Virus record (IMG/VR): IMGVR_UViG_3300045049_000096
Span: 1 to 40,048 of that record
Length of the DNA: 40,048 nt
Direction: 5' to 3' (one strand)
Source: a virus
In this document: positions 1-40,048 of the stretch, one piece after another
Layout of the letters: every line of letters begins with the position of its first letter
Position numbering within the stretch: the first letter of the stretch is position 1
Position numbers and translations under genes: made by a program
Notes under the pieces: model-generated
Seen by the model: only the letters and a program-made list of their open reading frames with translations
What the model was told of the DNA's origin: nothing
Databases searched by the model: none

Positions 1-1772
1 AAGACGGCAACGGCAAGCCGATCATGGAATCGTCGCCGCTGTACATCCGCAAGGATTTCGCGGGCCCGCTCAAGGCCGTTTTCACGGGCGAGCAGAATGC
101 GATCTACCGCGGCCTCATGAACCTGAAAGGCGCCGTTACCAGCGTCATCATGCTGTCGCCGCTGACGCACAACCTCGTCATCTGGGGAAAGGCCATGCCG
201 ACGATGATTTCGACCATGGGATGGAAGAACAACCTGAAGAATTCGTTCTTCGGCATTCACGGCTACGTGGTCGGCAACCGCGCGCGCCAGGACCACGCGC
301 TGATGAACGAGCTTGTCGAGGCCGGGCTGGTGCCCGTGTCCGGGCGCGGCATGACGGAAGACGCCGCCGCGATCGCCAACGGCATCGAGCCGGGCCGGTC
401 GCTGACGGCGAAGGCCATCGGCGCCGTGTTCGACGTGGCCAGCCCGAAGGCGGGCGACGCCGCGCGCCGCGCCGTCGATGCGGCCGGCGAGTTCTGGCAC
501 GAAAAACTGCTGTGGGACCGCGTGGCCGACCTACAGGCCGGCATGGCGGTCATGATGCGCACGTCGCTGATGGACAAGGGCGTCGACCAGTACACGGCCA
601 ACCGCATCGCCACGCATTTCGCGAACCGCTACGCCGGCATGATCCCGCACGAAGCCATGAGCGAAGGAGCGCACATGCTGCTGAACCTTTCGCTGTTTTC
701 GAAGTCGTTCACGATGACGAACCTCGGCGCCTACAAGGACGTGCTGGCCGGGCTGCCGAAAGACGTGCGCGCGCAGATCCAGACGCGCACGTTCGAGATG
801 CAGCGCGCGCTCGGCAAGAACGAAGACGAGGCGAACCAGGCCGCCGGCCGCGCGCTGTCGGAAGCGCAGAAGATCGCGCGCAAGAAGGCGCTGGCCGTTC
901 TGGTGCTGGACATCGGCGCCATGACGACGGCCGCGTCGCTGGCGCAGGCGCTGTGGCAGGGACAGACCGGGCAGCAGATCGCCGACGACCTGAAGGAGCG
1001 CCTGGCAAAGCTGGGGCTGCATTTCAAAGACGATCCGCTGGCCGTGCTGATACACCCGCTCGACTCGCTCGGCAGCCTGTCGCAGACAGCCGACAACCCG
1101 CACGGGAAAGAAGACCGCGTGCGCGTGGGCGAGGACGAGCAGGGCAACAGCTACTACATGCGCCTGCCGGTCGGCAAGGTCGGCGAGGAGATCAAGCAGT
1201 ACGGCAACCTCGTCACTGGCATGCACCTGGCGCACAACAAGATGTCGACCTTCATGCGCCCGATCGCTGACCTGACAGCGAACGAGGATTTCACCGGCAA
1301 GCGCATCATCAATCCGGACGACAACATCGTGAAGCAGGCGGCCGCGTTTGCCGCCTACTGGGTGAAATCGCAGATGCCGATGGAAGAAATGAAGTCGGCC
1401 GCGCACCTGGCCACCGGCACGGCCGACCACATGGACAAGCTGAAGTTGCTGGGCATGGCGACGGGCCTGTCCGTGAGCAAGCTGGCCGGCGGCGATGAGG
1501 TGGCAGAGATGCGTTATCAGAACCGCGAGCAACAGGCGAAGCTGCGCGACGTGCTGCCGGATGCGCGCGAGGCCGTGCGCCGCGGCGACGTCGACAAGGC
1601 ACAGCAGATCCTGGAGGATGCCGGCCAGACGCCGAAGGAGGCAATGCGCATCCTGAGCCAGATCGACAACCCGGACCGCATCAGCCAGTCGCAGCGCCGC
1701 AAGTTCTACCAGCATGCTACCGACGAGGAACGCGAGCGCATCGAGCGCATGCGCGCCCGCGCCGGGCAGTAA
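1..1772 (+). CDS. C-terminal part of a very large virion-associated (probably ejected) protein, partial
   Basis: The frame is open through the left edge of the window (codons in frame from position 3) and stops at 1770-1772, so at least 589 residues of a longer protein are seen. It is mostly helical and charged, with a hydrophobic stretch near the start (around TSVIMLSPLTHNLVIW) and another in the middle (around ALAVLVLDIGAMTTAASLAQAL). I recognise no catalytic motif here. Podophages of the Bcep22 type carry a giant virion protein of several thousand residues late in the structural operon, and the sequence style fits that class; this assignment is an inference. A terminator hairpin follows directly, so this is the last gene of its transcript. 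Confidence 0.6.
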   Translation, partial: DGNGKPIMESSPLYIRKDFAGPLKAVFTGEQNAIYRGLMNLKGAVTSVIMLSPLTHNLVIWGKAMPTMISTMGWKNNLKNSFFGIHGYVVGNRARQDHALMNELVEAGLVPVSGRGMTEDAAAIANGIEPGRSLTAKAIGAVFDVASPKAGDAARRAVDAAGEFWHEKLLWDRVADLQAGMAVMMRTSLMDKGVDQYTANRIATHFANRYAGMIPHEAMSEGAHMLLNLSLFSKSFTMTNLGAYKDVLAGLPKDVRAQIQTRTFEMQRALGKNEDEANQAAGRALSEAQKIARKKALAVLVLDIGAMTTAASLAQALWQGQTGQQIADDLKERLAKLGLHFKDDPLAVLIHPLDSLGSLSQTADNPHGKEDRVRVGEDEQGNSYYMRLPVGKVGEEIKQYGNLVTGMHLAHNKMSTFMRPIADLTANEDFTGKRIINPDDNIVKQAAAFAAYWVKSQMPMEEMKSAAHLATGTADHMDKLKLLGMATGLSVSKLAGGDEVAEMRYQNREQQAKLRDVLPDAREAVRRGDVDKAQQILEDAGQTPKEAMRILSQIDNPDRISQSQRRKFYQHATDEERERIERMRARAGQ

Positions 1773-1776
1773 AAGG

Positions 1777-1812
1777 AAAGGCCCGATACCGCCATGCCGA
1801 TATCGGGCCTTT
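1777..1812. terminator. Bidirectional intrinsic terminator between converging operons
   Basis: A perfect 12-bp stem (AAAGGCCCGATA at 1777-1788 with its complement at 1801-1812) encloses a 12-nt loop. It starts 5 bases after the stop of the left-edge gene. The A/T ends of the stem give a T-rich run on both strands, so it can stop the late transcript from the left and the early minus-strand transcript from the right. Confidence 0.8.
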
Positions 1813-1960
1813 GTCTTGTGGTGGCCGGTGCTAATCTCCGGCTTTGGCCTGAACTACGCCCCCGTTGGGACCGACGCGGGCCGACTCCGCGCGACCTCCC
1901 TGCATGTGCAGGGCATTCTGTTTTTTGTCGGCGACCACGCTTTGCACACTTCGCTGCGCA
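1813..1960. other. Noncoding gap between converging operons, with a short hairpin
   Basis: No convincing gene is seen on either strand. The only structure is a 7-bp inverted repeat, CCCTGCA (1898-1904) and TGCAGGG (1907-1913), followed on the + strand by TTTTTT at 1921-1926. It could be a second weak terminator, although the T run starts seven bases after the stem and the loop is only two bases. Confidence 0.35.
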
Positions 1961-2056
1961 TCAGCACTGCGCATTCACCACATGGAAGCGATCCTGTTTG
2001 CCACGACGGCTTATAGCTTTCGCAGCGCGGGCCTTACGTTTTACAGTCGCTTTCAT
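1961..2056 (-). CDS. Possible 31-residue basic peptide at the end of the early minus operon
   Basis: A short frame starts with ATG at 2056-2054, has AGGA about six bases upstream and stops with TGA at 1963-1961. The peptide starts MKATVKRKARAAKAISRRGK and ends in HVVNAQC, with about eleven Lys/Arg residues in its first 23. It lies 59 bases after the NinB stop and in the same direction, so it could be the last gene of that operon. The Shine-Dalgarno match and the strong charge bias favour a real small gene; the shortness and lack of a recognised family argue for caution. A nucleic-acid-binding role would be a guess. Confidence 0.4.
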   Translation of the reverse strand: MKATVKRKARAAKAISRRGKQDRFHVVNAQC

Positions 2057-2115
2057 GTAGTTCCTGGCTGTTTCGCAATCCCCGCCCGCCAGGACTCGGG
2101 GCACCACGCAGGCAC

Positions 2116-2613
2116 CTAGTCTGCCGTGCTATCGGTCTTTCTGTCAAGCATTGTTCGGATTACCCGCTGCGCCGGTTCGCGCCATACAACGCCCCGATCT
2201 GATCCGAATGCAAACAGGTACTCGATAAAATTGTTCGCCTGCGAGCGCGAAAACCGCCGCGTCTGCGCGCCCAGCGCGACGATTTCTTCATCTAGCCCCT
2301 CGACCAGTTCGACCTGGTCCGGAAACGGATCGGGCTCGCCCTGGCCTTTCGCATCCATCTTCATCACGTTCACGAACGCCTCGACCAGAAGGCGCTTCCA
2401 GCTGCGCGCCGTGTACTTGCGGCCGTTGAATTTACACTGCTGCGCGATGTCGCCGATCATCGCGTGGTAGCGCTTTTCCATCGGCCGCGACTTCCCGGCC
2501 GCTTCGACGATGATCGTCGTGCCGACGGAATTGGTGCTGATGATGTCCGTCATCAGCTTGATCAGTCCCTGGCGAGAGTTTTCCGTGATCAGGAATTCGC
2601 GGCGTTTCATCAT
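2116..2613 (-). CDS. ninB: NinB-family recombination protein
   Basis: The 165-residue product matches the phage NinB (lambda Orf) family in length and pattern: a central region reading KRYHAMIGDIAQQ, then NGRKYTARSWKRLL, and a C-terminal part with SRSQANNFIEYLFAFGSDRG. NinB-type proteins bind single-stranded DNA and SSB and assist phage recombination in place of host RecFOR. The start is the first of two adjacent ATG codons; it overlaps the TGA of the upstream gene as ATGA and has AGAGG upstream. It lies at the far end of the operon that begins with the ERF annealase and the YqaJ exonuclease, consistent with a recombination role. Confidence 0.85.
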   Translation of the reverse strand: MMKRREFLITENSRQGLIKLMTDIISTNSVGTTIIVEAAGKSRPMEKRYHAMIGDIAQQCKFNGRKYTARSWKRLLVEAFVNVMKMDAKGQGEPDPFPDQVELVEGLDEEIVALGAQTRRFSRSQANNFIEYLFAFGSDRGVVWREPAQRVIRTMLDRKTDSTAD

Positions 2614-2894
2614 GATGTTCCTCTGGGGCCGGCACCGACCGCGATAATGTAGGTTCCATCTCCACGGTCAACAATCGCACATGGAACACGCGTTACCATG
2701 CGAACCTTAAAGCCATCGAGAAATTCAAGGTCCATCGGAACGCCAGCCGCGCGCAGCAACCACATCCTTTCTGCTGGTGTTAGGTCTGCCGCCTTCGTGC
2801 CGACAACAGGTTTAGCAAACATGCTGGCATGAACATCAGCGATTGGATCGCCATCAAATCCATTTGTTGGAAGAAGCTTGTCGTAATCGTTCAT
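2610..2894 (-). CDS. Hypothetical protein, 94 residues
   Basis: The frame overlaps both neighbours by four bases (ATGA at each junction), which strongly supports a real, translationally coupled gene. The product has an acidic N-terminus, a central part reading LTPAERMWLLRAAGVPMD and a C-terminal segment rich in beta-type residues (VRMVTRVPCAIVDRGDGTYIIAV by pattern). I recognise no family. It sits between the mosaic accessory protein and NinB, so it could be accessory or recombination-linked; nothing in the sequence decides this. Confidence 0.7.
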   Translation of the reverse strand: MNDYDKLLPTNGFDGDPIADVHASMFAKPVVGTKAADLTPAERMWLLRAAGVPMDLEFLDGFKVRMVTRVPCAIVDRGDGTYIIAVGAGPRGTS

Positions 2895-4447
2895 GCTTCG
2901 TCACCCTGCCGGCTTGCCGCCATTGCCGCATCGATGGCTTCGCGCAGGGTCTTTTCCTGTGCCAGCGGTGCCCATACGTCGCTGATGCGCCAGTCTCCGG
3001 TACTTTCAAACCGGTACGTTTGCGCGTGGTTCTGTTCCAGCCAATCCAGCCGGGCCGCATCCGTTGCGTCTGCCGCGCTGGTGGCGCCGTAGGTGTACTC
3101 CTGCCCGCCGCCTTTCAGTAAGAAGTCATGCACGGCGTATGCGTCCTCGCGCTGGTTGAACTTTAGGACGATGGTCCGTCCTTCGCCGCCGTTGCTTTCC
3201 AATGTGACGAAAGCCTTGCTCAGTTCAGCCAGCAGCCCGCCCGCACTGGCAGCGTCAGCTTTCCCCGTCGCGCTGGTGGCGAGCGAGTGGCGCGGGGCGA
3301 GAGCTGCTAACAGGACGCTGGCGCGCTGGTTAACCCATTCGTCCGACTTTGCGATTTCAGCGCCGCGAGACAGTTCCTCAAGCGCGGCCAGAACTTCGAC
3401 CAAGGGGCGTACTTCGCCCTCGCCCGCAGTGGTTCTTCTTTCGGCATCTCGGGTAGCAGCATCAAAATCGGGCCAATTTGCCTTCAGATAGCCCGCGTCC
3501 TCGGTGTTCCACGCTTTCAGGAACGACACGGCAGCGTCATCGTTTTCGTTCTCGGCCAGTTCCAGCGCGAACTTGATGGCCTGCGCCCCCGTCGCGTCGG
3601 AAGGCGAGACAGCGGCAGAGGCGGCGTAGACCGGGATGGTTGCGCCCGCTATCTCGTCCGCGTTCGGCCAGATGTTCGACGGCATGCCGATGCGGTGTGC
3701 TTTCAATTCAGCCAGCGCGTGCGGGGTCAGGTAGCCGAGCGGCGCTGCGTCCTGCTGTGCATGCGCCGCCTCAGGTGCAGCCAAGATGGCGCGTGCGCGG
3801 TCAGGCATGTCGGCGGACAGGTAGCCCTCGCTGATCTGGCGAACAAGCGCCCACATCTCCGCAGTCGGGGCCGGCGCATGGCACACAGGCGCGGGAGCGG
3901 TAGCACGACCCAGCGCATCAATCGCGGCGGCTGTCACGTTCTCGATGATGTTGTCGTCCTCGTCGGCCGGTGAAAAATCATCCTCACTCATCGTACCAAC
4001 GCTCCAAGCGCTCCACACGCGGCCACAGTAATAAAGGCCCGTCAGCGCACCAGCAACCGCGTCACGCATGCGCTGGCGTGTTTCCTCGTCGGCCGCCACC
4101 ACTGGTGCATCAGCTTGGTCGATAGCGGGCGATACCTGTCCGATAGGGTGGGCGGCACGGGCTTTCCATGCTTCCCACGCCATATCGGTAGTCACGCGAA
4201 CATAACCTTCTTTGTATCGATCAAGATCCGCAACCATGAACGGCGCATTTTCTCGGCTGGCCCATGCTTCAAACATCTGCCGCTCATCCGCTGCCGGTGC
4301 ATCTGCTGCAGCCCGGCGAGCGAGGGCGATCAGGGCGAGCGCTTCATCAGCGGAAAGCGACAAGCCGCCGTTGAAGCGGTTGCGCGCCAGTGCTTCCAGA
4401 TTGTCCAGGTCGATGCCTGCCGGTGCGTGATTGGTGGTGTTGGTCAT
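2891..4447 (-). CDS. Mosaic accessory protein with constant boxes (copy 1)
   Basis: The 518-residue protein is a patchwork. Short boxes such as APAGIDLD, LARRAAADAPA, AHPIGQVSPAIDQ, APVCHAPA, AHAQQDAA and AAVSPSDATG recur in the same order in the + strand gene at 20573-21829, but the segments between them differ. The box DNA reads as identical in the two genes at 4401-4426, 4288-4327, 4116-4153, 3869-3895, 3742-3766 and 3587-3616. The C-terminus has ATSAADATDAARLDWLE and ends in an AMAASR tail also found in the other copy. This layout resembles the modular Ead/Ea22-like accessory proteins of phages, but I cannot assign a function. The start overlaps the upstream TGA as ATGA. Confidence 0.8.
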   Translation of the reverse strand: MTNTTNHAPAGIDLDNLEALARNRFNGGLSLSADEALALIALARRAAADAPAADERQMFEAWASRENAPFMVADLDRYKEGYVRVTTDMAWEAWKARAAHPIGQVSPAIDQADAPVVAADEETRQRMRDAVAGALTGLYYCGRVWSAWSVGTMSEDDFSPADEDDNIIENVTAAAIDALGRATAPAPVCHAPAPTAEMWALVRQISEGYLSADMPDRARAILAAPEAAHAQQDAAPLGYLTPHALAELKAHRIGMPSNIWPNADEIAGATIPVYAASAAVSPSDATGAQAIKFALELAENENDDAAVSFLKAWNTEDAGYLKANWPDFDAATRDAERRTTAGEGEVRPLVEVLAALEELSRGAEIAKSDEWVNQRASVLLAALAPRHSLATSATGKADAASAGGLLAELSKAFVTLESNGGEGRTIVLKFNQREDAYAVHDFLLKGGGQEYTYGATSAADATDAARLDWLEQNHAQTYRFESTGDWRISDVWAPLAQEKTLREAIDAAMAASRQGDEA

Positions 4448-5208
4448 GCTGCTTGCTCCATGAATAGTTGTTGTTGTGCGGGAGTTGCTACCTGAATGAG
4501 TTCGCCGGCATCAAGCTGCGCAAAGCGGCTCCATTGCTGTGCCATTGCCTCTGCCATGCCGGGGAACGAGCGGCTACGCTCGCGCCAGCGGTCGGGTCCC
4601 GGCGATGCCAGATGCACTGCCGACCATTCCTTATGCTCCTGCGTGCCTTTCTTCGGCGGCGTCAGGCGGTTGGTGGCGACCAAATGCGGCAGGCCTTCCA
4701 GCTCAAACCCGGTGGCCTTAAAGAATGGATCACCGAACCACCACGGCTGAACAACCTGGCGCGGGCCGGGCTGGATCAGGGCGCGCGCATGGCAGTGCAT
4801 GATCGGGTTTTCGATGGCTTTGCCCTTGCGCATCTTCGCCCGCTTGAAAAGCTTGTAGAACTCGGCACCCTTGTGCAGCTCGTCCCACATGAATTCCAGG
4901 CGCTCCTTCTCAGTCATCTTTTCGTAGGCGGCGACCACCTCGGCTGGGTACTGCCACGGCGCCAGTTTCTTTGGCGGCTTGTCCAGCCAGCGCACGCCGG
5001 CATTCGTCAGCCGGGTACAGGTCGGGTGGAAAATTCCAATGTCCCAGTCCCCGTCGAGTACATCGCGCACATCCCCCTGGTAGTGCGGGCCGGGGCGCTC
5101 GGTTGGCAGGAGGTCGCAGCTCATTGCCATCACGCCGGCACGGATGAGCGCATCCCGCACAATGCCCGACGACTCGCAGCCGACAAGCGCGGTCAGTGGC
5201 TTACGCAT
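4444..5208 (-). CDS. Cytosine-C5-methyltransferase-like protein (copy 1)
   Basis: The 254-residue product starts MRKPLTALVGCESSG and looks like a short C5-methyltransferase core: a SAM-type loop (VGCESSGIVRDA, residues 9-20), an acidic strand end (SCDLL), a motif-IV-like HPTCTRLTNAG (61-71) and a motif-VI-like IENPIMH. The usual Pro-Pro-Cys is Pro-Thr-Cys here, and no obvious target-recognition domain follows, so activity is uncertain. The start at 5208 has GGGAG upstream and matches the start of the + strand paralogue at 19875; the longer in-frame extension to 5259 is not needed. It has an insert of about 20 residues after residue 80 that the paralogue lacks. The stop overlaps the next start. 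Confidence 0.75.
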   Translation of the reverse strand: MRKPLTALVGCESSGIVRDALIRAGVMAMSCDLLPTERPGPHYQGDVRDVLDGDWDIGIFHPTCTRLTNAGVRWLDKPPKKLAPWQYPAEVVAAYEKMTEKERLEFMWDELHKGAEFYKLFKRAKMRKGKAIENPIMHCHARALIQPGPRQVVQPWWFGDPFFKATGFELEGLPHLVATNRLTPPKKGTQEHKEWSAVHLASPGPDRWRERSRSFPGMAEAMAQQWSRFAQLDAGELIQVATPAQQQLFMEQAA

Positions 5209-5512
5209 CGCCGCTCCCACGTTGGCCGTTCTCATTGCTGGCGGCCTGGACCTTTTCAACCAGCACCGGGATCGGGGAACCCATCCCGACCAACCTTTCC
5301 ATTGCCCGGCTCACCGTCTGCAACTGCTGCAGGGCGTGGTAGGCCAGCATGGAATACGTATCCTCGGCAGACAGGCCGCCAATGCGCGCAGTCATCATCA
5401 CTTGGCGCGCGACAGGAATAATCTGCTGCGCTTTCTCGATTGCCGCGCGCATCTCGGCCGGCGTGGTTGCCACATCCAGCGGCGCGAATACATCAGCTTG
5501 CATCCAGTTCAT
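5201..5512 (-). CDS. Hypothetical helical protein, 103 residues
   Basis: I choose ATG at 5512 (MNWMQADVFAP) because GGAG lies nine bases upstream; an in-frame ATG at 5521 has the same GGAG almost touching it. The product is predicted largely helical (TPAEMRAAIEKAQQIIPVARQ, AYHALQQLQTVSRAMERL). Its end, ENGQRGSGDA, nearly equals the end (ENGHRGSGDA) of the otherwise unrelated protein at 19286-19882, because the DNA around this junction (5198-5233) is shared with 19850-19885 at 34 of 36 bases. It overlaps the methyltransferase-like gene by eight bases. Function unknown. Confidence 0.65.
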   Translation of the reverse strand: MNWMQADVFAPLDVATTPAEMRAAIEKAQQIIPVARQVMMTARIGGLSAEDTYSMLAYHALQQLQTVSRAMERLVGMGSPIPVLVEKVQAASNENGQRGSGDA

Positions 5513-5774
5513 TTTCTTCATCTCCAGTAATTTCCAGTTGGCGCGGATCGGATTTGACGGCCACGTAGACGACGTGGTCGCGTTCGCAATTCGGCAGTTC
5601 GGCAAGCGCTGCCAGTTCGGCGACGCGGTTGCACACGCGCGCCCACTGGCCATCAAACAGGCAGCCGCGGCATGATTTACGCGCCGGCGCGGCCGTGAAC
5701 CGCATCTTGTCCGGCTCCATGTCGACCTCGGCACGCGGGCCGCGCCATTTCTCGATGCTGACATATCGGGTCAT
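5493..5774 (-). CDS. Small Cys-containing protein, 93 residues
   Basis: The start ATG overlaps the upstream TGA as ATGA. The middle holds three or four cysteines, SCRGCLFDGQWARVC and then LPNCE, spaced as in small zinc-binding phage proteins; the + strand gene at 10567 has a similar CxxC...C...C pattern. The C-terminus is acidic (GDEENELDAS). It overlaps the following gene by 20 bases. Metal binding is plausible but unproven, and I do not recognise the family. Confidence 0.7.
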   Translation of the reverse strand: MTRYVSIEKWRGPRAEVDMEPDKMRFTAAPARKSCRGCLFDGQWARVCNRVAELAALAELPNCERDHVVYVAVKSDPRQLEITGDEENELDAS

Positions 5775-6241
5775 GGCAGCGCATCAGCCGACGGCATCGG
5801 GCCCAGCGATGCGAACCAGGATGACGGGCCTGCCGCGCGCGCCGCCTCGATCGTTTGATACGTCAGTTCGCGCGAGCGGCCCGGCATCGCGTTGCCCTCG
5901 ATCGGCCCGCGCTTGCCCGGCGCGCGTCCTTCCTCGATGCAGCGCTGGCGATACGCTTCCTGGTGCTCGGCCTGCGAGCGGCCGCGCGGCCGCGGCGGGC
6001 TCTCGCCCTGCCCCTTGACCCAGACAGGAACACAGCCAGGATACGGCGTCCAGCCGACGATGTGCGCGCGCTGGTTCATCTCCAGCCGCGCCAGATGGTC
6101 GCGCACGCGCGGCAGCGACATCTTCGTGATGCGCGCGATGTGCTCGGGCGTCCAGCTGCGCCGGCGAATCGCTTCCTGCAGGTCGACCGCGGCCGGATCT
6201 TGCAGCGTATTGAACACGTCTTCGATTCTGCTTTTACTCAT
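5771..6241 (-). CDS. Winged-helix DNA-binding protein, paralogue 1 of 3
   Basis: The 156-residue product has a helix-turn-helix part (TPEHIARITKMSLPRVRDHL, then ARLEMNQRAHIVGW) followed by a strand motif VPVWVKGQGE and a basic tail rich in Arg. The same order of helix-turn-helix, His/Trp strand, PVW(V/I)xGxG and basic tail is found in the next two genes upstream, so the three are paralogues. The start at 6241 is chosen because it overlaps the upstream TGA as ATGA and has GGAAGG before it. Such proteins could act as transcription regulators or replication accessory factors; which is not visible. Confidence 0.75.
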   Translation of the reverse strand: MSKSRIEDVFNTLQDPAAVDLQEAIRRRSWTPEHIARITKMSLPRVRDHLARLEMNQRAHIVGWTPYPGCVPVWVKGQGESPPRPRGRSQAEHQEAYRQRCIEEGRAPGKRGPIEGNAMPGRSRELTYQTIEAARAAGPSSWFASLGPMPSADALP

Positions 6242-6696
6242 TTTCCAATTCCTTCCAGTGGCGTGAGCCACGTCACAGGGTTGATGCGAGATGCCTTTGC
6301 GCGCTCATCGGCCAGCGCCAGCGCCACCTGGCCGGCATACCGCTCATCGAAACTGTTCCCCTTCTTCGCGTTCTTGATCGCGCGGGTGATGCGCTTTCTG
6401 TGCGTGCGGCTGTATTCCTTCGACGGTCGGCGATCAGGCTCCTCGGCATGCTCGCCAGGCCCGATGATCCAGACCGGTGCGGCGCGGCCCGTGGTCTGGT
6501 TCCAGTGCGCAATGTGCGCCTTGCCCTCCTCGTGCAGAATTCTCAGGTAGCGACACACCGATGCGCTGCACATGCCTGTCTTTTTCATCAAGTCGGCCTT
6601 CGTTCCGATGGCGCCGCGCTTCCACTTCGGCAGATCGAAAATACTGGCGTTCGGCAGCACGGCCAGAACCTCGTCTTTCCTGCTTGGCGGCGGCAT
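6238..6696 (-). CDS. Winged-helix DNA-binding protein, paralogue 2 of 3
   Basis: The 152-residue product starts MPPPSRKDEVLAVLP; the ATG at 6696 shares one base with the upstream stop (TAATG), a typical coupling. The winged helix reads TKADLMKKTGMCSASVCRYL, then RILHEEGKAHIAHW and PVWIIGPGEHAEEP. It is followed by a basic stretch (EYSRTHRKRITRAIKNAKKG) and a helical C-terminus. The match to paralogue 3 is strongest over the recognition helix, the wing and the THRK motif. Function is inferred only from the fold. Confidence 0.75.
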   Translation of the reverse strand: MPPPSRKDEVLAVLPNASIFDLPKWKRGAIGTKADLMKKTGMCSASVCRYLRILHEEGKAHIAHWNQTTGRAAPVWIIGPGEHAEEPDRRPSKEYSRTHRKRITRAIKNAKKGNSFDERYAGQVALALADERAKASRINPVTWLTPLEGIGK

Positions 6697-7145
6697 TACG
6701 CACCTATTCCCAGCGGTGCAGCCCAGGCCTGGCCCTTGCGCCGCGCATAGTTCTTGCGGTGCGTATGGCGCCTGTATTCCGCCAGTTTTTTCTTGCTGGG
6801 CTTGGGCGCATGCCGGCCGGCGCCGGCGACCCAAACCGGGCGGAACGATGCCCCTGTCACCGTCGGCGGATCGTAGTAGCCGATCCGCGCGCGCCCGGCT
6901 TCATGTAGGCGCTTCAGCACTGAGGCAATGCTATTGAGTGTCATGCCCGTTTTCTCCGACAGAATCTTCTGGCGCGCTGGCAAAAGCTCCTCGACCATGT
7001 CCATGTTTTGCAACTGCACCCGCACGCTCGGGTTTGCGCGGCGCCACTTCTCATAACAGTTGATGCACATGCCTCGCCCGCGGACGGGCCGACTGCACCC
7101 GTCCACCTTGCACATGCGAGGCGCCACCACAGCGGCGCCGGCCAT
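6696..7145 (-). CDS. Zinc-finger plus winged-helix protein, paralogue 3 of 3
   Basis: The 149-residue product adds a small N-terminal finger (CKVDGCSRPVRGRGMCINC, four Cys in a CX4CX9CX2C-like order) to the winged helix shared with its two downstream neighbours (SEKTGMTLNSIASVLKRLHE, then GRARIGYY and FRPVWVAGAGRHAP). The tail is basic (YRRHTHRKNYARR). The ATG at 7145 overlaps the upstream TGA as TGATG with GGAG about ten bases before; a GTG one codon earlier is also possible. It is the promoter-proximal member of the triplet. Confidence 0.75.
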   Translation of the reverse strand: MAGAAVVAPRMCKVDGCSRPVRGRGMCINCYEKWRRANPSVRVQLQNMDMVEELLPARQKILSEKTGMTLNSIASVLKRLHEAGRARIGYYDPPTVTGASFRPVWVAGAGRHAPKPSKKKLAEYRRHTHRKNYARRKGQAWAAPLGIGA

Positions 7146-8593
7146 CACGTCAGGCTCTCCACGATGATGCTGTTCAGGTGCGCATGGTCCAGGTCCAGCA
7201 GCCAGGTGGCGATCGCCGCGCGCGTGGCGCCGAAGTGGTCGACCAGAACGGCGATGATGTCGTCGTCGCTGGGCGGCGTCTCAATCGACGGCTTGACGTT
7301 GTACGGCACCGGCTGGCGGTAGATGACCGTTTCCGGCTGCGCGTGCACGTCGTCCTGGTCAACGTACTGCGCGGCCGGCTCGCCGCTGTCGGAAACCGAC
7401 ATGGAGGCAATGCCCATGCCGGTCGTCACAGCATCCTCGACAACACGTTCAAACGCATATGCGCGGCCGAACAGTGGATCAGGAACTTCGACCAGGCGCA
7501 TCGGAACGCGCTCGGCCATGATGCGCGCGTCCTCGGCCAGCGCTTCCTCGTGCGCCAGAGGCAGTTCGAGCGCCAGCGCGGCCTGGTACTTGGTCGTCAG
7601 GCTGTTGACGGCCATGTCCTTCGCCATCTGCGCCATGCTGGCCATGCCGCCGAACCAGTTCAGGTCCAGCTCCAGCTTCTTCGCGAATTCCAGGTTGTCC
7701 TGCAGCGCGCGCGCGTCGCCTTCGCGCATACCGATCTGCTGGATGCGCTGCAGTTCCTGCATGATGCGCTGGTTCTTTTCCTGCTCGGCCTGCATCTGCC
7801 TCATGCGCTCGGCCTGCTCGGCTGCCGCCTGTTCGGCCTGGCGCTGCTGCTCGGCGGCGGCGCGGTCGCGCTCGGCCTGCTCGGCGCGCAGGCGCTCCAG
7901 CTCGGCGCGCTCGGCGGCCACCTGGCGGTTGTAGGCTTCACGGTCCAGCGCCCGCTGATGCAGTGCGCGCAGTTCGTCGACGGCCGTGTTCAGCGCGTTG
8001 ACAGCGTCGTCCAGGTGCTCGTCGTACATGGCCGGGTCCAGGCGCTGCGTGACCAGCTCCTCGACCTTCGCCGCCAGCGTCTCGGAATCGGCGCCGGCCA
8101 GCTGCGCCGACAGGTTGCGGATGTGCGCGATGCGTCCTTCGATGGCCTCGATGCGGGCCCGCTCGGCGGCGATCTTGCGCTGCTTTTCTTCCTCGATGCG
8201 CGCTTCCTCGTCCTCGATCGCGCGGGCGTGCTTCGCCTCCTCGGCCTTCGCTGCGTCTGCCAACTTGTTGTAGTGCTCCAGGATCAGCTTGCCGGACTGG
8301 TCGATCGGGCGCTTCGCTTCCGTTTTCGCCTTGTCGGCCGTCGTGCGAACCTTGACGAAGCCGGCGCGCAGTTCCTTCGCCTTGGCCATGCCTTCCTTCG
8401 TCGTGATGTCGTATTTCACGCGGCTGGCGCTCCGCTTCAGGGCTGACAACTGGTCTTCGAACGGCTTGAACAGCTCGACGGCGTACTGCGTCGGGTTCAG
8501 CACTACCAGCGCCGGATCGGCCTTTTTTACTTCGGCGACGACGCCGTCGATGATGGTGTCGTCGGCTGCTGTGGTGTTCGTGGTCGTGTTCAT
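7145..8593 (-). CDS. Long coiled-coil protein of the recombination operon
   Basis: The start at 8593 (MNTTTNTTAADD) has GAGGGG nine bases upstream; a longer in-frame start at 8629 lacks this and would overlap the exonuclease gene more. The 482-residue product has a charged helical N-terminal half and a very long Ala/Glu/Arg/Gln coiled coil (about residues 115-290, for example EEARIEEEKQRKIAAERARI). A more globular C-terminal part follows. Phages with YqaJ exonucleases often carry a similar coil-containing protein next to the annealase and exonuclease, so a role in the recombination complex is likely but not proven. It also resembles SMC-like arm sequences without any ATPase motif. Confidence 0.8.
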   Translation of the reverse strand: MNTTTNTTAADDTIIDGVVAEVKKADPALVVLNPTQYAVELFKPFEDQLSALKRSASRVKYDITTKEGMAKAKELRAGFVKVRTTADKAKTEAKRPIDQSGKLILEHYNKLADAAKAEEAKHARAIEDEEARIEEEKQRKIAAERARIEAIEGRIAHIRNLSAQLAGADSETLAAKVEELVTQRLDPAMYDEHLDDAVNALNTAVDELRALHQRALDREAYNRQVAAERAELERLRAEQAERDRAAAEQQRQAEQAAAEQAERMRQMQAEQEKNQRIMQELQRIQQIGMREGDARALQDNLEFAKKLELDLNWFGGMASMAQMAKDMAVNSLTTKYQAALALELPLAHEEALAEDARIMAERVPMRLVEVPDPLFGRAYAFERVVEDAVTTGMGIASMSVSDSGEPAAQYVDQDDVHAQPETVIYRQPVPYNVKPSIETPPSDDDIIAVLVDHFGATRAAIATWLLDLDHAHLNSIIVESLT

Positions 8594-8606
8594 CTTGTTG
8601 TTCCCC

Positions 8607-9221
8607 TCAATTCGTGGTTTGGATGTCATTCAGTGCTACGTTCACTTCGGCCAGGAAGCGTTTGACTTCTTGCTCCAGGCACCTGATAGCCGACTTGTCG
8701 GCGCGGACCTGCTGGATATAAAGGTCATGCGGCGCCCGGAAGGCAGGATCGAACGACAGGAAGTCGACCCAGTCCCACTCGAACACCCAGCACTCGCCCT
8801 GCGTTTGCCAGTAGTGCGCATCGGGCACGCCCAGCGCCAGCGTGCGGGCGTGGATGCCCGAGTTGTACGGCGACTTGATCTCGATGCCGCCCGGCTGGCC
8901 GATCACGATCCCGTCACCGGACGCCCCCACCCATTTGATGCGGCTGTGCACGGCGAACCCGACCTGGCGCACCAGGTTGCCAGTGCGCTGCTGGTAGATC
9001 TGGCGGGCCATGTCTTCGGCCTCGTGGCCCCAGTCCTTGGCGATGCCGCCCGAGTCGCGCAGTGGGCCGCCGGTCAGCCGCTCGCCGACCAGTTCCCACA
9101 TATACGCCTCGCGCGCGCCCTTGCCGGCCATGATGTCGGCGAATCGGCTGGAGGTGGCGAATCCGGCGCGCGCGGCGTGCCACTCGGGCGATCCTTGGAT
9201 GCAATCAATGAAGCGCGGCAT
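8607..9221 (-). CDS. YqaJ / lambda-exonuclease-type 5'-3' DNA exonuclease
   Basis: The 204-residue product has the conserved pattern of the viral recombinase family: GSPEWHAARAGFATSSRF near the N-terminus, WGHEAEDMAR (residues 64-73), and the catalytic run ASGDG to GIEIKSPYNS. D103, E114 and K116 fit the PD-(D/E)xK nuclease triad, and QTQGECWVFEWDWVDF follows. The enzyme would resect double-stranded ends to give 3' single strands for the ERF protein encoded directly upstream. The start ATG overlaps the ERF stop as TAATG, so the two are co-translated. Confidence 0.9.
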   Translation of the reverse strand: MPRFIDCIQGSPEWHAARAGFATSSRFADIMAGKGAREAYMWELVGERLTGGPLRDSGGIAKDWGHEAEDMARQIYQQRTGNLVRQVGFAVHSRIKWVGASGDGIVIGQPGGIEIKSPYNSGIHARTLALGVPDAHYWQTQGECWVFEWDWVDFLSFDPAFRAPHDLYIQQVRADKSAIRCLEQEVKRFLAEVNVALNDIQTTN

Positions 9222-10165
9222 TATTTCCCCGCCTGCTGTGCGGCTGCCGCATTGGCGCGCGCGGTCAGGTCTTCCAGCTTCGGCGTCAGTTGGGCTCGCT
9301 CCAGTTCCGTACGGCCGCGCCAGAACGCGCCGAAAGAGCTATGTCCGCCATCAGCTGCTTTTCTTGCGGCGTCGACGAGTTCTTCGCTGGGCGGCGGCAC
9401 GTCTTTCCCCTTGCCTGCGGCGACCTGCTGCGGCTTCGGCCGGCGGATGTCCTGCGCCATGCTGCGCAGTTCGGCGCGCTCGCCCTGCGTCGGGCCTGCG
9501 CCGGCGCCGTCATCATCTTCGCCATCCTGTACGGCCATGCCAGTGATCGCCAGCAGCGTGTAGCGTTCCAGGTACTTTACGGCCGAGCCGATCGCCTGGA
9601 TTGGATTCTTGCCGCCGGACTGGTCGATGCCGGACGTTAGCGTCGTATGCTCCTGGTGGCCCAGCTCGTGCGTCAGCGTGCAGGTGACGCTGACGATGCC
9701 GCTGCCCTGCTGCGTGGTCCAACTGTGGCTGATGCCGACCTTGGCCAGCTCCTCGACGATGGCGCCGCACACGGCGGCCAGATCGGCATAGGCGTAGCTG
9801 TAACCGGCCTTGCCGTCGCGCCCCGTCACGCTGGCCGTCTTGTTCTTGACGACGGCAGGCGGGTTCTGCTTGAACGTCGTCATCGCCTGCACGTACGCCT
9901 GGCGGGCCTCGCTGGCTTCCATGCGTTCCTTCAGGGTGATGAGGCGGTCCAGTTCCTCGATGCTGGCGCCGCGGGCGACGGCCTGTTGCAGCAGTTGCAT
10001 GCCGGCGCTGACCTGTGGAACAACCTGCTGAACCGCTGGGGGCGTGCCCGGCAGAACGTTCTGCGGAATTACAGGCGGGGTGCCTGGCAATACCTGCACT
10101 TCTTGCGCCGGCGTGGCCGTGCGATCCGCCGCACGTCGGCGCGGCGCTTTCGTTGTGGTTTCCAT
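9221..10165 (-). CDS. erf: ERF-family single-strand annealing protein
   Basis: The 314-residue product carries the ERF core at about residues 70-215: YSYAYADLAAVCGAIVEEL, then ISHSWTTQQGSGIVSVTC, THELGHQEHTTL, DQSGGKNPIQAIGSAVKYL and RYTLLAITG. ERF proteins anneal complementary single strands during phage recombination and genome circularisation. The N-terminus is Pro-rich with VLPGTPP twice, and the C-terminus is a charged linker. It is the first gene of the early minus operon, about 45 bases below the predicted transcription start, with AAGG before the ATG. Together with the exonuclease and NinB it forms a RecA-independent recombination set. Confidence 0.9.
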   Translation of the reverse strand: METTTKAPRRRAADRTATPAQEVQVLPGTPPVIPQNVLPGTPPAVQQVVPQVSAGMQLLQQAVARGASIEELDRLITLKERMEASEARQAYVQAMTTFKQNPPAVVKNKTASVTGRDGKAGYSYAYADLAAVCGAIVEELAKVGISHSWTTQQGSGIVSVTCTLTHELGHQEHTTLTSGIDQSGGKNPIQAIGSAVKYLERYTLLAITGMAVQDGEDDDGAGAGPTQGERAELRSMAQDIRRPKPQQVAAGKGKDVPPPSEELVDAARKAADGGHSSFGAFWRGRTELERAQLTPKLEDLTARANAAAAQQAGK

Positions 10166-10215
10166 AATTACCTTTCTTACCGGAGACTCTGCCCGGCCTG
10201 TTGATAGGAGACGCC

Positions 10216-10244
10216 ATCATAGCCGCGCCTTTTGCACAATGCAA
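10216..10244 (-). promoter_or_regulatory. Strong sigma70-type promoter of the early minus operon
   Basis: On the minus strand TTGCAT (10244-10239) and TATGAT (10221-10216) are separated by exactly 17 bases. The leader to the ERF ATG is about 45 bases. The -35 box lies inside an inverted repeat, TTGCA-N3-TGCAA, at 10232-10244, a good candidate operator for one of the small regulators encoded on the other side of the region. Confidence 0.8.
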
Positions 10245-10264
10245 CAAGTTTTTGATCTTTGTTT

Positions 10265-10296
10265 TTGTCGTACAGTGCAAATTTCTATGTTACGAT
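10265..10296 (+). promoter_or_regulatory. Probable divergent promoter for the Cro-like gene
   Basis: An extended -10 box, TGTTACGAT, lies at 10288-10296, about 30 bases before the ATG at 10325. The -35 region is weak (TTGTCG at 10265-10270, spaced too far from TACGAT but 15 bases from an alternative TATGTT). The stretch ACAGTGCAAAT between them repeats the TGCA motif of the facing promoter, so both may be read by one regulator. Confidence 0.5.
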
Positions 10297-10324
10297 TCGG
10301 GCTCGAACAACACAGGGGAACCCT

Positions 10325-10570
10325 ATGAAGCAGAAAGCAATCAAGGCGGCGCCGTCGCCGGAACCGATCGACTACCTGGCCATGGTGCGCGAGAAACTAA
10401 ATACCGTGCCGCGCTCGGATTTCATGCGCATCGCCGTCGACGCCAAACTGGCCTTCCGCACCATCTACTCGATGCTCGACGAAAACCGCGACCCGCGCTA
10501 CAGCACTGTCATGACGCTGTATCGCACGCTGTTCCGCGCGCCGACCGCCGACCGCCGCAAGCGCCCGTGA
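10325..10570 (+). CDS. Cro/CI-like helix-turn-helix regulator
   Basis: The 81-residue product has one XRE-like helix-turn-helix region: SDFMRIAVDAKLAFRTIYSM followed by LDENRDPRYSTVMTLYRTLF, the usual spacing of a recognition helix and the supporting C-terminal helix. ATG at 10325 is preceded by AGGGG at six bases; in-frame sequence further upstream covers the promoter and is not used. As the first gene of the rightward operon, facing the ERF operon across a short operator-like region, it fits a Cro or early repressor role. It is too short to hold a CI-type cleavage domain. The GTGA overlap couples it to the next gene. Confidence 0.7.
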   Translation: MKQKAIKAAPSPEPIDYLAMVREKLNTVPRSDFMRIAVDAKLAFRTIYSMLDENRDPRYSTVMTLYRTLFRAPTADRRKRP

Positions 10571-10977
10571 AATCCTCCAGCGGCCATACCTGCGCCACCT
10601 GCACAGCTTTCCCGCTGAAGGACGCCGCTGACGGCGACGGCCGGGCGGTCTGCCAGTGGTTCGGGAAGTCGCGGGAATGGAATGAAGCGTTCTGCGTGCT
10701 CTACGAGCGCGACCGGCGCGACCTGCGCACGCGCGGGAAGCTGATCGAACAAATTATCGAGAAAGAAAAAATGAACAACGTGAAACAACGGCCGAAGGCC
10801 GGGGAGATCTGGAAGACGGCGCGCGGCTACCGCGTGCGCATTCTGGTCGGCGCCAGCAAGGAAATCATCGAAACCGCGTACCTGGACGGCCGCGTCGACG
10901 GCCATATGGGCGCGAATTTCGATGCCGACACGTTCCACGCCGTGCGCGGCGATGATGATCTGGTAGGCCGGGCATGA
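10567..10977 (+). CDS. Small Cys-motif protein, 136 residues
   Basis: The start is GTG overlapping the TGA of the regulator gene (GTGA). The N-terminal part holds CATCTAFPLKDAADGDG, then VCQWFGKSREWNEAFC, a CxxC...C...C pattern that may bind zinc or an iron-sulphur cluster. The C-terminal part, from MNNVKQRPKAGEIWKTARGY, looks like a separate small beta domain and could be a second start, but no Shine-Dalgarno precedes that ATG. It overlaps the Ref-like gene by four bases. I do not recognise the family. Confidence 0.65.
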   Translation: MKSSSGHTCATCTAFPLKDAADGDGRAVCQWFGKSREWNEAFCVLYERDRRDLRTRGKLIEQIIEKEKMNNVKQRPKAGEIWKTARGYRVRILVGASKEIIETAYLDGRVDGHMGANFDADTFHAVRGDDDLVGRA

Positions 10978-11471
10978 AAAGGGGCGGCCCGCTCAAGCGG
11001 AAAACCGCCCTCAAGGCCGGCACGAAGACGCTGGCCCGTACGGAGTTCAAGCGCAAGACCCCGATGCCGCGCGGCGACGGGCAACTGGCCCGGCTGGCGG
11101 CACCGCTGAAGACGTCGACGAAGAAGAAGTCGAGCCGCGGCCTCAAGGGCCGGGCGCCGACGGCAGCCGAACAGCGCTTCATGGCGCTAGCCGGCGCGCA
11201 GCCGTGCATGGCCTGCGAGATCGACGGCTGGAGAAATCACGTCGTCAGCCTGCACCACATCGACGGCCGTACGAAGCCGGGCGCGCACTTCCAGGTCTTG
11301 CCACTGTGCCCGCCACATCACCAGCAGGACGACACCGACCCCATGCAGCGCGTGAGCCTGCACGGCCGCAAGGCCACGTTCACGGCCCGCTACGGCACCG
11401 AGGCCGAGCTGCTGGCGCGCCTGCATGCGCGGCTCGGGTTCGTCATGCCTGCCAGCCCCTGCAATTGTTGA
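10974..11471 (+). CDS. Ref-family RecA-dependent nuclease (HNH-like)
   Basis: The 165-residue product has a Lys/Arg-rich, unstructured N-terminus (residues 1-60) followed by a compact metal site: PCMACEIDGW (C78, C81), SLHHIDGRTKPGAH (H94, H95, H105) and LPLCPPHHQ (C112, H115, H116), then SLHGRKATFTARYG. This order matches the Ref proteins of P1-like and other phages, which cut DNA at RecA-formed displacement loops. The basic N-terminus is also typical. It links the rightward operon to recombination. No terminator is visible before the next promoter. Confidence 0.8.
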   Translation: MKRGGPLKRKTALKAGTKTLARTEFKRKTPMPRGDGQLARLAAPLKTSTKKKSSRGLKGRAPTAAEQRFMALAGAQPCMACEIDGWRNHVVSLHHIDGRTKPGAHFQVLPLCPPHHQQDDTDPMQRVSLHGRKATFTARYGTEAELLARLHARLGFVMPASPCNC

Positions 11472-11493
11472 ATATTTCTTATCATTAAAAGCA

Positions 11494-11523
11494 TTGCTTT
11501 CACGAGATTGCGCAGTGTATTAT
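11494..11523 (+). promoter_or_regulatory. Promoter upstream of the YdaS/Cro-like gene
   Basis: TTGCTT (11494-11499) and TATTAT (11518-11523) are 18 bases apart, in an AT-rich 86-base gap. A short inverted repeat, AAAGC-ATT-GCTTT, at 11488-11500 covers the -35 box and could be an operator. The transcript would start about 28 bases before the ATG at 11558. Confidence 0.6.
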
Positions 11524-11557
11524 GCTGCCATACATAAACAACCAAGGAGTGATCTTC

Positions 11558-11950
11558 ATGGGCAGTATCAGCGACGCAAAATTGCGCGGCATGAATAAGA
11601 AGCCGGGCCAGGCGACCCGCTACCCGGTCCCGCAACTGTTCGTCGAATGGCTCGATGGCGGACTGGGCCGCGGGCAGTATTTCGGCAAGGTCGACCCCCT
11701 GCTGCCACCGGTCCTGATCTCGAAGATGAAAGCGGGCATCGCGCCCATCACGTTCGAGTACGCCGTGCGCCTGGAGCGCGCGCAGAAGCCGAGCCGGGAG
11801 CCGTTCAAGGCGATCGACATCATGACGTTCTCGCAGGACCAGGAGCTTTACCGATACGTCACCGGGCAGGAACCCGCGCCCGCGCCCGTGGTCAAGACCG
11901 TCCGCCCGAGCCTGGCAACCAACGACATCGCGCGCGCAACTGGAGCCTGA
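11558..11950 (+). CDS. YdaS/Cro-type DNA-binding regulator
   Basis: ATG at 11558 has a good AGGAG eight bases upstream; the longer frame from 11522 overlaps the -10 box and is rejected. The 130-residue product contains a helix-turn-helix pattern like YdaS/Cro proteins: GQYFGKVDPLLPPVLISKMK, then AGIAPITFEYAVRLERAQ, with the IxPIxxEYAxxxExA supporting helix. The C-terminus is Pro/Ala-rich. It sits between its own promoter and the replication initiator gene, as the lambda CII gene does before O, so a regulator of early transcription is likely. Confidence 0.65.
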   Translation: MGSISDAKLRGMNKKPGQATRYPVPQLFVEWLDGGLGRGQYFGKVDPLLPPVLISKMKAGIAPITFEYAVRLERAQKPSREPFKAIDIMTFSQDQELYRYVTGQEPAPAPVVKTVRPSLATNDIARATGA

Positions 11951-11953
11951 TTT

Positions 11954-12859
11954 ATGGCTGGCGACTGGATCAAGATGCGTGTCGGCCTGATCGCGCATCC
12001 CAGGGTAAGGGCAATCGCCGAGTCATTGCTGAACCAGGAATGTTTTTTGTCGTGGGCAGGGATGACCGTGATGGGAACAGACCGTAACGCCCTGTTGCGC
12101 GTAACGCGTTACGTTACCGTTACGTCACTGTTACGTTTCTGGGGTTACGCCAATGAGCACGCGAAGGGTGAATTTATCGGCGGAGTGTGGCCGGAAGACA
12201 TCGACGAAGTGACGGGCGTACCGGGTTTCGGTAACGCGATCGAGTCGGCAGGATGGGTTGCATTCGACCGGAAAAATGGTGGCCTGACGATGCCGAATTT
12301 TGAGGAACATAACGTCTCTGCCATAGAGCGCAGCAGCAGTTCTGCGGAGCGCCAGCGACGCTATCGCGAGCGCCAAAAAGCGAAGCAGGGATCAGGGAAA
12401 AGTGACGATTCCGATACGCGTAACGGTGACGTAACGAGTGACGTAACGGGTGACGGTAGAGAAGAGAAGAGAAGAGAAGAGAAGAAAGGTAAACCAAAAC
12501 AAGGGCAAAAGCCTTCGGCTTTGCCCGATTGGTTGCCCCCGGATGCATGGGCCGATTACCTGGAGATGCGCAAGAAGATCAAGAAGCCGCCGACCGAGCG
12601 TGCGCTGGAGTTGGTGCTGATGTCGCTGGAGACGCTGCGCAACAACGGGCACGACGTCCGGGCCGTGCTGGACCAGTCGATCCTGAAAAACTGGATCGAC
12701 GTCTACCCGGTGCGCGAGGAGCGCCGCAGCGGGCAAAGGCTGGGCCCGGAATACCGCGGGCAAGGAGGGCAGCAGGGCGACATCTACGCGCATAACCGGG
12801 CCGTAGTCGATCAGATGATGGCAGAGGAGCAAGGACATGAAAATCTCGGAGAAGGCTGA
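11954..12859 (+). CDS. Replication initiator (lambda-O-like organiser) carrying internal iterons
   Basis: The 301-residue product has a globular N-terminus (MAGDWIKMRVGLIAHPRVR to about residue 125, with FWGYANEHAKGEFIGGVWPE), a highly charged linker (RQRRYRERQKAKQGSG and EEKRREEKKGKPKQ) and a helical C-terminal domain (LPDWLPPDAWADYLEMRKK). This layout, with DNA binding first and partner binding last, is that of lambda-O-type initiators. The coding DNA has two clusters of GTAAC repeats, listed separately, which fits an origin inside the initiator gene as in lambda. The next gene overlaps its end and looks like the partner protein. Confidence 0.75.
   Translation: MAGDWIKMRVGLIAHPRVRAIAESLLNQECFLSWAGMTVMGTDRNALLRVTRYVTVTSLLRFWGYANEHAKGEFIGGVWPEDIDEVTGVPGFGNAIESAGWVAFDRKNGGLTMPNFEEHNVSAIERSSSSAERQRRYRERQKAKQGSGKSDDSDTRNGDVTSDVTGDGREEKRREEKKGKPKQGQKPSALPDWLPPDAWADYLEMRKKIKKPPTERALELVLMSLETLRNNGHDVRAVLDQSILKNWIDVYPVREERRSGQRLGPEYRGQGGQQGDIYAHNRAVVDQMMAEEQGHENLGEG
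12084..12149. repeat. GTAAC repeat cluster 1 in the initiator gene (candidate origin part)
   Basis: Seven GTAAC/GTTAC cores lie within 66 bases: GTAACG at 12084 and 12101, CGTTAC at 12107, 12112 and 12118, and GTTAC at 12130 and 12144. Two of them form the 12-bp palindrome GTAACGCGTTAC at 12101-12112. A further single GTAACG is at 12231. Confidence 0.6.
12420..12490 (+). repeat. GTAAC iteron cluster 2 and purine tract (candidate origin part)
   Basis: Three tandem repeats follow each other with no gap: GTAACGGTGAC (12420-12430), GTAACGAGTGAC (12431-12442) and GTAACGGGTGAC (12443-12454). They are followed by a strand-biased purine run made of repeated AGAGA units to about 12489. Iterons followed by a low-complexity strand-asymmetric tract inside the initiator gene is the layout of the lambda origin. 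Confidence 0.6.
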
Positions 12860-13493
12860 TTTCCTGAAGCTGGTGGGCGACGTCCATGGCTTCTATGGCA
12901 AACCGTTCAATCCGTTCTCGGGGGCGGTCTGGTGGGAGTCGCTGAAGGCGTACGACTTCGCGGCCGTCAGCCAGGCGTTCTCCCGGCATGCGGTCAATCC
13001 GGACAGCGGCCAGTTCTGCCCGAAGCCGGCCGACGTCGTGCGCATGATCGGCGGCACGAGCGCGGATGCCGCGCTGCTGGCCTGGTCGAAGGTCGAGCGC
13101 GCGATTCGTTCGGTCGGCCAGTACCAGAGCGTTGTCTTCGACGATCCGCTGATCCACCGCGTGGCCGAGGATATGGGCGGCTGGGTGAAGCTGTGCAGCT
13201 GCCCGAGCGAGGATGATTTCGTGTTCGTCGCGAAAGAGTTCCAGAACCGTTACCGCGGCTTCTCGATGCGCAACGAGCGCCCACCGTACCCGCCGGCCCT
13301 CGTCGGGCTAGCGCAGTCCAGCAACACGCAGCGGTTCGGCGCCAGTGTGCCGCAGCTGCTGATGATCGGCGATCCGGTCCGCTGCCAGGCCGTATTCAAG
13401 GGCGGCAACGCGGATAGCAAGATCGGGCTGGCCTTGCTGGATCTGGGCGCCGACTCGATGCGCCAGCTGGGCCACAGCCCGGCGCAGAAATAA
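12837..13493 (+). CDS. DUF6475-type replication partner protein (P-like)
   Basis: The 218-residue product overlaps the initiator gene by 23 bases. It starts with a helical part (KISEKADFLKLVGDVHGFYG, WWESLKAYDFAAVSQAFSRH) followed by FCPKPADVVRMIGG and a conserved core FDDPLIHRVAEDMGGW with EFQNRYRGF. Proteins of this kind (DUF6475) regularly follow O-like initiators in phages. By position it could take the place of lambda P (helicase loader), but it shows no Walker motif, so the role is an inference from neighbours. Confidence 0.7.
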   Translation: MKISEKADFLKLVGDVHGFYGKPFNPFSGAVWWESLKAYDFAAVSQAFSRHAVNPDSGQFCPKPADVVRMIGGTSADAALLAWSKVERAIRSVGQYQSVVFDDPLIHRVAEDMGGWVKLCSCPSEDDFVFVAKEFQNRYRGFSMRNERPPYPPALVGLAQSSNTQRFGASVPQLLMIGDPVRCQAVFKGGNADSKIGLALLDLGADSMRQLGHSPAQK

Positions 13494-13523
13494 CGATTTT
13501 TCAACCACGAAGGAGAGCACCAC

Positions 13524-14021
13524 ATGCAGGACCAACCCATCAAATTCGCACTGCCCAACGGCGGTTTCATCGTGCGCGAGGAAGCGCCTGCTGGCCAACT
13601 GCCGCCGGCGTTCGTGGCCGAGCTGGCGCGCGCCGACGCCGTGCTGGTGATCGGCAGCAGCGAAACGAAGGCGCTGTCGATGCGCCCGATCATCGCTAAC
13701 GAGTACCAGCCCGATCAGGTCGCATCGCACGCGCTGGTGGCCGCCATCCTGGCCGACTTCGATAACCTGGTGCGCGCCGTGAAGGGCGAGCCGACGGACG
13801 CCCAGCGCTTCAATGCCCTGCGCGAATTCGCGCTGATGCCGCAAACGGACCGCGAGCGCTTCGAGCGCGTCAACCGCATGATGCAGCAGTACGAAGAAGA
13901 CAACCAGCAGGCCGGCGAGAGCCCGACGCAGGCCGAGTTCGAGCGCTACGCCGATTTCCTCGTGCATGCGCTGATCGAGACGGCGCCGCTGGCCGCCGAG
14001 CAGCAACAGGCCACGCACTGA
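13524..14021 (+). CDS. Hypothetical protein, 165 residues
   Basis: ATG at 13524 has AAGGAGAG upstream. The product starts with a strand-rich segment (IKFALPNGGFIVREE), continues with an LVIGSSETKAL strand and turns to a mainly helical, acidic second half (TDRERFERVNRMMQQYEEDN). The C-terminus is Ala/Gln-rich. I do not recognise a family. It is the first gene of a run of small hypotheticals below the replication genes and probably shares their transcript. Confidence 0.65.
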   Translation: MQDQPIKFALPNGGFIVREEAPAGQLPPAFVAELARADAVLVIGSSETKALSMRPIIANEYQPDQVASHALVAAILADFDNLVRAVKGEPTDAQRFNALREFALMPQTDRERFERVNRMMQQYEEDNQQAGESPTQAEFERYADFLVHALIETAPLAAEQQQATH

Positions 14022-14026
14022 TCGCC

Positions 14027-14422
14027 ATGCTCGATTTCTATGCTACCCGGCACGTCACCGAGCGCGTAAGCGAATCCGTCACCGTGCACGAGCACCGTGC
14101 GCCGACTGACGAATCCGTGCGCCTGCTGGCCGAGATGGAGAAGGCCGCGCGCGACAAGGTCGTGCAGGCGATCCGCCTGGAGAACTGCCCCATCGACTGC
14201 GTCGTGCACACCAGTCGCGATCACATGTCGGGCGACAGCCAATTTTGCGCGTTCATCAAGATCAACGGCCAGCGCATCGAGGTGCGCAAATCGTTCTCGA
14301 TGACGACCGAGCCCAAGGACATGGTCGACGGTCTGCTGCAGGCTGTCGCCGAGCGCATCGCCGCTGTCCTGCTGGGCCCGGCCTTCAACAAACTGGCGCC
14401 GCACCTGCGCGGCGTCATCTGA
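14027..14422 (+). CDS. Hypothetical protein, 131 residues
   Basis: The frame starts five bases after the previous stop, without a strong Shine-Dalgarno, so it is probably translated by re-initiation. The product has an N-terminal strand (MLDFYATRHVTERVS), a helix (ESVRLLAEMEKAARDKVVQA), a central beta part holding two Cys (NCPIDCVVHT) and a C-terminal helix (MVDGLLQAVAERIAAVL). I recognise no family or catalytic motif. Confidence 0.6.
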   Translation: MLDFYATRHVTERVSESVTVHEHRAPTDESVRLLAEMEKAARDKVVQAIRLENCPIDCVVHTSRDHMSGDSQFCAFIKINGQRIEVRKSFSMTTEPKDMVDGLLQAVAERIAAVLLGPAFNKLAPHLRGVI

Positions 14423-14448
14423 CCGCAACCACAACGAAAGGGATGCAC

Positions 14449-14940
14449 ATGCAACAGCGTTACATTGGAACTAAGATCATCACTGCCGAGCCCATGACTC
14501 GTGCCGCCTATAACGCTTTCCGCGGCTGGACGCTGCCGGCCGACGAGAACGGCGCGGACGACGGTTACCTGGTCGAGTACCAGGACGGCGGCAAGCCGAA
14601 TGTGCCGGGTCGCGCCGGCTACGTCAGCTGGTCACCGAAGGAGCAGTTCGACAACGCATATCGGCCGTGCGCTGCCATGACGTTCGGCCTCGCGCTTGAG
14701 GCGCTGAAGCGCGGCGACCGCGTCGCTCGCGCCGGCTGGAACGGCAAGGGCATGTTCGTGTACCTGGTGCCCGCCAACAGCTACCCCGCACAGACCGGCG
14801 CCGCGAAGGCCTTCTTCGGCGAGGGCGGCATGGTCCCGTACAACGCCTACCTCGCGCTCAAGGGCGCCGACGACACCGTGAGCACCTGGGCGCCGAGCGG
14901 CAGCGATGCGCTGGCCGAGGACTGGCTGATCGTCGAATAA
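14449..14940 (+). CDS. DUF2829 / Tad2-like protein with an N-terminal extra domain
   Basis: The C-terminal half (from residue 76) has the DUF2829 pattern: MTFGLALEALKRGDRVARAG, WNGKGMFVYLVP, PYNAYLALKGADDTVSTW and a closing DALAEDWLIVE. DUF2829 is the family of Tad2 anti-defence proteins, which bind the signalling nucleotide of Thoeris immunity. Here it is joined to an N-terminal domain of about 70 residues (YIGTKIITAEPMTRAAYNAF, GYLVEYQDGGKPN, YVSWSPKEQFD). ATG at 14449 has AAAGGG six bases upstream; the ATG two codons earlier is too close to it. Family membership is fairly clear; anti-Thoeris activity is inferred. Confidence 0.75.
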   Translation: MQQRYIGTKIITAEPMTRAAYNAFRGWTLPADENGADDGYLVEYQDGGKPNVPGRAGYVSWSPKEQFDNAYRPCAAMTFGLALEALKRGDRVARAGWNGKGMFVYLVPANSYPAQTGAAKAFFGEGGMVPYNAYLALKGADDTVSTWAPSGSDALAEDWLIVE

Positions 14941-14949
14941 CCACCACCC

Positions 14950-14968
14950 CGCCCGGCCAGTCCGGGCG
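14950..14968 (+). promoter_or_regulatory. GC hairpin between genes
   Basis: CGCCCGG (14950-14956) pairs with CCGGGCG (14962-14968) around a 5-base loop, ten bases after the stop of the Tad2-like gene. No T run follows, so it is more likely an RNA-stability or processing element than a terminator. Confidence 0.5.
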
Positions 14969-14991
14969 CACAACAACAACGAGAGCACGAC

Positions 14992-15213
14992 ATGAAACTG
15001 CAAATCGAATTCAAAGACCCCGATGCGATCTACGACATCATCAACGCGAAGCACCCGCGCCCCGATGACGAAGGCGACGACACGCCGAACAAGCAGCAGG
15101 CCCGCGAGGACTTCAGCGAGCAATATTTCGAGTATGGCGACTACGGGCGACTGGAAATCGACACCGACACGATGACGGCTCGCCTGCTGCCGCGCAGCGA
15201 ATGGAAGAAGTAA
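14992..15213 (+). CDS. Hypothetical acidic protein, 73 residues
   Basis: ATG at 14992 is preceded by CAACGAGAG at six bases, a leader also used at 17584 and 17985. The product is acidic (PDDEGDDTPNKQQAREDFSE, FEYGDYGRLEIDTDTMTARL) with a strand-type start MKLQIEFKDPDAIYDII. It has no recognised domain. GC hairpins lie on both sides of the gene. Small acidic phage proteins can mimic DNA, but nothing here shows that. Confidence 0.6.
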   Translation: MKLQIEFKDPDAIYDIINAKHPRPDDEGDDTPNKQQAREDFSEQYFEYGDYGRLEIDTDTMTARLLPRSEWKK

Positions 15214-15229
15214 GCCGATAACCACAACA

Positions 15230-15249
15230 GGCGCGCCAGCGAGCGCGCC
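15230..15249 (+). promoter_or_regulatory. GC hairpin between genes
   Basis: GGCGCGC (15230-15236) pairs with GCGCGCC (15243-15249) across a 6-base loop, in the 60-base gap before the Gp49-like gene. As with the hairpin at 14950, no T run follows. Confidence 0.5.
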
Positions 15250-15273
15250 ATCTGAAACGAAAGGACTGGAGAC

Positions 15274-15831
15274 ATGAAGCTGTACACCCCGACCGAGCGC
15301 GTGCAGGCCGCACGCATCACGAAACTGGAGCCGCTGACCGAGCAGCACGGCGGAGGATGGGAAATCACCCTGGAGGACGGCAGCCAGGTCTATGAGCCGT
15401 ATGCGGCATTCCAGCACGCGAAGCCGGGCGACATCTACATCCGCCCGGTGGCGTCCGAATTCACGCCGCTGCCCAAGGGCTACCATCTGCCGGCGCTCGC
15501 GTTCGCGAATATGTTCCGCGAGGCGCTGCCGGCGCTGGCGCCGGACCGCGTGCCGGCCGAGCGCATCGATGCCATGGTGGCCAGCCTGTCCGTGCAGTGC
15601 CAGCGCTTCCCAGGCACAACCAGCACGATCGCAGTGGCCACGCTGCCGAACGGCTACGTCGTCGCGCAAGGCTTTTCCGCCTGCATCGACCCCACGAAGT
15701 TCGACGCCGCGCTGGGCGTGCAGTATGCGAGCGAGGATGCGCTGGTCAAGGCCAGGGCGGCACTCTGGGAAGCGGAAGGCTATCACCTGATGCGCATGCG
15801 CGAGATGGCGGCGCAGGACGGGCAGGGCTGA
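15274..15831 (+). CDS. Gp49-like phage protein with an N-terminal extension
   Basis: The 185-residue product ends in a Gp49-type domain (about residues 108-178): VQCQRFPGTTSTIAVATLPN, GYVVAQGFSACIDPTKFD and DALVKARAALWEAEGYHL, the typical phage pattern of a strand, 'G.S.C..P..FD' and a closing helix ending in EGY. The N-terminal part (KLYTPTERVQAARITKLEPL, KPGDIYIRPVA) is a separate small beta unit. The biochemical role of this family is not known to me. GGAG precedes the ATG, and the stop lies two bases before the next GTG. Confidence 0.7.
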   Translation: MKLYTPTERVQAARITKLEPLTEQHGGGWEITLEDGSQVYEPYAAFQHAKPGDIYIRPVASEFTPLPKGYHLPALAFANMFREALPALAPDRVPAERIDAMVASLSVQCQRFPGTTSTIAVATLPNGYVVAQGFSACIDPTKFDAALGVQYASEDALVKARAALWEAEGYHLMRMREMAAQDGQG

Positions 15832-15832
15832 C

Positions 15833-16258
15833 GTGGCGCGCTGGGGCGACAAGATCCTGGCGCAGCACTTGGCGGCGCAGGCCCGGCGCGCGGCCCCGGC
15901 CGAGCCGTCGACACCTGCGCCGGCCAAGTATCGTTCGCGCAAGGTCGAGCAGGGCGGCGAAACGTTCGACAGCCAGAAGGAGGCGCGGCGCTGGGCCGAA
16001 CTGCAGCAGCTGGCGCGCGCGGGCCAGATCCACGATTTAAAACGCCAGGTGCCGTTCGTGCTGGCGCCGGCCGTGCGCCTGGCCGGCGAGGCGCGCAAGA
16101 AGCCCGCGCTGCGCTACTTCGCCGATTTCACCTATGTGCAGGCCGGGCATCTCGTCGTCGAGGACACGAAAAGCGACGCGACGCGCCGGCTTGCCGCCTA
16201 CCGTCAAAAAAAGCACCTGATGGCCACGGTGCACGGCATTCACATCAAGGAAGTATGA
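15833..16258 (+). CDS. DUF1064 protein, nuclease-like fold
   Basis: The 141-residue product has the DUF1064 pattern: KYRSRKVEQGGETFDSQKEA, RRWAELQQLARAGQIHDLKR, PALRYFADFTYVQAGHLVVE, then DTKSDATRRLAAYRQKKHLM and a closing HGIHIKEV. The acidic FADF and VVEDTKS positions suit a PD-(D/E)xK-like active site (D, then E...K). The family is thought to act as a phage endonuclease or junction resolvase. The start is GTG at 15833 with AGGG upstream; no ATG is available in that region. It may serve recombination or replication intermediates. Confidence 0.75.
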   Translation: MARWGDKILAQHLAAQARRAAPAEPSTPAPAKYRSRKVEQGGETFDSQKEARRWAELQQLARAGQIHDLKRQVPFVLAPAVRLAGEARKKPALRYFADFTYVQAGHLVVEDTKSDATRRLAAYRQKKHLMATVHGIHIKEV

Positions 16259-16259
16259 C

Positions 16260-16835
16260 ATGGGACATATGAATGATTTTTCAATCCGCGAAGCCATCGT
16301 CGGCCTGTCGTGGTGGCGCATGGTCGAAGTGCGCATGTGGGGCCGCAAGCCACATTTCGTGCCGCGCGCCCGCCCGCTGCCGGCAAGCGCCTACGCCGAC
16401 ATCTGCCTGCACCTGTGGGCCGCGCTGGCAAACCCGAACCAGCCGATGACGGCCGACGACCGGGCCAGCGTGCTGATGTATGCGTTCCTCGCTTATGAGA
16501 ACCTGGCGCGCGGCGACGCCACGCACGAATCATGGTGTTGCACGGCGCTGAATATGTACATGGGCAAGGCGCTGGCGCTGCGCGGCTACGGCCCGGAATA
16601 CGTCGACCTGTTCGACGAGGCGCTGGACGGCATGATGCGCATGCAGGACCGCGGCGTGCGCACCGGGAACTGGCGGCTGGACGGCGTGACACTGCGCGCC
16701 GTCGGAGAAGCATTGCCAGTGCACGAGGCGCAGCTGGAACTGGTGCCGCGCAAGCTGATCATGGAGGTGCATGCGGAGGTTCAGGACGAGCTGGCGCGGC
16801 TGGAGCGCGAATACGAGACAACCGAGAAAAAATAG
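16260..16835 (+). CDS. Hypothetical helical protein, 191 residues
   Basis: ATG at 16260 (MGHMNDFS) follows AAGGAAG; a second ATG three codons later is also possible. The product is almost fully helical, with IREAIVGLSWWRMVEVRMWG at the start, a helix pair around SAYADICLHLWAALANP and a charged C-terminal coil (EVQDELARLEREYETTEKK). I recognise no family. It begins two bases after the DUF1064 gene and is followed by a 126-base gap with a hairpin. Confidence 0.65.
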   Translation: MGHMNDFSIREAIVGLSWWRMVEVRMWGRKPHFVPRARPLPASAYADICLHLWAALANPNQPMTADDRASVLMYAFLAYENLARGDATHESWCCTALNMYMGKALALRGYGPEYVDLFDEALDGMMRMQDRGVRTGNWRLDGVTLRAVGEALPVHEAQLELVPRKLIMEVHAEVQDELARLEREYETTEKK

Positions 16836-16961
16836 GTGCCGAAAAGCATCTTTTTCGCTATCCTTACGGCAATAAAAGAGGGCCGCGCGAAGCGGCCCCA
16901 AGACTGAATGCACGCCCCGAGGCGCGAACCCGAATAATAACGCACGAGAGAACCTGACACG
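16836..16961. other. 126-base gap with a GC hairpin
   Basis: GGGCCGC (16880-16886) pairs with GCGGCCC (16892-16898) around GCGAA. A T/A-rich stretch upstream (TTTTTCGC ... AATAAAAG) could hold a weak promoter, but no good -35/-10 pair is seen. No gene is visible. Confidence 0.45.
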
Positions 16962-17513
16962 ATGGAATTGTTCAAGAGCCCCGACCACGCCGCGATGTTC
17001 GCGCTGCGCTACTCCAGCCAGCAATACGCACCTTCCCCGGTGGCCAAGCAGATGCAGCGCGTGGGCCAGGTGCAGATCGGGCAAGGCAAGGGGCTCGTCG
17101 GGCTGGACGGTGCCGCGCAGGCCGGTATGGTGCGCGCGCGCCTGGATCGCCTGAATGACCTGGAGCGCGCCTGCATCATCGCCATCTTCACGACGCGCGC
17201 CGACGACTGCCCGTGCTGTGGCGGCACGCGCCTGACCGACGACTACAAGGCCGCGTTGCTGGCGCTGGCCGAATGGGCGCGCGAATTTATCCGCGACGAG
17301 GTCGACTCGCAGCGCATGCGCTTCGGCATCGTGCAGAATTTTTTCGACCGCAAGGCATCGATCACGAAGCTGGCCAAGAGCATCGGCCGCCCGGCGCGCA
17401 CCGTGCTGGACCAGAAAAATAAAATCTGGCCGCATCTCGCCAAGCTGGAAAAACAGGCGCGCGCGGCGATGGGCGACGTGCTGGCCGACCTGTGCACGGA
17501 AGATGATGCATAA
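16962..17513 (+). CDS. Putative regulator with zinc knuckle and C-terminal helix-turn-helix
   Basis: The 183-residue product starts MELFKSPDHAAMFALRYSSQ and has LVGLDGAAQAGMVRARLDRL, then a Cys cluster DCPCCGG (about residue 84) and a C-terminal helix-turn-helix-like stretch SITKLAKSIGRPARTVLDQK. This order of a helical N-part, a CxCC knuckle and a basic helix-turn-helix is seen in phage late regulators and Q-type antiterminators, but the match is not close enough for a firm name. It lies at the end of one transcription block, just before a strong promoter, which would suit a regulator. Its last codons (EDDA) are part of a DNA repeat shared with 23952-23966. Confidence 0.55.
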   Translation: MELFKSPDHAAMFALRYSSQQYAPSPVAKQMQRVGQVQIGQGKGLVGLDGAAQAGMVRARLDRLNDLERACIIAIFTTRADDCPCCGGTRLTDDYKAALLALAEWAREFIRDEVDSQRMRFGIVQNFFDRKASITKLAKSIGRPARTVLDQKNKIWPHLAKLEKQARAAMGDVLADLCTEDDA

Positions 17514-17547
17514 ATGTGTTGCACGCTAGTGCATCACGGCCTATACT
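17500..17547 (+). promoter_or_regulatory. Promoter/operator module A (repeat of the module at 23952)
   Basis: TTGCAC (17519-17524) and TATACT (17542-17547) are exactly 17 bases apart. A perfect inverted repeat, TGCAC-GCTA-GTGCA, at 17520-17533 overlaps the -35 box. The 15 bases at 17500-17514 are identical to 23952-23966, which precede a similar promoter. Transcription would enter the 39-residue membrane peptide gene. Confidence 0.75.
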
Positions 17548-17583
17548 CGTCATGTTTCTAACCGATAACAACGAGAGGGCAAC

Positions 17584-17703
17584 ATGATCCAGAATTTTTT
17601 TCACTTCCTCGATACGCGCACGTGGGCGCCATGGCTGGGCCTGGCCGTCTGCGTGCTGGCCGCAGGCGCCATCGAAGGCACGAATTTCCCGTTTGTCTGG
17701 TAA
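17584..17703 (+). CDS. Small membrane peptide, 39 residues
   Basis: ATG at 17584 is preceded by CAACGAGAG at six bases and lies about 30 bases below the start point of a strong promoter, as its first gene. The peptide MIQNFFHFLDTRTWAPWLGL continues into AVCVLAAGAIEGTNFPFVW, giving one hydrophobic segment of about 20 residues after a polar N-terminus. Promoter, ribosome site and membrane pattern all support a real gene despite its size. The function is unknown; superinfection exclusion or holin-like roles are possible for single-span phage peptides but cannot be read here. Confidence 0.6.
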   Translation: MIQNFFHFLDTRTWAPWLGLAVCVLAAGAIEGTNFPFVW

Positions 17704-17713
17704 GGGGCGCGCG

Positions 17714-17941
17714 ATGGCTTTCGAGATCATCCCGTTACCCGTCCTGCCTGTCGAGCAGTGCGCTGACAACTGGATGCGCCGCCCGGCGCCGCACATCGCG
17801 CAGGCGCTGCCCGCATCCGTCGCGCGTGCCATGAAGGCAGCATTACGCGCCGTCGACGTCGACATCGAACAGCATGGCGCCGTATCCTATGAATCGGTCG
17901 AGCAGGTCCGCGCCGCGCTGGCGCTGGCCCGCTCGTTTTAA
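17714..17941 (+). CDS. Hypothetical protein, 75 residues
   Basis: ATG at 17714 (MAFEIIPLPVLPVEQCADNW) has AGGGG seven bases upstream. The product has a Pro-rich start and a helical second half (ASVARAMKAALRAVDVDIEQ, then SVEQVRAALALARSF). It follows the membrane peptide by ten bases and shares its promoter. No family is recognised. Confidence 0.6.
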   Translation: MAFEIIPLPVLPVEQCADNWMRRPAPHIAQALPASVARAMKAALRAVDVDIEQHGAVSYESVEQVRAALALARSF

Positions 17942-17984
17942 TCCACCGGCTGGCCGCGCGCCGCCACCACAACGAGAGAACCAC

Positions 17985-18482
17985 ATGGAACAGAGAACCG
18001 CCACCAATCACCCGGCCGAGAGAAAGGACGATCGGCACCCGCTGGGCCCGCTGAACTGGGAAGACACGCCGACGCCCGAGGAAATGAAGGCGACCGAGAC
18101 GTACCTGGAAAACCTGCGCCAGCGCGTGCAGCACGCATCGCACGCGATGCTGGAACAGTTCATCAAGACGACCAAGGCCGACCCGATGCGCGTCATCCTG
18201 GTGCAGAAGTTCGACCTTGACGGCCGCATGGAGATGACGGCCAAGATCCTGCCCGAGCCGGAATTGCACCCGCTGCTGGCCGCCGTGCAGGGTAAGCTGG
18301 TCGAGGTCGGCAACCTGGACGGCGATCCGGATATCGGCATTAGCCTGGACACGGGGGAAGGCCAGTTCCTGACGCTGGTAGGCCTGGCGCAGAAAGACGC
18401 GCGCGCGATCGCGCAGCATTTCGGCGACCAGATCGAAATCACCGTGCGAGCGGTCCCGGCCGACGCCAAGCAGAACGGATAA
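17985..18482 (+). CDS. Hypothetical protein, 165 residues
   Basis: ATG at 17985 has CAACGAGAG six bases upstream, the same leader as at 14992 and 17584. The N-terminus is polar (TNHPAERKDDRHPLGPLNWE), followed by a helix (TYLENLRQRVQHASHAMLEQ) and a C-terminal alpha/beta part (MRVILVQKFDLDGRMEMTAK, FLTLVGLAQKDARAIAQHFG). I recognise no motif. In-frame sequence further upstream lacks a ribosome site. Confidence 0.6.
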   Translation: MEQRTATNHPAERKDDRHPLGPLNWEDTPTPEEMKATETYLENLRQRVQHASHAMLEQFIKTTKADPMRVILVQKFDLDGRMEMTAKILPEPELHPLLAAVQGKLVEVGNLDGDPDIGISLDTGEGQFLTLVGLAQKDARAIAQHFGDQIEITVRAVPADAKQNG

Positions 18483-18489
18483 CAAGAAC

Positions 18490-19059
18490 ATGAATACGAT
18501 GACTGAAAGCCCGACCCCGAGCGGCGACGATGATATCCGCCGCGTCCTGCAGGACGAATTGATCGAGCGCGTGCTGGTGCTCAAGCGCCGGACGCGCAGC
18601 GCATCCATCCGCCTGCAGATCCCGAACACAGACATCTTCATCCTGGCCGGCACACCCGAGGATCTGCGAAAGGTGGCGCCTGATGTGCTCGCCGCTCCGG
18701 ATGCCAACCTATCCGCTGTACGAGAGGCGCGCAACGAGGCGCAGTGGATCAGCGTCGAGGCGCAACTGCCGGAGAAAGAGTGCCTTGCGGTTTACGTGAC
18801 GCCGCGCGGCAAGCAACGGATGATCCGCGCAAAGTACGTACGGAAGTTCCAGATCGAAGCTCAGGGCGACGACTGCGAAACCGACTACAACGAAGACGAC
18901 GACACGTTCTACATCAAGGCCGGCTGGCTGGAGTGCATTGACAACTGGGGCGAATATTCCAGCTGCTATGTGACCGAAGGCTTCGTCACGCACTGGCAGC
19001 CATTGCCCGAATTTCCGGTTGCAGCCCCGGCCGCCAGCAAGGAAGGAGACATAGCATGA
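18490..19059 (+). CDS. DUF551-containing protein, 189 residues
   Basis: The C-terminal part matches the DUF551 pattern common in phage accessory proteins: QWISVEAQLPEKECLAVYVT, ARY-like strand positions, and the closing FVTHWQPLPEFP. The N-terminal part (DDDIRRVLQDELIERVLVLK) is a charged helix. An alternative ATG three codons later is possible. The last codons (AASKEGDIA) form the Shine-Dalgarno of the next gene and nearly repeat the end of that gene. Function of the domain is unknown. Confidence 0.65.
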   Translation: MNTMTESPTPSGDDDIRRVLQDELIERVLVLKRRTRSASIRLQIPNTDIFILAGTPEDLRKVAPDVLAAPDANLSAVREARNEAQWISVEAQLPEKECLAVYVTPRGKQRMIRAKYVRKFQIEAQGDDCETDYNEDDDTFYIKAGWLECIDNWGEYSSCYVTEGFVTHWQPLPEFPVAAPAASKEGDIA

Positions 19060-19289
19060 GCCTCCCAGCATACGGCACCGCACCGATCCGATGCGGAAAA
19101 AGGAAATGCCAGTGGAAGGGCTATGAAACCGATCTGGCGCAGGTGCCGCACAAGACGATCAAGAGCGCCACGCAATCGGCGTGCCCGTCTTGCGGCTGCA
19201 ACGGCTACATGTTCATGACCGAGCGCGAAATCGCAGCCTGGGAGCGCAGCAAGACCGAGGCCGCCAGTAAGGAAGGAGGTGAGGCATGA
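19056..19289 (+). CDS. Small zinc-ribbon-like protein, 77 residues
   Basis: The product has two Cys pairs suited to a zinc ribbon: RCGKRKCQWKGYETDL and SACPSCGCNGYMFM. It starts with ATGA overlapping the upstream stop and has AAGGAGA ahead of it. Its end, EAASKEGGEA, is encoded by DNA that matches 18 of 19 bases of the preceding gene's end (19260-19278 against 19030-19048) and again supplies the ribosome site of the next gene. The role is unknown; small phage zinc ribbons often touch nucleic acid or host proteins. Confidence 0.65.
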   Translation: MSLPAYGTAPIRCGKRKCQWKGYETDLAQVPHKTIKSATQSACPSCGCNGYMFMTEREIAAWERSKTEAASKEGGEA

Positions 19290-19882
19290 GCATCGCAACC
19301 GGCAAGGAACTGAATGCCGAGACGTTCGGCGACTTCGTGCAGCGCCTGCGCCACCACGTGCGCGGTGAGGGCGTGGACTGGCATTTCACGGCCGACGCTC
19401 TGTTCACTGTGCAGGCGCGCCGCATCATCTTCGGCATAGACAAGGATTACACCGACAAGTGGGCCGTGTACGTCGACGACAGTATGTATTTCAGCGTTCT
19501 GGAGTACTGGGGCGACCAAGGGCCGGAGAGTCGGGCGCGACTGCACCGACTGGCGCAAGAGCAAGGCGGCTGCGGCTTCATGTCGCTCAGCGAGAGCGAC
19601 CAGTGGGACATCCTGGCCGATCTGCCAGAGCACACAGTTTCGGGCTGGGACGAGCGCTGGGACATCGTCAACGTGCACTTTACCAAGGAAGCCGCCGAGG
19701 CGTTCATCCGTCGCAAGCAGCACGACTACCGCGACGGCTTGCGGGTGTACGTCGAAGCACAAGTCTACTGCTGGGAGTTCAACGAGATCATCAAGGGCCT
19801 ACTCGACGGCAAGATCGTGTACGCGGAGTTGGCCGAGTCCGCCAGCACTGAGAACGGCCATCGTGGGAGCGGTGATGCGTAA
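19286..19882 (+). CDS. Hypothetical protein, 198 residues, ending in the shared cassette junction
   Basis: GGAGGT lies before the ATG at 19286, one of the best ribosome sites of the window, and the start overlaps the upstream stop. The product has VQRLRHHVRGEGVDWHFTAD, then a MSLSESDQWDILADLPEH stretch and the C-terminal pattern VHFTKEAAEAFIRRKQHDY, WEFNEIIKGLLDGKI that I recall from accessory regions of other phages, without known function. Its last ten residues, ENGHRGSGDA, belong to a DNA segment (19850-19885) shared with the - strand cassette at 5198-5233. Confidence 0.65.
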   Translation: MSIATGKELNAETFGDFVQRLRHHVRGEGVDWHFTADALFTVQARRIIFGIDKDYTDKWAVYVDDSMYFSVLEYWGDQGPESRARLHRLAQEQGGCGFMSLSESDQWDILADLPEHTVSGWDERWDIVNVHFTKEAAEAFIRRKQHDYRDGLRVYVEAQVYCWEFNEIIKGLLDGKIVYAELAESASTENGHRGSGDA

Positions 19883-20576
19883 GCCGATGCGCGTTCTGGT
19901 GGCTTGCGAGTATTCCGGTCGGGTACGTGATGCCTTCATCCGCGCCGGCCACATGGCGATGAGCTGCGACATGCTTGACACCGAGGCTCCCGGCGCGCAC
20001 TACAAGGGCGACATTCGGGACGTGCTGTACGACGGATGGGATCTGATGGTCGCGCATCCGCCGTGCACGAGGCTGACGAACAGCGGTGTTCGCTGGCTGA
20101 AGGTGCCGCCACCTGGGAAGACGCTCGACGAGATGTGGGCTGACCTGGAGGCCGCGGCCGAGTTTTACAAGCTGCTGCGCGATGCGCCGATCCCGCGCAA
20201 GGCCATCGAGAACCCGATCATGCACTGCTATGCCCGCGAGCGTATCAAGATCGGCTTCCGCCAGGTCGTGCAGCCGTGGTGGTTTGGCGAGGAAGCATTC
20301 AAGGCGACCGGACTGGAACTGATCGGTCTGCCGCCCTTGGAGGCGACGAACCGTCTGATACCGCCGAAGGCTGGCACAGACGAACACAAGGCATGGTCGA
20401 AAGTGCACCTTGCCTCACCGGGCCCGGACCGCTGGAAGGATCGAAGCCGGACGTACGAGGGAATCGCGCAGGCGATGGCGGACCAGTGGGGCAAGCTGGG
20501 CCGCCTGCAGGTAGCAGAAATGGCAGCCGCGGTGCCAGCAGCACAACAACAACTATTCATGGAGCAAGCAGCATGA
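19875..20576 (+). CDS. Cytosine-C5-methyltransferase-like protein (copy 2)
   Basis: The 233-residue product is the paralogue of the gene at 4444-5208. It has LVACEYSGRVRDAFIRAG (SAM loop, residues 8-25), SCDML, a motif-IV-like HPPCTRLTNSG (residues 61-71, Pro-Pro-Cys intact), IENPIMH (motif-VI-like, 111-117) and VQPWWFG. It is shorter than a full C5 methyltransferase and shows no separate target-recognition domain. ATG at 19875 is chosen over the GTG at 19863 because GGGAG lies before it and copy 1 starts at the same point. The end (QQQLFMEQAA) and the 38 bases around the stop (20541-20578) are identical to copy 1. Confidence 0.75.
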   Translation: MRKPMRVLVACEYSGRVRDAFIRAGHMAMSCDMLDTEAPGAHYKGDIRDVLYDGWDLMVAHPPCTRLTNSGVRWLKVPPPGKTLDEMWADLEAAAEFYKLLRDAPIPRKAIENPIMHCYARERIKIGFRQVVQPWWFGEEAFKATGLELIGLPPLEATNRLIPPKAGTDEHKAWSKVHLASPGPDRWKDRSRTYEGIAQAMADQWGKLGRLQVAEMAAAVPAAQQQLFMEQAA

Positions 20577-21829
20577 CCGACACGAAAAACACGAGCACCG
20601 CACCGGCAGAAGCCGACGTAATCGCCCAACAGGTAGCCGCATGGCGCCGCGAAGTCGCACGTCTGCAAGACCTGATAAGCCACGCGACGGGCGGCACCGC
20701 ACCGGCAGGCATCGACCTGGACAAGATCCAGCGCTACAGCGTAGGCGTCGAGCGCTGCACGATGGACCCCGACAACTACGAGGGCGAATGGGTGAAGCTC
20801 GAAGACGTGCGCGCCCTCGCTCGCCGGGCTGCAGCAGATGCACCGGCAGCGGCCCTGAGCAAGCGAAGCCCGATTGATGTGGCATCGTCGCTGATCGCGG
20901 AATGGGACGAGGGAGTGCAGGACGCAGATGACTGGGGCAACCGCGCCGCCTCCCACCTGAACAAAATGGCGCTCGCCTTGATTGAGGCATGGGCCGCCCA
21001 ACAGCCCGCGCTCGCCCACCCTATCGGACAGGTATCGCCCGCTATCGACCAGCCGGCGCAGGCTGTAGCTGCGCGGCTCGACCCCAATCAGGTCCAGACC
21101 GTCGCGGATCGCATTCGCAATACGCCGGCCCTCACTGCATCTCCCGCGCCTGTGTGCCATGCGCCGGCCGCCGACGTGCTTGCTGCGATCTGCGAAAAGG
21201 CAGGTTATATCAATCTGTCGATGCAGGACATTCGTGAAGTTCTCGCCGCGCACGGATGCATGATTACATCGGCGCATGCACAGCAGGACGCAGCGCTGCC
21301 GAATCTCGCCATCCTGCACGACGGCATCTGGTACACGCCGCATCGCGCCGCTGTCTCGCCTTCCGACGCGACGGGGAAAGCTGATGATACCGGCGCAGGC
21401 GAAATCGTCGCATGGCGTTGCAATCGACTGGGCCAGAACGGGAAGATTGTGCAGCATCATCGACAGGACTACCCGTATCACTTGGTCGACAAGTGGGAGT
21501 ACGTGGACGATCTGAAAGTGGCGGCTGAATTGCGCGGCGAACGGGGTTACAAAGCATGCGATTCACGTGTGAACTGGCAACCGCTTTGCATTGCCACCAG
21601 CGCAGCAGACGCGAAGGATGCGGAGCGGTCGGACCAGTGGGCGCGCGGCTACTTCTGCGCCGTCGGCGTCGCACTGCGCGAGGACGGCGACACGGCCATC
21701 GTACGGAGCCTGTTCGCGCAGGGAGGCGATGCGATGAAGGCTGACCCGCTTGACGTCGAATTGTTCATCGAGCGCGGCTTGTTGGATCGTTCGGCAATGG
21801 CGGCAAGCCGAAATGGGGAGGCGAAATGA
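20573..21829 (+). CDS. Mosaic accessory protein with constant boxes (copy 2)
   Basis: The 418-residue product starts with ATGA over the methyltransferase-like stop. It carries the same constant boxes as the gene at 2891-4447, in the same order: APAGIDLD, LARRAAADAPA, AHPIGQVSPAIDQ, APVCHAPA, AHAQQDAA, AAVSPSDATG, ATSAADA and AMAASR. The box DNA is at 20699-20724, 20813-20852, 21014-21051, 21143-21169, 21272-21296 and 21347-21376. Segments between the boxes, such as DPDNYEGEWVKLEDVR or RLGQNGKIVQHHRQDYPYHL, are not shared. The function is unknown; the modular layout recalls Ead/Ea22-like proteins. Confidence 0.8.
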   Translation: MTDTKNTSTAPAEADVIAQQVAAWRREVARLQDLISHATGGTAPAGIDLDKIQRYSVGVERCTMDPDNYEGEWVKLEDVRALARRAAADAPAAALSKRSPIDVASSLIAEWDEGVQDADDWGNRAASHLNKMALALIEAWAAQQPALAHPIGQVSPAIDQPAQAVAARLDPNQVQTVADRIRNTPALTASPAPVCHAPAADVLAAICEKAGYINLSMQDIREVLAAHGCMITSAHAQQDAALPNLAILHDGIWYTPHRAAVSPSDATGKADDTGAGEIVAWRCNRLGQNGKIVQHHRQDYPYHLVDKWEYVDDLKVAAELRGERGYKACDSRVNWQPLCIATSAADAKDAERSDQWARGYFCAVGVALREDGDTAIVRSLFAQGGDAMKADPLDVELFIERGLLDRSAMAASRNGEAK

Positions 21830-22098
21830 GCGCCGTCACGACTGTCGCATATGTCGTCGGAGCTATAGCGATGACCGCTGGCGGCTTTGCCCTCGCCGCA
21901 TTTCTGCTGTTTTGGGCCGCCAGTGCATCGGGCAAATATGCTTGGCGTATCTGGAAGAATCTGTCCGGCATCTACAGGGTGGAAACCATGAAATATTGGT
22001 TCCGCCGCATGGAGAAGGAAGGGAATTTTGTTTTGCGCCAGGCGCTCGCCGATAACCCGGCCTCCCAAGAGGCGGCAGAGCAGAAGGGAGGCGAGTGA
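21826..22098 (+). CDS. Small membrane protein, 90 residues
   Basis: The N-terminus holds one clear membrane segment (AYVVGAIAMTAGGFALAAFL and on to LFWAAS, about residues 8-33), followed by a cytoplasmic-type basic stretch (KYAWRIWKNLSG, MKYWFRRMEKEG). The start overlaps the upstream stop as ATGA with GGGGAGG before it. The C-terminal EQKGGE codons provide the ribosome site for the next gene. Function unknown. Confidence 0.65.
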   Translation: MSAVTTVAYVVGAIAMTAGGFALAAFLLFWAASASGKYAWRIWKNLSGIYRVETMKYWFRRMEKEGNFVLRQALADNPASQEAAEQKGGE

Positions 22099-22346
22099 TG
22101 CGCGTCATCACCCTCATCCCGATGTCCAAGCGCGCCAAACAGATCATCAAGCAGCACGGCGAGCGCTGGGAAGTCGTGCGCAAGAAATCTGTCGTGCTTT
22201 TTAACTGCAACCCCGGCCCGTGGCTGTACGTGCAGCCGCTGACCGAGGAGCGAGCGCCGGCGAACGACGCGCGGGCCGCCAAGATCGAATCCGCGTCGCG
22301 GTGGGTTCACGAATTCAACGACGACAACTTTAAGGTTGCACCATGA
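22098..22346 (+). CDS. Hypothetical basic protein, 82 residues
   Basis: ATG at 22098 overlaps the upstream TGA by one base (TGATG) and has GGGAGG in front; a GTG one codon earlier is the alternative. The product is basic at the N-terminus (MSKRAKQIIKQHGERWEVVR) with a strand part (KKSVVLFNCNPGPWLYVQPL) and an acidic end. I recognise no family. Confidence 0.6.
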   Translation: MRVITLIPMSKRAKQIIKQHGERWEVVRKKSVVLFNCNPGPWLYVQPLTEERAPANDARAAKIESASRWVHEFNDDNFKVAP

Positions 22347-23104
22347 AAGGACACCCCATGGCCGCTGAACAAAACAACGAAGCCGAGCGCGCGCCCGAGG
22401 GCGACATGCTCGTCGCCTACGAAACGTGGTTGAAGCAACGCGGACCACTTGGCGTTGGTGCCATGCCGGAACGGATATTCTTCGCCGGATGGCTCGCTGC
22501 CCGCCGCCCGTCCGCACCCATAGGTGAGGACGGACTGCCGATCAGCGATGCCGAAATCGCCGGCATCATGGGCTGGCGTGGGCCCGGCGCCTACACCGAG
22601 GCGACGTTGCGCAAAATCCGCCGCGTCGTCGAACACGCCATCGCTGCTGATCGCCGGGCGCGCGAGGTTACCGTAACCAATTACGGTAACCCTGTGGATA
22701 AGTGTGGTTCCCCACTAGCTGCGCAGGGCGTGAGCATCAATGAGGACGTCGAGTTTCAGATCAGGCTGTGCGATGTCATGGTCGCGGCGAAGACCGGCCA
22801 GAACGTAACGACGCAGTCCGAGAAGGTTCAGTCGCTGACCGATTGGCTCGACGAGCAATTCGCCGACCTCCGCGCCCAGCTTGCGCGCCAGAGCCATGGC
22901 GTAAGCACGGCCGACATCGTGAGCATCATGCTGTGGCTGTACCGTCGGCTGCCGCGCGCCTATGGCCGTCCGCCGCACGTTGAGGCGCCGATCGCCGTGC
23001 TGGCCAAGGCTGCCGGGATTGATGTCGCTGACTCGTTCAGCGAGCGCGATCCCGCACCGCCGCTGTCCAGCGAACAGCAGGCAGACAAAGGAGAGAAGGC
23101 ATGA
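22343..23104 (+). CDS. Hypothetical protein, 253 residues, carrying an inverted repeat and DnaA box in its DNA
   Basis: The start at 22343 overlaps the upstream stop as ATGA (AAGG before it); ATG at 22358 (MAAEQNNE) has AAGGA at a good distance and is about as likely. The product begins with EAERAPEGDMLVAYETWLKQ, has FFAGWLAARRPS, a central polar linker and a helical second half (VQSLTDWLDEQFADLRAQLA, IVSIMLWLYRRLPRAYGRPP). I recognise no family. The linker region (NYGNPVDKCG) is encoded by the inverted repeat and DnaA box at 22666-22701, which may matter more than the peptide there. Confidence 0.65.
   Translation: MKGHPMAAEQNNEAERAPEGDMLVAYETWLKQRGPLGVGAMPERIFFAGWLAARRPSAPIGEDGLPISDAEIAGIMGWRGPGAYTEATLRKIRRVVEHAIAADRRAREVTVTNYGNPVDKCGSPLAAQGVSINEDVEFQIRLCDVMVAAKTGQNVTTQSEKVQSLTDWLDEQFADLRAQLARQSHGVSTADIVSIMLWLYRRLPRAYGRPPHVEAPIAVLAKAAGIDVADSFSERDPAPPLSSEQQADKGEKA
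22666..22701. repeat. 11-bp inverted repeat with adjacent perfect DnaA box
   Basis: GGTTACCGTAA (22666-22676) and TTACGGTAACC (22681-22691) form perfect arms around CCAA. One base later TGTGGATAA (22693-22701) is the complement of the DnaA consensus TTATCCACA. The arms contain the same GTAAC core as the initiator-gene iterons, and another GTAACG is at 22805. Confidence 0.6.
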
Positions 23105-23424
23105 GCCTAGACGTTTATCTTATCGACCAGGACGGCGATCGAGTCTACAGCGCGAACATCACCCACAACCTGAACAAGATGGCGCATGAGGCAGGAATCT
23201 ACGCCTGTCTGTGGCGCCCCGATGAAAACGGCATCGAGAAAGCTGTACAGATAATCGAGCCGCTGCGCTTGGGCATTGCGGATATGGTAACGAGGCCGAC
23301 CTACTTCGAGCAATTCAACGCGCCGAATGGATGGGGAAAGTACGAGCACTTCCTGCCGTTCTGCGCGAAGTATCTGGAGGCGTGTATCGCGCATCCGGAA
23401 GCAATTGTTCGCGTATGGCGATAA
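23101..23424 (+). CDS. Hypothetical protein, 107 residues, of a family seen in many phages and bacteria
   Basis: The product reads MSLDVYLIDQDGDRVYSANI, THNLNKMAHEAGIYACLWRP, then NGWGKYEHFLPFCAKYLEAC and a final HPEAIVRVWR. I know this pattern (SANITHNLxxMAxEAGIY ... NGWGxYE) as a widespread small family without an assigned function. The start overlaps the upstream stop as ATGA with GGAGAG before it. It is among the best conserved of the accessory genes here. Confidence 0.75.
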   Translation: MSLDVYLIDQDGDRVYSANITHNLNKMAHEAGIYACLWRPDENGIEKAVQIIEPLRLGIADMVTRPTYFEQFNAPNGWGKYEHFLPFCAKYLEACIAHPEAIVRVWR

Positions 23425-23435
23425 GGAGCAAACCA

Positions 23436-23756
23436 ATGTCGGATGAACTGAAACCGCAGGCCACGATCGACACGCCAGAGTTCGCGGACATGATGCTTGC
23501 ATGGGCGCTATCAAAGGCCGGCGACGATGCAGCAGAGCGGTACGACAAGATCATCGCCCACATCAACGCATGGGGCGCTCGACTGGCTGGCGTGCCGGCC
23601 GGGATGAAGCTGGTGCCGATCCTATCGACGGACGTGATGGATATAGCCGGCCGCGAAATGCTGCGAGCTTGCGGACATGAACGGCCAACCAAACGCGACG
23701 CCGAACTGTGCTGGTCGGCCATGATCGACGCCGCACCGAAGCCGGAGGCTCCATGA
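23436..23756 (+). CDS. Hypothetical accessory protein, 106 residues
   Basis: ATG at 23436 has AGGAG eight bases upstream. The product has an N-terminal helical part (TPEFADMMLAWALSKAGDDA) and a C-terminal module VPAGMKLVPILSTDVMDIAG ... LCWSAMIDAAPKPEAP, the 'LVP...M..A...AMI.AAP' pattern common in mosaic phage accessory proteins. The function of this module is unknown. The stop overlaps the next start. Confidence 0.65.
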   Translation: MSDELKPQATIDTPEFADMMLAWALSKAGDDAAERYDKIIAHINAWGARLAGVPAGMKLVPILSTDVMDIAGREMLRACGHERPTKRDAELCWSAMIDAAPKPEAP

Positions 23757-23965
23757 AGACGATCCTGTCCCTGCTGTTCCTGGCCGTGCTGGCGCTGTTA
23801 TTCGACCTGGATCTGGCCGCGCTGGGCCTGGCTATCGTGGCGGCTGTGCTGCTGATCGGCGACCTGGCCCAGTCCGGCCTTCCGGAAAGCGCATGCACCC
23901 ACAACTGCAACCAGCGGCGCACCTGCACCTGCTGGAAATCAAATTGCGTGCAAGATGATGCATAA
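23753..23965 (+). CDS. Membrane peptide with Cys-rich tail, 70 residues
   Basis: A hydrophobic N-terminus (MKTILSLLFLAVLALLFDLD, then LAALGLAIVAAVLLIGDLA) gives one or two membrane segments or a signal-anchor. It is followed by a 20-residue tail with five Cys (ACTHNCNQRRTCTCWKSNC). GGAGG lies before the ATG. Such a tail facing the periplasm could form disulfides; facing inward it could bind metal. The last codons (QDDA) lie in the repeat shared with 17500-17514. Confidence 0.65.
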   Translation: MKTILSLLFLAVLALLFDLDLAALGLAIVAAVLLIGDLAQSGLPESACTHNCNQRRTCTCWKSNCVQDDA

Positions 23966-23999
23966 AGTTGTTGCAACGTTGTGCAAGTGGTGGCATGAT
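23952..23999 (+). promoter_or_regulatory. Promoter/operator module B (repeat of the module at 17500)
   Basis: TTGCAA (23971-23976) and CATGAT (23994-23999) are 17 bases apart. TTGCA-N6-TGCAA at 23971-23986 is an inverted repeat over the -35 box, aligning with the one at 17519-17534. The 15 bases at 23952-23966 equal 17500-17514. The transcript would begin about 40 bases before ATG 24048. Confidence 0.75.
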
Positions 24000-24047
24000 G
24001 TCGTTCATTGGCGGCGCACTGGGCGCGGCGAGAACTGGAGAACGAAG

Positions 24048-24356
24048 ATGAGCGATCGATACACCGACGAGTTTGGCCCGAATGTGCAGAACATCCTGTG
24101 CCAAGGAACTCGCGTCATTCGCGGCCGCATCCCCGCCCAGGTTCGCGCCGAGTTGCGCTCAGCAGTTAAGGCGGGTGCGCTGGGCCATCTGAAAAAGGAT
24201 GGTCTCAAGCCGGAAATCTTCTTTCACCCGGACCACCTGCACGGCGCGCGCGAGCGCCAGAGGCGCGAAGCCGAGTACTCGGTCGGCTGCATCGCGAAAG
24301 TTGTGCTCGGCGGTGCGGAAAAGGCCGACGCCGTATTCAAGAGCTTTGCCGCCTAA
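24048..24356 (+). CDS. Hypothetical protein, 102 residues
   Basis: ATG at 24048 (MSDRYTDEFGPN) has GGAG seven bases upstream and lies below a strong promoter; the longer in-frame start at 23955 lies in the promoter and is rejected. The product is alpha/beta with a basic middle (RVIRGRIPAQVRAELRSAVK, LGHLKKDGLKPEIFFHPDHL) and a helical end. No family is recognised. A stable hairpin follows the stop. Confidence 0.65.
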   Translation: MSDRYTDEFGPNVQNILCQGTRVIRGRIPAQVRAELRSAVKAGALGHLKKDGLKPEIFFHPDHLHGARERQRREAEYSVGCIAKVVLGGAEKADAVFKSFAA

Positions 24357-24366
24357 CACCAACCCC

Positions 24367-24386
24367 GCGCCCGCTTCGGTGGGCGC
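24367..24386 (+). promoter_or_regulatory. UUCG-capped GC hairpin between genes
   Basis: GCGCCC (24367-24372) pairs with GGGCGC (24381-24386), extended by a G-T and a C-G pair to close a TTCG loop (24375-24378). C(UUCG)G loops are unusually stable in RNA. It lies ten bases after a stop and 19 bases before the next ATG, with no T run. Confidence 0.55.
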
Positions 24387-24404
24387 TCCCACTGAGAGAG
24401 CACC

Positions 24405-24818
24405 ATGAACAACAAGAACATCATGACCGCCCCGAGGTTGCCCGAGCCCGCGACGCGCGTGGGCGTTGTGTGCGGGCCCGGCGAGTTCGCCCGCGACAAC
24501 GCCGGCACCGTCCTGTGCCACGTCACTGACCGCTGGGGCACGCGCGCCGTCGTGCTGATGGATCGCGGCTACATCCATTATTGCCACGGCCTGACGGAAG
24601 TGGGCATCGGCACGCACCAGCTGGCGCCGCGCCGACCTGCCGACTTTAACCAGGAATACCTGATCACGTCTATCGACAATACTATGACGTTGCGTGTCCT
24701 GATCCATAAGGATACCGACATCGACTCAACGTTCCGGGCGTGGGACATCGATGAGGGTCGATTCGTTCATGTGTTTGGCTGGGTCTGGACGTTCGAGCGC
24801 GCGGAGGTAAAGGCGTGA
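24405..24818 (+). CDS. Hypothetical protein, 137 residues
   Basis: ATG at 24405 follows GAGAG; a second ATG six codons later is possible. The product is mainly beta (TRVGVVCGPGEFARDNAGTV, LCHVTDRWGTRAVVLMDRGY, HVFGWVWTFERAEV) with no recognised domain. Its last codons supply GGAGG for the next gene, which starts inside its end (GTGA overlap). Confidence 0.6.
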   Translation: MNNKNIMTAPRLPEPATRVGVVCGPGEFARDNAGTVLCHVTDRWGTRAVVLMDRGYIHYCHGLTEVGIGTHQLAPRRPADFNQEYLITSIDNTMTLRVLIHKDTDIDSTFRAWDIDEGRFVHVFGWVWTFERAEVKA

Positions 24819-25114
24819 AGAAGATCGGCACCATCATCATCAACGGCCAGGCGCACCAGTTGCATGAGGCGCACTACCGCGGCGGCCGGATTGCCATCGT
24901 CGTCGACGAGGGGCGCTGGGGCAAGCTGACAGTCAACGTGCCTGACCAGCCGCTGGCGCCGGGCTGCATCCACGTCAAGACGTGGGGGGAAAACGAGCGG
25001 CTGCGTGCGCCTGCGCTGGCAACTGGCCTGTTCGAGGATACCGGCGAGCGCGTGCCGGCCGCGCCGGGCAGCTTCGTGATGGCCGAGGTCTGGAAGTACC
25101 GGAGGGCGCCATGA
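24815..25114 (+). CDS. Hypothetical beta-rich protein, 99 residues
   Basis: The start is GTG at 24815, overlapping the upstream TGA, with GGAGG eight bases before it. The product (KKIGTIIINGQAHQLHEAHY, RIAIVVDEGRWGKLTVNVPD, SFVMAEVWKYRRAP) is rich in strands and has no recognised motif. It is coupled on both sides, so it belongs to the same translation unit as its neighbours. Confidence 0.6.
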   Translation: MKKIGTIIINGQAHQLHEAHYRGGRIAIVVDEGRWGKLTVNVPDQPLAPGCIHVKTWGENERLRAPALATGLFEDTGERVPAAPGSFVMAEVWKYRRAP

Positions 25115-25461
25115 CAGATCGTCTTGACCGGCCGCCCAGCCTGGATGACGCCGAGCGCATGTACAAGGACCAGTTGGCCGACCTGCAAATGGAGTTCCAG
25201 CGCCAAGCCCAGCCGATCCTCTCGATGCTGGCGCGCATCGAGGGCATGAAGCCACCGCGCCCGGTCTGGATAGGGGGCCAGTGGGTCATCATCAATAAGG
25301 GAAACGCCGTTGACTCGACCGTCGAATCGCTGCCTGATCGCATGCACCGACTGGAGCGCGAGCGCGACCAGGCACTGCACCTGTTGCGCATGGTTCGCGG
25401 CGCAAGCGAACCTTGGATTACCCAGATGATTGATAAATTATTGAAAGAAATGAAACCATGA
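25111..25461 (+). CDS. Hypothetical helical protein, 116 residues, last early gene
   Basis: ATG at 25111 overlaps the upstream stop and has GGAGGG before it. The product is charged and helical (SLDDAERMYKDQLADLQMEF, RMHRLERERDQALHLLRMVR) with a short central strand (RPVWIGGQWVIIN). I recognise no family. It ends the long rightward early region; a 398-base structured gap follows. Confidence 0.65.
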   Translation: MTDRLDRPPSLDDAERMYKDQLADLQMEFQRQAQPILSMLARIEGMKPPRPVWIGGQWVIINKGNAVDSTVESLPDRMHRLERERDQALHLLRMVRGASEPWITQMIDKLLKEMKP

Positions 25462-25505
25462 TGAGAGCGAGTACGCAATAAAATGAAGTGCGCACCTGAA
25501 ATTAC

Positions 25506-25535
25506 TTGACTCCGCGCAAGGTTGCGCGGCAGAAT
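25506..25535 (+). promoter_or_regulatory. Promoter with a palindromic spacer
   Basis: TTGACT (25506-25511) and CAGAAT (25530-25535) are 18 bases apart. The whole spacer, 25512-25529, is an inverted repeat with CCGCGCAA and TTGCGCGG arms around GG. A protein bound there would sit between the two boxes, so this may be a repressed or activated switch promoter. Confidence 0.55.
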
Positions 25536-25570
25536 CCGTTTCCAGATACACGTAATAATTGCCACCAGAA

Positions 25571-25600
25571 AAAAGCCGCTTCCGAGCGGCTTTTCTTTTT
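25571..25600 (+). terminator. Intrinsic terminator 1 of the early/late gap
   Basis: AAAAGCCGCT (25571-25580) pairs with AGCGGCTTTT (25585-25594) around a 4-base loop, followed by CTTTTT. It lies only about 30 bases below the expected start point of the promoter at 25506, and also ends transcripts coming from the early genes. Confidence 0.85.
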
Positions 25601-25631
25601 GCCCATACAGCATGGGCTAACGCTGAATATG

Positions 25632-25655
25632 AAGAATTGGAAATTTCCAATTCTT
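25632..25655. repeat. Perfect 24-bp palindrome
   Basis: The half-site AAGAATTGGAAA is followed directly by its reverse complement with no spacer. It is AT-rich in a GC-rich genome and lies between two terminators. It looks like a protein-binding site for a dimer; no T run suggests termination. Confidence 0.7.
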
Positions 25656-25694
25656 AACGACTGTCTCTCGTCTGTGGTCTCCTCCTCAGGCTTT

Positions 25695-25717
25695 GGCCGC
25701 CCCGCGCGGCCTTTTTT
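25695..25717 (+). terminator. Intrinsic terminator 2 of the early/late gap
   Basis: GGCCGC (25695-25700) pairs with GCGGCC (25706-25711) across CCCGC and is followed by TTTTTT (25712-25717). This is a standard rho-independent terminator. Confidence 0.8.
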
Positions 25718-25724
25718 ATTCGAT

Positions 25725-25753
25725 CGGGCGCGCGGCTGACTCCCGCGCGCCCG
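25725..25753. repeat. 11-bp GC hairpin
   Basis: CGGGCGCGCGG (25725-25735) and CCGCGCGCCCG (25743-25753) form a perfect stem around a 7-base loop, eight bases after terminator 2. No T run follows. It may insulate the late leader or bind a protein. Confidence 0.6.
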
Positions 25754-25782
25754 GTCAGCGCGAAGGGCCGCAGGACGGGACG

Positions 25783-25863
25783 ATGTGGAACCTGACGCGG
25801 CACCTCTCCGCCGCGCGCAGAGCGGGCCCAGCCACTTCCCATCAACCACTGGAGCAACCATGA
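25783..25863 (+). CDS. Possible 26-residue leader peptide
   Basis: ATG at 25783 has AGGA seven bases upstream, and the frame ends with a TGA that overlaps the ATG of the next gene (ATGA at 25860-25863). The peptide reads MWNLTRHLSAARRAGPATSH and ends PLEQP. The coupling geometry suggests a translated leader, but the peptide has no recognisable character and the following gene has its own GGAG. Confidence 0.3.
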   Translation: MWNLTRHLSAARRAGPATSHQPLEQP

Positions 25864-26312
25864 AGATCAAACGCAACCATTTCGCACTGATGTCGGCGTT
25901 CGGCGCCCTGGCGAGCGCAGGCGCTGCCGCTGTTGAATTCGTTAAGGACAAGTTGCATCGACTGCATGTCGAGACGGAACAGCATTGCCAGTTCGATGAC
26001 CAGGCCGCGCTCGAAGACTTCCTGGCCAACATCCCCGACCCGCAGAACTGGGTCGACCCGCTGACGAAACCCGCGCTGCTGGGCGAAACCCGCGTTGAGG
26101 TCGACCTGGGACAGCTGCGCGCCGCGCTGAATGCCGATGCAGCGCCTGCCGAGCAAGGCGCTGTCGCGCCTGTGATCGATCAGGCCGCCGCACTGAATCC
26201 GGCGCCGGCAGCCGATCCGCAGCCGGAATTGATCGCCAACGCGACCGCCCCGGCGCCTGACGCCGAACCGGCCGCCACCGAGCAGCCGACCGAAACCCCC
26301 GCCGCCGAATAA
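25860..26312 (+). CDS. Hypothetical protein with Ala/Pro-rich tail, 150 residues
   Basis: ATG at 25860 has GGAG six bases upstream. The N-terminus MKIKRNHFALMSAFGALASA is short, basic and then hydrophobic (continuing GAAAVEF), possibly a signal or membrane-tether. A charged middle (CQFDDQAALEDFLANIPDPQ) and a long acidic Ala/Pro-rich end (from about residue 92) follow. It is the first gene after the structured gap and heads the late operon. No family is recognised. Confidence 0.65.
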   Translation: MKIKRNHFALMSAFGALASAGAAAVEFVKDKLHRLHVETEQHCQFDDQAALEDFLANIPDPQNWVDPLTKPALLGETRVEVDLGQLRAALNADAAPAEQGAVAPVIDQAAALNPAPAADPQPELIANATAPAPDAEPAATEQPTETPAAE

Positions 26313-26335
26313 GCGGCTCCCGAAGGAATAGACCC

Positions 26336-26659
26336 ATGATGCAATCGAACCAATCCGCGGCGCCGATGATGCCGCAGCAGGCCGGCGCGCAGCCAGGCGC
26401 AGACGACCAGGCGCCCGCGATCTGCATCCAGCAGCAGCCGGATGGCACGTATCTGGTCTATTCCGAAGCCGACGGCCCGGATGCCGGGCAGAGCATGCAG
26501 GACGTCGACAGCGCCCTGCAGGCAGCCAAGCAGATGCTGACCGGCGAGCCGGATGCGGATGACAACGGCGGCGTTCCGGATGGCGACGCTGACAATGCGG
26601 CTGAATCCATGTTCCAGTCTGGGTTCAACGGCGCGCGCGGCCCTGGCTCGGGAAGGTAA
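26336..26659 (+). CDS. Hypothetical acidic protein, 107 residues
   Basis: ATG at 26336 follows GAAGGAA; the next codon is also ATG. The product has a Met/Gln/Pro-rich start, a central strand part (ICIQQQPDGTYLVYSEADGP) and a helix (SMQDVDSALQAAKQMLTG), ending in a strongly acidic stretch (EPDADDNGGVPDGDADN). Small acidic proteins of this kind often precede the terminase genes of podophages. The function is not known. Confidence 0.65.
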   Translation: MMQSNQSAAPMMPQQAGAQPGADDQAPAICIQQQPDGTYLVYSEADGPDAGQSMQDVDSALQAAKQMLTGEPDADDNGGVPDGDADNAAESMFQSGFNGARGPGSGR

Positions 26660-26663
26660 GACC

Positions 26664-26891
26664 ATGAACACCGCCGCACTGGGCCGCAGCATCCTGATCG
26701 CACAGCCGGAAGGCGATCGCCCGGCCGTCATCACGACGGTCTACAGCAACACGAGCGTGGAGGCATGCGCATTCATGCCGCTGCCCGAGCGCCTGAAGGT
26801 CGTGACGATCCACGCCGACCGCCGCGAAGCGATCAACGCCGGGCTGAAGAACGCAACCGGCTATCACGCCTACTGGCCGGCGAAGGTCTGA
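26664..26891 (+). CDS. Hypothetical protein, 75 residues
   Basis: ATG at 26664 has GGAAGG seven bases upstream; in-frame sequence before it overlaps the previous gene and is not used. The product is alpha/beta (MNTAALGRSILIAQPEGDRP, VITTVYSNTSVEACAFMPLP, LKVVTIHADRREAINAGL) with a Trp/Tyr-rich end (GYHAYWPAKV). No family is recognised. Four bases separate it from the previous stop. Confidence 0.6.
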   Translation: MNTAALGRSILIAQPEGDRPAVITTVYSNTSVEACAFMPLPERLKVVTIHADRREAINAGLKNATGYHAYWPAKV

Positions 26892-26893
26892 TC

Positions 26894-27073
26894 GTGATCG
26901 AAATGCAGTGGTGGACGATCCCGGCCGGGATGGAATTCACCCTTGCGCTGTCCTGCGCATTCATCGCCAACGTGGATGAGATCGGCGCCGAGATGGCGGC
27001 CGTCTCCCTGTTCATGATCGGCTCGATGCTGTGCGGCGCCCTGGCGCTCGCGTTTTACCTGATGTCGATTTAA
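26894..27073 (+). CDS. Small membrane protein, 59 residues
   Basis: The start is taken as GTG at 26894 because GAAGG lies at a good distance; ATG at 26903 lacks one. The product has an amphipathic N-terminal half (MQWWTIPAGMEFTLALSCAF) and a clear C-terminal membrane segment (AAVSLFMIGSMLCGALALAF, then YLMSI). Its size and two hydrophobic stretches would allow a holin-like role, but no lysis genes are adjacent, so this stays open. Confidence 0.55.
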   Translation: MIEMQWWTIPAGMEFTLALSCAFIANVDEIGAEMAAVSLFMIGSMLCGALALAFYLMSI

Positions 27074-27084
27074 TAAGCAGCACC

Positions 27085-27720
27085 ATGACCGAACCGAGAG
27101 AGATCAACTGGGCGCAGATCGAAGCTGCGTACAGGGCCGGTGTGAAGTCGCTGCGCCAGATCGGCGCCGAACATGGCGTCACGGAAGGAGCGATCCGCAA
27201 GCGCGCAAACAAGGAAGGATGGGAGCGCGACCTTGCCGAAAAGGTAAGGCTGAAGGCCGAGGAAAAGGTACGCAAGGAAGCGGTACGCAACTCCGTACGC
27301 GAATCAACCCGCGTACCGGAATCGGTCGTGCTGGAGGTGAATTCGGACCTGCTCGCAGGGGTGACGCTCGGCCATCGCAAGGACATTTCCCGATTCCGGT
27401 CGCTCGGCGTGGCGCTGCTGGAGGAACTGGAGCGCGGCACGTTCAGCCGGGAACTGTTCGAGCAGCTGGCCGATCTTGTGGCCGGGCCGCCGATCACGGG
27501 CACCGATCCGGCGGACAAAGCGGCCGAGCGCCGCCGTCAGCAGTTGCTGGAATCGTTCGAGAAGACGATGAGCCTGCCTAGCCGCGTGGACAGCATGAAG
27601 AAACTGGCCGATACGTTGAAGACGCTGATTGCGCTGGAGCGCGAAGCCTACGGCATGCTCAACGACGGCAACAACCGAGGAGCCGGAACGATCGAGGACT
27701 GGCTGGACAGCCTTGACTGA
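27085..27720 (+). CDS. terS: Terminase small subunit
   Basis: The 211-residue product has an N-terminal helix-turn-helix suited to recognising the packaging site: WAQIEAAYRAGVKSLRQIGA, then EHGVTEGAIRKRANKEGW. A long charged coiled region follows (KVRLKAEEKVRKEAVRNSVR), then a helical oligomerisation-type domain. The C-terminus (GTIEDWLDSLD) is acidic, as expected for the part that contacts the large subunit. ATG at 27085 is the first codon of the conserved part. The gene overlaps the large subunit gene by eight bases. Confidence 0.8.
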   Translation: MTEPREINWAQIEAAYRAGVKSLRQIGAEHGVTEGAIRKRANKEGWERDLAEKVRLKAEEKVRKEAVRNSVRESTRVPESVVLEVNSDLLAGVTLGHRKDISRFRSLGVALLEELERGTFSRELFEQLADLVAGPPITGTDPADKAAERRRQQLLESFEKTMSLPSRVDSMKKLADTLKTLIALEREAYGMLNDGNNRGAGTIEDWLDSLD

Positions 27721-29248
27721 CCGTGCGGCCGAGCGCGAGGAGAAGAAGCGCCGCCTGAAGGAAGACTTCGAGTATTACGCGCCGCGCTGCCTGAAGATCA
27801 TCGGCAAGGACGGCAAGATCGTCCCTTTCGAGTTGAACGCAGCCCAGCGCTACGTACATCGGCGTCTTGAGAAGCAGTTGCGTGAGAAGGGAAAGATCCG
27901 GGCGCTGATCCTGAAGGGCCGCCAGCAGGGCATGAGCACCTACGTACAGGCGCGCTTCATGCACAAGCTGCAGTTCGCGAAGGGCAAGAAGGCATTCATC
28001 CTGACGCACCTGGCCGAAGCGACGGATAACCTTTTCAACATGACGAAAAGGTATTACGAGAACCTGCCGGGCCCGATCCAGCCCAGCGCCGGCCGCTCGA
28101 ATTCCAAGGAATTGTGGTTCGACCGCCTGGACTGCCGCTATGCCGTGGCCACCGCCGGCAACGCCGAGACGGGCCGGTCCGGCACGGTACAGCTGTTTCA
28201 CGGTTCCGAAGTGGCGTTCTGGCCGAACCCGGACAAGATCTGGCCCGGCCTGGGTCAGGCGATTGCAGATATGGACGACACCGAAATCATTCTGGAGTCG
28301 ACGGCCAACGGCGTCGGCGGCGATTTTCATACGCGCTGGCGCATGGCAGAGCGCGGCGAATCGGACTACGAAGCAATTTTCGTCCCGTGGTTCTGGCAGG
28401 AGGAATATTCGAAGGAGCCGCCGAAGGACTTCGTGCGGACGGAGGAAGAAGACCAGCTGAAGCACCTGTTCGGCTTGACCGATGGACAGCTGTATTTCCG
28501 CCGCCGCAAGATCGCCGACGACTTCAAGGGCGACGAAACCCGCTTCCAGCAGGAATACCCGAACACGGCGGCCGAAGCGTTCGTGGCGGCGAAGCGCGAT
28601 TCGCTGATCCCGATTCCGAACATCCTGGCTGCGCGCAAGGAAAAGAGCATCGGGCCGCAGGCACACATCCCGCTGGTGATCGGCTGCGACCCGGCGCGCT
28701 ACGGCGACGACCGCACGGCGATCGTGTGGCGCCGCGGCCGCGTGGTAACGCGCGTGCGCACGCTGGCCAAGAAGAACACGATGCAGATCGCCGGCATCCT
28801 GGCCAAGCTGATCGACGACGAGAAGCCGCAGAAGGTCTTCATCGACATCATCGGGCTGGGCGTGGGCGTCTACGACCGCCTGGAGGAACTGAATTACGGC
28901 GATGTCGTCGTCGGCGTGCAGGCCAGCGAATCGGCCGACGAAGACGACCTGTACGTCAACAAGCGCGCCGAGATGTGGGTGCGAATGCGCGACTGGTTCG
29001 CTGAAAAGCCCGTGCGCATCCCGGACAGCGACGAGATGCAGGCCGACATCGTGGAGCCTGGCTACACGTACGACAGCAAGGGCCGCATCAAGATCGAGAG
29101 CAAGGAAGCGATCAAGAAGCGCGGCGGCCTGTCGCCGGACATCGCCGACGCCCTGTCGCTGACGTTCGCCGAGCCATTCCGCCCGATCGACCGTACGCCG
29201 GTCAACGTTGAATCGCATCGCCCGCATGATCCGGGCGCAGGATACTGA
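27713..29248 (+). CDS. terL: Terminase large subunit
   Basis: The 511-residue product has the ATPase motif ALILKGRQQGMSTY (residues 64-77), a Walker-B-like LFHGSEVAFW (161-170) and the coupling motif ILESTANG (193-200). The nuclease domain has VIGCDPARYGDDRTAIVW (D326), VFIDIIGLGVG (D378) and LSPDIADALSL (D476, D479). It drives DNA into the prohead and cuts concatemers. No ATG fits: the only candidates are TTG at 27713, overlapping the TerS stop, and an ATG at 27629 whose extra 28 residues look like out-of-frame TerS sequence. I take TTG, so translation is probably coupled. Confidence 0.9.
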   Translation: MTDRAAEREEKKRRLKEDFEYYAPRCLKIIGKDGKIVPFELNAAQRYVHRRLEKQLREKGKIRALILKGRQQGMSTYVQARFMHKLQFAKGKKAFILTHLAEATDNLFNMTKRYYENLPGPIQPSAGRSNSKELWFDRLDCRYAVATAGNAETGRSGTVQLFHGSEVAFWPNPDKIWPGLGQAIADMDDTEIILESTANGVGGDFHTRWRMAERGESDYEAIFVPWFWQEEYSKEPPKDFVRTEEEDQLKHLFGLTDGQLYFRRRKIADDFKGDETRFQQEYPNTAAEAFVAAKRDSLIPIPNILAARKEKSIGPQAHIPLVIGCDPARYGDDRTAIVWRRGRVVTRVRTLAKKNTMQIAGILAKLIDDEKPQKVFIDIIGLGVGVYDRLEELNYGDVVVGVQASESADEDDLYVNKRAEMWVRMRDWFAEKPVRIPDSDEMQADIVEPGYTYDSKGRIKIESKEAIKKRGGLSPDIADALSLTFAEPFRPIDRTPVNVESHRPHDPGAGY

Positions 29249-29259
29249 GAAAGCACCGC

Positions 29260-31728
29260 ATGGACAAACAGACCGCACGCCGCCGCAAGGCCGCGCGCCA
29301 GCAGGCCGCCGCGCCCGCAGCAGCGCCGCAAGCCCTGAATCCGGACGACCACGCCAACGGCGCCGAGATGGACCTGGGCGACAGCACGACCGGGCAGGCG
29401 CTGGCCGCCGGCGACGAGATCGACGAGGCCATGGCCGCGCAGATGGCAGAGAAGCAGCGCGCCGCCGATGATCAGCGCCAGGCGCAACTGGATGCATTCG
29501 CCGCGGCCCTGGCGAAGAAGCGCCAGTCCGCCGTCAACGCGCGCGCGCAGTCGAACATCGAGCAGATCTGGCGCGAGGATGAGGAATTCTACGAGGGCAT
29601 CGACGACGCGAACCGCAACGAGCACGCCACCCTGAAGCCGCGCGACTTCGGCGGCACGGGCGGCACCAGCGTAGCGGACAACGCCGCGCGCGGCACCGGC
29701 TCGAACGTGTTCCCGAACATCACGCGCCCCTATGTCGACTTCAGCGCCGGCCGCGCCGCCGACATGCTGCTGCCGACCGACGATCCGAACTGGGATCTGC
29801 GCGAGACGCCGATGCCGGACATCATCGAGGCGATGGGCAGCGACAAGCCGCTGACCTATCCGCCGGGCGTGATTCCGAAGGATGGCGCACCGACGACGAT
29901 CGGCGAGGCCGCGACGCAGATGGTGGGCCAGGCCCGCGCCAAGGTGGCGAAGGCCAAGCGCCGCATCGAGGACTGGCTGGAGGAAGGCCACTACAGCGCC
30001 GAGCAGCGCAAGGTGCTCAAGGACGCGGCCAAGGTCGGCGTCGGCATCCTGAAAGGCCCGTTCCCCATCAAGCGGATGGCGCGCGTCATCCAGCGTGACG
30101 ACGCCGGCGTCATCACCGGCATGGCGATCCAGAATAAGACGGCGCCCGTCTCGAAGCGCATCGACTACTGGAATTTCTACCCGGACCCGGCATGCGGCGA
30201 GAACATCCACCGCGGCAATTACGTCTGGGAGCGCGACACGATCACCGCGCGCGAACTGCGCGACCTGCTGGGCACCGTGGGCGATGACGATCAACCGTTC
30301 TACCTGGAAGAAACGATCAAGCAATGCCTGTCGGAAGGCCCGCAGCGCAAATACCAGGAAGACCTGAACTACCAGGCGCAGGATGCCGAATCGTTCGAAA
30401 TCTGGTATTACCACGGCGTGGCCACGGCCGAAGACCTGCGTGCCGCCGGCCTGGACGTCAAGGAAGACACGGTCCTGCCCGTCATGATCACGATGGTGAA
30501 CGACCGCGTCATCAAGGCCGCGCGCAGCACCCTGGACAGCGGCGAATTCCCGTATGACGTCATGGTGTGGCAGGAGCGCGATGGGCACTGGGCCGGCATC
30601 GGCGTCGCGCGCCAGGTGCGCACGCCGCAGCGCATGCTGACGGCCGCCACGCGCAACCTGCTGGACAATGCCGGCCTGGCCGCCGGGCCGCAGATCGTCA
30701 TCGCCGACGGCGCCATCAAGCCGATGAACCCGAACGAGCCCTACGGCATCCGCCCACGCATGCTGTGGAAGATGCTCAAGGACGCGACCAACATCGACGA
30801 CGTGCGCAAGGCATTCGCCGCGATCACAATCCCGATGCTGACGGACGAACTGCTGAAGATCGTGGCCTACGCGCAGAAGCTGGCCGAGGACTGCACCGGC
30901 ATGCCGATGCTGATGCAGGGCCAGCAGGGGCAGGCCAGCGAAACCGTCGGCGGCATGCAGCTGCTGACGAACAACAGCAACACACCGTTGCGCCAGATTG
31001 CCAAGCTGTTCGACGACCGCATCACGGTCCCGCACCTGCTGCGTTACTACGAGTGGCTGCTGATCTACGGCGAGCAGGACGAGAAGGGCGAGTATGTCGT
31101 GGCCGCGCGCGGCTCGTCGGCCCTGTTCGAACGCGACGCCCAGAACCAGGCCATCCTCGCCATGGGGCAGCTGATCGGTAATCCGGCGTTCGCGATCGAC
31201 CCGATGCGCTGGATCAAGCAGTACATGAAGGCGCAGCGCCTGGACCCGGACAATTTCCAGTACAGCCAGGCCGAGCAGGCGCAGATGAAGGCGCAGGCCG
31301 CACAGAACCCGCCGCCGCAAGATCCGAAAATCCAGGTCGCGCAGATCGGTGCGCAGGCCCGCGTCAAGGCGGCCGAGATCGCGGCCGGCGTGCAGGAGAA
31401 GCGCATTGCCGCCGACACCGACCGCGATGCCGTGTTCGCCCAGAGCGAAGCGGCGCGCACGCAAGCCGATGCGCAGGCGCACCAGAGCGAACTGCAGACG
31501 AAGCTGCAACTGGCCTACCTCGATTATGCGAACCGCGAGAAGCTGTCGCTGGACCAGGTCAAGTCCCGCCTGGCCGAAACCACGATGAAGCTGAACGTGC
31601 AGCGCGAGCTGTCCGAGATGTCGACGGCTGCCGACCTGCACAAACACAACAACCCGACGACGCAGGCGATCACGCCGCCAACTGAACCGGCTGGCCGCGC
31701 GCCGAGTGGCGAGGCCTGGCAGGCATGA
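29260..31728 (+). CDS. Portal protein (large podovirus type)
   Basis: The 822-residue product directly follows TerL. It has an Ala-rich, basic N-terminal tail, a body with IEQIWREDEEFYEGIDDANR, VFPNITRPYVDFSAGRAADM, DYWNFYPDPACGENIHRGNY and RMLTAATRNLLDNAGLAAGP. The C-terminal 180 residues are a long Ala/Gln coiled coil (QARVKAAEIAAGVQEKRIAA, LQLAYLDYANREKLSLDQVK). Size, position and coiled C-terminus fit the large portal proteins of podophages with N4gp56-type capsids; this forms the dodecameric DNA channel. Confidence 0.85.
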   Translation: MDKQTARRRKAARQQAAAPAAAPQALNPDDHANGAEMDLGDSTTGQALAAGDEIDEAMAAQMAEKQRAADDQRQAQLDAFAAALAKKRQSAVNARAQSNIEQIWREDEEFYEGIDDANRNEHATLKPRDFGGTGGTSVADNAARGTGSNVFPNITRPYVDFSAGRAADMLLPTDDPNWDLRETPMPDIIEAMGSDKPLTYPPGVIPKDGAPTTIGEAATQMVGQARAKVAKAKRRIEDWLEEGHYSAEQRKVLKDAAKVGVGILKGPFPIKRMARVIQRDDAGVITGMAIQNKTAPVSKRIDYWNFYPDPACGENIHRGNYVWERDTITARELRDLLGTVGDDDQPFYLEETIKQCLSEGPQRKYQEDLNYQAQDAESFEIWYYHGVATAEDLRAAGLDVKEDTVLPVMITMVNDRVIKAARSTLDSGEFPYDVMVWQERDGHWAGIGVARQVRTPQRMLTAATRNLLDNAGLAAGPQIVIADGAIKPMNPNEPYGIRPRMLWKMLKDATNIDDVRKAFAAITIPMLTDELLKIVAYAQKLAEDCTGMPMLMQGQQGQASETVGGMQLLTNNSNTPLRQIAKLFDDRITVPHLLRYYEWLLIYGEQDEKGEYVVAARGSSALFERDAQNQAILAMGQLIGNPAFAIDPMRWIKQYMKAQRLDPDNFQYSQAEQAQMKAQAAQNPPPQDPKIQVAQIGAQARVKAAEIAAGVQEKRIAADTDRDAVFAQSEAARTQADAQAHQSELQTKLQLAYLDYANREKLSLDQVKSRLAETTMKLNVQRELSEMSTAADLHKHNNPTTQAITPPTEPAGRAPSGEAWQA

Positions 31729-31946
31729 GCCAGCAGCCCGACCTGACGGACCTGACCTTGTCCGAGCGCGATCGCATCAGCGACGTGTGGCTGCGCCTGC
31801 GCGAACGCCTGCTGGCGCGGCTCGACCTGCTGCGCCGCCAGAACGACCACGAAATGACACCCGAGAAGACCGCGCAACTGCGCGGGCGCATCGCCGAACT
31901 TAAAAATTTGCTCGCCGCTGGTGAAAGCCAGGACGGGCACGAGTGA
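31725..31946 (+). CDS. Hypothetical head-region protein, 73 residues
   Basis: The start overlaps the portal stop as ATGA. The product is an almost continuous charged helix (LSERDRISDVWLRLRERLLA, RLDLLRRQNDHEMTPEKTAQ, LRGRIAELKNLLAAG), so it probably forms a helical bundle. Such small proteins between portal and scaffold occur in podophages. A terminator-like hairpin follows at 31975, so it may mark the end of one expression block. Confidence 0.65.
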   Translation: MSQQPDLTDLTLSERDRISDVWLRLRERLLARLDLLRRQNDHEMTPEKTAQLRGRIAELKNLLAAGESQDGHE

Positions 31947-31974
31947 CAGGGACCATCGGCCCCTTGTCGTAACG

Positions 31975-31996
31975 ACCGCCCGTGAGGCGGTTTTTT
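31975..31996 (+). terminator. Intrinsic terminator between portal block and scaffold/capsid block
   Basis: ACCGCC (31975-31980) pairs with GGCGGT (31986-31991) around CGTGA and runs into TTTTTTG. It lies in the middle of the late operon, so it may be partial and set the ratio of packaging to capsid proteins, or be overridden by antitermination. Confidence 0.7.
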
Positions 31997-32014
31997 GTTT
32001 GTGGAGATGTACCA

Positions 32015-33019
32015 ATGGCAGGAGAAAACGACCAGTTGGAAACCCTGACGCCCGAGGAAGACGCGAACGCGGAAGCCGAGTTCCTGGCCGCCTTCAACAC
32101 GACGCGCGAGCAGCAGCTGCCGCACGCCGAAGGATCGACCACCGAAGCGAACAACGCGAATGCCAACGCCAGCACCGCAACGGCGCAGGAGGAACCCGAG
32201 GAAGATGCAGCCGCCCGCGCGCAAGCCGAAGCGGATGCAGCAGCCGCAGCGCAAGCCGCGGCCGAAGCGGAAGCCCGTGCGAAGGCCGAACAGGAAGCAT
32301 CCGCCCCTGTGACGCTGACGAAAGCCGAAGTCGAAGCCCTGCGCGCCGCCGCCGCCACGATTCCGCAACTGCAGGAAGAACTGCGCCGCACCCGTGACAC
32401 CACGGCCGGCAAGATCGGTTCCATCCAGCAGGAGTTGAAAGCGATCGCGGCACGCGCGGCCGACGGCCAGAAGTCGGCGCAGGTCCAACTCAAGCGCATC
32501 AAGTCCGAGTTCCCCGAACTGGGCCAGATGCTGGAGGAAGACCTGAACGAAGCCACGGCCGCGCGCGAAGTGGCCACGCCGCCGGACAACGCAGGCGACG
32601 CCGCCCCGGCGCCGCAGCAGCAATCCGAGCCGGCCGATCCGTTCGCTGATCCTCGTGTCCAGCAGGAGATTCGCACCAGGGAACGCGCCATCGTGGATGC
32701 AGTGCATCCGGACTGGCGGGAACTGAAAGCGACGCCTGAGTTTTCCGAGTGGCGCAATCAACTGCCGCAAGCTGCGCGCGACCTGCTCGCGTCCTCATGG
32801 GATGCAAATGTGCTGGTCGATGCCTTCAAGGATTTCAAAGCCTGGAGGGACACGCGCGCGCAGCAGGCAACGGCGCAAGCCGAAGCCAACAAGCAACGCG
32901 GCAAGCGGCTGGAAAACGCGATCCCCGCAACGAAGGGAGCGCCAACCGGCATCAACGCAGTCGATGACGATGCGGCATTCGAGGCCGGTTTCAAAGCCGT
33001 CCGCACCGGAAGCCGCTGA
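32015..33019 (+). CDS. Capsid scaffolding protein
   Basis: ATG at 32015 has GGAG nine bases upstream. The 334-residue product is Ala/Glu-rich, without Cys, and mostly helical, with low-complexity AEADAAAAAQAAAEAEARAK (about residues 73-92), a coiled region (TIPQLQEELRRTRDTTAGKI, LKAIAARAADGQKSAQVQLK) and a C-terminal part (FEAGFKAVRTGSR) that is basic at the end. Position directly before the major capsid gene and this composition are typical of scaffolding proteins, which bind the capsid protein during prohead assembly and then leave. Confidence 0.8.
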   Translation: MAGENDQLETLTPEEDANAEAEFLAAFNTTREQQLPHAEGSTTEANNANANASTATAQEEPEEDAAARAQAEADAAAAAQAAAEAEARAKAEQEASAPVTLTKAEVEALRAAAATIPQLQEELRRTRDTTAGKIGSIQQELKAIAARAADGQKSAQVQLKRIKSEFPELGQMLEEDLNEATAAREVATPPDNAGDAAPAPQQQSEPADPFADPRVQQEIRTRERAIVDAVHPDWRELKATPEFSEWRNQLPQAARDLLASSWDANVLVDAFKDFKAWRDTRAQQATAQAEANKQRGKRLENAIPATKGAPTGINAVDDDAAFEAGFKAVRTGSR

Positions 33020-33048
33020 CCCCAACCCATCATTGAAAGATAGTCACA

Positions 33049-34086
33049 ATGACGATCCAGACCCTCAATACCTCCGCCCGGATTAATAAATTCAAGGGCG
33101 AGATCCTGGCGCATGCCATGCCCGTCGAAGTGCTGGGCATCACCGGCCAGCAGAAGAAGATGCCGACCAACGCCAGCAAGACGATTTCGTTCCGCCGCTG
33201 GCTGCCGTACGGCTCGACCCTGTCGAACCCGAACCAGTGGAACGTCAGCGCGGTCGCGCACATCACGCAGGAAGGCGTCACCCCGGCGGCCGATACCCTG
33301 ACCCCGCAGGACATCGAAGTGCAGATGCAGCAGTATGCCGTGCTGTACGCCGTGTCTGATCAGATGGTGGACATGCACGAAGACGGTCCGCAGATCGTCG
33401 ACGAGATGAAGAAGCAGACCGGCGAGCGCCTGGGCCTGGTGCGCGAGATGGTGCGCTACGGCGCCCTGAAGGGCTGCACCAACAAGTTTTACGCCGGCGG
33501 CACCTCGCGCGCCACCGTGTCGAGCAAGATCACCCTGTCGCTGCTGCGCAAGATCACGCGCTCGCTGAAGGCGAACCATGCCAGCTTCATCACCGGCATC
33601 CTGGCGCCGACGCCGAACTACGGCACCGCCGCAGTGGAAGCTTCCTACCTCGTGTTCGCGCACACCGACACCGAGCAGGACATCCGCGACCTGACCGGCT
33701 TCAAGGAAACGGCGATCTACGGCCAACGCAAGGTGATCCACGAGCAGGAACTGGGTAGCGTCGAAAACTTCCGCGTCATCCTGTCGCCGGAACTGCAGAG
33801 CATTCCGGACGCGGGCGTCGCCGTCGGCGCAACCGGCCTGTATTCCACTTCGGGCTCGAATATCGACGTCTATCCGGTCATTGTGGCCGCCGAGAATGCA
33901 TGGGGCAGCGTGGCCCTGCGCGGCAAGGACGCCATCGATGTCACCTACCTGCCGCCGGGCCAGAAGGACAAGAACGACCCGCTGGGCCAGCGTGGCTACA
34001 TCGGCGCGAAGAACTACTTCGCGGCCACCGTGCTGAACAACGGCTGGATGGCTGTCGCTGAAGTCGGCGTCTCGGTGCTGCCGTAA
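33049..34086 (+). CDS. N4gp56-type major capsid protein
   Basis: The 345-residue product has the pattern of the N4gp56 capsid family: ILAHAMPVEVLGITGQQKKM, TISFRRWLPYGSTLSNPNQW, a VTPAADTLTPQDIEVQMQQY stretch, AVLYAVSDQMVDMHEDGPQI, and DLTGFKETAIYGQRKVIHEQ with LGSVENFRVILSPE. It folds as an HK97-type shell subunit. Strong AAAG-type ribosome site is lacking, but the neighbouring scaffold gene is only 29 bases away. Expected to be the most abundant virion protein. Confidence 0.9.
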   Translation: MTIQTLNTSARINKFKGEILAHAMPVEVLGITGQQKKMPTNASKTISFRRWLPYGSTLSNPNQWNVSAVAHITQEGVTPAADTLTPQDIEVQMQQYAVLYAVSDQMVDMHEDGPQIVDEMKKQTGERLGLVREMVRYGALKGCTNKFYAGGTSRATVSSKITLSLLRKITRSLKANHASFITGILAPTPNYGTAAVEASYLVFAHTDTEQDIRDLTGFKETAIYGQRKVIHEQELGSVENFRVILSPELQSIPDAGVAVGATGLYSTSGSNIDVYPVIVAAENAWGSVALRGKDAIDVTYLPPGQKDKNDPLGQRGYIGAKNYFAATVLNNGWMAVAEVGVSVLP

Positions 34087-34138
34087 TTCTGTAACGGCGC
34101 CGGGCCCAGCGCCTGGCGCCTGACCTGAAAGGAACAAC

Positions 34139-34384
34139 ATGGCAAATCCCCAAGTATCGATCGCGCAGCAGATCCAGAAGATGACGCTGAACCAGTCCGA
34201 CAAACGCCTGCTGCTGTCGGCGTTCAATGGCCTGGTCGACGACGTCGAGCAGCTGCGCGCATCGCTCTCCGCATTTCTGGCCAAGGCAGACACGGCAGCC
34301 GCCGCGACTGTCGCATCGCTCGGAACCAACAACGTCGCGACCCTGGCCGTGACGAAGTCCGCGCTGAACGTCAAGAAGTCGTAA
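34139..34384 (+). CDS. Hypothetical head-region protein, 81 residues
   Basis: ATG at 34139 has AAAGGAA before it. The product is helical in the first half (SIAQQIQKMTLNQSDKRLLL, FNGLVDDVEQLRASLSAFLA) and Ala/Thr/Ser-rich later (TVASLGTNNVATLAVTKSAL). It lies between the capsid gene and another likely virion gene, after a GC hairpin at 34096-34120. A minor capsid or tail-connector role is likely only by position. Confidence 0.6.
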   Translation: MANPQVSIAQQIQKMTLNQSDKRLLLSAFNGLVDDVEQLRASLSAFLAKADTAAAATVASLGTNNVATLAVTKSALNVKKS

Positions 34385-34410
34385 TCCTCTCTCCGTAAAG
34401 GAACCCATAC

Positions 34411-34893
34411 ATGCAATCTCAACAATTCATCGGCGGCAATCTGGTGCTCACGAAGGCCGGCTTGACCGGCCTGTCCGGCGCTGCCACCACGTTCACGATC
34501 GGCACCGCGATCGTGTATGCCCTCTACGGCAAGCTGGCCAGCAAGTCGACCGTATCGGGCGGCACCACGCCGACGACCGACGCCGTCACGGGCGCCGCAA
34601 TCACCCTGAAGGCCGGCTATGGCACCAACGTGCTGTGGTGCCTGGACTCGTCGGGCAACGTGAAAGTCGTGCAGGGCTCGACCGAACTGCTGGACGCCTC
34701 GGGCGCCTTCCAGTTCGCCGCGCCGCAGTTCGCCAATCTGCCGGACACGCTGGTCCCGTTCGCCTACTGCGTGCTGAAGAACGCGGCCACCGGCACGCTG
34801 TTCACGTTCGGCACCTCGAACTGGAACCAGTCGGGCATGACGATCACGGTCAGCGACATCATGGCCGTCCCGAACCGTCCGCAAGCGTCGTAA
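34411..34893 (+). CDS. Putative virion (head decoration-like) protein, 160 residues
   Basis: ATG at 34411 follows AAAGGAA. The product is rich in Gly, Thr and Ala with strand-type segments (GGNLVLTKAGLTGLSGAATT, FTIGTAIVYALYGKLASKST, NVKVVQGSTELLDASGAFQF), much like small beta proteins on phage surfaces. It is closed by a terminator at 34918, so it ends the capsid block. I recognise no named family; decoration or fibre protein is an inference from composition and place. Confidence 0.6.
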   Translation: MQSQQFIGGNLVLTKAGLTGLSGAATTFTIGTAIVYALYGKLASKSTVSGGTTPTTDAVTGAAITLKAGYGTNVLWCLDSSGNVKVVQGSTELLDASGAFQFAAPQFANLPDTLVPFAYCVLKNAATGTLFTFGTSNWNQSGMTITVSDIMAVPNRPQAS

Positions 34894-34917
34894 TACCCAG
34901 CGTCACATAACCCCGAG

Positions 34918-34948
34918 CGGGCCGCCATCTGGTGGCCCGTTCTTTTTT
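34918..34948 (+). terminator. Intrinsic terminator after the capsid block
   Basis: CGGGCCGCC (34918-34926) pairs with GGTGGCCCG (34931-34939, one G-T pair) around ATCT and is followed by TTCTTTTTT. The Shine-Dalgarno GGAG of the next gene begins directly after the T run. Confidence 0.75.
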
Positions 34949-34958
34949 GGAGAACACC

Positions 34959-35480
34959 ATGAGCCGCAACCGCACCCCCGCAGTGACCCCCGACATGATG
35001 ACCGGCACCGTCGGCGCCGATTCCTTCGATGCAGACCTGGGCGGCCTGGATCGCAGCATCACCCTGGAACACGACCTGTCCCTGGAAGAACTGCGCGACA
35101 ACCTGAATGCCACCGTGTCGATGAGCAGCAACGATCCGGCGTTCAAGAAATTCACCGCTGACTCTGCCTTCATGGAAGAACAAGTCCTGGTGCGCGTGCT
35201 GCCATCGGCCGACCAGAACGCGGAAAAGATCGTCGACGTCTACAACGACGGCCGCCCGCAGCGCTTCATCCGCGGCGAATGGACGATCGCCCGCCGCAAG
35301 TATGTCGAAGTGCTGGCGCGCGCAAAGCCCTTCAGCGTGGCGACGCCCGAGATCACCGACGGCAACGGCGACCGCACCACCAAGATCGACATCAACCACG
35401 GCATGCGCTACCCGTTCGAGATGCGCGACAAGAACCCGATCGGCCAGGCATGGCTGAACGACATCCTCTCGCAACCGTAA
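34959..35480 (+). CDS. Hypothetical structural-region protein, 173 residues
   Basis: ATG at 34959 has GGAG seven bases upstream; an in-frame ATG at 34932 lies inside the terminator hairpin and is rejected. The product starts with an acidic, flexible part (MMTGTVGADSFDADLGGLDR, LEHDLSLEELRDNLNATVSM) and continues with an alpha/beta domain (QVLVRVLPSADQNAEKIVDV, RPQRFIRGEWTIARRKYVEV, DINHGMRYPFEMRDKNPIGQ). No family is recognised. Position before the adaptor suggests a virion or head-completion role. Confidence 0.65.
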   Translation: MSRNRTPAVTPDMMTGTVGADSFDADLGGLDRSITLEHDLSLEELRDNLNATVSMSSNDPAFKKFTADSAFMEEQVLVRVLPSADQNAEKIVDVYNDGRPQRFIRGEWTIARRKYVEVLARAKPFSVATPEITDGNGDRTTKIDINHGMRYPFEMRDKNPIGQAWLNDILSQP

Positions 35481-35491
35481 TCCGATAACCC

Positions 35492-36172
35492 ATGACATTC
35501 CTCGAACTCGTCCAAGACTTCATGCGCGAGGCCGGCATGTCCGGCTCGATCGTGTCGGTGCAGGGCCAGGTCGGCGAGGCGCAGCGCGCCGTCAACTGGA
35601 TCGCCAAGGCCAACCGCTCGATCCAGTTGCAGCATCCCGACTGGGAATTTCTGCGCGCCGACGTCACCTTCAACACGACCGTGCCGAACAACCGCTATAC
35701 CGCCGCCGCGGCGGGCGTGGCCAATTTCGGGGAATGGCGCTTCCGCGGCGACGACTGGCGATGCTACACGGCCGCCATCGGCCCGATGGATGAGCAGCCT
35801 GTTTGCTTCCAGCCATACGAGGATTTCCGCCGCGACTGCCTGTATGGCGCGAACCGTCTTTCGTCTAGGCGCCCGTCTGTCGTGACGCAGGCGCCGGATA
35901 TGTCGCTGCTGTTCTGGCCGACGCCGGACGCCGCCTACACGATCGTGGGCGAGCAGTACCAGGCGCCGGTCGAACTGGTGAACAACACGGACGTGCCGCC
36001 GTTCGCCGCGCGCTATCACGACGCCATCGTCTACCGCGCGCTGATGCTCTACGCGCAGTTCGAGGGCGACGTGAGCGTCCTGTCTTATGCGCAGGCCGAA
36101 TGCGCGCGCGTCATCGGCGACATGGAGAATGCCTACCTGCCGAAGTGGACGACCTCGGGGCCCCTCGCATGA
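35492..36172 (+). CDS. Head-to-tail adaptor protein (SU10-adaptor-like)
   Basis: The 226-residue product starts MTFLELVQDFMREAGMSGSI and has QVGEAQRAVNWIAKANRSIQ and LQHPDWEFLRADVTFNTTV, the pattern of the adaptor proteins that bind below the portal in podophages such as SU10. The later part has a beta region (SLLFWPTPDAAYTIVGEQYQ) and a C-terminal helix pair (YHDAIVYRALMLYAQFEGDV). It would form the ring linking portal and nozzle. The stop overlaps the nozzle start as ATGA. Confidence 0.75.
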   Translation: MTFLELVQDFMREAGMSGSIVSVQGQVGEAQRAVNWIAKANRSIQLQHPDWEFLRADVTFNTTVPNNRYTAAAAGVANFGEWRFRGDDWRCYTAAIGPMDEQPVCFQPYEDFRRDCLYGANRLSSRRPSVVTQAPDMSLLFWPTPDAAYTIVGEQYQAPVELVNNTDVPPFAARYHDAIVYRALMLYAQFEGDVSVLSYAQAECARVIGDMENAYLPKWTTSGPLA

Positions 36173-38457
36173 AGCCGGTCAACATGCAGCCGGCGCGCAT
36201 CGAAACCGAGCGCGTGCGCTTCATCGGCGGCCTCGACCTGGCATCGCCCGCGCTGGACATCCAGACCGGCAACGCCATCGTGGCCGTGAACTATGAGCCC
36301 GGCATTCTCGGCGGCTACAAGCGCATCGATGGCTACGAGCGGCTGGACGGCCGGCCGGCGCCATCGGCCGCCACTTACCTGTACCTGCAGGGCACGTTCC
36401 CGTATGTCGCTGCCGGCACGACCGTCGTGGGCGCCACGTCGGGCGCCACCGGCATCGTGGTCCTGTGCGATGGCACGGCCACGCCGCCCACGACCGGCAG
36501 CATCAGCGTGTCGAAAGTGTCCGGCACATTCGTCGCCGGCGAGACGATCCGCAAGCTGGATATGACCGTGCTGGGCGTGCTGTCGGCCGCGATCGACCGC
36601 GGCTATCCGGATTCCCTGCACGACGCGATGGCGCTGGCCGCCGCCGCCGATCTGTACCGCGCCGACATTCAGGCGGTGCCGGGCACCGGGCCCGTGCGCG
36701 GCGTCTGGATGTATAACGGCGTTACATACGCCTTCCGCGATTACAGCATCTCCCAGTGCCGGATGTACAAGTCGACCGGCACCGGCTGGACGGCGATCAC
36801 GTTCGGCCAGGAACTGCAGGTAACGCAGCCATCGAAGTCCGTCACGACGTCCAGCGGCGCCGTGAACTGGACCGCGCACGGCCTGCTGGTCGGCGCGCTC
36901 GTGCGTTTCAGCGGCACGATCCCGACCGGCGCCAGCGCCAACACGAGCTATTACGTCGTGGCCGTCACGGCGAACACGTTTCAGGTATCGCTGACGGCTG
37001 GCGGTTCTCCGATCGCGCTGGGCGACGTGGCCAGCGGCCTGACCTGTCTGCCGCAGGCGCAGCAGCTCATTGAGGGAGCGACCGTCACGGGCGCGACGTC
37101 CGGCGCCACTGGCGTCGTCATGCGCGCCGGCGTGCGCACGGGCGCATGGGCCAGCTTCGGCGTGACGGCCACCGTCGTGCTGTCATCCGTGTCCGGAACG
37201 TTTCAGGCGGGCGAACTGCTGCGCGTGGCCGGCGCCCCGATGGCAAACGCAGTGGGGCCGAACGCGGCCATCACGCTGCTGCCAGGCGGCCGGTTCGAGT
37301 TCGTCACGTACAACTTCACGGGGTCGCTTGCCACGCGGCGCATGTACTTCTGCGACGGCGTGAACCCGGCGTTCGAGTTCGACGGCACGACGCTGGTGCC
37401 GATCCGCACCGGCATGGCCAGCGACACGCCGAAATTCATCCGCGCACACAAGCAGAAGCTGTTCCTGTCGTTCCTCGGCTCGGTCCAGCACTCGGGCGAC
37501 GGTACGCCGTACGCCTGGACGATCCTGTCCGGCGCCGACGAGATCGGCATCGGCGACGTCGTCACTGGCATGGAAGTGCAGGCCGGCGACACGCTGGCGA
37601 TCTTTGCCCGCAATTCCAGCTACCAGCTGAACGGCTCGACGAACGACGATTTCCAGTTGCTGCCCATCTCCGACAAGATCGGCGCCATCGCCTACACCAC
37701 GCAGGTGATCGGCCGCACGCTCGCGCTGGCCGACCGCGGCATCGTCAGCACGGACCGCACGCAGGCATACGGCAACTTCGTCCAGTCGACGATCAGCGAG
37801 CACATCCAGCCGATCGTCAACAGGCTGCGCACGAATGCCATCGGCTCCGTCGCCTACCGCAACCGCAACCAGTACCGGATCTATGCGGCCGACGGCAGCG
37901 GCGTCATCGCCACGTTCAACGACGGCAACCTGGTCGGCTTCACGCTGCTGCAATACCCGGTATCGCCGACGTGCTTCGCCAGCTGCGAGGACGCGACCAG
38001 CAACAACGTCGTGCTGTTCGGCGACTCGAACGGCTACGTCTACCAGGCCGACGTCGGATCGAGCTTCGACGGCCAGGCGATCGAGGCCTACCTGCACCTG
38101 CCATTCAACACGGTGGGCAACCCGCGCATCCGCAAGCGCTTCCGCAAGGCCGTGCTGGAGATGAGCGCCACCGCGTACGCGGCCGTACGGTTCCAGCCGG
38201 AATTCTCGTACGGCATCCCGGATGTCGGCACGCACCGCCTGCAGACGGCGAGCGTGGGCGGCAACGGCGGCTACTGGGACACGGACAGCTGGGATGGCTT
38301 TTCGTATGACGCGCAGGTCGTGACGGCGCCCGAATTCAGCATCGAAGGCACGGGCCTGAACGTCAGCGCCCAGTTCTACAGCAACACGAATCTCGACATG
38401 GGCCACGTGCTGCAAGGCCTGCTGATCCACTTTTCCAACAGAAGACTTTCACGATGA
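36169..38457 (+). CDS. Tail nozzle / tubular protein with an internal repeat
   Basis: The 762-residue product starts MKPVNMQPARIETERVRFIG, GLDLASPALDIQTGNAIVAV and NYEPGILGGYKRIDGYERLD, a beginning typical of podophage nozzle proteins. Its long beta-propeller-like body includes FIRAHKQKLFLSFLGSVQHS, DTLAIFARNSSYQLNG and IQPIVNRLRTNAIGSVAYRN. Two similar inserted modules, around residues 82-128 and 302-350, each have VxGATSGATGxVx and VSGTFxAGE. It forms the lower tail tube. The start overlaps the adaptor stop, and the stop overlaps the tail spike start. Confidence 0.75.
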   Translation: MKPVNMQPARIETERVRFIGGLDLASPALDIQTGNAIVAVNYEPGILGGYKRIDGYERLDGRPAPSAATYLYLQGTFPYVAAGTTVVGATSGATGIVVLCDGTATPPTTGSISVSKVSGTFVAGETIRKLDMTVLGVLSAAIDRGYPDSLHDAMALAAAADLYRADIQAVPGTGPVRGVWMYNGVTYAFRDYSISQCRMYKSTGTGWTAITFGQELQVTQPSKSVTTSSGAVNWTAHGLLVGALVRFSGTIPTGASANTSYYVVAVTANTFQVSLTAGGSPIALGDVASGLTCLPQAQQLIEGATVTGATSGATGVVMRAGVRTGAWASFGVTATVVLSSVSGTFQAGELLRVAGAPMANAVGPNAAITLLPGGRFEFVTYNFTGSLATRRMYFCDGVNPAFEFDGTTLVPIRTGMASDTPKFIRAHKQKLFLSFLGSVQHSGDGTPYAWTILSGADEIGIGDVVTGMEVQAGDTLAIFARNSSYQLNGSTNDDFQLLPISDKIGAIAYTTQVIGRTLALADRGIVSTDRTQAYGNFVQSTISEHIQPIVNRLRTNAIGSVAYRNRNQYRIYAADGSGVIATFNDGNLVGFTLLQYPVSPTCFASCEDATSNNVVLFGDSNGYVYQADVGSSFDGQAIEAYLHLPFNTVGNPRIRKRFRKAVLEMSATAYAAVRFQPEFSYGIPDVGTHRLQTASVGGNGGYWDTDSWDGFSYDAQVVTAPEFSIEGTGLNVSAQFYSNTNLDMGHVLQGLLIHFSNRRLSR

Positions 38458-40048
38458 GCAATCAATTCTTTACGCCCCCATCGTCGCTGGCCGCCGGCAC
38501 GAAGGCGCGCGCGGCCGACGTCAATGCGATCACGCAGGCCGTGAACAGCGCATTCGACAAGCTGCCGGGCGAGGCCGCGCTGAAGGGTGGCGCCGTAAAT
38601 TATGCCGTCAACTCCAGTACGACGGATAACGCCTACGTCGTGGCGCTGGATGCGAAGATCACGGCGACGGGATTGTTCGACGGCCTCGAAGTCAAGATGC
38701 TGCCGAACCGGGCCAATACGGGCGCCTGCACGCTGAATGTGAACGGCCTGGGTAACATCGCCATCAAGCGCGCGGACGGCACCGATCCACAGAGCGGGGA
38801 TATTTTGGCTATTTGCCCAATCCCGCTGACGTATCGGCAGAGTGGCAACGTCTTCATGCTGCCGCCGGTTTCGCAATCCCAGATACAACAAATGAGTAGC
38901 GAGGTTGCCGCTGCCGCTGCCAGCGCAGCTGCTGCAGCAGGTTCTGCACTCGATGCGCAGAACCAGGCCAATACTATTCGCGTAGCCGACTATGCCAGCC
39001 TGCGCGCCCTGACAGCGGCAGCAACCGCCGTCTACGTCACGGGTTATCTCGTGGCTGCAACCCCGTCAGGCATCGCCGGCACGTTCACGCCGGACGACAG
39101 CGATACGACCAGCGCAGATAACGGCGGCACGATCATCGTGGCCACGAATGGCCGTCGCTGGAAACGCTCATTCTCCGGGCCGATCGATGTGCGCTGGTTC
39201 GGCGCCGTTGGCGACAATGCTACCGATAACTATTCAGCAATCACTGGCGCGATCAACTCGCTGCCGTCCAGCGGCGGCTCGGTCTATTTCCCGGTCGGGT
39301 GCTACAAGACAACCCAGCAAGTTACGGTCGCCAATAAATCCAATATTCGCATTTTCGGCCCGGCATTTTCCGGCTCGTACAATGCAACCACGATTGGCGC
39401 GACAATTACCGGAACCGGTTCTTTTACCGGCTTCTCGTTCTCCAATGGCGTCGGCTGCACGGTCGAATCATTGCAGTTGTCGAATTTCGGAGCCGCCATC
39501 TATTTCAATGGATGCCTCGGCTTCCGCGTCCTGAATTGCAATCTGTCATCGAATCAGATCGGATTGTCCGCAACTGGCAATGGCGTTGGCATTGTTCGCG
39601 GCAATATGGTGCGCAGCAATTCCATCGCTGGCCTGCAGTTCCTCAAGAGTAGCGGCGACACCGTCATTACTGAAAATGACATTGGCGCCAACTCGATCGG
39701 TATTCTCGCGGCCAGCGGCGGCCTGCATATCCATAACAACCTGATTTTCTATTCCAACAATTCCGGTAACGGCATCGGCATCCTGGTCGATGGCTCCAAT
39801 GTCAATGCGGACACGGTGATTCGCCGCGTTTTCATTCACAACAATCTTCTCGGAAGAAATGATCTTGCCGTAAAACTCCTCGGGCAGTCAGGCGCGAACC
39901 CTAACGTTGAATCGGTGACGATCAGCGAAAACCACATCCATCAGGCAGACGATGGCGGCGGCGGATTCGACAGCAGCTTCCTGTATGGGCAGGGCATTTC
40001 TGTCGCGTATGCAAAATACACCAAGGTGCGCGGCAACCAGATGATCGG
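38454..40048 (+). CDS. Tail spike with pectate-lyase-type beta helix, partial
   Basis: The frame starts at ATG 38454 (ATGA overlap with the nozzle gene) and is open to the right edge, 531 residues. An N-terminal virion-anchor part (MSNQFFTPPSSLAAGTKARA) is followed by an Ala-rich helix (residues about 145-175) and, at about 245-270, the pectate-lyase-type start RWFGAVGDNATDNYSAITGA. A right-handed beta helix with repeated N/G-rich turns follows (NSIAGLQFLKSSGDTVITEN, ANSIGILAASGGLHIHNN). It should bind and perhaps cleave host surface polysaccharide. From about 39200 the codon use is more AT-rich than in its neighbours, suggesting module exchange. Confidence 0.85.
   Translation, partial: MSNQFFTPPSSLAAGTKARAADVNAITQAVNSAFDKLPGEAALKGGAVNYAVNSSTTDNAYVVALDAKITATGLFDGLEVKMLPNRANTGACTLNVNGLGNIAIKRADGTDPQSGDILAICPIPLTYRQSGNVFMLPPVSQSQIQQMSSEVAAAAASAAAAAGSALDAQNQANTIRVADYASLRALTAAATAVYVTGYLVAATPSGIAGTFTPDDSDTTSADNGGTIIVATNGRRWKRSFSGPIDVRWFGAVGDNATDNYSAITGAINSLPSSGGSVYFPVGCYKTTQQVTVANKSNIRIFGPAFSGSYNATTIGATITGTGSFTGFSFSNGVGCTVESLQLSNFGAAIYFNGCLGFRVLNCNLSSNQIGLSATGNGVGIVRGNMVRSNSIAGLQFLKSSGDTVITENDIGANSIGILAASGGLHIHNNLIFYSNNSGNGIGILVDGSNVNADTVIRRVFIHNNLLGRNDLAVKLLGQSGANPNVESVTISENHIHQADDGGGGFDSSFLYGQGISVAYAKYTKVRGNQMI

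What the first reader, a model, noticed from the sequence alone, without database searches (positions are those of the whole stretch)
20573..21829. Mosaic proteins built from nucleotide-identical constant boxes and unrelated variable segments
The genes at 20573-21829 (+) and 2891-4447 (-) share at least six boxes of 25-40 bases that I read as identical at the DNA level, in the same order (20699-20724 with 4401-4426; 20813-20852 with 4288-4327; 21014-21051 with 4116-4153; 21143-21169 with 3869-3895; 21272-21296 with 3742-3766; 21347-21376 with 3587-3616). Segments between them differ in length and sequence but keep the frame. Box identity extends to synonymous positions, so selection or gene conversion acts on DNA, not only on protein. 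A possible reading is a segment-shuffling system: boxes act as short homologies for the phage's ERF/YqaJ machinery, swapping variable peptide modules.
Basis: partly seen in the sequence, partly recalled or inferred. Interest (0 to 1): 0.78.

Follow-up and report, generated by a model that had tools for sequence, protein, structure and literature searches.

The report
Phage gene with swappable DNA-linked modules
Two genes of this environmental phage are chains of interchangeable protein modules joined by short linkers whose DNA is almost letter-for-letter the same in otherwise unrelated phages, which suggests the linkers are the crossover points where phages trade pieces of a gene.

Summary
All six named boxes are 100% identical at the stated coordinates, and at least three more exist. 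Codon-degenerate scans of IMG/VR found about 23 such genes on about 21 contigs. Many of these phages share nothing else: the 112-kb phage G002 shares only 230 bases of box DNA with the window. The box HPIGQVSPAI is encoded identically in all 12 copies. Fourfold-degenerate sites differ by about 6.5% in boxes, against 18-75% in core genes of most of the same phage pairs. Segments between boxes form a shared pool in different combinations and sometimes different slots. Two contigs that are 99.9% identical over 4.7 kb upstream carry unrelated modules between two intact boxes. A tenth box behaved as predicted beforehand. Boxes encode Ala/Pro/Ser/Gly-rich linkers. Best reading: intragenic conserved-boundary mosaicism, i.e. 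homology-driven module exchange at linker DNA, in a protein built like Ea22. A specific ERF/YqaJ role is unproven: other carriers have RecT or Sak4-like proteins. Nearly all carriers come from one narrow range of metagenomes; no host is known.

The parts
20573..21829 (+). Mosaic gene b (418 aa): constant boxes alternating with variable modules
   Evidence: no Pfam or PHROGs hit
2891..4447 (-). Mosaic gene a (518 aa): same boxes in the same order, different modules
   Evidence: no Pfam hit
20541..20583 (+). Start-region box (end of upstream gene, RBS, ATG), 98% identical to 4437-4479 (-)
   Evidence: I3
20698..20724 (+). Box B1 (APAGIDLD)
   Evidence: 14 of 17 copies nt-identical
20812..20852 (+). 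Box B2 (LARRAAADAPAA)
21013..21051 (+). Box B3 (AHPIGQVSPAIDQ)
   Evidence: 12 of 12 copies identical over 30 nt
21140..21170 (+). Box B4 (SPAPVCHAPA)
21270..21299 (+). Box B5 (AHAQQDAA)
21346..21384 (+). Box B6 (AVSPSDATGKAD)
21593..21629 (+). Box B7 (ATSAADAKDAER)
   Evidence: recombinant junction seen in L134
21790..21819 (+). Box B8 (SAMAASRNGE); two alleles in the family
4401..4427 (-). Box B1 of gene a
4288..4328 (-). Box B2 of gene a
4116..4154 (-). Box B3 of gene a
3869..3897 (-). Box B4 of gene a
3739..3778 (-). Boxes B9+B5 of gene a (APEAAHAQQDAAP)
3587..3616 (-). Box B6a of gene a
3232..3272 (-). Box B6b of gene a (GKADAASAGG), separated from B6a by an inserted module
3055..3086 (-). 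Box B7 of gene a
2910..2938 (-). Box B8 region of gene a
19863..20576 (+). DNA methyltransferase-like gene (phrog_757), upstream neighbour of gene b
4444..5259 (-). Paralogous DNA methyltransferase-like gene (phrog_757), upstream neighbour of gene a
9221..10165 (-). ERF-family single-strand annealing protein, candidate recombinase
8607..9221 (-). YqaJ/RecE-like exonuclease, candidate partner

Best explanation
The gene is a train of small interchangeable protein modules joined by about ten constant linkers. The linker DNA, not only the linker peptide, is held constant across a community of otherwise unrelated phages. When two phages meet in one cell (or a phage meets a prophage), homologous recombination inside two linkers swaps the module between them, in frame because linkers are shared in frame; repeated crossovers keep the linkers identical. 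SHOWN by comparison: nucleotide-level constancy of boxes, a shared module pool, recombinant joints at boxes, and a recent swap bounded by two boxes. INFERRED: the agent is a phage single-strand annealing protein and/or host RecA; linkers persist by homogenisation plus selection for exchangeability; the protein is an early-region accessory host-interaction factor of Ea22-like architecture whose modules are selected for diversity.
For: (1) Codon-degenerate scans return essentially one nucleotide version per box: B3 12/12 identical, B4 7/8, B6 9/10, B1 14/17, B10 5/6. Chance peptide matches in unrelated sequence use other codons. (2) Fourfold-site divergence is about 6.5% in boxes over all pairs and does not track phage relatedness, against 18-75% in core orthologs of most of the same pairs. 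Changes outside the two-allele box B8 are not enriched for silent ones. (3) Phages sharing no other DNA share boxes: G002 has only 230 b in common with the window; G002 and G011 share one 35-nt box. (4) Module pool: the same module at 88-98% nt between two boxes, with background similarity (42-57%) on both outer sides, for four gene pairs; slot changes. (5) L134 is 89% like G014 left of B7 and 92% like G013 right of it, 49-56% the other way round. (6) L146 and L148, from different metagenomes: 4 mismatches in 4,740 b upstream, 99.5% and 99.6% either side of a module replaced outright between B2-like and QQSSHSTAAVV boxes. (7) A prediction written beforehand for a tenth box was borne out. (8) Of the six longest shared modules, 10 of 12 ends lie at a box in both genes, while about 25% of positions are that near a box. 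(9) Boxes are 61% A/P/S/G with no aromatics, modules 32% and 7%. (10) Boxes are 27-50 nt; minimal homology for Red or RecA is about 30 bp (PMC2327257), and Rad52-like phage recombinases act on short homologies (PMC3945230).
Against: No exchange was observed experimentally. Nearly all carriers come from IMG samples numbered 3300044656-3300045976 (one from 3300048927), so a single habitat with recent shared ancestry of boxes could inflate identity. Boxes are not perfectly conserved: B8 has two alleles, G005 is diverged. Among all 44 shared-segment ends, including short ones, only 13 lie at boxes in both genes. No ERF or RecT was found in G002, G007, G009, G010 and G014, some of which are fragments. 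AlphaFold2 of the window protein was too poor to show linkers against domains (mean pLDDT 45).
Confidence: 0.8

Rival explanations
1. Boxes are conserved for the protein (linkers, docking or processing motifs), and their DNA identity only reflects recent common descent.
For: All boxes are in frame and encode linker-like peptides; carriers come from a narrow set of samples.
Against: Codon-degenerate scans found almost no synonymous variants. Fourfold sites in boxes are far less diverged than in core genes of most of the same phage pairs. Replacement changes in boxes are about as common as silent ones. Flanks are unrelated.
Confidence: 0.1
2. Boxes are recognition sites of a dedicated site-specific system (shufflon/invertase, integron-like, or diversity-generating retroelement).
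For: Precise module replacement between constant sequences.
Against: The boxes of one gene differ from each other, always keep the same orientation and order, and no dedicated recombinase gene was seen to accompany them. Variable parts are unrelated modules of different length, not adenine-mutated copies of a template. Modules can skip or change slots. Reverse transcriptase and site-specific recombinase genes were not searched for by profile.
Confidence: 0.05
3. Boxes carry another DNA- or RNA-level function (protein-binding site, RNA element, antisense gene), and modules recombine there only because it is conserved.
For: Constancy is at DNA level; B7 contains the complement of the E. coli Chi octamer.
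Against: About ten different boxes without an evident common motif; no Rfam match in the window; antisense frames carry stops in nearly all genes.
Confidence: 0.1
4. The mosaics are assembly chimeras formed at short repeats.
For: All data are metagenome contigs, and boxes could confuse short-k assembly.
Against: The window and contig G004, which end at different points, carry identical versions of both genes. Every gene is one open frame. The same modules recur between the same boxes in different metagenomes.
Confidence: 0.03

Closest known systems
Conserved boundary sequences between genes in lambdoid and other phages (model summarised in PMC3233612)
   Same: Short nucleotide-conserved stretches at module junctions, shared by otherwise dissimilar phages, proposed as homologous crossover points. 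This phage also has such blocks at gene edges.
   Different: The known model concerns boundaries between genes. Here about ten boundaries lie in series inside one gene, in frame, and encode linker peptides.
Ead/Ea22 mosaic proteins of lambda, P22 and Stx phages (PMC10834534)
   Same: Multi-part mosaic proteins with a shared central segment and exchangeable ends, including a DUF551 module. Lambda ea22's central ~110 nt is 87-93% identical in P22, P7, D6 and HK620. Weak Ea22 and DUF551 similarity in two relatives.
   Different: Window proteins have no Pfam hit. There are many short boxes instead of one long core, and box identity extends to silent sites.
Type I specificity subunit domain shuffling and domain movement (PMC3077401, abstract only)
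   Same: Modules swap between conserved stretches of a gene and can change position.
   Different: Unrelated protein; only two target-recognition slots there (general knowledge), against about seven to nine here; exchange here is between different phages.
Protein-fragment shuffling in phages (PMC10684548)
   Same: Sub-gene mosaicism of phage proteins.
   Different: That study works at protein level; a text search of it found no mention of linkers.
Neisseria pilin minicassettes (from general knowledge)
   Same: Conserved DNA separates exchangeable segments inside a gene.
   Different: There, silent copies lie in one genome and conversion is RecA-dependent; here a pool is shared among phages.

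Membership tests
Ead/Ea22-like family (PF13935) | Pfam match above the gathering score | tested here: not met
   No hit for either window protein; one relative (G001b) weak, E=0.038, below cut-off
Ead/Ea22-like family (PF13935) | Mosaic of constant and exchangeable parts | tested here: met
Conserved-boundary phage mosaicism | Short nucleotide-conserved sequences at module junctions shared by otherwise unrelated phages | tested here: met
Conserved-boundary phage mosaicism | Module joints coincide with the conserved sequences | tested here: met
   for long modules; short shared pieces only partly
Conserved-boundary phage mosaicism | Joints formed by homologous recombination in an experiment | not testable with these tools
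   needs co-infection
Conserved-boundary phage mosaicism | Boundaries lie between genes | tested here: not met
   Most boundaries are inside one open reading frame; gene-edge blocks also exist. This is why it is called a variant.
Shufflon / invertase system | Identical inverted sites flanking segments that flip, with a recombinase gene | tested here: not met
   Boxes within a gene differ and keep one orientation; recombinase genes were not searched for exhaustively
Diversity-generating retroelement | Template and variable repeat of equal length differing at adenines, with a reverse transcriptase | tested here: not met
   Modules differ in length and are unrelated; reverse transcriptase not searched by profile
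ERF/YqaJ-driven system | Recombinase pair present in all carriers | tested here: not met
   ERF in 5 of 14, YqaJ in 5 of 14, RecT in 2, Sak4-like in G006 and probably G011; several contigs are fragments

The most novel reading that the evidence does not exclude
The linkers are a shared recombination code kept by selection for exchangeability. A community of unrelated phages maintains a common set of about ten in-frame DNA linkers, so any member can plug modules from any other into a host-interaction protein: a combinatorial protein-diversification system with no dedicated recombinase. A second, partly different set of boxes (QQSSHSTAAVV, GLSQFANGED, MCHA) coexists and hybridises with the first (G005).
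Probability: 0.35. Interest if true: 0.88.

Novelty: new variant of a known kind. Interest (0 to 1): 0.74.

Why it matters
Whether phage mosaicism arises mainly from homologous crossovers at conserved boundaries or from random illegitimate joining followed by selection is a long-standing question. Here the boundaries are numerous, short, inside one gene, and constant at silent sites across unrelated phages, with a recent swap between near-identical phages. The question becomes directly testable at one locus. It also suggests a simple way for phages to diversify a protein by domain shuffling without a specialised enzyme.

Tried and rejected
Pfam, PHROGs and Rfam gave no function for the window proteins. 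AlphaFold2 with an 11-row alignment gave pLDDT 45, not usable. B3 and B6 codon-degenerate scans of 84,980 bacterial and archaeal genomes found no true copy; two chance peptide matches had other codons. INPHARED phages: only methyltransferase hits in a DNA search, no protein match; no plasmid match. The close relative G016 (94% MCP) lacks the mosaic gene region, so the gene is accessory. Antisense coding rejected. A paper search by IMG sample number found nothing. Host not identified. Assembly chimera, shufflon and retroelement readings considered and set aside (see rivals).

Full report
OBSERVATION. The two genes share the boxes as stated; one search gives 27, 41, 39 and 30 nt at 100%, 30 nt at 97% (the named 25 nt identical), and an identical 27-nt core for the fourth box. 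The window is a complete IMG/VR record. It is the same phage as the 58.8-kb contig G004, identical over 25.6 + 14.3 kb but with different contig ends.

DNA-LEVEL CONSTANCY. I searched IMG/VR with patterns allowing every synonymous codon. For HPIGQVSPAID all copies had one nucleotide sequence although flanks were unrelated. The same held for PAPVCHAPA, SPSDATGK and APAGIDLD with few exceptions. For LARRAAADAPAA the scan also hit four unrelated phages, all with different codons; two bacterial chance hits for VSPSDATGKA likewise used other codons. These act as negative controls. Across all gene pairs fourfold-degenerate sites differ by 6.5% in boxes, while core orthologs of most of the same phage pairs differ by 18-75% at such sites (the exception is G003-G006 at 6.4%, whose boxes show 0 of 54). 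Against the consensus, 43 silent and 39 single replacement changes were seen, and box B8, which has two alleles, supplies 14 of the silent ones. Purifying selection on the peptide therefore does not explain the constancy. These counts are not phylogenetically corrected.

UNRELATED PHAGES. Carrier contigs range up to 112 kb. The window's major capsid protein is found in only two of the 14 first carriers, one of them the same phage. G002 shares 230 b with the window, nearly all box DNA; G011 shares 158 b; G002 and G011 share one 35-nt box.

A POOL OF MODULES. Modules recur in different contexts: G007/G008 between B3 and B4 (98.0% nt), G005/G006 B3-B4 (96.5%), G007/G012 B2-B3 (92.5%), G009/G013 (88.3%, after B3 in one and after B1 in the other), each with background similarity (42-57%) on both outer sides. 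LAILHDGIWY sits between B3 and B4 in G001b and between B5 and B6 in the window. L134 joins a G014-like left part to a G013-like right part at B7. The most direct case is L146 versus L148, from different metagenomes: 4 mismatches in 4,740 b upstream, gene start 99.5%, then an unrelated module (138 against 105 nt) between a B2-like box and QQSSHSTAAVV, then 99.6% again over 570 nt. After the gene's end the next cassette also differs, starting just after a shared ribosome-binding-site-like stretch. A prediction written before the last scan, that a tenth box would also prove nucleotide-constant, was met: 6 copies, one single-base difference.

WHAT IT ENCODES. Boxes are 61% Ala/Pro/Ser/Gly with no aromatic residues, modules 32% and 7% aromatic, as for flexible linkers between small domains; the structure prediction was too poor to confirm this. 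Weak matches to Ead_Ea22 and DUF551 in two relatives and the known mosaic nature of Ea22 (PMC10834534) suggest an accessory early-region protein of similar architecture. For comparison, lambda ea22 shares only a central ~110-nt block with P22, P7, D6 and HK620.

MECHANISM. Box lengths match the ~30-bp minimal homology for Red or RecA recombination (PMC2327257), and Rad52-like phage recombinases, Erf among those tested, recombine short or diverged homologies (PMC3945230). The window has ERF and YqaJ, but across carriers ERF, RecT and Sak4-like proteins alternate. Homology itself, not one enzyme, is the common factor. Gene-edge blocks in the same accessory region show that intragenic boxes are one end of a wider pattern.

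LIMITS. Nearly all carriers come from IMG samples 3300044656-3300045976 (L138 from 3300048927), whose habitat and hosts are unknown; all are metagenome assemblies; no exchange was observed directly. Over all 44 ends of shared pieces, short ones included, only 13 lie at boxes in both genes, against 10 of 12 for the six longest modules, a cut chosen after seeing the data.

VERDICT. The finding is real and stronger than first reported. It is best filed as a new, intragenic, serial variant of conserved-boundary phage mosaicism.

Noticed in passing
window 4444-5259 (-) and 19863-20576 (+): Two paralogous DNA methyltransferase-like genes (phrog_757, about 73% nt, 59% aa) sit directly upstream of the two mosaic genes, in inverted orientation about 15 kb apart; other carriers lack this neighbour.
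   Followed up: partly
window 5211-5249, 14938-14977, 18712-18742, 19023-19051, 19830-19875, 22064-22100, 22343-22392, 23052-23095, 23419-23459, 24010-24050, 24348-24386: Further short conserved blocks, many at gene starts and ends, shared with 4-8 otherwise unrelated contigs; the gene at 22343-23104 also has internal blocks (22508-22540, 22860-22896).
   Followed up: partly
window 3077, 3272, 21594: Three of the five E. coli Chi octamers in the window lie in the mosaic genes; box B7 contains the Chi complement CCACCAGC. Host unknown, so possibly coincidence.
   Followed up: no
G001 (IMGVR_UViG_3300044719_000044) about 51480-51805: A short ORF with B1, one module and half of B2 continues into unrelated sequence and ends at the start of a complete mosaic gene: possibly a truncated recombinant.
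   Followed up: no
L133, L146, L147, L148: A second set of boxes (QQSSHSTAAVV, GLSQFANGEDAGQPA, RRAAEAAPAA, PMCHA, PLSSEQQ) forms a parallel dialect that hybridises with the first in G005.
   Followed up: partly
L146 near 7700-7800: A one-base gap relative to L148 near the gene's end shifts the frame of the last residues; real or assembly error not resolved.
   Followed up: no
window 18490-19059: A gene with a DUF551-like look by eye (phrog_924, E=7e-9, unknown function), a domain type also seen weakly as a module in G005.
   Followed up: partly
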